64,000 nucleotides of DNA from Arabidopsis thaliana (Eukaryota; Streptophyta; Magnoliopsida; Brassicales; Brassicaceae). The position numbers were made by a program, and so were the translations under genes. A model generated the notes under the pieces. It did no database searches. It saw only the letters and a list, made by a program, of their open reading frames with translations, and was not told where the DNA came from. Positions 1 to 64,000 of this stretch are shown piece after piece. The stretch lies in the NCBI RefSeq assembly GCF_000001735.4, contig NC_003074.8, positions 19,909,261 to 19,973,260 of the forward strand, read 5' to 3'. The first letter of the stretch is position 1; each line of letters begins with the position of its first letter.

Positions 1-767
1 CCACCTCCCTCACCGCCATTACCCGCTAACGCAACCGCTAAAGCGAGTAAAATCCACGCGGCTACATCGTTAAAAGCGGCTGCAGCCATCGCGGTTTCTC
101 CTATCTGAGTCGTTAAAAGCTTGAGCTCTGCTAAAATACGCGCAAGTACCGGAAAAGCTGTGATCGAGAGTGCGACTCCCATGAAAACGAGAAACTCGGC
201 GTAACCTGGTTTATCCGCGGCGGTGTAGAGAGTGTTACGGATCACAAACGCGACTCCGACGCCGGCGATAAACGGTAGTGTAATTCCAGCGACTGCGATT
301 CCGAAAGCGCGTTTGCCGCTTCGTCGGATCGATGATAAATCGAGTTCTAGACCGACGAGGAAGAGGAAGAAGAGAAGTCCTATGCTCGCGACGGATTCGA
401 GTATCGGCATACTCCATTTCGGAAATATACGGTCCATGTACGCCATGTTTCTACCTAAAGCCGATGGTCCTAACAAAATCCCTCCCTGAAGAAGAAGACG
501 ATGGCAGAATTGTAAATTAAGAAGATTATTATGGTAAAATTGTAAATAGTTAGTGTGTGTGGGGTTAGAGTGTAATTTTTAACGTACGACAATCTCGGCG
601 ATGACTTTGGGTTGACGGAGAGGTTTGAATAAGACGGCGAGGAAGCGACTGACGGCGATGATTAACGCCGTTTGGACGATGAGTAACGGAAAAGCGAAGT
701 TTAAAGGATTGTCGCCTTGCCATACTCCGTTAGATGAGGTTTTCACGGAGGTTATGTTGAAGGGCAT
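1..767 (-). CDS. CHX20: Cation/H+ exchanger CHX20, 5' part (runs off left edge)
   Basis: Two exons are visible on the minus strand: 767-588 (ATG at 765-767) and 485-1, joined by a GT-AG intron in phase 0. The joined protein, about 220 residues here, begins [20 protein letters not shown] and has the CPA2/KefB-type Na+/H+ exchanger fold: a hydrophobic first helix ([13 protein letters not shown]), then [20 protein letters not shown], the most conserved block of plant CHX proteins, then further membrane helices. CHX proteins move K+ with H+ exchange across endomembranes; CHX20 is known from guard cells and acts in osmoregulation and stomatal opening. The cytosolic C-terminal half lies outside the window. 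A CACGTG at 960-965, about 193 bp upstream of the ATG, fits ABA/stress control, but this is inference. The family is certain; the member name rests on gene order. Confidence 0.93.
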
Positions 768-3398
768 TTTGGGGATTTCAAAGGACTCTCTTATCGACGA
801 CTTTTTTTTTTTGTTTTGTTCTCGTCTATATTTGGAACATGTGATATAGTTCAAGTATGAAGAAGATATGTGAAGAAATTTATAGGCAAAAATTATAAAT
901 GTATTGGTTTGAAGATTCAAAAAAGTAATTATGTTGTTACTTGTAATTTTGGTGCATCTCACGTGTGACTAGACCTTGAGTGGAAGTATTTGGTTTTTTT
1001 TTTTTTTCTTATGATATTTGTTTTTTTAGTAGAAAATTTAAAAACCATTAGATTTTGGGTGCTATAATTAGAAACCATCTATGTCTTTGAATTGTTCATG
1101 TTTACAATAAAGTATAGAAAGTAAAAATCTACTCAAAAACAATTTGTGGTTGCTATAACTCATTCTTATCAGTTTTATTTCAAGCAAAACTAATAACATA
1201 AATTTAGTATTGAGAAGAAAAAAAGAAACAACTCGTCTCACAGACGGAAATTGCAAACTAAAATAAGAGTGGCTTATCACCGAAGCAGGAATCATGTGAG
1301 TCAAACGTGGGACGCGAGAGATGGGCGTTGACAAATGCTGCGTCGGCGTGGATGGGTTTTACAAGTGCAACCAAATTGACACGTATCTATGACTTCTCAT
1401 ATATTCCAAAGTATTTCGATATAAGTTGGCAATATTTTCATTAAATAGAGCTGTTGATTTTTCCAAGAAGTGGTATCTCAATTCTGCTTGGTATTTACGA
1501 CTTTCCTAACTTTTTATCTAGTTTAGATTGTTCGTCAAGTTTGAAATAAAACTGTTGATAATAGCTATGACTATCATATACAGTATGAAAAAATTAAGAG
1601 TTAGATTGTGGCAAAGAGACATCTGAAATTGTAGAAATAAAGGATCTAAAGCAGTGGACTGCCTCGAAGATGCTATAAATTTTGTAATCACACTTTATTT
1701 CGACCATTTCATGGTTAAGTAATTATGTATGTTTGTGGTTTAAGATTAATATAATGATCACACGGTTTTCTATTAGATGTTTTGGAGCGTTAGTTACTTT
1801 TGTGCATATTATCTTAAGGATCTCTCAAATCCGATTGACGCGATAAAAAGGTCACCAAAAGTTATAGACTCGAAATCCATATTTTCTGACCTACCTAATG
1901 GTCGAAATATTAGTCCAAGACACATATCCAATGGAAAAAAACTTATTTAAATTTTTTAAGAGAAACTACGTCAATCATATTACTTTTTAAAAGTTTAGAT
2001 AGTGGGAGAATTCACAAGAATACTGATTACAAAAAAAAAAAAAAAAAAAAAAAAAAAACTGAAAATCACGAGGCGATCGTTATTTCATTTCCCTTTCTAT
2101 GAAATAGATTTGGACTTTTCATGAAGGCAAGCCAAAAGTGCCAAACAAGTGGTCCTCCAAATTTTGAGGAACAGTTAGTTCAAAACATAGCAAGTTTGGT
2201 CTCACCCATCTTTTTTTACATTACAGCTCAAAGATAGAACATTAAAAAAAAAAAGAAAAAAAAAGATTTATAGAGAAGATTCATGAATCTAGCTAGACTA
2301 TTGTACCTTAAATTGCAGCTCAAAGTCATATTTTGCATGTTGATCAGATATGTCATAAGAGTTATGTCAAATACACTTGTTGTATCTCTTTGTAGAAAAT
2401 AAGATTGCTAATCCTAATAATTTTGTTGACAAAAAAAAGAAAGAAAAGAATACATCCTCAATTTATAAAGACACTATAGCTTTGACATTGACGACTCACA
2501 CGCCCAAATAAGGTCGGCAGAGTGAAATTGTCTGTGAAATCATGGTGTTTTAAGTTGTACTGGAACTTGTGTATGAAACAGTCTATAGCAATAATAATGA
2601 AAAAGAAACAACACATTTTGCTCCATAGCTTTTGTATTTGTGTAAATCGGAAAGAAAAGTGGTTTATTATTCATGGTCGAAAAAATCAGAAAAATGGGTC
2701 GATTAGAGAAAAAAGTAATTTTCAGTGGCTACAGTATAAGTACAGCGAACTGTTCTAGGTAGAGAGTCCCATTATACAACAACAACTCATTATAAAATTT
2801 GACTTCAGTAACGACTGATTGAGAATATGTTAATGTACACTAAACTATTGACATTGATGTAATTGTATATTTTTGTACAATTACGTTAGTAATATGGCGA
2901 TTGCACCTGATTGGTGAAGAATCTATATTCTCTTCCAGTTACCCTACACTAGAATTTTTCAATGAAGTTATCACTTGACATAATCAATTTAAAAATTTGA
3001 TTTCGAGACTTCGACGATAAATTTTGTTGGGCCACTACAAAAGGTTTTACTGAGTGCTGACTACTTATTATAATAGGCCCAAACAAAACATATATGTTGG
3101 GCCACTACATTATTAGCCAAAAGATTTTACTGTAACTTATTATGAGCCCATACGGAGCATTTCACAGGGAAAATTTAACTAAACGCGAAAGTGGCGTTAC
3201 GATTATTAGAATGATTTCGTAATAAACAGAGGATTAGTTAAATCACGTTTCGATTACTGTATATGATTAAAAATTAAAGTTGAAGACAATTCTTTTTTTT
3301 TCAATTCATTCATCGTTTAACTGAGAAATTACAAATCTGAAATCCCTAGATGCTGAAATTGAAGAGTTTACAAAATCCGAAATTGCAATCCGAACGAT
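768..3398. other. Intergenic region between CHX20 and histone H4
   Basis: This 2.6-kb AT-rich stretch has no convincing gene. It holds the CHX20 promoter and 5' leader, with a G-box CACGTG at 960-965, a run of 28 A at 2031-2058, and a 70-bp imperfect tandem duplication carrying TGGGCC motifs at about 3025-3152. Open frames of up to 88 codons here have no recognisable domain and plain AT-rich composition. Confidence 0.6.
3025..3152. repeat. 70-bp imperfect tandem duplication with Site II-like motifs
   Basis: TGTTGGGCCACTACA begins at 3025 and again at 3095. Each copy continues through a related GTTTTACTG / TTTTACTG segment into CTTATTATAATAGGCCCA or CTTATTATGAGCCCA. The copies carry TGGGCC at 3028 and 3098 and GGCCCA at 3076. 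The repeat lies about 250 bp beyond the H4 stop codon, with no gene start close by. Confidence 0.7.
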
Positions 3399-3725
<327 letters not shown>

Positions 3726-3871
3726 TTAAATTCGAACTAAGAAAAAGATTATTTGATTTTGCCGAATGGTTTTGATTGATTGAAATGAAAATTGAGTTTG
3801 TTATATAGGATGAGACGACGAGAAGAGGAGGAGTGCTTGTGTTTTTTACAAAACTTTAGGAAGTTGTGTGT

Positions 3872-3963
3872 CGTTGGATCTGAGTTTATCGACGGTCGTT
3901 ATCATCTATCCGCGTGTTTATAATTTAATGATTTTGGACCGTTGGATCTGTTTGCTATCCGCG
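3872..3963 (-). promoter_or_regulatory. Histone H4 promoter: two nonamer plus octamer-like pairs
   Basis: On the minus strand GATCCAACG occurs at 3880-3872 and 3948-3940; it matches the plant histone nonamer CATCCAACG except at the first base. CGCGGATA occurs at 3914-3907 and 3963-3956; it matches the octamer CGCGGATC except at the last base. The motifs form two tandem pairs 150-250 bp upstream of the H4 ATG. These families of elements are known to confer meristem and S-phase expression on plant histone genes. Confidence 0.75.
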
Positions 3964-4660
3964 TCATTATGCCTGATGACATCTGAGCCGTTGATACGCA
4001 ATTGGTAAGATTCATCAAGTTAAAGGAGCGCTCTGGGAAAGTTGTGTTTTCTTTCACAAAATTATTTGCTTCGTTTGGTTAACATTGTATGTGATAGATA
4101 TACATGTGATTAAGGAGAATGCTAGTTTTGTTCTCCCTTGAAATTAGGTTAGTTGTGTGTTTATTTGGGAAAATAGGGAGGATTAAGAACATTGATCTTG
4201 GAATCAAAACTTTTGAGGTTAATGAAAATCTGTAGTGAGAATGTGTTATGGTTGATTTAAGTTTAGTCTTCAAGCAATTTTGATATTTTGAGTTAATTTA
4301 GAGACTTAAGAGGAAGAGAAAATTGTTAACATATATCATGGACTTCAATATTAACCCATTGATGATCTCTATAGCTTTCATTGAAAGAAGTTGGTAACCA
4401 ATTCAATTGATCATCCGTGGTAACTGATATTCATAAGGCCGCCTGATTTTTCAATATTCCAATAAATTCAGAGGCAAAAGAAAGATAATTGATCAAAAGA
4501 GGCAAATAGTTTAAAGGCAGAGTCACTGGTCTCAGACAAAACTCTCTTTAAGTCCGATATTCTAACAAAACATAATTCGAGAAGCTTAGGAATCATAATA
4601 ACGATTTTGCAACAAGAAACCATAACTCTTTACGAGCGATTCACAAACTTAAGATGACGT
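3964..4660. other. Intergenic: H4 distal promoter and RPL36 3' side
   Basis: No gene is seen. The right part, from about 4500, is probably the RPL36 3' UTR. The left part is upstream of H4 and includes a further weak CCGTTGATAC variant near 3992. Confidence 0.5.
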
Positions 4661-5565
<905 letters not shown>

Positions 5566-5781
5566 TCATAGACAACAAACAAACAAAACTTTCTATTCAA
5601 TACAAAATCAAATTTTACAAGAGACGGATTCAGAGATAATAAAGAGATGAAGAGAGTTAAATCAAAAGGGATTGATAGAAGATACCTAATCAATGGATCG
5701 AGCTCCTCCGGTGGTTCAGACAAAAGAAGGACGCCGACTGAAAATTACATTTTTGTATATATACCAGAGAGACTCAAGAAA

Positions 5782-5814
5782 AAACCCTAGTCCAGTTTGG
5801 GCTTTTATTGGGCC
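5782..5814. promoter_or_regulatory. Telo-box and Site II elements of the RPL36 / ACT3 divergent region
   Basis: AAACCCTA lies at 5782-5789, TGGGCT at 5798-5803 and TGGGCC at 5809-5814, just upstream of the RPL36 transcript start. Telo-box plus Site II (TGGGCY) is the known joint signature for growth-linked expression of plant ribosomal protein genes. The RPL36 and ACT3 leaders start about 350 bp apart, so some elements could be shared. Confidence 0.8.
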
Positions 5815-6170
5815 TTATAAATTTTGGGTCAGTTTTGACAAAGTAAATACAAGGCTATAGCTGCTTTGCTAACGTGATTAATTATTTACCATTTACCAAA
5901 AGCCTTAACCGAGGCCGAGCGAGAAAAAAAAACAAAAAAAAGGTAGAGGGCAAGAACGTCATTTCCACAAGGAATTGAATCGGAAAACGAGGTGTGCCGA
6001 ATTCGAAGCCTTTGGACCCGTTTTTATACTTTTTTACTTGCCATTCGTTTTTTTTTGTTCATTGGCCTCATTTGATTACTTGTTTCTTTGATTTCTCCTT
6101 CCATAGAACCGAATTGTTTTCAGTCTGAGATTTCTCCTGCCGAGAGAACGATTTTAATCTATTTTCCTCG

Positions 6171-6653
6171 GTAATGTTATAGCCTAATTTGTGTTTTTTT
6201 CTTTTTCCTGATCCGGATATCGTTATTCTGATTGACAATTGTCAGTTTCATCTTCTATTCTGTGAAATTTTGATTTTTTTCCGATCTGTGATTTCGTCAT
6301 TGTATCAGCGTGCTTATATGCGTTTGAGGCGTAAATGAGTGTGTACCTCATTTATCATTTGCTATGTTTTTTTTTTTTAACAGAGATCTTCAGCTGTAAT
6401 ATTATAATAGATTGAATTGATAACGTGATTCTGGATCTGGAATATATATATGTCACATTCTTCTTAGGATTTGATTTTGTCTCTCTTTGGATATTAATAT
6501 TCTTCACTCCCTTGAAAATGAATCTGTTTATTATAATGTTTAGATATATTCCTTACCGGCATTTGTTTTAGCATAAATATGAAACATAGCATTGACTGAT
6601 TTGTCTTTTTATTATTCTTGTTTTTTTGCCAAATTGGTCTCATGTTTTTGCAG
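6171..6653 (+). other. ACT3 5' leader intron
   Basis: A GTAATG donor at 6171 and a TTTTTGCAG acceptor ending at 6653 bound a T-rich 483-bp intron that ends 10 bp before the ATG. Plant actin genes characteristically carry such a leader intron, and it is known to boost expression. The leader exon probably starts around 6080-6100. Confidence 0.8.
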
Positions 6654-6663
6654 AGAGTAGAAA

Positions 6664-8111
<1,448 letters not shown>

Positions 8112-8921
8112 GCTTGAAGTTAAGTCTGCTTCCGGAGAAGCCCTGGGGGTTTTCCAGTTTGTCCTTACTGGGTTTTTATCTTCGTTCTCTGCTCTTCTTT
8201 GTTTTTCTTCTTCAATATTTTCAGATTCTGGCCTAAGACATTTTGAAGAATTTACATTATCTGTTTGTAGTGTTGGTTAAACTGTTGTCTTGTTCCTTTT
8301 ATTTATTTTGGATGACACAACTGTGTTTGAGTGAATAAGAACTCCTGATTTTTCCAAGTTTAGAGAGGTTATTTGATAATCTTCTTAATTTAGTCTACCT
8401 CTAATTTTTTAATTCTTTTTTGTCAATGTCTACCTGTAACTTTTATCATTGTCGGTTTTGTGTTATGCTACAGTCATACGTTATTCTTTTACTGAAGAAG
8501 AAAATATTCATCACTGTTCAGTGTTCACTGTTCATAAATCACTAACTGAAGACTCTTGATTATAGAAATTTTTGCAAATCACGTCATCAAGCTTATCATA
8601 TTGTTAAAAATGATTAAAGAAACCACATCTACATAATTTACAGAGTATTACATCTATAAAGCACGAATTAAACACAGCACTAAACAGATTCTTGTGAAAG
8701 CCGGAGCACAGTACACAGATTCTTACAAAGGAAAGGCGTGTGAGCACGAACTCTGTCCACATATATTTATGTATATTCCATTGGTGGCGTCATGTCATCC
8801 TGGTTTGAGGATCAGACAAATGCTATCTTCTCGTGTCATAGTTGTTGCATTAAACCTTCGGATCAGCTCATGTCTGAAAAAGCTTCGGAACGAGATTCTT
8901 CCACCAGGACTGTCTGGCATT
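8112..8921. other. Convergent 3' regions of ACT3 and GCP4
   Basis: No gene is seen. The ACT3 3' UTR probably ends near 8340 (GAATAAGAA), and the GCP4 3' UTR extends leftward from 8921 to roughly 8640. A short local repeat, CACTGTTCAGTGTTCACTGT, lies near 8513. Confidence 0.5.
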
Positions 8922-11900
8922 TTACAATGGAAGCGCTGGGCGTTGTCGGACAACGTTTAACACGCCCCTTGCAGTTGCCTGCTACCAGGAAAGAGAGACA
9001 GTGAGAAGCTCCCATTGAGAAAAACTTAAATCTTCTGATTGAAATCCTTACCTCGTAAAAGGAATTGAAGTTTAGACGTAAAAGAAAACGTCTCAAGAAC
9101 GGGGCTCGCTGGCTCCCGGCGAGTTTGCTGCTTCTCAGTATGGTGTACAAGGAATTTGACTTCTTGTTGAATTCCTTAAACCGCAAGATAAAAAATTATG
9201 AGAGACCATTGTTACCTTTGTATGAGTATTACAGTGAAAAGATAACGCACCTCAGCTATGTTTTCAAGTTCTGAAGTGTTTGGGTTGCTTTCTTGATTCT
9301 CAATGTTCCAGCAGAACTGGAGACATAGTTTCATGATGCTATCAAGTATCCTTGAGACGGAACCAATGTCGAGGAAAGATTGAGAGATAAGAGCGGAGAG
9401 GTACCTGCATTTGTATAGTACAGTAGGTAAGTAGAGGGAAAAATTACTGAAAAAGATTTAGGTTCAGACTTGCTTCACAAAATAATAAAAAATCGAAACG
9501 AGAACCAAACACAGAAGAATAAATGCCAGGCCAAGTAAGTAGCATGAAGACTCTTGAAAGAGAACAACGAGCATTGGATATACTTACTCTTGATGGAAGC
9601 CAACGAGTTCAGTGAAATCTTGAGAATCGTGGATGTGAGTTTGCAACACCTTCCATTGAGATTCTATCACGTCAACCTTAAGACAAAGAGAGAATCAAAA
9701 CATGAGAAGTTTTTTGTTTTACAAACTGGCTTATAACCAACTTTGAAATTCTTAGGAAACGTCGTCTTTACCTGAATGTAAAACTGAAGATTCCTTATCA
9801 AAAACGCCATGTGCTCTCTAACACGCCACATGGGTCGTATTCCTTGTCGTCTTTGTTGAGATGTTGATCCGTTTAAACCATCTTTTCGATGTTGAGCAGA
9901 TTCTATATGATCTTGATGCATTACAGAAGCCCATGATTTCTCCAATTCCATCTGAGTTCTCTTTAGCCGTATCAAATATTGGAACACCTTGAGATACCTA
10001 ACACAAGTTTATAGCTCTCAGAGAAAGCATCACATATTTCAAGTTCCAGCAGACAGCCGACTAAAAATTTCATAGTATAATCGATGCAAAAACTTTGAAA
10101 GTGAGAAAAATTAGAAGAAAAGAAGGATATAAGCAGTGCCTAAGGATTATTACTTAGAAAGCACTTCTTGAGTGAAAAACAGTTGCATGGGCCAATCAAC
10201 AGAATACTCCAGAGCAATAGCGTCCCAGCCATCCACAGAGGTGTCTGATGTAAGATTTGCCTTCCCGGTGAGAGATACTTTAGATCTCACCATGTCAGCT
10301 TGAGAAGATCTGACTGTGACTCCAAATGAAGGCATCCTGGTGAGAATAGCAGTTAAATAGCCAAATTAAGGAACAGTTGGGAGAAATAGTTATTAATATG
10401 TGCGTCCCACTTAGCTCAAAGGCTCGACACTAAATCCATTAATACAAAGTCGTTAAGAAGAATTTGATGTGTTACTAACCGTAGGGATACCCTAGAGAAA
10501 TACTTATCTTCCTCCGCAATGGTTTTTGTTGCAGCCTGTGTGTTCCAAAAGAAAGAACATTACAAAAACAATTTGACCTGAACAGAACTTTTATCATGAA
10601 ATTGTTTAAGTTGTAACCACATACCAACTGAAACGGTACCATAAGATCAGATTCTCCAGTTGACTGGCGAGGTGGCAAACGCATCAACTGACGACTCTCC
10701 TCCAGAAAGCACTGAAATCAGAAAGTCTATGAGATGAGAAATTAAATGTCCACAGGTCTTTAACTGAGGCTAGTGCAAGAAGAGGAGGACATGAACAAGT
10801 GGGAGCGACATTAATCACCCTTAATTTTCATTTAAGAGCATCAACAGATAGATTATGTGGTTTACCTGAAAGAAATCTCCTTTTTCTAAGAGGAAATAAT
10901 CTTTCAGAGCTTTAAGATGACCATTGAGATCAGCACGCACAACGACAAGCTGAAGAAAGGAAGGTAATGTGACCCAAAAAAATAAATCCAGAAGATTGAA
11001 GTTTAAAATGTTGTCAAGTGAAAACCTGCCAAAGATGACTGGCTGCTATTGCTCGAACAGAATCAACAGTGCACTCAAATGATCTCTTGTGAAACTCAGA
11101 TGATTCCTGCACACAAACGTATAAATCTAAGTTTACAATCTGAGCTCTAATGTGATCCTAGGAGAAAGGCATATACTATCTCTACGCATGATCTCTATGC
11201 ATGAGCAGTAGGATCGCGTGCTGCATAACCGAAAATCAACTCAGTTATTTAGATTGTTATACTTTTTACCAAAGATATACTGTCCAGTGAGAAAGTACCT
11301 TTAAATCTTTGAGCATAGCTTCAATCTTATCTGCCTCAGATTGTGGAAGCAACTCTCCCCCTGTAAGATCTGCATCTAACTCAGTTTCTGTTTCAGGGAA
11401 ATCACTATGCATAAATCCTCGAATTCTCTGGGAGCCACGCATTGTTTGCTGAAAACTCTTGTCCTTCTGGAACTGGAAAGCAGGACTGGGATTTCGCAAA
11501 ACCCTTATGGCTTTCCCCGCAAAAAGAATTGATTCACCAAGGCGCATAGGAATATAATCAGGTAACATATCCTGCAATATAAGCACAGAAAAATCAATAA
11601 TATAGTAACAGTACCTAAATCAAAAGTGTAAGTGGCATGGAGAATACCAAAGAAATGTGAAATCCAGAGTGCCAATCAGTTAAAGATGTCTCATGAACTG
11701 AGGTACGAGCCAACTTTTCAGATACTTCTTCCTGAGATGAGCGATGATCTAAATCACCATCGTCCTGCCTACAAGCAAACCAGAAATGAGTTGAACATTC
11801 TTTGGAGAAGATAAACAGAAATCAAAGTGCATCTGCAGACGACGGCAGGCCATAATGTATCAATGCAAGTATACAGCAGATACCTAAGCAGAATAAATAC

Positions 11901-13004
11901 ATAATGAGGACCACTAATGACGACATTAAGAAAAACGAGATGGCACTCAGCAAATATCAAGATAAAATTGACAAAACGATGTAGATTTACAATTTACCTC
12001 TTGATGAAAAATTCTCCATGAGGATCCTGAAGAATGCCATAGACCATCCAAGCTGCAAGCTGATTATACATGACCTGATGTCCATTCCAAAGAAGCCTGC
12101 ACGTGGATAAGGGAACAAGCAGGATACAAAAACTTTGACAAGTGGTGACGCTGGACTAAATGATCTCAGTTTACTGAAAATAAAGCCACTGAGGAACAAA
12201 GCTAGTGAATACCTTTGGAGACAAGTCCTCAATTCAGGCACACCACAATGACATCTTTTATTCAATACATTAAGAAGCTGCCCTCCACGAATATCATCAC
12301 GCTCAATCTCAAGAATTACCTCATACAGGGGCGGGAAAAGAACGAAAAACTAGACAGAAAATGGCATTGGACTATCAATAAACACAAATTCATTTGGCAA
12401 ATGCTAATCTCAATCATCAAGTGATAAATGTGTTGGTATTGTACTAGAACATGTACCTTATTGAGCCCCTCTGTAACCGTAGCCAGAATAGGCGTAGTCT
12501 CCGCCAATAGCTTCTGTTCAATGTGAAGAACCGCAGATCTATAGACCGAAAGAATCTCCCCAATTCCATTAGCAATGGCTCTACGGTACACGCTAGGCTT
12601 CTTCTCTCTACTCTGCTTCGACAATTCATCAGCCCGTTCCAACGGATGCACACTGGTCACAGACCTAATCCAGCTCAAATTGCGAGACTTCTTCGCAAAC
12701 CGGTCGAGTTCTCGATAGTAGAACCCTAACTTGATCAACCTTTCGATCAAGTCCCTGCAAGGAAGCGCATCAGAGTCACTAGAAATCAAAATCAGCGGCC
12801 AAATTTACCAGATCAGCGCGAGCAGAGACTAAACCTTTCGCTGGGTTCGATGAAGGAGATGTCAGGAGCGAGTTTGAATGTACATTCATCAGAAAGAGGT
12901 GAATCGGAGTTGAAAGCGAGGCCTAGGGTTTTCCGTTGCTCACGCTCGTCGACGATGAGATCGCCGGTGAAGCCTAAGAGAGCTAGAAGAAGCTCGTGCA
13001 ACAT
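8922..13004 (-). CDS. GCP4: Gamma-tubulin complex component 4 (GCP4/GIP)
   Basis: Sixteen exons: 13004-12835, 12754-12457, 12349-12213, 12096-11998, 11768-11648, 11571-11299, 11106-11026, 10949-10866, 10711-10625, 10535-10480, 10336-10154, 9997-9772, 9676-9588, 9404-9251, 9174-9052, 8978-8922. They sum to 745 residues in one open frame. The N-terminal GRIP1 region begins MLHELLLALLGFTGDLIVDE and includes SVYRRAIANGIGEILSVYR and the LLNVLNKRCHCGVPELR block. The C-terminal GRIP2 domain has WPMQLFFTQEVLSKYLKVF and FLIRNLQFYIQVDVIESQW, the part that binds gamma-tubulin in this family. GCP4 is a structural subunit of the gamma-tubulin ring complex and nucleates cortical, spindle and phragmoplast microtubules. 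The ATG at 13004 matches the family N-terminus; an in-frame upstream codon lies in leader sequence. Nothing is truncated. Confidence 0.95.
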
Positions 13005-14067
13005 TGGGAAATTCACGAAAGACGAAACTGCTAAATATTTTTTGGGGGAGGGAAATTGAAAATCCAAATGCCGTCACTGTCGCCGGACTTGTTGGTTTAC
13101 CGGTGTAGTTCAGTGGCAAATGGTGTAATTTCATGAGAAAACAAAGGTGTTTTGCTAATTTAGAGAGTCTCTTTTTCTCTTGTCTCGGGTCCACTCGAAA
13201 GACCCTTTATTCGGTTTGGTCTTTCCAATCAACACCAATTCGATATGGTTAACCAAACCAAAACTCTATCTAAAAATCCGATATGAAACCGAATTAGAGA
13301 AAAAATAAAATCCGACTATGTTTTAAGAACCGTAGTCGAAACCAAACTTGCTCGTGTAACCACTAACCGGCACCCGGCAAGTGGAGAAAAAAACAATTTA
13401 CTTGACCAATTGTAGGGAACAAAGGTAGTTAAGCTAAGCTTGATTAAGTCAAAATTCTTTTTTGCTACACTTCTAGTTGAGCCAACAAAAATGATGCTAA
13501 ATTATATTATTCGAAGAAAAGCCATTATCTCGATTGACCCTTCAAATAATTTGACCGTTCAGAGAAACCATTGAATCTTGATCGTCTCAGACCTTTTCAC
13601 ATAATATGTATAGACCAATTCAAAAATTGTTTTATGTTTAGTTAGTTCACCGTTATTAAATCAATAAATTTGATTTAAAAATTAGCACGTACGCTTAAAA
13701 CTCTTTAAAAATTGAAGCATGATTAGGTCATTGTCCTGGTTGTATATTTTTCGATGATTTAATCTGACTTCAGGTCGAGCAAGGGACTACTACTTCTCTT
13801 TACACTATAATTTTTTTTTTTTTTTTTAACAGAACCTACCAATACTTTAATTTTTTATTTTGTTCCAAAGTCTGATCAACATTACAAAGTCAAAGTATTA
13901 GTTTATTCCAACAACAACAAAATTGTTATGATTAACAAATTCCCTATATACCTATATATAAAGCTATATCTTCCAAACGTACATAAACCAACTCGCGCGT
14001 TCATAAAATAGTCTATACAAAAATCCTCTTACACTTAATCTTCTTCATAGGAGATTTGAGAGGATTA
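13005..14067. other. Intergenic between divergent GCP4 and LEA3-like genes
   Basis: AT-rich spacer of about 1 kb with a short T-run near 13810. It contains the GCP4 leader at the left and the LEA promoter at the right, with TATATATAA at 13953-13961 about 105 bp upstream of the LEA ATG. No coding sequence is supported. Confidence 0.6.
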
Positions 14068-14566
14068 ATGTCTCAATCACTTTTCAATCTCAAAAGTTTA
14101 TCTCGCTCGATCAACAACACAATCAGAATGTAAGTCTATCCATTTGTATAAACCTTATGGTTTTAGAAAATACTGTATATTGGTTAATTCTTTTGAATAT
14201 GTTGCGTTGTAAACTAAATGAGAATTCTTTTTTTTTTATAAATATTATTCTAGGAGAAGATACATTGTGATCACAAAAGCCTCTCAAAGGGCATATACAA
14301 TTGGAAGTAGTCAAGAGAAGCCATCGTGGGCATCAGACCCTGATACCGGATACTTTAGACCCGAGACCGCTGCAAAAGAGTTAGATCCATACATTGCAAA
14401 AACCTCTCAAGTTCAAGGTAAAATGATGAGAGGAGAAGAGTTATGGTGGATGCCTGATCCTCAGACCGGATACTATAGACCAGACAATTTTGCCAGAGAG
14501 CTTGACGCAGTTGAGCTACGGTCTTTGCACTTCAACAAGAATCAAAAGACGTACGTAGTGAGCTAA
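14068..14566 (+). CDS. LEA3-family (SAG21-like) small protein
   Basis: Two exons (14068-14129, 14254-14566) encode 124 residues. The N-terminus, MSQSLFNLKSLSRSINNTIR, is rich in Ser, Arg and Leu and lacks acids, typical of a mitochondrial (or plastid) presequence. The body carries the LEA_3 hallmark twice: WASDPDTGYFRPE and WMPDPQTGYYRPD, each followed by an acidic, basic and Leu-rich stretch (LDPYIAK / ARELDAVELR). The family includes SAG21/LEA38 and related stress- and senescence-induced, intrinsically disordered proteins, mostly in mitochondria. A TATA box lies about 105 bp upstream of the ATG. The first codon pair at the splice junction (AT|G AGA) is used in frame. The protein is probably At3g53770; its function is known only at family level. 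Confidence 0.9.
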
Positions 14567-15116
14567 ATTATCTCTACATGCATGTGTGGTTAAATAAAAT
14601 AAAAAACTTCTGGTACATTGATTTGAAGTGAGAACTCGTAATAAGGTTTTGGCAAATTATTTGTTTGCCTCATTGCTTCTTAGTTCTTATTTTTCTAACG
14701 CGAGACGCATCATTGTTTAGTCATGTTGACTTTATCAAACAACATGATTTGTTCAAGGTTGCTTCCAAATGTTGGGTTTTATCTGGTGAATCTTTTTAAA
14801 AACAAGTTGTCACGTATTACTATTAGTTATCTATATAAAAAATTCCATTCCAAATTTCTGTTATATATTTTACCAAATGAAAGATCTCCATGCCAAATTT
14901 CCATTTTCAGATTCTAATCAATAAAAATTGTTTGAGAGAGTATTACAAAAAATATATCTACATATTCTTAATTTATTTTTCATTTTACGAGTGGTCTTTC
15001 TATAAAAAAACAAACATTACGAATTTACGATGTAAATTGACCTTAGTAACAAATTAAAACGAGAGAGATATCTATTAAGTAATATATTGAAGTTAGAAGA
15101 GAACATAAGCATCAAA
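14567..15116. other. Intergenic, LEA3-like 3' side
   Basis: AT-rich sequence with the probable LEA 3' UTR. No gene was recognised before the tRNA. Confidence 0.5.
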
Positions 15117-15188
15117 GCCGTCTTAGCTCAGTGGTAGAGCGCGTGGCTTTTAACCACGTGGCCGTGGGTTCGATCCCCACAGACGGCG
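15117..15188 (+). tRNA. tRNA-Lys (anticodon TTT)
   Basis: A complete cloverleaf. The acceptor stem GCCGTCT pairs with AGACGGC (15181-15187), with G as discriminator. The D arm is AGCTCAGTGGTAGAGC. The anticodon stem CGTGG/CCACG holds the loop CTTTTAA, so the anticodon is TTT (Lys). The T arm is CGTGGGTTCGATCCCCACA. Internal A and B boxes (TAGCTCAGTGG and GGTTCGATCC) are intact. A T-rich stretch from 15190, with a T6 run, gives the Pol III terminator. No intron. Confidence 0.97.
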
Positions 15189-15468
15189 ATTTATTTTTTA
15201 TTTTTTTCCTTCTTTAAAAGAAGACAGACACAAACATTGGAGTTGATTGATCTTACAACGAGTTTTTACCACCAAAAGAGCAAAGTTGTATCATGGATTC
15301 TCTTCTAAAATTGTAGCAAAGCACCGTTATAGTAATTTAGGAAAACATTGTATTATTTATTGAACAAGGGCCTCTATAAAACATACACATAATAAGCAAG
15401 AAAAAAATATGATAGATACAGTGTAGAGTGTGTTTGTGTACATAATAATATTTCTAAAAATCAGTAAA

Positions 15469-17388
15469 TCAACGGCAAAGCTGAACACATAAGCTATTAA
15501 TCCGTGAATCCGAGGGATTTGCCAAAATGTAAGATGCTGATTTCCCATTCCTCAAACAAGTCATGCTCAATTGGTTACCTAATTGAGTCGTCTGCAGAAA
15601 AAACAAGAAGAGATGCTTTGTGATTAGATACAATGGAAGGAGGTTTGATACTAGGCTAGAGAAACCGAGGAACGAAATAAAAGAGCTTAAGGTTTTTACC
15701 GTGCAAGAGGCTGGTTCTCGGTTACAGCTCCATTTAGATGTTGGAACACATGAAAGATAATGACACCACGAACAATGTTCGTTTCCATCGACATTGTTGA
15801 AGAGAGAGATCAATCCAACAATGAACCTGATAAGGAAAGAAGCTTGGTTTGGTTTTCTCACAAAGTTCATAACTTTTTTAGTGTCAATCAAAGAGACAAG
15901 ATCATCATTTACACAATCTGCAGGCTTTTATTAGTATAGTTAAAAACAAACAGACTGATTTATTGCTATTGACGTGACAGAGAAATGTAACACTTACCCA
16001 GCGACCAAGATGAGAAGAGAGATAGTCCATAATATGCCCTGATATATCTTGAACCTGTGGGGTTTAGCTCCAGGACCGTTTCTTTGGTTGATCCATCCGT
16101 AATGGGGACGGATTAAGAGCACAAATCCAAGAAGAAAACCTGTAGCAAACCCTCCGATATGAGCAAAGTTATCTACTCCAGGGAGCACACCGAGCCCCAA
16201 GTTCACCGCCACAATCAATACAAGAGTTACAATCGTCACAACCTAGAAAAAGCATTGGCAAAACAACATAAATTCTAAAGTTCAGATCTTTAGATCATAG
16301 ATAGAAAACAGGTCTTGAAGGTATAGTGAGTTACCTTGTTAGAATAGATTGTCCAGTTGATAAAGATCTCAGAGAGCATTCCTCCAAGTAAACCAAACAC
16401 GGCACCAGATGCTCCAACAGAGATGTTTGAACGGAGGAAAAGAGCTGACAATATGCTTCCTCCAAACCCTGATATCAAATAAAGCAATCCAATCCGAACT
16501 GCAAACAAAAATCAAAACAAAGGTTATATACTTACACACACACTTCACTAAAAAAGGATCTTCACAAGCTAACAAAGTGATCAAGAGAGGCAGAGAGAGT
16601 AGTTAACTCACTAAAACCAAATTCACGTTCCATACGTATACCGATGAATAAAAGAGTCAACATGTTCATCAGTAAATGAACAACTCCTCCATGTAACCAA
16701 TTGCAAGAAAGTAGACGCCATCCTTCATCTCCTTTAACCACTTTTTTAACATCTAATCCACCCATTGTTTGTAACCTGTTGCAAGTAAAATGTAACCAAA
16801 ATCAATCTCTAAATCTATACATCAAGACAGTTCAAGGAAGTGGAGAAAAACACACACTATCTCTTTACTCTACTCCTTCTACATCGTTAACCATCATTAA
16901 ACCAATCAGCTACTAAAGAAATTTCAGATTTTTCATTGAAATCCTAACAAAGTTCGGATTTTTCTGCTTCACTTGACTCAGTAAAGATCAGACCTTTATT
17001 TGAAACAAAGTAAAACTCTTACTTACGTGAGAGAGGAAGGACCCAGAAGAGGATTTTCTCTGGTGTTCTGAAACGAGAAACGACCCAAGAAATCAGCAAA
17101 ACAATCTCCAGATTTCTTAGGACAATTGTTGACATACATGGTGATCACGAAGACGGCAACGTTAGCAACAACGAAACAAGGAATGAGCCAAGGAAACCAA
17201 CTCCGAAACTCTTTAACTCCTCTACCTCGTTCTTCATAAGAACTTCGACTCTGAGTCAACGATCGTTGTTGCCCAGATACAGAAGAGGACGACTCTAAAT
17301 CCATTGGCTGTATATTGTTGTTGTTGCTCCTCTCTCTCTCTCGAGTTTTCCCCCAAATCGGAGCTGTTTCTGAATCTTTCTCACCCAT
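15469..17388 (-). CDS. RBL4: Rhomboid-like intramembrane serine protease
   Basis: Six exons (17388-17027, 16775-16612, 16498-16335, 16242-15998, 15826-15700, 15591-15469) give 394 residues. A basic, Ser-rich cytosolic N-terminus is followed by a first membrane helix ([20 protein letters not shown]), then [20 protein letters not shown] with the conserved HLLxN, then [16 protein letters not shown], which holds the catalytic Ser of Gx[18 protein letters not shown] holds the catalytic His. The plant-specific C-terminus is Cys-rich ([18 protein letters not shown]). Both catalytic residues are present, so the enzyme should be active, cleaving membrane proteins within the bilayer of the secretory pathway. 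The last exon ([20 protein letters not shown] onward) is less conserved in the family. The symbol RBL4 is by position (At3g53780). Confidence 0.94.
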
Positions 17389-19217
17389 TGAAGCAATTAA
17401 AAATCCGAGCTTTGAACAGAATTCGAGCTTTGAACAAAATTGGAGAGATTTGAGATGTGTGTAGGGAGAAATTAGGTTTCGTGTTTAGCTCTTTATGGGA
17501 GTTTTTAATCGGGTGTTGGACTTTGGGAGCTAAGTGCAAAGTTCAATCTATACAACAATAAGCAAATTTTGGTTGGAGTTTTTGAGTCTGAAAACAAGAA
17601 AAAAAGGAAAGAGTTAAATAAGTCAATGGTCTTTACCAAATATGCATCACACATGGTTCCTAAAAAACAATCATCAAAACAAAAAAAGGAAAAGTTATGT
17701 TATTTCGTGTCTCAAAATTGTTTACAAACTAATTTATAAACAAAAGTTTTAGTAAGAAAAATAAATAAATTTTGTGATCATAAGGATAATAGTTATTTAT
17801 TACCCTAAATAAAAGTGGCCCTAAAAAGAAAAAAGAGAACCGAGTCTTTTGCTTAATTTGCTTATCATCCGAATTAGGACTGACTTGTTAAGTAGTTCAA
17901 CCGCTCCGTCGTCCAGGGGTTTCTTTTTATTGTAATTGACTCGTCTACTTGTATCTTTAGTACGTAAGCATCGAGCTTTGACATCGACGCTTTTGGTCGT
18001 GCTTTCTATCGGTGACCTACTCTTTCTCTATATTGTTTATGTACCTACATACCATTTGGCATTTGGAATCCGAATTGTCTACTAAAAAATCCAACCTATC
18101 ATTATCAGTTTGATTTGAAACAGTTAAAACATAAATAGTTAATGAAAGTGACGAAGTTGAAGCTTTCTTAAGAATGATTATTGTTTTATGGTTTTCGCTA
18201 GATATGAGAATTAACTACCAATAATATATATAACCTTAGATTGCTTTGGCAACTTTAAATTTGTTGACCATATATTGTCGTTAACTTGGGAGCTACGTTA
18301 GCGAAAAAGATTAAATCCAAAGTTTTACTTAAAATTAAGTATCATTCAACATTAATTTTAAACATTATCAATTTAATTTATTGTTCTGCAATCACATTTT
18401 CCATTCAAATTCATTTGACTTGATTTCTATTATATATACACCTTATTCAACACGTTTCTTTAACTGATTGCCAGTTACATCCTAAAATGCTTCCGAATGG
18501 AACAAAATATGTACTCCATTTTGCCACGTTATTTATCCAAAAAGTACTCGCAAAGAAATTCCTCCACAACAAGAAAATATTAGTGAATGAGAAGAGATTT
18601 ATCCATGAATAATGTAGAGTCGTCCACGTGTTAAAAGAAGGATCGATGTTGAGAAGTCATGGGAACGAAGAACTGGTCCAAACTGTTCGGAGGAGGGTTT
18701 TAGGTCTAAAAGCTAAAAAAAACGTTGGTTAGTTTTAGCCCCCAAAAAAAAACATGTCTTTAGAGAAAAATATAATTCAGAAAACGTTTTAAATTTACTG
18801 ATAATTTCAGACTACTCAGATGTTGACATGTGTTGTTAAAATTGAGTTCAAATTTTCTTAAAACATTGGAGTTTTTTTGTAAAGAATTTTTGTGGTTTCA
18901 TGGGGTTTTTGTTCAGACACAAACCCAACTTTAAAGGCGGATGTTTTTATACGGCTCATATCTTTCTATATATTTTACTTCCACACAAACAAATTCCAAC
19001 ATAAATCTCACTTTTCTTTCTCGCACAAAATCAAAATCGTTTCAGATAATCAAAAGGTTTGTGAATTTGTATGAGATTTGTGACGAATGTTTGTTTTTCC
19101 AATTATCCTCATCATTTTTGTGTCTCATATATCGGATATATGAATGTTTGATAAACCGAGATTGCGCAGGCTCAGGCTTAACGTAAGCAATTTGCAGTTG
19201 TGTGTGTTGCAAGGAAC
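17389..19217. other. Intergenic between divergent RBL4 and TRFL4
   Basis: About 1.8 kb of AT-rich DNA with the RBL4 leader at the left and the TRFL4 promoter and 5' UTR at the right. A CACGTG occurs near 18627. No coding sequence or transposon end was recognised. Confidence 0.5.
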
Positions 19218-21007
19218 ATGGTGGACTGTGGTGTCGATATTTACCAACTTCCTGTTGTTCCTAGGGCATGTAGATCACCCAGAGTACGCATATACATTCG
19301 AACATGATTTATTTTGCCATAAGTTACATACATTTTGGCTCACTCGATTGCATCTTTTATTTTTTATCCAGGGACGCAGGCTAAAAATTATGAGAAAACA
19401 AAGATCGGAGTTCGAGGTTTTAGCCCAAGTGGCTGGAAGATTCTCAGGTGAGCGTAAAAACCGAATTGTTATCGGCTCGTTGGCTCACGAAACAAAGGAG
19501 ACGAAGGACGATAATGTCGTCGTCAATAACTTCTTGGAGACAATGGAAGTTGAGGTTAAGCCGCAACCTGGTCTGGAGAACCTTTCTCAGGTGTTATTGT
19601 CTAAGGACTGGTTAGCTCTTGGCCCTTCCATGCCTAACTCGCCAATCACACAAGAAGAAAACTTTGATTCACGTTCCAAGATCGGTAAGATCAAGTCATC
19701 ATATCACTCGCGAACTTTACTTATATATAAGGAAAGCTTTTTTACAGAGAAATGAAGAATATTATTGACCTTCTTTTTTTTTTTTTTTGTATTTCCTTGG
19801 ATTTATGTAGATAGTAAAAGAAAGGTGAGTCACTTAAAAGAGCGAGGTTCGTGTATTAGCCAAGAATCGCAGAATATGTATCCTTTGAAGAAACGAAAGC
19901 TGTTTTACCAAAATCATTCATCTGAATCACATGATACTCCATGTACCGGTATGTATATCTATTTGAGATCAAATCTATATGAAAAATTGTTATTTATATA
20001 ACATTCTCTTGTTGCATTTTCAGTGAAATTCGGTATTAAGTCGTTGAATATCTCGGAGCTATTGGTAGACGTTCCCGAATCAGCCACGGTTGGCTCACTG
20101 AAACTAGCGGTATTGGAGGCGGTAACGCAGATTCTCAAGGGTGGATTAAACATTGGAGTGCTCTTTCAAGGTAAAACCATCGTTGATGACTCCAAAACGC
20201 TTCTTCAGATTGGGATCCCATACGATGATGACGATGACGAAAACCTCGGTTCTTTGGGATTCATGCTAGAACCGCAAAAATCAGAAACAACAACAATAAC
20301 AACGTTAACCACTGTTTCCCCGAGAACACGACTTAGGTACACAATCAAAACCATAAATCCTTATTTTTGTATAAACTCATTTCTAAAAAATTATGTTATT
20401 AGTAATTTCGTATTCTTTTTAAACTGCCGGTCATAAATAGACAAAATCAGGTCCTAGGGTCCGTGGATAGCACTGAGGCAGTAGCAGCTAAATCCGTGGT
20501 TCCAGTACGTATGAAACCGGCCTGGCAGCCAGAGATGGTTCAACGGAGAATAAGACGGCCATTCACTGTCTCAGAAGTAGAAGCTTTGGTTCAGGCCGTA
20601 GAGAGGCTCGGCACCGGAAGGTAATTAATTTTCAAGCTCTTGAGATCTCTCATTTACTTCTTTTTGTAATAATCTGGTTTGTTAAAATACTGAGTTGTGT
20701 CTTATATATACATTGTTTCTATTTAGGTGGCGCGACGTGAAGTCTCATGCATTTAACCATGTAAATCATCGTACCTACGTTGACCTCAAGGTACCTTTTA
20801 GTAGTAAATGCCATGTATGAAATCAGAATTTTTACTGAGAATAAAAAAATAAAATTATATGTGTATAACCAAAAACAGGATAAATGGAAAACGTTGGTTC
20901 ACACGGCAAAGATATCAGCAAGGCAAAGGAGAGGCGAACCTGTGCCTCAAGACCTTCTTGATAGGGTTTTAGCTGCTCATGCTTTCTGGTCTGACCGGAC
21001 CGGATGA
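19218..21007 (+). CDS. TRFL4: Telomere-repeat-binding-factor-like Myb protein
   Basis: Seven exons (19218-19283, 19372-19684, 19811-19948, 20024-20336, 20441-20620, 20727-20790, 20879-21007) give 400 residues. The central ubiquitin-like fold spans about residues 175-265 (VKFGIKSLNISELLVDVPES to GKTIVDDSKTLLQIGIPYDD). The C-terminal telobox Myb runs RRIRRPFTVSEVEALVQAVE, GTGRWRDVKSHAFNHVNHRT, VDLKDKWKTLVHTAKIS; VDLKDKW is the telobox signature that reads TTTAGGG. A basic segment, PLKKRKL, may be a nuclear localisation signal. The layout matches plant TRFL/TRP proteins, which bind double-stranded telomeric repeats. At 400 residues it is shorter than TRP1-type members (about 550-640), mainly in the N-terminal half. 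The start at 19218 gives the family-like MVDCGVDIYQLPVVPRA. At3g53790 by position. Confidence 0.92.
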
Positions 21008-21681
21008 AATTTAGATTTCGATTTAGAGTTATTTAAGTTTAGGATTTTGTTTACATAACACATAAGATTGCCCTTTTCAGTACTTAAAGCAGGTAGATAA
21101 TCTAGGATATATAATTACTCCACCAAAAGTGGTGGGAACATTTTAACCTGTGAAGGTTTAGGTTCTAAGTTACACTAGATGATTAAACGCGTGTAATGAT
21201 TCAACACTTGATAACATCTATAATCAATGCTTTTGAGTTCTGCGTCTATTGAATTATTTCAAAATTGGGATTCAATTAGCGGGTTTATTACCATTTAAAC
21301 CAAGATCTATTTTCTTAAAGACTTTGGTTCCCTTGGTACAAAACTGCTGATAAAAAACACCAAAACAATAATTCCTCTGATTAATCTATATTTGGGCCAT
21401 AGTCTATTCAAATCTGTATTTGGGCCATATCTTATTAAATGGGTTTAGTATATGCCGTCGATTTAATCTAGCGTGGTCCCACACTCGTTCTCCTTAACGG
21501 CTTAACCGATAAACTGGCTAGTGCAACTTGGCCACGTGTTTTTTGGTCTATCCATACTTTACGGGGCACACAAAAATATCTCCTCTGTTCCTGTAATAAA
21601 AAACAAACTAACATTCTCATTCCTCTCTCGATCTTACTCAATTTTGCGTTTCTGCTTTTCATTTTCTCTCAAGAAGCGTAA
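21008..21681. other. Intergenic TRFL4 3' side and Fes1B promoter
   Basis: No gene is seen. Near 21390-21430 there are two GGGCCATA motifs (TTTGGGCCATAGTCTATTCAA and TTTGGGCCATATCTTATTAAA) spaced 35 bp apart, Site II-like TGGGCC, about 250 bp upstream of the Fes1B ATG. Confidence 0.55.
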
Positions 21682-23459
21682 ATGGCGAACAATGGACCTA
21701 ACTGGGACGGATTACTCAAATGGAGCCTCTCACATTCCGATGGAGCTTCCTCTTCTAGCCGTATAAGGTCCTTTGATATTTTCTCTGGAATTCAATTGAA
21801 ATCTCTTTACCCTTTTTCTTTACCGGATGTTACATTATACCCTAGTCATTCTTGTATCAAGCTTGTTGTTATCTTTGACCAACCTATTCGTCTCTTGCTA
21901 GTTGCTAATAATAGGTTCTTATTTTATTGGAATATATTCTTAATTCTGAGAGACAATAAACCATTTGGACGATGAATCTTGAAGTTATGATAAAACTGTT
22001 TGTTGAGTTATGATATTACTATTCGTCTTTTGAGTTATGATATTACTGTTTGTTGAGTTGTGATTTTGGAGTATTTGATTGTGTTCTGGTTAGTGAGGAA
22101 GATCGACAATGGTTTGTGGAAGCTATGCAAGCACATACAATCGATTCAATCTCTCGTATGAAAGTAATATCTCAAATCATGAAGATGCCTGAACAAGTCT
22201 TGGAGGCTCAAGGAGTTACACCTGATGATCTTGAAGGTTCTTTACTTCGTTCCAATGGCGATTATTCGGTTATGCAAAAGAACCATACTGATCGATTTCA
22301 TAAACTTATATCTACTTTTGTTTTGACAGGAATGTTGGCTGAGCTGCAGGAACACGTCGAGTCGATAGATTTGGCCAATGGTTTGATCTTACATAACTAG
22401 TCTTTGTTTTTCGAGGTTCTTTTTTTTAATATATTATTTGGATCTTTAAATGTTTTAGATCTTCACTCCATTGGAGGTTTGGTTCCTCTCCTTAGCTATC
22501 TCAAGAACTCTAATGCGAAAATTCGAGCAAAGTCTGCCGATGTTTTGACTACGGTTGTCCAAAACAATCCAAGAAGCCAGCAACTTGTTATGGAAGCAAA
22601 TGGGTTCGAACCATTATTAACTAACTTTATTGCTGATCCTGACATTAGAGTCCGGACCAAGGCACTCGGGGCTATATCTTGTAAGAGTTACTATTTCTAG
22701 CAAAGTTTGCTTTGAGAACCCAAAAGTTTGACAGTTTTTTTCTTGCTTTCGACATTGCAGCTCTTATCCGTAACAACCAACCCGGGATTACAGCATTCCG
22801 TCTGGCAAATGGTTATGCTGGCCTGCGAGACGCTTTGGTCTCTGATACCGTTAGATTCCAAAGGTAAATAGGGTCTCAAGAATATGTATTAGGTAGATGA
22901 ATTGATCCGGGTTTTGGTTCTGTTTCGGTTCAGGTTTTCAGTGTAGTAACCAATATACTCTTTCTGTTTCAGAAAAGCGTTGAACTTGCTTCACTATCTT
23001 CTCCAAGAAAGCAACTCAGACTGTAAAATCGTTAGAGATCTTGGATTCCCTCGCATAATGATCCACCTAGCATCCAACCAAGATTTTGAAGTTCGGGAAT
23101 TCGCTCTTCGTGGTCTCCTAGAGCTTGCCCGTGAAGAATCTGTGAGAAACCTTGATAGAGGGGATGTGAATCTAAGACAGCTTCTTGAGGAGAGAACAAG
23201 ACGAATAATTGTGATGTCGGACGAAGATCTTTGTGCAGCTAGAGAAGAAAGACAGCTAGTGGATAGTCTTTGGACCGTGTGTTATGATGAACCGTCCCTT
23301 CTAAGAGAAAGAGGTCTGGTCTACCTCCCTTCTGACGACGAGCTGGCTCCTGATGTGGTTAGGGACCGCTTTGAACCTCCTCTAAGGGCTTGGGCTGCAA
23401 GACGACATGATGAAACGAGTGAATCCCCGGTTCCACTTCTTCTTGGTCCTGCACCGTGA
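21682..23459 (+). CDS. Fes1B: Fes1-type HSP70 nucleotide exchange factor (armadillo repeat)
   Basis: Six exons (21682-21767, 22094-22236, 22330-22380, 22459-22680, 22761-22863, 22973-23459) encode 363 residues. The start MANNGPNWDGLLKWSLSHSD is the Fes1/HspBP1 N-terminal domain. Armadillo-like helical repeats follow (DLHSIGGLVPLLSYLKNSNA, VQNNPRSQQLVMEANGFEPL, ANGYAGLRDALVSDTVRFQR, EFALRGLLELAREES). The C-terminal block RQLVDSLWTVCYDEPSLLRE is typical of plant Fes1 proteins. In this family the armadillo domain clamps the HSP70 nucleotide-binding lobe, releases ADP and protects cytosolic HSP70 during heat stress. It lacks the clear C-terminal extension of Fes1A. A small exon 3 (51 nt) is supported by GT-AG sites and by homology at LAELQEHVESIDLANDLHSI. 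Symbol by position (At3g53800). Confidence 0.93.
21981..22067 (+). repeat. Short tandem repeat in Fes1B intron 1
   Basis: About 3.5 units of a 23-27 bp motif, GAGTTATGATATTACTGTTTG, begin at 21981, 22005, 22032 and 22055, just ahead of the acceptor at 22093. Simple slippage or unequal exchange explains it. Confidence 0.8.
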
Positions 23460-23892
23460 TCTCGTTCAACCAAATTATTAGATTTTGCAGTTATCAACAA
23501 ATCAGCTTTGCTTTAGAATTTCTCTAGCTCTTGTTTATGTATATCTGAGCGACAACAAGACGCTATTAAAGAGATTATCTGTGTTCTGTTTCTGTAATAC
23601 AAATCTACACTCATGGACTTCAAGTTCTACAACTTCTCCGTTCACTTTGCCAATATCATAGTGTACCGTTATTATGTTTAAGTCATGAATAATACTTGCG
23701 AGACTGTTCTTGATACTGAATCCACTATCGCAATCATAATCTTCATACTCTATAAATTCTTATAAGATATCACAAAAAACTCAATTATATATTCCATACA
23801 AAGGCAAAAATGTATGTACATGATCCGTATTAGTAAACCTTTTTTAAAAAAACTATAAACATAAAACATTGCTAGAGTTGGAACATCAAACA
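23460..23892. other. Convergent 3' regions of Fes1B and LecRK
   Basis: Only probable 3' UTR sequence of both genes; no further gene is seen. Confidence 0.5.
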
Positions 23893-25926
23893 TCACCTCC
23901 CACCGGAGAGTAGAGAGTCAGCAATGGAAGATCCGCCGGTAAACCCTTTAAACACAGTGGAAAAATCAGTCATTGCAATACCGCTAAAACCGTCCCGGCC
24001 TCCCAGATTCATCACGCTCCCCGCCGACAAATCCAAGGGCGTTAATTCAGGCAGTGCCATGTCTCCTCTTAGATATTGTAAGACCTGCCTCATACTTGGT
24101 CTAGCCCGAGGGTCTGAATGCGAACACAACAGACCGAGTTTCAATACCATTTCAACCTCTTCAAGATCATAACCTGAAGAACCGAGCTTCGGATCTTTCG
24201 CTTCCATTATGTTACCTCTGAGCCACAAACTGAAAACCCATTCCACAAGCAAGAACGTATCATCGCTTGCACTATGGAACTCGATGGGTCGTCTACCGGA
24301 AACAACTTCTAAAAGAAACGCACCAAACGCATAGACATCAGTCGTGGTAGTGGCACGTCCAGTCCGGGAATGTTCAGGTGCTAAGTAACCCAATGTTCCA
24401 ACAACGTGAGTGGTCTGAGGATCCGAGCCGTGATCATACAACCGAGCCAACCCAAAATCACCGAGTCTACCATTGAAATCAGCATCTAACAGAACATTGC
24501 TAGCTTTCACGTCACGGTGAATCACAACTTGTTCCCATTCCTCATGAAGATAGAACAATCCTGAAGCAACTCCTTTGATAATCGTAGATCTTTGTTTCCA
24601 ATCTAAGGTAGTCTCCGGATTGTTGTAAAGATACTTATCTAAGCTCCCATTAGGCATGTAATCGTAAACCAAAAGAAGCTCTCCTCTCCGGCGACAGTAA
24701 CCCAAGAGAGGAACTAAATTCCGGTGACTCATCCTACCAATACTCACAATCTCCGCCACAAACTCTTTCATACCTTGTTTTGAATCATGTGAGACTCTCT
24801 TCACAGCGACTTCAAGCTTCGTCGTTGGTAAAATGCCTCTGTAAACTCTCCCAAATCCACCGGAGCCGAGAAGATCCTTCTCCTTAAAACCTTTGGTCGC
24901 GTGATAGAGCTCCTTGAATCTGAATCGATTCTTCCCAAACTCTGTTTCCCAATCATCAAGCTCTTCCTCGTACTTCTTCTTCCTCCTCACGATGTAGAAA
25001 GCGAGGAAGATGATAGAGAAGATCAGAGATAGTGAAATCAAAGGCATACCGATTTTGTAGAATTCAGAGATTCTTCTAGGCTCAAATCGAGGAAGCTTCG
25101 GGAGTTTCGATAACGAGAGCATCGGAGCTTCTCCGTTTAACCGGAAACTCCATCCGACTAAGAAATGCTCCGAGAGAACTGAACCAGTCGCAGATGAGAA
25201 ACCTACATACATATCTTCTAGAAGAATCGAAGAAAGATCTCTCACATACGAAACTAGAGGTTTTCTAGGTTTATCAGAATCAAACGGAGCCACGGTGACA
25301 TCAATTCGATGACTACGATTATCGTAATCGATCCAAACTTGGATCCGTTTGCGACTAATCAAACTCAGATTCTGAAACTTATCGTGATCATCCCTATATC
25401 CCGCCGTCGAGTAATTCGCCGATCGTAAACCGTTGAGATCGATTCCGACGTGATTATCGTTTGGATCTCCAAACTCGCTACTCTGGATTGTATCGAATTC
25501 GACGGCAAAGATGTGATTCGTGTCGTTACCATTGTTAGAGATGTTGAAGAGACCGATGTATTGACTAGGAAGTGCAAAAGGAAGACCTAGCGTTGGAGCT
25601 ACAACGAAGGCGATTCCATGGCCGCTTAGTGTTGGGATCTGAGAATGTATCGCGAAGACGAAGGTTGTGGAGAAGGATGATACGTTGCCGTTTTGGGAAT
25701 CTTTGAACCGGATTCGTTCAGTACAGAAGGCGTGACCGGTTTTTTGTACCGATGTGTTGGTAAGCTTCAAGAGACCATTGGGTGTTACTGTTGCGAGACC
25801 TTGGAGTGAGATATCTGTTAATGGAGGATGGAAACCATTGTAGGTGAAGTTGAGATTTTGAGAGGAAGAAATCATAATTTGACAGAGTAGGAAGAAGAAG
25901 AAGATGAGCTTGAGCTTGACGAACAT
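23893..25926 (-). CDS. LECRK42: L-type lectin receptor kinase, clade IV
   Basis: A single-exon 677-residue receptor kinase. A signal peptide (about 1-22) precedes a legume-lectin domain (about 24-270: NFTYNGFHPPLTDISLQGLA, GHGIAFVVAP, HIFAVEFDTIQSSEFGDPND, NHVGIDLN), with the carbohydrate/metal-site pattern VEFDT...DNHVGID largely kept. One membrane helix follows (GMPLISLSLIFSIIFLAFYI) and a stop-transfer RRKKKY. The kinase has LGSGGFGRVYRG, AVKRVSHDSK, IHRDVKASNVLLD, DFGLARLYDHG and GTLGYLAPEHSRTG, so all catalytic motifs are present; it is an RD kinase. The family acts at the plasma membrane in immunity and pollen development; At3g53810 (LecRK-IV.2) is the one I recall as needed for pollen development. 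The lack of introns is normal for the family. Confidence 0.94.
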   Translation of the reverse strand: MFVKLKLIFFFFLLCQIMISSSQNLNFTYNGFHPPLTDISLQGLATVTPNGLLKLTNTSVQKTGHAFCTERIRFKDSQNGNVSSFSTTFVFAIHSQIPTLSGHGIAFVVAPTLGLPFALPSQYIGLFNISNNGNDTNHIFAVEFDTIQSSEFGDPNDNHVGIDLNGLRSANYSTAGYRDDHDKFQNLSLISRKRIQVWIDYDNRSHRIDVTVAPFDSDKPRKPLVSYVRDLSSILLEDMYVGFSSATGSVLSEHFLVGWSFRLNGEAPMLSLSKLPKLPRFEPRRISEFYKIGMPLISLSLIFSIIFLAFYIVRRKKKYEEELDDWETEFGKNRFRFKELYHATKGFKEKDLLGSGGFGRVYRGILPTTKLEVAVKRVSHDSKQGMKEFVAEIVSIGRMSHRNLVPLLGYCRRRGELLLVYDYMPNGSLDKYLYNNPETTLDWKQRSTIIKGVASGLFYLHEEWEQVVIHRDVKASNVLLDADFNGRLGDFGLARLYDHGSDPQTTHVVGTLGYLAPEHSRTGRATTTTDVYAFGAFLLEVVSGRRPIEFHSASDDTFLLVEWVFSLWLRGNIMEAKDPKLGSSGYDLEEVEMVLKLGLLCSHSDPRARPSMRQVLQYLRGDMALPELTPLDLSAGSVMNLGGRDGFSGIAMTDFSTVFKGFTGGSSIADSLLSGGR

Positions 25927-28900
25927 GGCTGCTTCCGGTTTAATCCGGTTTAGTTTTACTCTGTTTTGTTAAACGAAAGAGGAAAAGATTGAAGATAGAA
26001 ATTGAAGTTATTAAAAGAGGTGAAGAGAAGGATAAGAAAAAAAAGTCGTGGTAGTGTTTCTTTGAGGCCACGCTTTGTGAGATTTGAATAATATGTCAGT
26101 GGTTGGTGAAGTATTAATCAAGATTATATAAGCTTGAATTAAATAGAAGTTAATTTCATTCTATGATTAATTGGTTTTATAAGGAGGAAGTGTATATACA
26201 AAAAAAAACCACACTTTGATTTTGACTGATGCATTAATCCAGTTTGTCTGCATGTGACTTCTAGTGGTCAATGGTCAATGAGTGAGATGTTGTTGATCAT
26301 TTTTGTTTAGTTAAATTAAATGAAGTAAATTCAATCTTATGAGTCATATGGTTAAGACACACAAATTCAAGTTTGTGATTCTGAGACTGGAGTTCTAGAA
26401 ACGTGTTTCTCTTCGGCTTTGTTTGGTTTTATTTCCAGAACTTTTGAACCATGGTAAAGCTTTCTTTTTTGGTCAACAAAACTTTTTTGGTTAAACTTCA
26501 TATAACTAAATTTAACTTGTAAGAGAACTATCATTTCTCTAATTGACTAAAACGTTCTGGATGGTGACAGAAGTATTATTCTTGCAACATTTCCAAAACT
26601 TAATATTGTGTGAACACTAAAAAGATATCAGAATAGATGTGTACTTATCCAAACGTTTCACAGGAAGTACAAAAGCAAAAATCATTTTAGATAGTGTGGC
26701 TTGAAAGGCTGAGATTGACGACAACAAACAAATGAGAGGCTAAGATTTACTATGTGTTATATTAGTGGTTATGTAACTAATATTGTTCCTTCATCAGAAA
26801 GTATTCAGTGGTCGACATATAAAATATTCCTCTGCATATGAATTTTTATAAATTTTGTGATGCAATAAACGGAAGATTCTTTTGACATTTTCTCCTTTGG
26901 CGTGATGCAGAAACAAACTAAATGCTGAGATAAATAATAGGATTTCATGTCACAGTACTTATGAATAAGTGGACTTATCCAAAAATTGTTAGATTTTTTC
27001 TCTTTTGATAATAGATTGTATCATTTTTAGGAAATGAAATGTTCCATAAATACACTATAGTCTATAGTGACGTTGAAAACTTGTTTGAGGTGTAGGAAAA
27101 CGTGAATGAATGAATCCTGGATTTGTGAGAAAGAAAGGTAGTGATAAGAGGGAGAGAGCAACGACTTTAAGGAGTGATATGATAGTGATGGGTCCTCATG
27201 TGTCAAATGGACAACTGGTCAAAACTTGTCCACTTGTCTCTTTAGGAAGCTTCTCAATTTTTGACCTTTGATTTTTCGTCTCAGTCAGCTTCATGATCGA
27301 TCTTCTTTGAATTTTCTTGCACTTCAATTTTATTCTATCCCGACACTCTAACATTTAGGAGGACTGGTTATAGTTGGATTCGGATGTGTTAAATTGATAT
27401 GATAGGGTTTAGAAACATAAAAGAACGCCATATAACTTCTTTTTGGTATTAGATTCTCAGAATAAAATGACAAGATCATATTCTTATATAGATATTGAAG
27501 TTGGCTAAGTTAATAAAATACAAGTACTGTAAAAGTAATATCTTTGGTAACGATCTTGATCGGTCAATTTTTAGTTCAAAATCTCGACATATTTTCCAAT
27601 AAGAAGTATTATAGACTAATACTATGAACAATTCGGAAAGCATACAGAAAAGAAAAGCCTATAGTATGGCAACTGGTCAAAATCCATATTTTGTTGATTC
27701 AAAACTTCTCAAGGTTTAAATTTCAGTAAAAAGAAACCAATTTTTTTTCTGGACCACAAGAAAACTAGCTTAAGAGATTTTGAAAGAAATTTCTGAATGT
27801 TTTTCTTTTGGTTGATGGATATATCATTGATTTCAGAAAAAAAAAAAAAAAGGAAAATAATCCAGTTATGGCTAAGCCCAGAATCAGGCCCAGGCCCAGA
27901 TGCATTTAGTTAGTAATGTATAAGATAAGCCCCATATATATGTTTTTTTTATATCTAAAAGTTACAAAAAAAGTTCAGAGTATAATAAAAACTTCTAACA
28001 ATTATAATCGAAACTTTTTCTTTGAGGTTGCAGATAAAGACATCCATGTGAAACGCCGACACTGAAAAGTCACTCAAAGAAATGTTCAAATTAGAGTTGT
28101 TCTTAGAAGCCAACCGTAGGGTTAAAATAAGCTAATGGAGATTATAATGTTAATTTGTCAATATCAATTATTTGTTGGATAAGTCCAAAAGACTAATGCG
28201 GAATTGTTCTAAATAGTTTTCCCTAAGCAACGATTATAATACTTTTCCCTCGTTAACCATTTCACAAGTTAACTAAGCGAGTGCCGTCAACATTTATATA
28301 CATTACAAACTGACCAGTTATGTAAGTTGCTTCCCGCCATTATTAGATGTTGGCATGTTGCTATCGTGAAAAGTCTTTTTAATTTCATTTTTGTTGTTGT
28401 TCGGATATTTATATTGTGAACATACATTATAAACTGAGATTGCAGGTTAATTAGTTAGAAAACATGGTAAATTCAATGTAATTGCGACACGTTAACATTT
28501 ATATATCAATTTATGTCAACATTAGTACAAATCAAGAACTATATGTTTTGATATCTAACATATGTAATTTTATTATGAAATTTTATATCATTGACCCCGC
28601 CCTAAAGATTGATATATTATCTAAAATGGTTTTAAGTCTTCATATCTATATTTAATATAGAAACCTAAACTCATAAAGAAAGAATTCTGAACTACATTCG
28701 TAGTTGAAATTCATACACTATAAATTAAGAATGAGCTTAATCTAAGATTCTTATTGTAAACAATTGGTTAACATTTGACATTAGTAAGTACAATTAAATA
28801 TAGCGTATACGAGATCTATGATACCGACTTATAGGTACATATCTCTAACTTGATGAAAATCTATGAAGGAAGCTAAGCTAAGTCAATAAACATGTATTTG

Positions 28901-29445
28901 TGTAAGTATTTTCTAATGACATTGATTAAAGAAAACTAGATAACATATATATGTCCTCCACCGTTTGCTGATAATACGTGTAAAAGATGTGTTTAATTTC
29001 CCAAATACATTGTTATTTTTTTTACGTCAATTTGCATACATTGTTTATTTAGACATCGCACATTTGTATTTTCATGAATTATAGTTTCTAACATTTTTTG
29101 ATACATTCATAAACTTTGTGTGTGTTTATAAGAAACATTTATCTACATTGTCGGCTATATTAAAAGTTAAAAATGTAAACGCCCAAACCAATTAAAAACA
29201 AAATACACACCATTACACAATCGCAAGACAATAAGCACATAACTTATCTATATACTTTTGTCGGCTAGAAAAAGTCGACTTTGACTTTAATTTTTAAAAT
29301 GACCAATTATCACGTTCTTTATCAGTATATTAAAATTTTTTCTCATGAAATATAACCATCACCTTGTTATTTATCAATTTTACATCTCTTCTCAAATCAA
29401 AACGCTCCCTTGTTTATATTCTCCCTCGCGCGATATCATATACAA
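25927..29445. other. Large gene-poor interval
   Basis: About 3.5 kb with no supported gene. It is AT-rich and has scattered A/T runs (for example A13 near 27839). GGCCCAGGCCCAGA lies near 27890. No transposon termini, no long open frame and no tRNA-like or snRNA-type upstream element was recognised. It serves at least as the upstream region of LecRK (left) and of the zinc-finger gene (right). Confidence 0.55.
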
Positions 29446-29874
29446 ATGAATAGAAAATACTTGGATCGTCGATCATATTCATGGTCCGGATCACAAGCAA
29501 GACCATACATATGCGAATTTTGCGAGAGAGGTTTTTCCAACGCACAAGCTTTAGGAGGGCACATGAACATCCACAGAAAAGACAGGGCAAAACTTCGACA
29601 AGCGAACCTAAAAGAAGAAGACAGTGAAGATGCCATTTGCACCACTTCGAGAAATCGGTTTGGGCAAGAGCTTATTGAGTTACCTTTCTTCGTTGATACG
29701 GTCGGTCCAAGAAGAAAAGGAGAAGATGATAAAAGCGAAAAAGGTTTAGGAGATGAAGAAAAGAAAAATATGAGGATACTTCAAAAGGCTTTATCTCAAA
29801 GTGCAGACGTGATAGATCTTGAGCTCCGTCTAGGATTAGATCCTTATAAAAAAACAACAAGTACAAGTACGTAA
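29446..29874 (+). CDS. Single C2H2 (QALGGH) zinc-finger protein with EAR motif
   Basis: Intronless, 142 residues from the ATG at 29446. An upstream in-frame extension exists only with a non-ATG start. One plant-type C2H2 finger, [20 protein letters not shown] ending HMNIHRKDR, carries the QALGGH signature for DNA recognition. The C-terminus has [13 protein letters not shown], an LxLxL/DLELRL EAR repression motif that recruits TOPLESS-type co-repressors. This design is shared by SUPERMAN, RABBIT EARS and TAC1-like repressors of cell division and organ growth. An acidic/basic linker ([17 protein letters not shown]) separates the two. By position this is At3g53820, and I know no function for it. 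It stands alone in a gene-poor region, as such developmental regulators often do. Confidence 0.92.
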
Positions 29875-31553
29875 CTAATAACTATATATGTGAATACTTT
29901 AATCCCCAAGTTTGTAATTATGTGAATAATTTCGTTTGATTAGATATTGATTTGTTAATATTACACAAAAATTAGAATATACTGTATGTACATAATGGTT
30001 ACTGATTGTGATGAGTTTTTAATCATTAAATTTGTGACCAAAATTTGTGTAAATGGTATTTAGGGTTTCATCATATATTTTAATTGTGAATCTTATGAAA
30101 CATGAATACAACGTACTAATTAGCATATTTGAAACAAAAGTGCAACTTTTATAGACTTGAAGTGATTACAGAATAAATCAGAAAGTTTCGAAAAATGAAA
30201 AAAATGAAGATATTAAGCAGGACATGTTGTCAATGAAAAACGAAGGAAATATAACACTTTTTTTTTGTTTTCCTCCGAAGGAAATAGATAACAATTATAG
30301 TTGCAGAATAGGTAAGAAATTATTGCTTATTGATTAGTTAGTAGTTACCATAATAAATGACAAACTACATACCAAAAAAAAAAATTCGAGCCTTCTACTA
30401 ATTAAAAACCCTAGTCTGTTCTAGTTTCCACCCATGCACGGCCTATTCTTCTCTTCCTTTTGATCACTCTATCTCTCCAAGTCTCCAACCTCATTCCACC
30501 TACACAATGATTTGAACAAAGAGACATGAGTTTTATACTATATGAGAAGACAAATACATACATTGATGCAGAGAATAGGGAGAGCATAAGCAGGCATATA
30601 TATGATGAGATCTTTATGTGATGAATTAATGGATTAATTAGCTGTCTCAGTGAAACTTCTTGTGAATCAATAGATAAGCTAACAACAAAAATTACTACTG
30701 ATTAAAAACTATAGTCGATTTCAAAATACAAGAAAAAGTCCTTCACGAGAAAACATTTTTTTTTTGTTTGAATTGTGATATGCATGGACATGGTCTTGGG
30801 CTCTTGGCAATTGAAGAAACACCTGCCTAGGGTGTTATTTGATCACCATTAATTATTACACCACCTTATAAAAAAAAAGTAGCTCAAAATACCAAAAAAA
30901 AACTTTGTTCTCCAAAAACCACACACTTCACATTAAGAAAGCTTTCAAAGATTGCTCAATTATATGTCTTCAAATTTCTTATGCAAACTTGGTTTATATT
31001 GATGCAAAAGCCTAATTATTGACTAACCGACAAATAATAATCCGGTTTGATATGCGTTTTAGAACAAAAAGAAAACATACATGCGTACAAACCAATGTGT
31101 CGTAGTCAATTCAATTATATATTGAACCAATAAATAAAAAACTAATTGTTCTTAAAAAACATTACTAATTAAATTAGTCTATAACTGGAAATAAACTAAT
31201 TTTTGGAATCACGCGTCAATCAGTGGAGAAAAGTGAGCTTTAAATATTTGAGGATAGTCTTTTGCTTCCAGAAAGTTCTCCACATTTTTATTTTTAAAAA
31301 ACAAAAAACAAATCGCGGTCTAGATCACGCCACGTGTTACTAAGATGACGTGGTATCCGAGGTGGCACAACGTAAATCCCCGTAATTGATTCTCTCTCTC
31401 TGAGTCAACTCGTTCTCTCTTGTTTCTCTCCGTTTCGAGACTCATCTGAAAAACACGAATTTGCAGTGAGAGGTGAAACGCAGATCACTATATTGTTTTG
31501 GGTTTTGTGTGTGAGTGGTTTATGGTGATTTTGGATTTGGAAGAATCGTTGCC
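29875..31553. other. Intergenic between the zinc-finger gene and RCC1 gene
   Basis: About 1.7 kb. The right end contains the RCC1-gene promoter and leader. On the minus strand near 30530-30410 there is only a 27-codon frame without clear support. Otherwise AT-rich DNA with nothing recognised. Confidence 0.5.
31331..31353 (+). promoter_or_regulatory. G-box and TGACGTGG element upstream of RCC1 gene
   Basis: CACGTG at 31331-31336 and TGACGTGG at 31346-31353 lie about 200-220 bp upstream of the RCC1-family ATG. ACGT-core boxes of this kind bind bZIP (ABA, light) factors. The spacing to the gene is suitable, but no regulation can be proven from sequence. Confidence 0.55.
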
Positions 31554-34332
31554 ATGAATGGGAATATTGTAGGAAAGGTTCCGATTGGGGAATGTAAAGC
31601 GACTGTAGTTTACATGTCCGGTTACTTACCAGGAGCTGCGTCGGAGAAATCCCCGATTCTCTCCCCTGTTCCCGTGCGTTTATCGGCGGCTGTTCACGGT
31701 GGAGATTCGTGGAAAGATGTATGTGGTGGTGGTTGTGGATTCGCTATGGCTATTTCAGGTTGGATTTATTGAAAAGATCATAACTTTGGGATTCTTGGAT
31801 TTACAAAAGATGTGTTTTTTTTGGGGATTTACTAATTTTGTTTGTTGATGGGTTTTAGAGAAAGGAAAGCTTATAACTTGGGGTTCTACTGATGATGAAG
31901 GACAGAGCTATGTGGCTTCTGGGAAGCATGGGGTATATTTCTTTAAGATGATTGAATTTTGTCTCTTCTTATTACCTTTTTTTTTTTTTTTACGAAATTG
32001 ATTCGATTGTTGTCTTGTATTGAATACGATTGGTTAAGGAAACTCCAGAGCCGTTTCCTCTTCCTACGGAGGCTCCAGTCGTTCAGGCTTCTTCAGGATG
32101 GGCACATTGTGCGGTTGTAACAGGTAAGTTTAACTTCTCTACTTTGGCTTCTATTACATTACACTGGTCTATGACTTGAAACATGAAATGGAGTAATGAT
32201 ACTTGTAACTGTCATTTTTTGTCCATGACCTGTGTGTTGCTGTGTAACAGAGACTGGTGAAGCATTTACTTGGGGTTGGAAGGAGTGCATTCCATCAAAG
32301 GATCCTGTTGGAAAGCAGCAGAGTGGCTCAAGTGAGCAAGGTGATATCGGTTGGGATATCTTTGGTTGTAGTGTTGTTATTTTTTTATTGTTGATGGATA
32401 TGGTAACGTTTTCAATTGTGATAGTGAGTCCAGCATCACAAGGTTCAAATGCGGCTAGTGGTACGACACTACAGAATGAGAACCAAAAGGTAGGGGAGGA
32501 ATCAGTGAAGCGGAGACGGGTTTCAACTGCCAAAGATGAAACTGAAGGCCATACATCTGGAGGCGACTTCTTTGCTACAACACCTTCACTTGTGAGTGTT
32601 GGCCTTGGAGTGAGGATCACCAGTGTTGCTACTGGTGGTCGGCATACGCTGGCATTGTCAGGTGAAGTTGAATAAACGACTTTTTACAAATCCGAGATGA
32701 AGCTGCTACCTTGTAGTTGAAGATTCATTTGAGGATGATCATGTTTTTACGGAAGTTTCAGATTTAGGACAGATTTGGGGTTGGGGATATGGAGGCGAAG
32801 GTCAACTAGGATTGGGTTCCCGGATTAAAATGGTGTCATCTCCTCATCTAATACCTTGCCTTGAATCAATTGGATCTGGAAAAGAAAGATCTTTCATATT
32901 ACATCAAGGAGGAACAACAACCACGTCTGCTCAAGCTTCTAGAGAACCTGGTCAGTACATCAAGGCCATTTCATGTGGAGGTCGTCATAGCGCAGCAATT
33001 ACAGGTCTATCTTCTCTTCTGAGTTATTCCTCTGTACACTGATCAAACTGGCTTGCTATGAAATAAATAAAAAGGTTGCGTTGCAGTATATGTTTTGTAA
33101 AATTTAGAAAACTTTGTAATGGTTTGATCTTGATTGCACGTCCTTTCTAATTACAGATGCTGGCGGGTTAATAACTTTTGGCTGGGGACTCTATGGACAG
33201 GTGAATATTTTACAACTTAGCAATCTTTGACTGGTTATCCAACTGACTTAAGTGCATTCTGTTTAGCCTCTCTATGTGCTCATGCTAACTCGACAATTTA
33301 CTTGGCATTCAGTGTGGCCACGGAAACACAAATGACCAGTTAAGGCCCATGGCTGTGTCAGAAGTGAAGAGTGTTCGGATGGAAAGCGTAGCAGCTGGAT
33401 TGTGGCACACTATTTGCATCTCTAGTGATGGTAAAGTGTATGCCTTCGGTGGAAACCAATTTGGGCAACTGGGAACTGGTACTGATCATGCTGAGGTATC
33501 TCTCATAATCAAGATTTCCAGAAATTTTGTGCCATTCATGACCTGAAAGATCTGGTATTCTCAAATATTTTATCTCCTCTCTTCTGATTTAGATATTACC
33601 GAGGTTGCTGGATGGCCAGAATTTGGAGGGCAAACATGCAAAAGCAGTTAGTTGCGGCGCGCGACATAGTGCGGTTTTGGCAGGTATGTTATTTCAAATG
33701 TTGATGGCCGAAAGGGACCTCCCCAAGTCGAACTGAGCCCTAGCATTTGTTTTCAGTTGTTTTAACGAGAAGAAACTAAAGAGCCCTAGCTTGTGAGATG
33801 CTGCAACTTGTCTTCAGGTCTCCTTTTGCATTGTTTTCAGTTTTAATCTGTGGTCTCTCTTTCAGGGGAGATAAAGCTAGCTCTTTCCTTCTTAGAACAT
33901 GTGACATGTTCGTGAAACACTTTGCGTTCTATGATATGTGCCTGATGTTGATACACCTTTTAAGTTTGGTTCATTGTAATCAGTGAAGGTGTGGTACTGA
34001 ATGTATTATCTGTTTTTTCTGATTAACACTGCAATTTTTGTTTCTGCAGAAGATGGTCAGTTGCTATGCTGGGGATGGAACAAATATGGACAGGTACGAT
34101 GTTGTTCCTGATTTGGTTTGCTAAGAAGTTATGTGAGTATGTCTCATGATCACTGCATTTGTACAAATAGCATCTCATTTTTGCAATCTCTCCTGTTGTT
34201 AATCAACAGCTGGGTCTAGGGGACACGAATGACCGGAACATTCCTACACAAGTCCAGCTGGATGGCTGCAGACTGAGAAAAGTGGCGTGTGGATGGTGGC
34301 ATACATTGCTACTAGGAGATTCACCCACTTGA
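31554..34332 (+). CDS. RCC1-repeat (regulator of chromosome condensation 1 family) protein
   Basis: Eleven exons (31554-31758, 31859-31932, 32039-32123, 32251-32349, 32425-32661, 32762-33004, 33157-33200, 33313-33495, 33593-33683, 34050-34093, 34210-34332) give 475 residues. Repeated RCC1 blades are visible: GKLITWGSTDDEGQSYVASG, GEAFTWGWKECIPSKDPVGK, DLGQIWGWGYGGEGQLGLGS, GLITFGWGLYGQCGHGNTND, GKVYAFGGNQFGQLGTGTDH, GQLLCWGWNKYGQLGLGDTN, each paired with an A(C)GG.H(S/T) turn (TGGRHTLALS, SCGGRHSAAIT). They form a seven-bladed beta-propeller. The family includes RCC1 (a Ran GEF) and the UV-B receptor UVR8. A lysine/arginine patch (SVKRRRVSTAKDETEG) between blades may be nuclear-targeting. The GWDEWDG-type Trp residues that define UVR8 are not seen, so a UV-B role is not supported. 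By position this is At3g53830. Confidence 0.9.
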
Positions 34333-36310
34333 GTTTTCCCAACCAATCACCAAATCCTCAGATACACATTTCCGGGTTTTGTCTGTAGGTTTGACGATGT
34401 ACATACAGACAGGCTTTTTGCTGTGTATGTATTTCCTTCTTTAACATTAATCCGTCTTCATGTTTTTTACTTAGGGGGAGAGCTTTGACTTTGTATTGTG
34501 TAGCAAATTGCGGAACAAAGAATAAAACTGTTTGGTATGAAAAAAAAAACTTTAGATTGGTAATAGTTGCGAATATAAAATTTTCAAGAGTTGTGAGGAT
34601 AACTCATCTACTAGGCTTCTAGTTACATAACCACATACAGTAATCGAATAAGAGTTTTAATTAAATTTCAAATTACAAAGGAGATGAATGCAAAATCTTT
34701 AGTATATTCCATAACGAAGCGTTAAATACATGTATATGTTAAATCACAGATAAGTCATGACTAAAATTTTAAATCACTGTACCTCCATTGAGTATTTTAA
34801 TTCTATGTTAGTTAAAAACAACTAGAAAAAAGTGTCACTAAGAGTGCAATAATAAATGTGTTAACTAAAATATGCTGGAAGGCACAAAGGACTGAACATG
34901 GGTGCAGAAGCGAAAGTCAGTAAAGATGCTATTTTTTGGCGATTTAAGGATCTATGATTCTATTGCTTTAATTAAAAGAATCTTAGAGATCTATGGTTTT
35001 GCTACCTCATTCAGAACGATTTAAGGATTCCTAAATACAAATACTTTTACGAGATTTGATCACCATTATTTATACACAAATGTTTTATAAATACACAAAT
35101 GATCACCATTACTAAAACACAAACAACTCAAGTATATGCAGTTCTTCAGAGCAAAAAATCTATTTAAAATGGATTGACGTAGAGTGGACAAGGATTTTTT
35201 AAAGATCTTTCGTACATTTAGTGTGTTCCAAGGTCTTAAATATCATTCTATATGTACAAACAAACTTAATTTGATCACTCATATTATGAATTACAGTCGA
35301 GTGTCTTCTTAAATATCTGAGGATTGGTTTGTGAAAACCTCCTTACCAAAAACATTTGTAAACCTAAGATCAGTCCGAAGTTTCGGGAAACGATACGTGT
35401 ACTGCTTTTTTTTTTTTTTTTGTTAAGAACGAGACGTGTAGTGCTAATTAATTATTTCAATATCTTGTGTAGAATGTTATTATATGGTTGGGTTTATTGG
35501 CCAGTTGGCTACTGAACACTTTCAAGTATAAAGAAGTAAAGAACTATATTCCTCGGAACCCATGTCACGTTGCAGGAGGTTTGTCTCGTTGCTACACCAA
35601 AGTTTTATTTTGGTCAAGGTGGTTACGTTTACATCATTTAAAAGTATTAGTGGAAAACATACTTTTTAAAAATTTATAGGTGATTATTTTGGTCATGGAG
35701 TCAAGGTTCCGGTATATATATATCAGTCGTATATAAAAATGAATTTATGTAAACACCAAACAAGTTATTTAAATAAGTTTGCAAGAATGTGAATGGTAAG
35801 CACTATAGGAATTGGTGAAATAAAGATGAATGGAATGATAATCATATAAGAATAACTTTTAGTTCATAGGAATGCATGATTCTGCTATGTATTTAAGTTA
35901 TCTGATACTAATTTAGTTGCTAATTATGGGAAATTTTGCCATGAAAAAAAAGAAAATTTTGGAAAAATCACGTAAATTTTTTCTAAGGAATATTCCAGAT
36001 ACTAAAACTCTATACATAATTACATATAGATGGACATGTATGATGATGCACGCAACTAAAAAACAACTTCCACTTGTGTATCCTACTTATTTTCGAAGAG
36101 AAAAATATTCAGCATTTTGGGTCAATTCGAGGAGATATCAGAACACAGCTTTTAATGTACCATGATGCAATCGGAACATTGAAAGAAACTATTTGACAAG
36201 ATTTTACTATTTTAAAGAAAAATCAGAAATCATAGTACACATGCTAATATACTTCCCACACACCCTGATCAGAAAGAGCACATGCCCATACAACTAAAAA
36301 ACAAAACACA
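34333..36310. other. Intergenic between the RCC1 gene and WAK-like kinase
   Basis: About 2 kb, AT-rich. Near 35059 and 35100 the phrase TGATCACCATTA followed by A-rich ACACAAA is repeated imperfectly. Small frames (63-82 codons) lack recognisable domains. The right end is the WAKL promoter. Confidence 0.5.
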
Positions 36311-38459
36311 ATGGAGCTTCCATGGCTCTCTCTCACCACCTTCACTCTTTCCCTACTTATCTACTTCTCTTCAACTACACAAGCTTTCAAACGATGCCCT
36401 AACTGTGGATCTACCCGAGTCCCGTACCCGCTAAGCACGGGACTAGATTGTGGCGATCCAGGTTACAGGATCCGGTGCGACAACTACGGTTCCCTATGGT
36501 TCGACACGCTCAATGGCTCAACCAATCCAATCAAAACAATTGACCCATCGGGCCAACGGTTCGTTCTCCGTCCACCAGGTTTCGAACAAAACAAATGTGT
36601 CTCGGTCGATATCAAGTACCACGGTATTCAACTAGACCTAAACCTTCCTTTTAATGTGAGTTGTAGTAACACGGTTATAATCATGAACTGTACAAAAGAT
36701 GGTCTAGATGCGTACAGCTCTCAAGGGTTTAACTGCTCAGACAATAGCTTGTGCCACAAGTTTCTAAATGCAAATCTCGAGGCACGAGGCAATTGCCGAG
36801 GCGTGACGTCTTGCTGCTGGTATAAAACCGGGGCATCGGTTAATACTTACAAAGTTTATCGAGCTAGGCCAGATATGTGTTCGGCTTATCAGAGTTTTAT
36901 GAATTTGGATCTGACGATCCCGGTTAGCAAATGGGGCGAACCAGCCGTGGAAATACTATGGGAAGCTCCTAGAGAACCGGTTTGTAAGAGTCAAGGAGAT
37001 TGCAGAGATTTATTGAATTCAGTTTGTTCGAACGATTCAACGAATTTAGGACAGAAGAGATGTTTCTGCAAGAAAGGGTTTCAATGGGACTCGGTCAACG
37101 CAGTATGTGAAGGTCCGGTCCGGTTTTGTGATATGGTTTTTGATTATTTGAGATTTGAGTCTTTTACTAAAAGCAAAATTGTTATTTGTTTGTTTAGTTA
37201 ACAGGTGCTCTAAGCGTAAAAGTTGCAAGCGTTGGAGCAATTTACCTTTATTAGGAGGTAATCAAAATTAAATCAGATGGTTGAACCGGGTTAGATTCGG
37301 TTACATTCTTTGGTTTGGGTATCTGATTTCCAATTTTTCTATACCGAGAAGGAAACCAAACATTCTTTGGTTTGGACTGATTAGTTTCTGTTATTGAACA
37401 GGTTTAGCCGGTGGTGTGGGAGCAATATTGATCGCCGGATTCATAACGAAGACGATAGTCTCGAAGCAGAATCGGAGAATCGCCGGAAACCAATCATGGG
37501 CAAGCGTAAGGAAACTTCATCGAAACCTGTTGAGTATCAACAGTACCGGACTAGATAGAATCTTCACCGGCAAAGAAATCGTCAAAGCCACAGATAATTT
37601 CGCCAAATCAAATCTCCTAGGCTTCGGTGGATTCGGCGAAGTTTTCAAAGGAAATCTCGATGACGGAACCACCGTAGCTGTGAAACGCGCCAAACTCGGA
37701 AACGAAAAGAGCATTTACCAAATCGTCAACGAGGTTCAGATTCTCTGTCAAGTTAGCCATAAGAATCTAGTGAAGCTTCTCGGATGCTGCATCGAATTGG
37801 AAATGCCAGTTCTTGTTTACGAATTCGTCCCAAACGGAACTTTGTTTGAACACATTTACGGCGGTGGCGGCGGCGGAGGAGGATTATACGATCATTTACC
37901 GTTGCGGCGGCGTCTTATGATCGCACACCAAACGGCTCAAGGACTTGATTATCTTCACTCGTCTTCATCGCCGCCGATTTATCACAGAGATGTTAAATCA
38001 AGTAATATTCTCCTCGACGAGAATCTTGATGTTAAGGTTGCTGATTTTGGATTATCAAGATTAGGTGTGAGTGATGTGAGTCACGTCACCACCTGTGCTC
38101 AAGGAACATTAGGTTATTTAGATCCAGAGTACTATCTTAACTTTCAGTTGACGGATAAGAGCGACGTGTATAGCTTCGGGGTTGTGTTGTTCGAGTTATT
38201 GACTTGTAAGAAGGCGATTGATTTTAATCGTGAGGAGGAAGATGTGAATTTGGTGGTGTTTGTGAGGAAGGCTTTGAAGGAAGGGAGATTGATGGATGTG
38301 ATTGATCCGGTGATTGGGATAGGAGCGACGGAGAAGGAGATTGAGTCTATGAAGGCGCTTGGAGTTTTGGCGGAGTTGTGTGTGAAAGAGACGAGACAAT
38401 GTCGACCAACTATGCAAGTTGCTGCAAAGGAGATCGAAAACATTTTACACGGAATTTAA
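36311..38459 (+). CDS. WAKL15: Wall-associated receptor kinase-like protein
   Basis: Three exons (36311-37112, 37198-37257, 37402-38459) give 639 residues. A signal peptide (about 1-25, ending TTQAF) leads into a GUB_WAK pectin-binding type ectodomain: RCPNCGSTRVPYPLSTGLDC, DPGYRIRC, FNCSDNSLCHKF. A WAK-associated C-terminal Cys region follows (CKSQGDCRDLLNSVC, RCFCKKGFQWDSVNAVC). A membrane helix GGLAGGVGAILIAGFI precedes the kinase: LGFGGFGEVFKGNLDDG, VAVKRAKLG, YHRDVKSSNILLD, DFGLSRLGVSD, GTLGYLDPEYY. Catalytic residues are complete and the kinase is RD. A run of eight Gly is inserted after HIY in the kinase (37860-37883), longer than usual. The exon 2 acceptor after TTTGTTTAG is chosen because it continues VNRCSKRKSCKRW in frame. 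By recall At3g53840 (WAKL15), a plasma-membrane and cell-wall sensor candidate. Confidence 0.91.
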
Positions 38460-39001
38460 ATGTTTGTTGAAACGACGTTTTTGTGTTGTCGTTTAAGAAT
38501 CTGTAAATAAATAATTTTGGAAGAGAATTTAGAGATGTTTCACTCTTCTTTGTACTAAACAGCAATGTTATTTGCGAATACCCGTTGCAACTTGTGCATT
38601 TGATTCGTAACTATTCGGAACAAAAAGATCGGAAAAAAGCTAGCGATAAAATGATGTGATCCTAGGTATAAGATGTTTCACCGATTGGAATTACTCTTCT
38701 TTGCACTAAACAGCAATGTTATTTGCGAATATCCCGTTGAAACTTGCACTAGATGATCGAATTCGGAAGACTCAATGACTAAAGCATCAATCATTGTGAA
38801 CAAGGTAGTAGTAACTTTGTTTTTAAGTTCTAAGTAAGGTGTAGTGGTTAAGAGAGAAATGCCAATATGCAGCAGTAGCACTTGATTGCAAGAAACATTG
38901 ATAGATTCGATTAGAAGCAGATTGTTAACGTCATCAAAAGCTACAAAGATGTCTCAACATTCCAAGAAGAAGAAAAAGTTGGGAGTTCTTTGCGAAACTA
39001 A
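38460..39001. other. Convergent 3' region of WAKL and CASP-like genes, with tandem duplication
   Basis: Probable 3' UTRs on both sides plus the 151-bp-period duplication described separately. No gene is seen. Confidence 0.5.
38533..38770. repeat. Imperfect tandem duplication, 151-bp period
   Basis: Copy 1 is about 38533-38620 and copy 2 about 38671-38770. Both contain AGATGTTTCA..., CTCTTCTTTG(T/C)ACTAAACA, GCAATGTTATTTGCGAATA, CCCGTTG(C/A)AACTTG and a following ATTCGGAA. The core starts at 38554 and at 38705. Copy 2 has a short insertion (CCGATTGGAATTA). It lies just past the WAKL stop codon, so the WAKL 3' UTR may contain one or both copies. Confidence 0.85.
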
Positions 39002-39734
39002 CTAAACCGAGGCTAAGATCCAAAATGTGACATGAGAAGAAACAGCAATCTGGATCCAAGTGACGAAAGAAAGCGCTACAGCTACTTCATACCTAAGACA
39101 TGGATATTGGCTTTGAGTATTGCAATACTTGATATCTTTTTCATACAAGACTACAACTCCTGCTGATGAACATGCAGCTGCAAGAGATAACATTGCCGTC
39201 ACCTGCAAAACAAGAAAAACAATTCTCAATCCTTTAAAAAATCATATCAAGAACACTGAATTTAATGTAGCAAAGCCATAAAAATGTGGTGTTGCATACC
39301 CAATCACCAACGACGAATAAGCTAACCAAGATAGGGTTTTGGAGATCTTTCTTTCCCCTGAGAGCATAAACATCAAGACATGCTAGCCCAAAGCTCCACA
39401 ACAATTGAAGACCCATTGACGCAATCAAGTAGCTGAAACCAACCCCAAAATCATAATCAACATCAACGAGACTTGTACTACTACTAATAAACACCAAAAT
39501 TGCTTGCAGAAATTCCACTACCATTTCTACTAAATCCGACAACTAAACGAACAAAACAAGGTTAAAGGAAACAAATCAAAACTTGAAGAAAGCGAAACCG
39601 TACCAAAAAGCAGTGTGAACAGAGAACTCTTTAGCAGAGACCATAACGCCGATTGAAGCAGCAGCTGAAGCACATTGTCCGATTCTCAGTAACAGACCAC
39701 ACACAGTTCCCGGACCTCCTAAAAGCTTCTTCAT
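39002..39734 (-). CDS. CASP-like protein (4-TM, MARVEL-type)
   Basis: Three exons (39734-39604, 39432-39300, 39202-39002) encode 154 residues. The protein begins [20 protein letters not shown] and has four membrane segments ([80 protein letters not shown]). The conserved Arg in the first helix (LLRIGQ) and the Asp in the third (VGDWVTA) are the family signature. The length equals other CASPL group 5 proteins. CASP-like proteins form plasma-membrane scaffolds; the Casparian-strip members recruit peroxidases and lignin machinery, but the role of group 5 is not settled. By position At3g53850 (CASPL5B group). Confidence 0.92.
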
Positions 39735-40589
39735 TTCAATCAATAACGACTCCAATTTCTCTTCCCAAACCCAGAAATTCCGACAAAATCAGCGAGGAAA
39801 GAGGAACAAAATCGAACAAAACCCTAGTTCAGCAAGTAAAAAGCTACATTTGCTTCAGGAGAAATTTTGGCGGGGAAAAAAAGAAATTGCAGAGGAAATT
39901 CATAGCTAAGAATAACCCTATAAGAGGATTTTGTCACCTACAAACAGAATTTCCCGAAACGGCTTAGATTCGATTATAAGCTAAGCTTCTTCCTTGTTTC
40001 TCCTTTGACATTCTCTTTTTCTTGCTTTGCTTTTTAGTGGACTGAGATAAGTGAGATAAGCATCCTACGTGGCAGCACAAACTAACTTTTTTTTTTTTTT
40101 TTTGTCTTTTTTTTTTTTTAGCGATTGTATTTGGTCGTTAAGAATCTGAAGTATTATTTGTTGTATTTTTGAGTTCTAAAAATGTGTATGCAAATGCAAT
40201 GCCTTTTTGCCTGTCTCTATGTGGCTATTAGACCATTACATAAGTTTTCGTAGTAACTCGTAAAATTGATCAAAATTGCAACAAAACAGAGTTAAATTGA
40301 GTTCCAACACAAGTTAAGTGTTTGTGCTTATGGATCAAATATCATCATCTTATCAAGTCTTTACAAACAGTGGAATCATCATCTCAATAACTCCACTGTA
40401 ATTAGACCTATCTTAAGCTACCCTACATTGTACCAAAACCTGTTCTTAATAGCTCAGTGCTGATAAAAGATCCGATACCAACACTGTAACAAATCCATCG
40501 CTAGTCAAATCTACTCACAAGAACTGAAAGAGATGGATCTCTAGAAGATATAGTAAGCCAATATATTATTTCTGGGAACGCGGCTTGAC
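39735..40589. other. Intergenic between CASP-like and zf-C3HC3H genes
   Basis: Contains the CASP-like leader and promoter at the left, T-runs near 40088-40120, and the 3' UTR of the zf-C3HC3H gene at the right. No gene is seen. Confidence 0.5.
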
Positions 40590-42010
40590 TCAGCTTGTCA
40601 TTTCTTCCTTTACTACACTTTTAAGTTTACCCTCCTTATGTGGATTTTTTCTTTGTGCTTGAATGTGATGCACAAATGCAGCTACTATAACATGGAGCTT
40701 TGGGGGAGGCTTGCTTGTTGAAGAGACATTGTGACCAGCATCTTTTAAAGCTTTGGCAACATTCTTCTGTGCTTTCTGGTAGTGCACGTTACACAGTACA
40801 GGAACAGTCGATGCTAGTGTTGGTTTTCCACAAAGTAATGGTCCTGCTGGAGATCTGAATGTACAAAGCAAACAAATGCAGAGTTAGTAGAGAACCGCTC
40901 AAATAATCATCATGTGCTAATTACAAACCAGCATGAAAAAGTACATATCTATGAAATCTGGATTGTAACAAACCGAATCTGATAATAACAGTGTATCAAT
41001 CTGAAACCAGGTTAATGTTGTATTCCAAGTCACTTACATTTTCAAAGAGCTCATCTCAATGTTCAGTTGGAACACATTTTCAAAGATGACATAATAATGC
41101 TAATAATACTCATAACCCTACCTCGTTTGCAAAGATACCTTAATAGAGACATCTTTGTCACTTATGTATATCAACGCAGCACATCAATCAAGGTTATGAA
41201 ACAAGTCAAAGTACCGAATCTATATACGGTTACCAAAGCTAAAATTTTCTCCCAATCCCTACGGAAATCTTTGAAACAGAGCAAAGTCTCAATCCTAAAA
41301 CCTTTCCGCAGGCTCAAAGAAGAAAGAAACTATTTCTTGGCACAAACATTGCTTTGCAGTTTCAATTCATCATCACTACAACATCTTAAACCGACTATAC
41401 AATATAAAAGAACACAACTTGAAGCAAACCTGTTGATGACGTTTGTGCAACCAGTGTAGAGCTTCTGCTTACTATCCTTGAGAATATGCAATTGACAGTA
41501 TTTGGTAAGCGCCATAGCTTTAGCTTTGCATCCATACATACAGAACCCGGAATTGCTGTTTGCATACTGATCACCATCATTACCCTTATCTCCACTACCT
41601 TCTGGATCAAGCCTCCGTCTCTTATTCGATTGATTTTGTTCGTCTTTAAACTGACTAACCCCATACTTACACCAATAATCCCTGTGTTGCGCCTTGAGAT
41701 CCTCCATTAAAGCCCAATAATGGTTTTTATAACACTTGGCCAGCTGCTTTAGGTTGTCTGCTCGGCGTCGGAGAAGCTCTGGGCGTGTGAGGTGACTAGA
41801 GCTTGCGAGGATTTCATCTTCTTGTAACATCGTAATCGGTGAATTCGAGGTCGATGGTAAGACGTTTGTGCTAGGTTTAGGGTTCCGAATTTGGGGTTCA
41901 ACTGAAGTGGAAGCCACAGCGGTGGAAGATGCAGCGTTGGAGGAAGACGGAGGTCTTGGGGGTTTCAAGGAGAAAGGGTTTTGCTCAGTGTTCTTGGCAG
42001 CTGACGCCAT
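40590..42010 (-). CDS. zf-C3HC3H (INO80D / KANSL2-type) putative chromatin protein
   Basis: Two exons (42010-41430, 40854-40590) give 281 residues. The N-terminus is Ser/Pro-rich and disordered (MASAAKNTEQNPFSLKPPRP). A helical stretch follows (LTRPELLRRRADNLKQLAKC, HYWALMEDLKAQHRDYWCKY), then a basic KRRRLDPE. The C-terminal half has the double Cys3His domain found in INO80 subunit D and NSL-complex subunit 2: FCMYGCKAKAMALTKYCQLH (C-x3-C-x10-C-x2-H), then TGC...LCGKPTLASTVPVLCNVH (C...C-x12-C-x2-H). The intron splits the second motif. The family is a putative zinc/DNA-binding module of chromatin complexes, so the likely site is the nucleus. The start at 42010 is the first AUG; longer frames need non-AUG starts. 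It is divergent from RPS3, with 276 bp between start codons. At3g53860 by position. Confidence 0.88.
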
Positions 42011-42092
42011 TGTCGTCGCCGGAAAATGATGACAGAGAAGATTCAAAATGCGAGATTTTTTTTTCTCTTAATTACTTGATTGAAAACATCCA

Positions 42093-42255
42093 TGGGCCCA
42101 AACCAATTATTTAACTATTTTATCAATGTATGGGCCAAATTATTCAACAAATAGGCCCAAAGGAAATTGGATGTGAAACCTGATTTTCTGAATTAGGTCA
42201 AGTATAAGTACTAATAGCATCTCTTTCGAGATTACGCCGCTCATTTTTAGGGTTT
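42093..42255. promoter_or_regulatory. Shared bidirectional promoter: Site II repeats and telo-box
   Basis: TGGGCC at 42093-42098 (overlapping GGCCCA, 42095-42100), TGGGCC at 42131-42136, GGCCCA at 42154-42159, and TAGGGTTT (telo-box, reverse) at 42248-42255, 32 bp before the RPS3 ATG. All sit in the 276-bp gap between the zf-C3HC3H start (42010) and the RPS3 start (42287). Site II plus telo-box is the plant ribosomal-gene signature and is orientation-tolerant. Confidence 0.8.
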
Positions 42256-42286
42256 CAGATATAGGCAGATTCTCACATTTGCAAAC

Positions 42287-43522
42287 ATGACGACTCAGAT
42301 CAGCAAGAAGAGAAAGGTGAATTGTGTGATTCTGTTCATTTTGTTCTTTCAATGGATTTATCGTATTGGAACTGTTTTGGTAACTGTGTTGAGATTTTGA
42401 TTTTGTAGTTTGTAGCGGACGGTGTGTTCTACGCTGAATTGAATGAGGTTCTTACAAGAGAGCTAGCAGAGGATGGTTACTCTGGTGTTGAGGTTAGGGT
42501 TACTCCTATGAGGACTGAGATTATCATCAGAGCTACACGTACTCAGAATGTTCTCGGTATGTTTTTGATCTTCGAGCTTAATCATTTCTTCTATTATACG
42601 GTAGTGACTGTAAAATTTGATTGTATTTCAGGTGAGAAGGGGAGGAGAATTAGGGAATTGACTTCCCTTGTTCAGAAGAGATTCAAGTTTCCAGTTGACA
42701 GTGTTGAGCTTTATGCCGAGAAGGTTAACAACAGAGGTCTCTGTGCCATCGCTCAGGCTGAGTCTTTACGTTACAAGCTTCTTGGTGGTCTCGCTGTTCG
42801 TAGGTACGACATTTCTCTAGTTCGTTTGCTATGTTACTTTGTTTGATCAGTTTAGTTTATCATTAGAGACTGATTTGGATAGGTTACTAGTGTATATAAG
42901 CATTCACCGATCGTTATAGTTGTATGTTTAGTATAGAGTAATTGTTCTTATAGACTCTGTATGGTTTCAAATAGGTATTGTCTAGCTTCTAAGTGTAATG
43001 ACTTTAAGTTCTCATGCAATGGTTATATGTTGTATAGGGCTTGCTATGGTGTGTTGAGGTTTGTTATGGAGAGTGGAGCTAAGGGATGCGAGGTTATCGT
43101 GAGTGGAAAGCTTCGTGCTGCCAGAGCCAAGTCTATGAAGTTCAAAGATGGCTACATGGTGTCATCTGGTCAACCAACTAAGGAATACATAGACTCTGCA
43201 GTGAGACATGTTTTGCTTAGACAAGTGAGTTTCGTCTGAGTTGTTCTTATTAGAGTTAAGTAAAAAATCAACAACGTCTAATTAAAGTGTTGTTAAACCG
43301 AATATGTAGGGTGTGTTGGGAATCAAGGTGAAGGTTATGCTTGATTGGGACCCTAAGGGCATATCAGGACCAAAGACACCATTGCCTGATGTTGTGATCA
43401 TTCATTCTCCTAAAGAAGAAGAGGCCATCTATGCACCTGCTCAGGTTGCTGCCCCGGCTGCTCTCGTAGCAGATGCACCACTCACAGCCGTAGATTACCC
43501 TGCGATGATCCCAGTCGCCTAA
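42287..43522 (+). CDS. RPS3B: 40S ribosomal protein S3 (uS3)
   Basis: Five exons (42287-42316, 42409-42556, 42632-42803, 43038-43224, 43310-43522) encode 249 residues. The order is [20 protein letters not shown], then the KH domain ([20 protein letters not shown] ending in the loop [18 protein letters not shown]), then the C-terminal S3 domain ([60 protein letters not shown]). The tail is Ala-rich, [19 protein letters not shown]. uS3 sits at the mRNA entry of the cytosolic 40S subunit and contributes to helicase activity and to quality control. The length and ends match plant S3. A telo-box and Site II repeats precede it. The symbol is by position (At3g53870). Confidence 0.97.
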
Positions 43523-43977
43523 AAGAATCCTTTGTACTAGTCGATGTGATTTTGTTTTCAACTGTTCTTGCTCTTTTGACAGATTATAGCTTCTCGTATC
43601 TTCGAATCAGACACGTTTCCTCTGTTCTTATTCGAAAATTATCTCAAGTTTCCATTGTTGAAAAAGCCCTTTTTAGTTTCATAAATCATTCTCTCTTTGG
43701 CAAATTATTCTGAATTAATTCGTAATATTACAAGACCAGTTTGTCCAAATTTTGGTACATCCATCGAATTAACTAATCGTAATTACTAATTACTAATTAC
43801 TCTCATCACATGAAATATGAAAACACAAGTATTTGCGTTTAGTTATATCCACGTGTTTGAATACTAACCGTCTGTTGTTATAAAACTCCGACGATTTTCC
43901 CGCTCCGTCGACACAAACCTCCTCCGTCTTTCGTAAAAGGTTCTCGAGATCTAAGTCTCACTTCTAAAGCTCTGACA
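43523..43977. other. Intergenic with AKR4C11 promoter
   Basis: RPS3 3' UTR at the left. A G-box CACGTG at 43850-43855 lies about 125 bp upstream of the aldo-keto reductase ATG, fitting known stress/ABA induction of AKR4C members. ACTAATTACTAATTAC is a tiny local repeat near 43785. Confidence 0.55.
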
Positions 43978-45911
43978 ATGGCGGACGAAATCGGATTCTT
44001 CCAACTCAACACCGGAGCAAAGATCCCATCGGTTGGTCTCGGGACATGGCAAGCTGCTCCTGGCGTCGTTGGAGACGCCGTCGCCGCCGCTGTGAAGGTT
44101 CTTCTGTGATTTTCCGTCTCATGGTTTCTCATTTGACTGATCCTTAGAGATCTTTGATTAGATGTTCTGATCCTTACATAGTTTGGTTTTTCCCTCAATA
44201 TTGGTTGATCTTGGGATTTACGGATTGATTTGGAAATTCGTTTCAGTAGCAGAAGAACTTAATAATCATTTCGTTTTCTGCAGATTGGATATCAGCATAT
44301 TGATTGTGCTTCAAGATATGGCAATGAAATTGAGGTAAAATTCACCGATCCGAATCTGTATCTTCCATAGTTTGCTTCATATAGTTCATCTTTTGACGGC
44401 TCGTTACTTGATTTGCCTTTATATAGAACAGTATATAGTATGATCGTTCTTACTCGATTGGCTGTTTTATGTAATTCTTACTAAGGTTAACCAATTTATA
44501 TTTAGGAATGACAATTGCACACATTGTCTTGTGTATCTTTTTCTTAAACTAGCTTTAAGTTATGTAGGATTAATGGAGTTATTTGTTATAGACTGTTTAC
44601 AAGTTCATTTGAAATGTGGCTTTTTGTTTTTCTTGATGGAGAAATTGAAAGCTTTTTTTAACCTGCAGATTGGGAAAGTTCTGAAGAAGTTGTTTGATGA
44701 TGGCGTAGTGAAGCGTGAGAAGCTGTTCATCACATCAAAAATCTGGTATTTTGTTCATGAAGTTTCTGCATCTCTATCATTTTTATGCATTTTCAGTTTC
44801 CCTCGTTTGCTTAAGCCTCTTAACCTATTAAAATCTACAAATTATGCAAGCACAGGTTGACTGATCTTGACCCTCCGGATGTACAGGACGCATTGAACAG
44901 AACTCTTCAGGATCTGCAGCTTGATTATGTTGATTTGTATCTCGTAAGCACGACTTCTTTGAACAAATGCTGATTTTTTAATAAGTTCTAACAGTTTTCA
45001 AGATCCGTTCCTTTCTTCAATATCTAGCCTGAATTGTCCGGATCTCTGGATTTGAAACTATACATATGCTTGCTTATACTTTGATTTGTTTCATTTGATA
45101 TTTTTTTCAAGATGCACTGGCCTGTTCGGTTGAAGAAAGGTACTGTTGACTTTAAGCCTGAGAACATTATGCCTATCGATATTCCGAGCACATGGAAAGC
45201 AATGGAAGCACTGGTTGATTCAGGCAAGGCAAGAGCCATTGGCGTAAGTAATTTCTCTACAAAGAAACTCTCAGATCTTGTGGAGGCTGCTCGTGTTCCT
45301 CCCGCTGTAAACCAGGTGGAATGTCATCCTTCATGGCAACAACATAAGCTACATGAGTTTTGCAAGTCCAAAGGGATCCACCTCTCAGTAAGTTTTAAAA
45401 CACTAAACATTTCCAAATCATTTAATGAGTCCGAATGTCATATTTATATACACTTCGTGAATGTTGATTGTGGCAGGGATATTCGCCATTGGGATCTCCT
45501 GGAACAACGTGGGTGAAGGCCGATGTTTTAAAGAGTCCGGTTATTGAAATGATTGCTAAAGAAATCGGGAAGTCTCCCGCACAAACCGCGCTTCGATGGG
45601 GACTTCAAATGGGTCATAGTATACTTCCCAAAAGCACAAATGAAGGAAGAATCAGAGAGAACTTTGATGTCTTGGGATGGTCTATTCCAAAAGAAATGTT
45701 TGACAAGTTTTCCAAGATAGAGCAGGTAAGTGAAACAATAAACCACATTTCTGCAAATTTCGTATCTGTGAGTAGTCTTAACTGTAACCTCTTGTATTTT
45801 GGATTTTGAATCATCTCTGTGCAGGCTAGGTTAGTCCAAGGCACGTCGTTTGTTCATGAGACGTTGAGTCCTTATAAAACACTTGAAGAGCTTTGGGATG
45901 GTGAGATCTGA
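43978..45911 (+). CDS. AKR4C11: Aldo-keto reductase, AKR4C group
   Basis: Seven exons (43978-44097, 44284-44334, 44669-44745, 44856-44943, 45112-45387, 45477-45725, 45825-45911) give 315 residues. The N-terminus is [20 protein letters not shown]. All four catalytic residues of the AKR fold are visible: Asp and Tyr in [13 protein letters not shown], Lys in LFITSKIW, and His in the MHWPVRL strand. NADPH-site motifs include [25 protein letters not shown] and the C-terminal [18 protein letters not shown], with the adenosine-phosphate-binding K-S-x-N. AKR4C enzymes reduce reactive aldehydes and ketones with NADPH in the cytosol or chloroplast and help to limit stress damage. No transit peptide is evident, so cytosol is likely. 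The symbol is by position (At3g53880), next to a G-box promoter. Confidence 0.93.
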
Positions 45912-46321
45912 ATCAAAAGATGTCTTTTGTTGAATTTTAAAGTTGAAAAAGAACAAAGTTCCACTGCTTTAAGCTTTGATCGAGAATGTGTAAACGATTC
46001 AATTTTCAATAAAAGTAGGATTTTGCAGACATATTAACAATCTCTTATGTTCATACAGTAAATCACTAATCCGAGAGGTTGATGATAGATAATCTAACAG
46101 TTATATTTGAAAGAGAAATATAGACGAGTATTAGACTGTAGATAGAATCTGATTCCATTGGCCTCAAAGCCTAATAATTATCTTTAATAAAGCAGAAAAA
46201 TCGAAAACATGAATTCGCATAAAGAGAAACTAACATTTTCAATTCAATGACAAAGCCACATAGCTAATAAATCGAAACCTCAAAAAACAAACAAGAGCTT
46301 ATGACATTGTCAGATTGTCTC
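45912..46321. other. Convergent 3' regions of AKR4C11 and RPS21
   Basis: Only 3' UTR-like AT-rich DNA with AATAAAAG near 46010. No gene is seen. Confidence 0.5.
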
Positions 46322-46789
<468 letters not shown>

Positions 46790-47081
46790 TTTTGAGATTT
46801 AGCTTCAAAAAAAAATCGATCTGAGCAAGTAAACAAACAAAAAAACTAATCAGATGAGCAATAGAACCTCGAATTAAGAGATTCATCAAGAATAATTGAT
46901 CACATTCAACAATAATATATAATCAACAAAAGACACAACGAGATAACTAATTCTGAAATCGAAACCTAGATTATTCCGATGCGTTAATTAGCAATACAGT
47001 GAAAGGAGATTAAGATACTACGGAGAAATTCTCACCTGCGAGGAAGAAGAAGAATCTGAGAGAGGTTTGGCGGCGACAAAG

Positions 47082-47150
47082 ATAGGGTTTGCTTAATTCA
47101 TAGGTTTATTAGATTTATAGTAGCGAGCTAGGGTTTGCTTATTTCATAGG
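47082..47150 (-). promoter_or_regulatory. Duplicated telo-box segment upstream of RPS21
   Basis: ATAGGGTTTGCTTAATTCATAGG (47082-47104) and CTAGGGTTTGCTTATTTCATAGG (47128-47150) match at 21 of 23 positions with a 46-bp period. Each contains TAGGGTTT, which on the gene's strand reads AAACCCTA, the telo-box. The two copies put two telo-boxes near the RPS21 transcript start. Confidence 0.8.
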
Positions 47151-47653
47151 AATGACTACTATACCCTTCAACTTTTAATTGAAGAGCAATAAAAACCGAT
47201 CCAATTAGAGCGGTATACAAAATTAAATCAAACCGAAATACTAAACTTTTTCAACCAGAATTGTACCGACAGTTAATTGTAACCGGAATCGAACGTAACC
47301 AAACCATAAATACTGGTTCAGTTTGGTAGTAACTTAAGTTCATTCAATTTGATAACAAACTTTTATTATTGGTTCAAATGTTTGCTTCATGGATGAATTT
47401 TTCAGATTTTCTTGCATACTTTTTCCCAAAATGGTTTGTGGTAGACAATTGAGAATGATACACATAAAATGGTTGACAAGTTTGTTCTCTGTTTTGTAAT
47501 AATGAGGAATTCAGTTTTTCTTGTTTGTGAAATTTTGACTCTTTATCGAAACCCTCTCAAGAACCTGAAATCACACATCAAAAACAAAGTACAAGAGACA
47601 CAATATATAATCTAACGATTGTGACTGTTAAAGTTTAACAACTCATACAAGTA
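47151..47653. other. Intergenic between RPS21 promoter and UPP 3' end
   Basis: AT-rich spacer with two or three CCGAAxC phrases (AACCGAAATAC, ACCGGAATCG) and the UPP 3' UTR. No gene is seen. Confidence 0.5.
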
Positions 47654-49746
47654 TCACTTCACCCAATGTGTTTCTGTCCCGAAACTGCGGTCTCCAGCGT
47701 CTCCAAGCCCAGGGATTATGTACCTAGTTCATGACAAATACATAAGGACATTAAAATACAATCGCCAGTTTTCATATGGAAAGCCAAAGAACCTAATGAC
47801 TTACCCCTTTTCATTGACTTCAGGATCAATAATTCCAGCATATACATGAAGCCTGAAATGTTTCAAATAGTAGCCAAACAGTTTAGTAAAAAGAGAGTTA
47901 ACTAAATGGTAAGCAAGGTGAGAGTTGATCTTTTGCTATTGATTACCCGGGGAATTTCTCGTTAAGCTTCGATAGTGCAGGAGGTGCAGCAATCGCACAA
48001 ATCTGTAATCAGAAAAATCAAAACAATTAACACTTCGATTTCTGACAAAAGCTGTTTCCTATATATATGCTTACCACTTTGATTTGCTGAACAGACAAAC
48101 CACGTTCCTTCAATAGATCCATCGCCGCCATTATGGTACCACCTAAAATACAAGTTACTAAGTTACTAAACCTACGCTTCTAGCTATGAAACATTCGTAT
48201 TACCATGTCATGCGTTCACATTCACATATTATCGTGTACATTTGAACATCAAACCCTAACTATACTTCTAATATGGAGGTGGCTAAAATGATAAGACTTT
48301 CTTACCTGTGGCAAGCACTGGGTCGACCAAAAATACTCTTGAATTCTTGGGAAATTCATCAGGCAACCTAAAGAAGATGTATCAAAGGTGTTATTATAAA
48401 CACTTCAGTAACTACAAACACAATGCTGCAGAGAAGTTCTTACTTGTTAAGATACACCGATGGTAAAAGTGTTTTCTCATCTCTACTTACTCCTGTAAAA
48501 GAAAAGAAGCACGGGGACATCAATAAGCTATTTGATAAAAGTTTTCATTTTTGACATCCGAAGTTCAGGCAAGAGATGATATATAGCTAGATTACTAACC
48601 TAAATGATAAATTTTATTAGCAGGTAAAACTGAGGATGCGTGTTCCGCAAGAGCAAGACCAGCTCTTAATATCGGAACAACCTACACAGAGACAAAACCA
48701 AGAATTAGAAACGCTTACATGTAAGGTCGAAAAGAAAATATAGACAGGAAGAGTTTGAGGGATAAACAAACCGCAATAGGCTCTCTAGGATCAATGAATT
48801 CAACAGAAGCAGGACCCATTGGAGACATTATTTCACCCACAACAGTTGGCTTAACCGCATAGAGCAAAAAACAAAAAACAATAAGCAAAAAACGGGTAGG
48901 AAGAATTCAAGAATAATAGAGATGTGAAATTCTACGCACCAGCCACTCTCGTGATGCTTCATACATGAGTAATCTCCCTAGTTCAGCTATTGCATTCCCT
49001 AGATAATTAAAAAAACTCAAGCTTTAAAGATCAACACAGACTTATACTAGTAGCAAACCTAAAAAAACTCATATTCAAACGCAATGTAGCAGATAACACC
49101 AATCTAAGAGCTAAAGATTGTCCAACGAATCAAAAAAAAAAAAAAAAAAAATGGATGTAAAATTCAGTTCTTTAACAACAAACACTGGTTAAATCGCAGA
49201 AATACTCATAAGAATCTTATCTACTCACTGAAAACAGGACAAGGAGTTTGTTCATTTCTCAGAACAGAGATCCAGTGTTTGATCAAAGGATGTGGTGGCA
49301 CAAAGACCTGAAACACCAGAATCAAATTCACATCTTTCACTTTCAAATCAAACTCAAAAAAAATCTGAAAATTGAAATCCTAGAGTTTTATTACCAGCAT
49401 CCTGTTGCTCCCGTTAATGGAAGCCTCCGACGCAGCCATTTTTGTTCTAGCTCGTATAGTCCGTCGGGAAAGTGACGAAGAAGAAGCACCCAAATTCTTT
49501 AAAATAATCCAGAAATTCGAAAATCAAAATTCAGTTTGAATATGCAAAAGGCGTTACTGGAAAAGTGTGCTTTGGACATTAGAATAAATATATATATATA
49601 CTCGATACCTGTGCGAGAATTGGGGAGGAATTAAAGGAGAGGAAAGAGGAAGGATTAGGGTTTAGGCGGCTGCTGCATTGTTGTCGGGGAGCAAAACGCA
49701 GCGTATCAGAAGAACACCTGAAAGCGTTACCAATTGAGCACGCCAT
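47654..49746 (-). CDS. UPP: Uracil phosphoribosyltransferase, plastid
   Basis: Twelve exons: 49746-49609, 49496-49395, 49307-49229, 48998-48940, 48849-48772, 48681-48600, 48492-48444, 48367-48306, 48142-48075, 48002-47947, 47852-47805, 47723-47654. They give 296 residues. The N-terminal 65-70 residues ([20 protein letters not shown] ... [20 protein letters not shown]) form a plastid transit peptide rich in Ser and Arg. The enzyme runs [60 protein letters not shown], the PRPP loop [17 protein letters not shown], and the uracil-binding [20 protein letters not shown]. It converts uracil and PRPP to UMP, the pyrimidine salvage step needed in young leaves and chloroplasts. All catalytic motifs are intact. 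Exons 1-3 have a second, diverged copy upstream of SIGC at 54156-54560. At3g53900 by recall. Confidence 0.95.
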
Positions 49747-50584
49747 TTTCGACGAGATGTCCGAATCTGGTTCGAGATTTTTGCAATGACGATAGCGCGG
49801 GCGAAGATTAACCGGTCGTCACTACTGTACCGAATAACTTTGGGTCTACTTATTACACGGCCCATTGGGCTTTTATATTAATTTTTAGCAATTTCTTTCC
49901 AAACAGAAATCTACAAATTAAGGAATAAATTAATAAATAATTTATTAATTTACATAGAGAGTTTTCTAATGTAGTAACTTTTTAAAAGTTTCTACAAGAT
50001 ATTTTTCATCATAGAGAATATCTTTCTAAAACCAATTGCAAGTAAAAAATAATTATCATGTCTATAAAACAATATCAAAAGTTTTGATACAGTAAAATAT
50101 TATAACTAAATTCAAATAAGAACAAATACGAGTTTAAGCAAAAAAATATTAGAAATTTCTTACATATAATATATTAGATATATATATATTTTATATTTAT
50201 ACAATTACTAATTTATAATATTGATGGGATCATATATTTACATAGGATTTTCAAAAAAATTATTATTTTATTAATTTATCAATTTGTGTCACTTTTTACA
50301 GTCCCAACTCGGGACTGGAAAAAATTATTAATCTTATATAGATTATTAATTTATCGAGTATTAATTTATAGAGGTTTTACTATTACAATAAACTTGAAAA
50401 CTTATTTAGACTAGACTCCTTAACTCTTCTCCTCTTCAACTCATTCATCAGTTTTTGTAACAAATCTCTGAAACTGTACAAACCAGACACGGATTCTTTG
50501 TCTGAGAATTCAGGCACAATTAAGAAGTCCTAAGCCCTGTTTGAAGATTCTCAAAAGTCTTTAACCAAATACAGCAAAAAATGT
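49747..50584. other. UPP promoter and AT-rich MITE-bearing spacer
   Basis: The first about 120 bp are UPP leader and promoter (GGCCCATTGGGC near 49858, a palindromic Site II-like pair). From 49900 on the DNA is strongly AT-rich and contains the Emigrant-like elements described separately. No gene is seen. Confidence 0.55.
50090..50382. mobile_element. Degenerate Emigrant-like MITE (pogo-type, non-autonomous DNA element)
   Basis: The right end reads, on the minus strand from 50382, TAGTAAAACCTCTATAAATT followed by AATA. This is close to the CAGTAAAACCTCTATAAATT terminal repeat that I recall for Arabidopsis Emigrant. The left end at 50090 begins CAGTAAAATATTATAACTAA and is preceded by TA, the target of pogo/Tc1-like elements. 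The right TA is not preserved. The inside is AT-rich with TTAATTTATC repeats and a palindromic CAGTCCCAACTCGGGACTGG. The total is about 290 bp, short for Emigrant (about 550 bp), so it is probably deleted and old. No transposase frame. A related palindromic scrap lies at 49914-49971. Family assignment is from memory. Confidence 0.45.
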
Positions 50585-50956
50585 TTAGAGAAAGATCAAA
50601 CCACAATCAAAAGTTTGTAAACCGAAATAGCAACAAAAGTCTAGAGAAAGATGAAACAACACACATAGAACCATGTCTTGTGGATGTAAGAAAGATTCAC
50701 TTACCCTCTGTAGCAAAGTGATGTCTTTCTCAATGGTAACTTTCACTCTCGGCTTGATAGCTTTAATCGCTCTCTCCTCGTATTTGGCGAGTCCCTGAAG
50801 ATCTGAATCTATCACTTCCTCAATTCTCTTCTTCCCAATCTTTGTCCTCGTAGCAAAATAAGGGAGCTCGGTGACCGAAGAGGCCACAAAAGCAAAATCG
50901 AAGACGTCATCATCTCCGTCCAGAGCACGAATGAGTGACTTTAGAAACGATATCAT
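50585..50956 (-). pseudogene. Truncated plastid NAD-malate dehydrogenase-like fragment
   Basis: An open frame of 123 codons. About the first 83 residues match the C-terminal end of plastid NAD-dependent malate dehydrogenase: RALDGDDDVFDFAFVASSVT, ELPYFATRTKIGKKRIEEVI, DSDLQGLAKYEERAIKAIKP. The plastid isoform has RALDGDGDVYECSFVESTLT and VIESDLQGLTEYEQKALEAL in the same place. Similarity extends about 10 codons 5' of the ATG (to roughly 50985, TSAYAMISF) and stops near 50700 at a GTAAGT donor. The whole NAD-binding half and the catalytic Asp/His region are missing, so no MDH activity is possible. The plastid MDH gene is intronless, so either a DNA copy or a retrocopy would look like this. It may still be transcribed; I recall a locus here named malate dehydrogenase-related (At3g53910). 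Confidence 0.75.
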
Positions 50957-50985
50957 AGCGTATGCTGAAGTGAAAGATCGGGAAG

Positions 50986-51780
50986 CCTAGATCGGAGATA
51001 ACTCGAAATGTTAAGTCCCGCGAAAGAGGAAGAGAAAAAAAGAATTCACGGAAGAAAAAAAACTTAAAACGGAGGACAAAGACGAGAAGGAAGGTGATTA
51101 TCATCCGATTCACTTCCAACCCGACGATTGAACACTCCAAGTTAAACGAGAAAGAAGGACTCACGGTCCGAGTTTCTAAGGAACATCCGAATTTCTTTCA
51201 ACTCTCGGTCATACTTCGCAAAAGGTAATCGGATTTTATGACCCGCATGTGAGCTAAGCTTTAGCGGGTTAGACCGAGTTAAGAGACATAGAGAATCCGA
51301 GAGGAAGTACCCCGAGAAAAGAAGAACCAAGAAAAAACTTGATCCGAGAAAGGAGTTGTCGTTAGGTGGTTAGATATAATCTTTTTCAATTAGTAAAATT
51401 AAAAATTAAAATTTTTTTATATATATAATAGCAAAAAGTATGAATTGTTTATAATTGATAAAATATATAATACTAAATTACATAATAAATTTTATAATTG
51501 GTTCAATTGAAATTCAATATAATAATTGCACAAATGCAAGATAATTGATACAGCTATATTGTAAAAGTAATCGAAGGATGTGTAGATTATCCAAGTGGTT
51601 AGGATTTTATAACTTGTACAATATCTATTTTCACTGTAATATAACTATATAAGTTTACAACCCCGTACAAGACATTTTACACTCGAGGATCTCCAATGTT
51701 ACTATTATAAACACACAAGATTACACAATCACACTGTGACAGAAGACATAAGAGTCATTGGAGCCAAAAATCTCTATTTT
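50986..51780. other. Spacer between MDH-like fragment and SIGC
   Basis: No recognisable MDH N-terminal sequence lies upstream of the fragment. From 51361 the DNA is AT-rich with TATATATA near 51418. The right end is the SIGC 3' UTR. Confidence 0.5.
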
Positions 51781-53992
51781 TTACTGATTCAAATAATATC
51801 TGAGGTCTTCGGCGTTGGGTTGGTCTCTGAGTTTAGCCATTGCTCTCCGTTCGATCTTCCGAATCCATTCTTTGCTAACTTTAAGAAGCTTCCCAATCTC
51901 TTCCAGGGACTTGGGCCTGTAGTCTTGAAGACCATAACGTAGGACCATCACTTGCTTCTCTCTTGGCTCTAACCCTTCTAGAAGATCATGTATGTCTCTC
52001 CTCGCGCTCTGCCTCATCACGGCCTCCTCAGGACTCTCCATCGTTGTGTCTGGTGTAAATTCCTGCATACTCGGAAAACAAACGTTGAGTCTCAAAACTG
52101 AACCAAACTGAACAAAAAGAATAGCTTAAATCTAAACTGAACCAATCTTTATGATAAACCTGATGGTAACAGTATTTTCATATCCAAAAAACCAAATTTA
52201 AACTTAAACTAATCAAATCTTGGTCCTTGTTCGATAGACATTTCTCAAAACCAAAGATTGAAGCAAACTAAACAGACATACCAGGAATTTTGTAGTAAAG
52301 CAATCCCCAACTTTCTTGTCAATTGAACCGACCACTTTTAGGCATTGGTTAGCTGCTCGAATCTTCTTCACCGAGTGGCCTGTTAGTTTTGCAATCTCCT
52401 CATCAGCCGCATATTTTATACCATGGCTCGTTTTCAGGGTCTTACGAGCCTTTTGTATATGATTGATAGTTCGGATTATTGATGACTGCCAAAAAAACAG
52501 AAACAATAAAGGAAAACAAGTGAGGTTCTAGCTTTGTTGAAAATGAGACAAAAAGGGCCAAAAATCAAAATGCACAAACAGGAATATGGACGCCTCTTGC
52601 ATGCCGTGACACCATCGTAGACATTGATTTTCTTATCCAATACTGCACATATGTTGAAAACTTGTAACCCCTTGTGTGATCAAACCTCTCTGCTCCTTGT
52701 AACACCCCCACATACCCTGCCTGAAAAAGCCACAACATTAGGACAAAAGGAACTACAATGACAATTTTAATTCTTTCCACTTGCAAAGTTTCATCATTTG
52801 TGTACCAAGCAGAATCATGAAACCAAGCCAGACGTTTCCTATCTGTTCTTTCTGTAATCCTAATCTAAAACATAGAATTTTTGCAAGACTCTTAATACGA
52901 TTCTAAGGAGAGAGATGAACCTGAATTAAATCTTCGTGGGCGATTCCCAGTCCACGGTAATTTCTTGCGAGGAAGAGAACCAAAGACCGGGTGCTTTTCA
53001 CCAGTTCATCTCTACAGTACCAACCGTAATGTAGATTGCGCATCAGGAGTTTCTCGTTCATCCCAGCTGCTGCAGCCCAACAACTCAAACTCGCTACCTT
53101 ACCACTTTCTTCCTCCAGTTGTGTTCTGATTCTCTCCATGTCCGCCACTATCTTTAAAAGATACATGAGAGTGTCGTAAGGTTAACAAAAAGTGAACAAA
53201 GGAAAGGAAAAAAAGTTACAGGAAGATTTCACACTGAACCTTGACTCCTGTTGACATCTCAGTCTCGTTTCTAGAGATCCTCTCTCTTTTCTTTCTATAT
53301 TTTGGTGGTCTTCTCACTCTAGGGACATCAATATTGTTCCATGTAGTTCTTAAACCGATTGGCAGAGAACTCTGATCACCATTCTCAGCTGTCACACTCG
53401 ACCTCCTTGCTTTCTTTTTTACTTTTCTCCTCGAGGATACAAAGACTTGTTGATTCGGCGTAGTATCCACCAACTCAGTTGTGTCAGATAAGCACGACGT
53501 GATTGAGGAACCACGATACCTAGATAGACAGGTTTTAAATAACTCAGCAGCCCCCAACTTCCCCATTTGCAACATAATATCTCTTTCCATTCTTACAGAA
53601 TCCAAGGCAACAAACGTTTCCTCTAGTGCCAAAAGGTTCTTTGCCAGTAAATTGTATTGCAACATGCTACGAGATGAATATGATCTTTCTGCAGAACCCA
53701 CGCCAATATTTTCCTGAAAACATGGCAAAGAATTCTGAATATCGCAAACAAGGAAAAAGTGTGAAAAAGTGTCCATCTGCAGTGAAATTCAACACACCTT
53801 TGGGTCTTTGAGCTCAACATAAACATTATTTTGTGCAGTGTAAGGAGATACAGATGCGCAGCCACATGCTTTTAGAGAATCGTTCTGATAAATTCTGCTT
53901 TCCTCTTTGACTGAGGATAGAAACGACCACCTCGTTGCAACCACAGAAGTCATTGGAATTCTAACTGAAGCATCAAGTAACAGAGAAGCCAT
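51781..53992 (-). CDS. SIGC: Plastid RNA polymerase sigma factor SIGC (SIG3)
   Basis: Six exons from the ATG at 53992 (53992-53798, 53713-53240, 53151-52921, 52720-52580, 52485-52282, 52062-51781) give 508 residues. The variable N-terminal half is followed by bacterial-type sigma-70 regions: 2.1-2.2 ([40 protein letters not shown]), 2.3-2.4 ([20 protein letters not shown]), 3 ([20 protein letters not shown]), and 4 with its helix-turn-helix ([40 protein letters not shown]). It directs the plastid-encoded RNA polymerase, and SIG3 is known for the psbN promoter. The acceptor at 54056 also keeps frame with an ATG at 54055 (21 residues more). In-frame splicing to two UPP-like exons would give 575 residues, close to the about 570 I recall for SIG3, so the true start may be 54560. 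Confidence 0.92.
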
Positions 53993-54155
53993 CCAACAAG
54001 TAGCAAAGACGTCAAATTTTGGATCAAGTAGTTGGTTATATGAAATAAGAAGCATCTAATTTTTCAAGTGAAAACCCATAATAACAACGGCAAGCACAAA
54101 GAGACGTTGCAAATTCGATCACAAGAGTGACCGTAATCATAATTTTTGTACTCAC

Positions 54156-54560
54156 CGAAAATGGGGAAAGAAGTTTGGTCAGATCTCAATAACGAGAGCC
54201 AATGTTTAATCAAAGGATGAGGATGTACAAAGACCTGATCCAAAGGAAAATATTTCACACTAATTCAAATTAAATTCAGAGAGAATTCAAAGAAAGAGAA
54301 GAAGAGAGCGTCATCGGGCTACCAGCATACTATTGGTAGAGGTCATAGACGATGTTAAACTCGATCGCACTAAAATACGTGGCCGAGAAGTAGAGGAGGA
54401 CGACGAAGAAGAAGAACCAACAATCTATCATCCGAAAAATAAAAACACACAGAGAAATCAGCTCGAGAGTGGACGCACGCGTGTCTATACGATTGATATG
54501 TACATGTAAGGAGAGACAACAAACCTGTTTGGGAATGGGGAACGAATTGAAGGAAGCCAT
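54156..54560 (-). CDS. Second copy of UPP exons 1-3, upstream of SIGC
   Basis: Three exon-like blocks with GT-AG borders. 54560-54525 encodes [12 protein letters not shown] and resembles the end of UPP exon 1 ([12 protein letters not shown]). 54424-54323 is 102 nt like UPP exon 2, with IVGSSSSS... ending TSTNSML against NGSNRML. 54234-54156 is 79 nt like UPP exon 3, with [20 protein letters not shown] against [20 protein letters not shown]. Phases are the same. Exon 3 DNA is about 75% identical (59 of 79 by eye), yet all frames stay open. Exons 4-12 of UPP are absent; SIGC follows instead. If all three exons are used, splicing to the SIGC acceptor (54056) shifts frame and stops after six codons. 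If exon 3 is skipped, exons 1-2 join SIGC in frame. So this may be a relic or SIGC's own 5' end and transit peptide. Confidence 0.7.
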
Positions 54561-55007
54561 TGAGACGCAGATGGGAGCGGAGGAAGGAGATGATTGGAGT
54601 CAGTGGAGAGATATAGTTTGTGTGCAAATTGTATGGTCTACGACTTCTCTCTTCTAATTTGCCTAATTCCCTCTCTCCGTTTCGTTGCCACTCTTTTTTT
54701 TTTTTTTTTTTTTTTTTTTACTCAGTTGTAAATTTTTATACACAAAATATCTAAACCCAAATCCAAATTTTATGCAACCATAACTGAATAAACCGACGTT
54801 TTCATTCAATGTATATGTTTATAGCAATATCCTAATCACTAGAACATGAAATGCAAACGTAAAGAAATATAAACTTGGTCTATATTAAAAGAGAAGACAA
54901 AATAATGCTTTGTGTAATTATGAAAAAGATAAGCCATGAGGATTCTATGTTGTACAAATCTACCAGAGGACCAAAAAAGAAAAGTGAAAGAAACAGAGGA
55001 TCATCGA
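54561..55007. other. Spacer upstream of SIGC/UPP-like exons
   Basis: Contains the promoter of the SIGC/UPP-like transcript and a run of 26 T at 54694-54719. The right part is likely the 3' UTR of the 53-codon membrane ORF. No other gene is seen. Confidence 0.5.
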
Positions 55008-55169
55008 CTAAAATCCGGCATGCCCTCCGTCGCAGGCGGCACAACCAGTATCATCATCATCATTTTCGCGATTAGGTTTAGTGCTGATGCAGCAACACAC
55101 GAGAGCCGCCAGCAAGATGAATCCCCAAACAAATGCAAATGATTGTGCCAGCTTCAAGAATTTCTCCAT
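55008..55169 (-). CDS. Small (53-residue) single-pass membrane protein, unrecognised
   Basis: An ATG at 55169 opens 53 codons to TAG at 55008. The protein reads MEKFLKLAQSFAFVWGFILL (amphipathic start, then a hydrophobic helix), AALVCCCISTKPNRENDDDD (three Cys at the membrane edge, then an acid run) and ends TGCAACDGGHAGF. So it has one membrane segment (about residues 10-27), a juxtamembrane CCC that could be acylated, and a short polar tail with two more Cys. Composition differs from the AT-rich flanks: the frame is GC-richer and has balanced codons. A TATATAAAG-like box lies on the same strand near 55389-55382. I recognise no family; it is not of the C-terminal CYSTM type. It could be one of the many unannotated small Arabidopsis proteins. 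The function is unknown. Confidence 0.55.
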   Translation of the reverse strand: MEKFLKLAQSFAFVWGFILLAALVCCCISTKPNRENDDDDTGCAACDGGHAGF

Positions 55170-57280
55170 TTTTGTGTTCATACAATTCCTCTTCTTGTCA
55201 TGATCACATCTCTAATAAACCACCCAAAAGCCTTGAAAATTTCATTTTAATATCGGCAGAAATAAAAGAATGGAACATTGTAGATATGCATATCGAGAAA
55301 GATGTGAACAAGTGTTTTAATTTATAGAGAAAGAGGAATCAAGACCAACATGTTCGAGAGTATAAAATGACCTGTGACTCCTTTATATATTAAACCATGA
55401 TGGGATATGATGTTGAATGATCTGTGGGCATGTGTGGGATTTATTATATGTTTTAATGACCTTTTTTGCCAGATCGAATAATTTTGTTGGTTGATTCTTT
55501 TTTTATGTTATTTATCATTATGTATGCGTATATGACTATTACAACCTCATTTTAATTACCTTTAATGGAATAAATGATACATAACTGAATTATTCAGCCA
55601 TGAACCAAACACGAGGAATAAAGAAGAAGAAAAAAAAGACAAAGCATTCAAGTTTTTTAAAAGGAAGGTAAGTTTTCTGTTTGTTTTTATGCTGGAGATT
55701 AAAAGTGAATTACTGTACATAGATGGTTTGGTTGAATTATGAAAATAATGCTATGTTTTTGTTATTTATTTAAGAAAACTGTCACAAGTGTAATATATTA
55801 TACATTGCCAAAGTTCTTCATTTATATATTGCCACAAGTGTAAGAATTCCTTGAATCATTTTTATTTTGATTTAGTGTATCATCTAAGTTTTTCTGTCTC
55901 TTGACTCACATATGGTTCTAAGTCTAAGTGGATGCATATGAATCCCTACTGGGCCAAAAATAAAGAGAAGTCCATGGAGATTATAAAAAAAGTTTTATGG
56001 CCCACTGGACAAGAAGACAAGTTCATACATGGTTCCGCTAATATATGAAAAAGCACAAATTTGGTCCGGTATGGTTAACAATTTTGATCAAATTGTCAGC
56101 ATTTTCTTATATCCAAAGAGTTCCAGATCATTTGAAAGACCATTTGAAGATTATGAATGTTGTACTATCCGAGTTAAGAACAAAAAAAATCTGATTTTCA
56201 AAGGAAACACATGTGAGAATCATAGACATAAACATGCAACATTGCAACAAATGACCAATCATGAGAGAGTTTGCCAAATACCATGCTAAAGATTCGAACC
56301 AGGACCTTTAGGTATTTAGTTTGAGTATATTATCTCCCAAATTTGAAACTGAAACGTAAGGATTATGGAAAGAAATAAACGGCTGGAAAGAGTTAGCAAA
56401 AGCGGCTAAAGTCACAATCAAGCAGAAAAAGCTAGTGGGCTTTTCACAACGGCACGCTATATAGGCTGCTCTGGATCCTACAAATTAAAATTCTTGTGTG
56501 ACTACTTAACGCTATTTCCTACTATTTATTTATACGTTTATATCAATATACACGTAATCCCATTTTCACACTTCATATAAAACGTTTATACTCCATCTTT
56601 ATTTTTATTTTATCGACAAATTTGTTTCTGTGAATTGTTTCAAATCTTCAATCCAAAAGCAGTTCATACAGAAGTTTGTTTTGGAAATGTAAACACAAAA
56701 AATATTTGTAACGGACACCAATAATTTCAATAGATATTAATTAATCTGATCAAGGAACAACAGATTTTTTGTTTTGTTTAAGGTAGTAATGTTTACAATT
56801 CGAAAATATTTGAAGATTTGTAGTAACGACGCGTAGAAACATAAGTTCGTAGTTATTTCATAACTTTAAATTGTTATGATTGGTGTAGCTTGTAGCGATG
56901 ACTTCATAGTTTAAGACCACTAATCATGCTGTCATTATGTCCACTCAAAGCCGTAATTTTAAATAAAACCATACTATTAAAATTTAATACAAATCATCAT
57001 CATCTCCGATCGTATAAATCAGAAGCGTCATTTTACAAGTTGATTCCTTTGCTCTAATAATATTAGTAAAAAAAAACTTTGCATTGAATTCAATTCAAAA
57101 TAAACCTTTCTTTCTTTCTTTCTTTCTTCTCTATCATTTTATCTGAATCCGCCTCCCAAATTCAATCCTTTAATTTTCAACTCCAAATCGATCCTTCAAT
57201 CAATTTCTGAAACTTTTAGTCATCATCAGCTCAATTTCGGATCTCCGGAGTTGTATTTTTACTCCTTTGTCGGAGGTAAA
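55170..57280. other. Intergenic between small ORF and ATG1b
   Basis: About 2.1 kb of AT-rich DNA. An 86-codon frame at 56029-56289 has no domain and ends near GATTCGAACC, a lone T-loop-like phrase without a tRNA body. The right end is the ATG1b leader, with a CTTT microsatellite at 57106-57127 typical of CT-rich plant 5' UTRs. Confidence 0.5.
57106..57127 (+). repeat. CTTT microsatellite in ATG1b leader
   Basis: About five uninterrupted CTTT units lie roughly 155 bp upstream of the ATG1b start, probably at or near the transcript start. Confidence 0.8.
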
Positions 57281-60200
57281 ATGGCTCAGTCGTCGTTGGT
57301 GGCGGCGGCGGGGAGAAGCGGAAGGGTTATCGGCGATTATGCGGTGGGTCGACAAATCGGGTCGGGGTCGTTTTCCGTGGTTTGGGAAGGGAGGCATCTT
57401 GTTCATGGCACCGTCGTTGCTATCAAGGAGATCGCTATGGCTCGGCTTAATAAGAAGTTGCAAGAGAGTCTCATGTCGGAGATTATCATCTTAAGGAAGA
57501 TTAATCATCCTAACATCATTCGCTTTATCGACATGATCGAGGTTTATATTTCTCTTGTTGTTTCTGGGTTTTTAGTTTTTTCTTATTGCTCTTAGTTTCT
57601 AGCTAGAGGATTTGAATGCGATGAGTCTAGATGTTTAGGTTTGGGTTTTGGGGTTTAGTGAGTTCTCTTTGGTTGTCTAGTAAAATAGAATCAGAACAGT
57701 CATGATATGGAATGATGTAGCTCGTATAAGCTGACATTGTTGGTGGGATTCTAAAAATGTGTCAGCTTTGTTGAATATTACAACGAGGAAAAGACTAGGT
57801 CATATGTTTTAGCTGGACCCTTATGTAGGCTGATTATTAGTTGTATTGGAAATGGTAAATGTTTAAACTTTATGAAACTTGGTTTAGGCTCCCGGGAAGA
57901 TAAATTTGGTGTTGGAGTACTGTAAAGGTGGTGATCTGTCTATGTATATTCACAAACATGGAAGTGTTCCTGAAGCTACTGCTAAGCATTTTATGCTGCA
58001 GTTAGGTACAAGTTTGAAAAAGATTCTTCATCATTTACTGTTTTGTTTGGATCAGTAGAATCACATTCTCATTCTTTGTATAAATTTTCGGTGTAATAGC
58101 GGCTGGCTTACAAGTTCTTCGTGACAATAATATCATTCACCGCGATTTAAAGCCTCAGGTATGTCTGATAACTCAAACCCAGATTTGATCTTTTTATGTC
58201 AGTTAGACCATGACAATACGTGAGAGCTCATTCTTAAAGATTAATCTCTCGAAGAGTTGAAAGGACGCCGTAGAAGGGTATTCTGTTAGGTTTCTCACAG
58301 GATATGGTTTCTTTCCGAGAAATTCTTTCACTAGCTGAGATAAAGATTTTTTCTGAAATTGAAATTCGATTGCTAAGGTTCTTTCGTTCTTGAAACAGAA
58401 TCTTCTTCTATCCACAGATGATAATGATGCAGCTCTGAAGATTGCCGATTTTGGATTTGCAAGGTATTTTAGTCAGCCCCTTTGTTACAGAAACAATGAG
58501 TGTAATGTGATAATCAGAGTTGGTCTTATATGGTTTCTGCTTTTCTTGTATCTATCTATCTAGCACTTAAACATCACACTATCTAGCCTGTGGTAGCACC
58601 CTTTGAGTTTGTAATTAGCACTTAAACATCACACTTTCTTAGCTCAGATCGTTGCAGCCTAGGGGTTTGGCAGAAACTTTATGTGGTTCACCACTGTATA
58701 TGGCCCCAGAGATTATGCAGCTTCAAAAATATGATGCAAAGGTGCGACTTTTTGTTTCTATATACCACATAGGCCATTCTTATACCATATCCTGCTTAAA
58801 ATCTTCATTGCTACACAGGCAGATCTCTGGAGTGTTGGTGCTATATTATTTCAACTTGTGACAGGCAGAACCCCTTTTACAGGAAACAGCCAAATTCAGG
58901 TTTTGTATATCAAGTTTTGAAAATATCTAGAAATGTAAATGTTTGTGTTTTGGTGAATGCAGCACGGCTAACATGCTCTCCATCTTATGTCCACAGTTGC
59001 TCCAGAACATTATAAGATCAACTGAATTACATTTTCCAGCAGACTGTAGAGATTTGAGTACCGACTGTAAAGATCTATGCCAGAAGCTACTGCGTCGTAA
59101 TCCAGGTAAGCATCTTTGTAAATATATTTCCAGATTCTGTTAGCATATGTGGGTTTATCTAATTTTGAAGAAGTTACAAGAGAATGCGCAAGTCAGACTA
59201 TTTTCATTTTTGTCATGGTCACAGTTTTTGTTTTGTGAAAAATTACGGCTAAAAATTTGAAATTGTCCATTTGGGTGTCTTAAACACTCTGGGTATTGAT
59301 TTCAAATGGACGTTTACCATTAAGCTCCTTTCATGGTCCTTATTTGTTAGTGTTTAACATTTTATTTTTGGGGATCTTCTGTCCGACAGTGGAACGTTTG
59401 ACGTTTGAAGAGTTTTTTCATCATCCTTTCCTTTCAGACAAACAATCATATGATTTCACAAGGTAGATATGGTGCTAAAGTAGTTTCTTTATCATTTGTG
59501 GTATAAACTGTTTTATTGATGATGATTTACGTTGCAGGAGTAGATTAGATTCACGAACTATGAACGATTTTCATTCATCAGGAAGCAGTCCCTCAAGAAA
59601 TATAGAAGAAATTTCTCAAGAAGACGGGTTGCCGTTCTTTTTAGATGATGATTCTAGTGGACCTGAGGGAAGCCCTTCATCTTTTAAACATACTTCCCCG
59701 ATGAAGTCATCTTACGGATTTAGTGTTGAAAGAAGGGAGGCAGCATTAAGTCCTTTGAAAAACATGGATCTTTCTTCCAGATATAGTAGAGTCAGTCATA
59801 GAGCAGAAACCAATAATTTCAAGTTTGAGGGCCATAGATTATCAGATAGAAGCCAATTCAAACCGTCAAGCTTACCTGATTCCAGATCATTTAGTACCCA
59901 AGGAAGAGGTAATCAAATTTCTATAATTTGCTTAGCCCATAAAACTAAAATTGTCTTTGGAAAAGATGCCTCGCGCAGTTTCTAATATATGTTGGTTCCG
60001 GAAGTAGGGGATTCTCCAGACTCAATGGATCAAGATTATGTTCTGATATCTGGACCACCGGTTGATATACCATCATCTTCATCTGGTTCTCCGAAGCCTT
60101 TCAATTACCCATTCAAATCACATTCTCCTCCTGTAGAGTTCATCAAGAGAAATGTAACTAATTTAACGGCTCCTATGCCAATAGCTAGTGCTACTGGCAA

Positions 60201-61320
60201 CAACCTTAGTCGATTTGGAAGCTTGGAGAGTCAGAATTGTATCCCGGGTACTTCCCATGGGTCTCTGGATCTTGTAGATGCTTTTGAACAGCCATCAACT
60301 AACAGCTTGACAAGAATCCGGTCTTTGCAAAAGTGTGCAGCTGCAATAGCAGAATTGGTTCATGAAAGGGTTAGCAACTTCGAATATAGTAAAGTTCTGC
60401 ACAAAACCTTACTAACTTGAGTTTCTGAGCGTTTTCTTTTCACGTTTCTTTTTTCATAGGGTGAAAATGGTAAGCATTTAGAAGCTTTCTCGATCCAACT
60501 GGTGATTCTTGCAATTTGGAATCAAGCACTACACATCTGTCATACTCAGGCAGTCTCGGGTATAGAAGGAAGCCTGCTCCAAGACATTAACAGAGTAGGA
60601 AGAAATATCAGCCACGGAGGATCAGAGAAGTTATTGCCTCAGATTCAGAAAGAATTTGTCCAGGAAGTGGAGCGTGCTGAAGAACTTGCCAAGTTTGTTG
60701 AATCTGGTACGCATTTTCTTGAAGTAACCAAACTGCTGAGACAATCTCTCGTTTCTTTATTTTGATTAGTCAGAATCGCTAAAGTTTAGTGGCTAAACTA
60801 AAACATCATTGTAGATAATGCAAAGATGCCGGATGCAATGGAGATGATACTTCAAGCAGCTCTTGCTCTTGGCATAAGTGGAGGAGTAAGTTTATATTTC
60901 CTTGATGAACAATCCCAAACGAATCTGGTTATTATTGCTTGTTATTTACATTTCACTCACAAGTAGGAGTGTCCAATCCGGGTTTGGTTTCTGTGAAATA
61001 TAAGATCAAAACCAAATACCATTTGGTTACCAGAAGTCTTTAAAGAGTAGGCAAATCTCTCTTTTTGTTGAGACTTTGGAATTTGACAATTGCAGGTAGA
61101 TGAAGTGATGGGAGACGCAGAGAACGCAGGAAACCTCTACTCAAAAGCGGTGCGTTTGTTAGTCTTCCTTGCAGTGGAGGCGCAGACGCTGATTCTCAAT
61201 CCACCTTTAACACTCACAAACTCAGTAAGGTATCGACTCAGAACATATATTGACTCACTCATAACCAGATTGAAACATCTGCAATCACATAGAAGAACTT
61301 CATATCCTCAGAAGCAATGA
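57281..61320 (+). CDS. ATG1B: ATG1-type autophagy Ser/Thr kinase
   Basis: Thirteen exons (57281-57541, 57888-58005, 58100-58158, 58399-58463, 58648-58741, 58819-58899, 58997-59105, 59390-59462, 59538-59908, 60008-60369, 60460-60706, 60815-60885, 61096-61320) give 711 residues. The N-terminal kinase (about 20-280) has [62 protein letters not shown] and [20 protein letters not shown], all catalytic motifs included. A Ser-rich linker follows ([20 protein letters not shown]). The helical C-terminal region ([54 protein letters not shown]) corresponds to the MIT-like domain that binds ATG13. ATG1 with ATG13, ATG11 and ATG101 starts autophagosome formation and responds to nutrient state. The intron 4 acceptor at 58647 is set by the conserved [16 protein letters not shown]. 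At3g53930 by recall. Confidence 0.95.
58561..58643 (+). repeat. Direct repeat in ATG1b intron 4
   Basis: TAGCACTTAAACATCACACT begins at 58561 and again at 58616 (period 55). It continues ATCTAGC in copy 1 and TTCTTAGC in copy 2. Copy 2 lies directly before the used acceptor (CTCAG, exon from 58648). Confidence 0.85.
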
Positions 61321-61997
61321 GGAGGAACAAAAAAATCCGAAATGGTTCTCGTGTTTGTTTTGTTCAGTGTCTGTAATTGTAATCATTTGATTGTACAGCC
61401 AAAACCAAAAAACGTAATTCTTAATTCTTTTGGGGTTAATCCGGAGGGACTTGTAACATTCTCTTTGCTGTGACGCTCATCAATTGTTTCTATAGATTTA
61501 ATTTTAATATATTTGAAAAGAATCTGGTTAAATTTCCATGTATGATGTTGTGAATCTTGTGATATTGAAATATATATTGCCAAATCGGTGACTGAACTTT
61601 TTTCGTTATTTCATGTTGTAGCAAAACATTGGACGATGTCTTATTCGAAAGCTCTATTGTCTAAACTCTAAAGTCTAAACATCAAAAAGATAGGGACAGA
61701 ACGAAAACCAAAACTTTCTGCAGCTACATATATTAAGAATTAGGAATCCATAAGGAAAGAGATACAAAGACCATAAAGCTTGGATCAATGGAAGAGCTCT
61801 TGCACAAGGCAAAATTGTTATCTTGAAAGATGCTAATGGAGGAGCAACAAATTGTAAATCTTAACTCCTAAAAACTGCAACTACTAGACTACTACTATAC
61901 ACTGACAGACCCAAAAAAACTACTACCAAACAAAGGACAAAATGATTGTCTGTTTCTTAAGCAGAAAGTAGCTTACACTAAAGTATATAAGACGTTA
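61321..61997. other. Convergent 3' regions of ATG1b and the mitochondrial carrier
   Basis: AT-rich 3' UTR-like DNA; no gene is seen. Confidence 0.5.
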
Positions 61998-63848
61998 TTA
62001 ATTAGGGACAGTTGATAAGAGCTTCTTCAATTCCTCGAATGTCATGAAGGCGATGCCAACACCAGGAACCACTTTGTAGTATTCTGGTATGATTCCTCTG
62101 TATAGCCCTCTCATGCCTTCTGTCTTAAATATGTGTTTGAATGTTCCAAAGAGTCCTGTGGTATACACTCTCGCTCGCCCACCAGCTCCTTCCAACTGCA
62201 TTCTTCTTCTCACCAGGTCCAATGGGAATGTCGCTACAAAAGTTATCAGTATAATATAACAAACTTTCGTGTAATTTTCTTTGGGCTAAATTATCTATGG
62301 TAACTAGAGAGAAGGGTCAGATCAGATCAAAAACCTGTAGAGGAAACAATTCCGGAGAGACTGCCACAACCAAGACTAACCACGGCATTTGAATCATTAG
62401 GCCTGAACAAGTTCAAAGACAAATGTATTACGATAGGATAAGTTAAGACTCTTATTGGACAGATGAACTCACTAGGCAATATTGATAGTCAAATCCCAAA
62501 ATAAAGAGGCATTTACCTATGAGAGAGCCAAAATGTTTTAAAAGTCTCATACGCTGCGAAGCTGATTGCAAGACTTGGACCGACACCCTGCAATACAAAA
62601 GATGTACCAAAAAGCTTCAAGGCAATACTAGTTGGATGATAATCTTACAGCTAGAACCTAGAGCATCTAAGACGATTCCAAGTACACTAGTTCTATATTA
62701 CTACTAGAAAATACACCAAAGAAAAACACAAACTTAAACTATAGATGATTTAGTTAAACTTTTAATACTTTACATAACACAACACTTCTTAAGTTTTTTT
62801 GACTATAGCGTGTTATTCTTTTTAAAACCAACAACTTCAATTTCATCATCTTTGAACTTAAAGATAGATTCCTTAAATTCTCAAGCCTGTAGTGTGTTTT
62901 TAAGTTGTTTTTAGAGTGGTCACTAAGTAATTACAGTCTCACACTCTTTAAAGTTCTTCCGAAATTTGATCCTGAGCATGAAATGCATCATCGAGAAATC
63001 ATGTCTATATTCTTAACTGCTTACACAACAATTAAAATTCCTAGTGCATATATCAGGTGCTTTAACACCTAATCAGCTGTTTAAACCACCTAATTGGACA
63101 TTAAGACCACTTAAGACACTCCAATCTACCCTAGCAGCCTAGGGAAAATTGCACTGGAAGGTATTGGCTAAATGGTTACTTATACCGACTAATTTAAGAC
63201 TACCAAGGAGTTCATTCAGAAGAACAAGGGTAGGCAAATAAAACATACCAACAATGTCGCACCAAGTCCTTTATATAGACCCAAAATTCCCTCTTCTCTG
63301 CAAATGGTACGGAAGGCATGCCCAACACCCTGATAATAGATTGAATTTCTCTGGAAAGGATCAAAGATAATGTATTTAGGCAAAGGGGAGACTAAAAACC
63401 CTTTCTTCTTAATAGTTAAAATTAACGTTGATAATACAATTACCTGTGCAGAAAGCCGTGTCCTTACAAGATCGAGAGGGTAGGTAGCTGAAGCAGCTGT
63501 TAGTCCAGCCAAGCCACCACTTACAAAGTGCACAGAAATGTCCACACCCGCATTTCCTTTATAACTCTGCAAGACTGGATTCGAGTGCAAGAACTGCAAA
63601 CAAAAAGCAAGGCAAGGCTTAGCATGAACTACTACAGACCACACTCTAAAAGAGACTTGAATGCAACTTACAGTCTTGTATTCTTCATATGCATAGAAGT
63701 TAACTGCACCATAAGGAAGCCGATGAGCTACAGTAACCAAGTTTCCTTTCCAAAATGCTCTAAAACCTTCCTCCTTAACAATACGCGAAGCTTCATGCCA
63801 AATGTTTGGACTGCTCAAGATTGCAGCTTCCGACTGCATACCTTGTAT
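61998..63848 (-). CDS. Mitochondrial carrier (SLC25) family protein, 3' part
   Basis: Six exons on the minus strand (63848-63672, 63593-63444, 63350-63249, 62587-62517, 62402-62335, 62233-61998) give the last 267 residues. The first exon or exons lie beyond 64000. Carrier signatures are seen: FRAFWKGNLVTVAHRLPYGA, the repeat-2 motif SATYPLDLVRTRLSAQ with GILGLYKGLGATLLGVGPSL, and the repeat-3 motif VSSTATFPLDLVRRRMQLEG with GMRGLYRGIIPEYYKVVPGV. The protein ends ELKKLLSTVPN. The PxD/ExxR/K motifs of repeats 2 and 3 are intact. The sequence resembles the Graves-disease/CoA carrier branch (SLC25A16/A42-like), which imports CoA or adenine nucleotides across the inner mitochondrial membrane. The substrate cannot be fixed from sequence. 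Intron 3 of those visible (62588-63248) is the longest here, 661 bp. At3g53940 by position. Confidence 0.93.
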
Positions 63849-64000
63849 CTGTCAATACAACAATAAAATCAATTCAGCTTCAAATAGCCTTAGGGTAAGT
63901 CAAAGTTTCCAACTTTATATCATAACTGGATCCTTACACAATCATACCAAGAATCAAATTCAGATGCCTGAAAATTTCTTAAATTTCACATTAACTTGTA

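Follow-up and report, generated by a model that had tools for sequence, protein, structure and literature searches.

The first three coding exons of SIG3, a plastid sigma-70 factor gene of Arabidopsis thaliana, were in all probability captured from UPP, the gene of plastid uracil phosphoribosyltransferase (UPRTase), about 5 kb away on the same (minus) strand and in the same orientation. Both lie within the window, a stretch of 64,000 nucleotides from contig NC_003074.8 (19909261–19973260). Capture would have proceeded by local duplication of the 5′ part of UPP and splicing of its third exon to an acceptor at position 53964, giving a 571-aa precursor. The outcome would be a gene of nine coding exons (six if the UPP-like exons are left out), the first three derived from UPP exons 1–3 and encoding residues 1–72 of the 571-residue precursor. 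The features concerned are listed in Table 1. UPP itself is intact: 11 joined exons read open over 273 codons, the last exon was matched separately (residues 272–296), and the Pfam UPRTase domain is complete in the protein, starting at residue 83, within exon 3. In SIG3, exons 5–9 encode Pfam Sigma70_r2, r3 and r4 (sigma-70 regions 2, 3 and 4), all above curated cut-offs.

Table 1. Positions of SIG3, UPP and associated features in the window.
Feature	Position	Strand	Basis or remark
UPP gene	49746 to about 47657	minus	protein search and joined exons
UPP exons 1–3 (donor)	49746–49609 (138 nt), 49496–49395 (102 nt), 49307–49229 (79 nt)	minus	
SIG3 coding sequence (SIGC, At3g53920 in the literature)	54560 to 51781	minus	joined exons open
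SIG3 coding exon 1 (12 aa)	54525–54560	minus	24/36 nt when right-aligned with the 3′ end of UPP exon 1; GT donor
SIG3 coding exon 2 (34 aa, rich in Ser/Thr and lacking acidic residues)	54323–54424	minus	counterpart of UPP exon 2; GT/AG borders
SIG3 coding exon 3 (26 aa)	54156–54234	minus	counterpart of UPP exon 3
SIG3 intron 3, fusion intron (191 nt, phase 1)	53965–54155	minus	acceptor 53964
SIG3 exon 4, first of SIG3's own part	53798–53964	minus	entered in phase 1; AG/GT borders
SIG3 exons 5–9	53713–53240, 53151–52921, 52720–52580, 52485–52282, 52062–51781	minus	open, AG/GT borders
Acceptor AG 54057–54056 with first exon base 54055	54055–54057	minus	earlier proposal; probably not used
Protein kinase gene	start 57281	plus	

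The three UPP-like blocks that the initial annotation had placed upstream of SIG3 on the minus strand (54560–54525, 54424–54323 and 54234–54156) are present where it put them, and exons 2 and 3 do share their lengths (102 and 79 nt) and phases with UPP. As had also been claimed, the splice sites are intact and the frame is open: all five borders inside the block are GT/AG, and all three exons read through. Similarity is strongest in exon 3, where SIG3 and UPP match at 59/79 nt without gaps and at 18/26 aa, a level equalled by none of 1000 dinucleotide-preserving shuffles, the measure of significance applied exon by exon. Among the matches listed when 54800–53900 was compared with the window by blastn, the one match not due to poly-A joined 54238–54149 to UPP 49311–49222 (78% over 90 nt, E 4e-15). 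Exon 2 agrees at 50/102 nt ungapped, its significance being carried by a 17-nt Ser-coding core (0/1000 shuffles as good), and exon 1 at 24/36 nt (6/1000 shuffles as good, p 0.006), only the last 36 nt of the 138-nt UPP exon 1 being comparable with it. Each of these two being weak alone, homology of exons 1 and 2 rests mainly on their collinearity with exon 3. Introns 1 and 2 are near-equal in length in SIG3 and UPP (100 versus 112 nt and 88 versus 87 nt), and the phase-1 donor that follows exon 3 is common to both genes; comparison of introns 1, 2 and 3 with their UPP counterparts revealed no clear similarity of sequence (p 0.54, 0.08 and 0.61, 1000 shuffles each).

Chance resemblance or convergence between serine-rich leaders is the reading that the weak similarity of exons 1 and 2 would invite, the significant part of exon 2 being a Ser-coding run. 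For exon 3 it is already refuted by an identity of 75% across its 79 nt and by exon borders and phase that match those of UPP. Moreover, when the UPP protein was searched against the genome, the sole exon 3-like place reported outside UPP, among the best candidates, was the SIG3 block, and convergence is as an overall explanation scarcely credible. A DNA search of the genome with the block returned only the block itself and, having missed UPP exon 3, has no bearing on uniqueness. Similarity does not extend upstream of the genes: when upstream stretches of 740 and 760 bases were compared between the two genes, the local score was 31, and the best of 200 shuffles reached 34. The suggestion that SIG3 had received the UPP promoter along with the exons thus found no backing, no upstream similarity beyond that of shuffles remaining.

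How the block is joined to the rest of SIG3 was the point on which the original proposal had to be revised. Exons 1, 2 and 3 joined to acceptor 53964, which lies 91 nt beyond the previously favoured 54055, give an open frame of 571 aa with GT/AG at every intron and a stop ending at 51781. This is presumably also the length of the SIG3 entry in UniProt. The assertion that inclusion of exon 3 shifts the frame and leads to a quick stop is correct for acceptor 54055 (78 aa) and wrong for 53964, where the 571-aa frame is open. Four further in-frame AGs lie deeper in the SIG3 exon, and would give 553, 551, 539 and 518 aa; SIG3's own part alone encodes 508 aa from an ATG at 53992 or 529 aa from an ATG at 54055. 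Scored with a weight matrix built from the 16 acceptors of UPP and SIG3, a small set, 53964 reached 2.5, the top value of the 14 AGs in 54150–53801, the other four in-frame AGs reaching at most 0.9. Among all AGs on its strand it is a moderate acceptor (87.8th percentile), and that of SIG3 exon 2 stands at the 98.8th percentile.

By the earlier account, exon capture had joined exons 1 and 2 directly to acceptor 54055, skipping exon 3, to give a product of 575 aa, perhaps as a regulated isoform. Exon 2 does end in phase 0, and the 575-aa frame was reproduced as computed and is open; as a description of actual splicing, neither the skipping, nor the acceptor, nor the 575-aa product found support. 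Acceptor 54055 scored −2.0, lower than any of the 16 references, whose leave-one-out scores ran from −0.6 to 13.6, and skipping would leave the conservation of exon 3 without a reason. This form of capture is accordingly rated as highly improbable, and regulated skipping is unsupported; the best reading, held with strong confidence, is that all three UPP-like exons are spliced to 53964 to yield the 571-aa product. With that acceptor, skipping of exon 3 (79 nt) would break the frame, whereas exon 2 (102 nt) could be skipped without changing it.

Published lengths offer a check on these forms. Bock et al. (2014, PMC4243499) amplified the unconserved region of SIG3 by PCR from cDNA and put its length, counted from behind the start codon, at 768 bp, although their primer table lists no SIG3 primer for the region. 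In the 571-aa form, residue 256 (768 bp) falls between NNI and DVPR, 30 residues before the next intron. The SIG2 border, located by a primer from the same study, falls between N and DPLR, 29 residues before the next intron, and the SIG6 border between D and DALQ, also 29 residues before the intron, as deduced from the 696 bp (232 residues) stated in PMC4243499 and the T244/T249 numbering used in PMC2988416. For SIG1, the stated 555 bp was reproduced from the primer positions of PMC4243499. Elsewhere the fit is poorer: the published region would end 4 residues short of the SIG2/SIG6 border in the 575-aa form, and past the next intron in the 508-aa form (between NE and KLLM) and the 529-aa form (between QL and EEES). 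With its 768-bp region ending where SIG2 and SIG6 have their border, the 571-aa form fits best of the four readings. The rule is not general, the distance from border to intron being 39 residues in SIG1 and 20 in SIG4, unlike the 29, 29 and 30 of SIG2, SIG6 and SIG3.

Exon number points the same way. A T-DNA insertion is placed in exon 7 of SIG3 by the legend to Figure 1 of PMC4243499, so that more than six exons are needed; a 5′ UTR exon could also raise the count. For BnSIG3A of Brassica napus, twelve exons are given (PMC13073550). Published length and exon number, as far as those sources describe them, indirectly support the presence of all three UPP-like exons in SIG3 cDNA. The open 571-aa join and the cDNA-based length both support the proposal that SIG3 owes its 5′ coding end to exons captured from UPP, a gene for a plastid protein.

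The copied exons differed in dN/dS. Exon 3 of SIG3 differs from that of UPP by 9 synonymous and 10 non-synonymous differences over 26 codons (dS 0.87, dN 0.19, dN/dS 0.22), whereas exon 2 is close to neutral (dS 1.0, dN 0.8, dN/dS 0.8), as might be expected either of a dead copy or of a fast-changing transit peptide. The dN/dS comparison by which the captured exons were to be judged hence gives a divided answer, speaking against neutrality in exon 3 and not in exon 2. For a neutral copy facing a constrained UPP, retention of at least 18/26 exon 3 residues had a probability of 0.002 at a divergence of 0.435 per branch and 0.056 at 0.3. When a neutral copy, simulated without indels, had to retain no fewer than 18/26 residues along with the ten splice bases and an open frame in all three exons, this was achieved in 0/3000 runs at 0.47 per branch, in 2/3000 (0.0007) at 0.32, and with a frequency of 0.019 at 0.2. 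Exon 3 identity becomes unremarkable (P 0.98) if only half of the differences arose neutrally in the copy. The case that exon 3 is under constraint, which is built on 26 codons and on a divergence treated as known, can be called good, not overwhelming.

These figures bear on the alternative in which the UPP-like block is a relic, dead or untranslated, and translation of SIG3 begins at an ATG of its own, at 53992 for a 508-aa product or at 54055 for one of 529 aa. In favour of a relic, an in-frame ATG is present at 53992, exon 2 is nearly neutral at a dN/dS of 0.8, and the copy yielded no UPP exon beyond these three. Neutral decay of the whole block, however, fits poorly in simulation, and neither a broken frame nor broken splice sites, the marks of an unprocessed pseudogene, were found, the three exons being open with GT/AG intact. 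In both shorter forms the published 768 bp would run on beyond the next intron and the exons would number six, against the exon 7 named in the figure legend, and the 508-aa leader carries 4 acidic residues in its first 46. A relic is judged very unlikely.

The direction of copying could be read from bacteria. Scanned with the SIG3 N-terminus, bacterial genomes yielded 280 relatives, of which the best 80 were all cyanobacterial; 79 of these 80 loci contained a 26-residue window scoring at least 50 against UPP exon 3, in 47 distinct forms, and all three loci tested were UPRTases by Pfam. UPP is taken as the source because exon 3 matches these cyanobacterial uracil phosphoribosyltransferases. At exon 3 positions 4 and 22, proline occurs in all 47 forms and in UPP, where SIG3 has His and Ser; at position 13, Leu occurs in all 47 forms and is kept in SIG3, UPP having Ile. 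The SIG3 copy has left behind part of the constraints of the enzyme while keeping 18/26 residues. In viral contigs, 11 stretches matched the search pattern and none was a relative.

Most likely, the 5′ part of UPP was long ago duplicated locally, the copy coming to lie immediately upstream of SIG3 and co-oriented with it, after which the donor of UPP exon 3 would have come to be spliced to the AG at 53964, inside what had been the first coding exon of SIG3. The position of this acceptor within an old exon is consistent with the open leader, with its own ATG, that runs up to it. Upstream of SIG3 and in its introns, a search for relics of later UPP exons, or of the DNA between UPP and SIG3, gave nothing convincing (best matches: UPP protein, E 0.22; DNA, 27 nt, E 0.004). 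A full tandem duplication would predict such relics; given that none was convincing, the duplication route is one that we infer. Nor does chromosome 2 date the event: in C2:15832200-15852000, upstream of a related kinase, neither SIG3 nor UPP had a match at E ≤ 1, nor did the DNA of window positions 46000–58500 at E ≤ 0.01, the region yielding one match of E 0.65 to the open frame between UPP and SIG3.

As to function, exons 1 and 2 (46 residues) most likely serve as a plastid transit peptide, to judge from their composition: SIG3 residues 1–46 include 21 Ser/Thr, 4 basic and no acidic residues, which is compatible with plastid import, and the first 46 residues of the 508-aa leader include 10 Ser/Thr with the 4 acidic residues noted above. 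UPP is called plastidic in PMC4130198, and SIG3 is reported in PMC3933795 to target psbN in plastids. The 26-residue piece of enzyme domain encoded by exon 3 may be kept within the transit peptide or may stand at the beginning of the mature variable region.

At its 3′ end (53965–54055), downstream of an in-frame stop, the fusion intron has 30 open codons in the SIG3 frame, with two in-frame ATGs among them. The inner of these, at 53992 (MASLLLDAS...), may be the old start of SIG3, surviving as a fossil or as an alternative start. SIG3 could in principle be made with two different N-termini, that of the UPP-derived 571-aa precursor and that of a 508-aa product begun at ATG 53992 and driven by an internal promoter located within intron 3 or ahead of it, an arrangement considered unlikely. 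Were it true, capture would have added a second, separately regulated presequence instead of replacing the first, and the supply of SIG3 would follow two promoters.

Presequences of organelle proteins are known to have been acquired by exon shuffling, as from GapC to cytochrome c1, with presequence exons moved between unrelated genes and their phase kept. SIG3 differs from cases of this type in that its donor lies close by, about 5 kb away on the strand that SIG3 itself occupies. A closer parallel is nuclear rpl32 of Populus and other Malpighiales, whose transit peptide derives from SOD1 (Ueda et al. 2007, as described in PMC8018952). There too, by that description, exon shuffling supplied a gene for a plastid protein with its transit peptide, the source being a duplicated copy of another nuclear gene whose product is plastidic. 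Three features of the SOD1-rpl32 type, namely homologous 5′ exons, common intron positions and phases, and an intact donor, are found in SIG3 and UPP. However, rpl32 had newly moved from plastid to nucleus and needed a presequence, whereas SIG3 was probably already nuclear and targeted. Capture in SIG3 would therefore, unlike that in rpl32 as described, be a replacement or extension, and one that also carried the start of the donor's enzyme domain.

In the literature searched, which does not extend to most subscription journals, no paper was found describing a UPP origin of the first 72 residues of SIG3, nor one naming both At3g53900 and At3g53920. The SIG3 gene model is almost surely annotated already, and presequence gain by exon duplication is a known process, of which UPP to SIG3 would be a new case. 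N-terminal regions of plant sigma factors are described as highly variable, with a regulatory role (PMC2988416, PMC4243499). The variable N-terminus of SIG3 would thereby gain a concrete, datable origin in a neighbouring enzyme gene. Such a history would mean that a plastid regulator is able to acquire both the presequence and the beginning of the enzyme domain of a metabolic gene lying next to it.

Three minor features were observed in the surrounding DNA. Between SIG3 and UPP, a minus-strand open frame of 123 aa occupies 50585–50956; for its first 83 residues Pfam gave nothing above cut-off. The interval between SIG3 and the kinase gene holds, also on the minus strand, at 55008–55169, an open frame of 53 aa with a hydrophobic stretch and a Cys-containing tail, for which the one Pfam match was a weak one to WBP-1 (E 0.05, from a query with one wrong residue). 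Finally, 26 consecutive T, read as A on the SIG3 strand, occupy 54694–54719, some 135–160 bases upstream of the SIG3 start codon and near the putative promoter.
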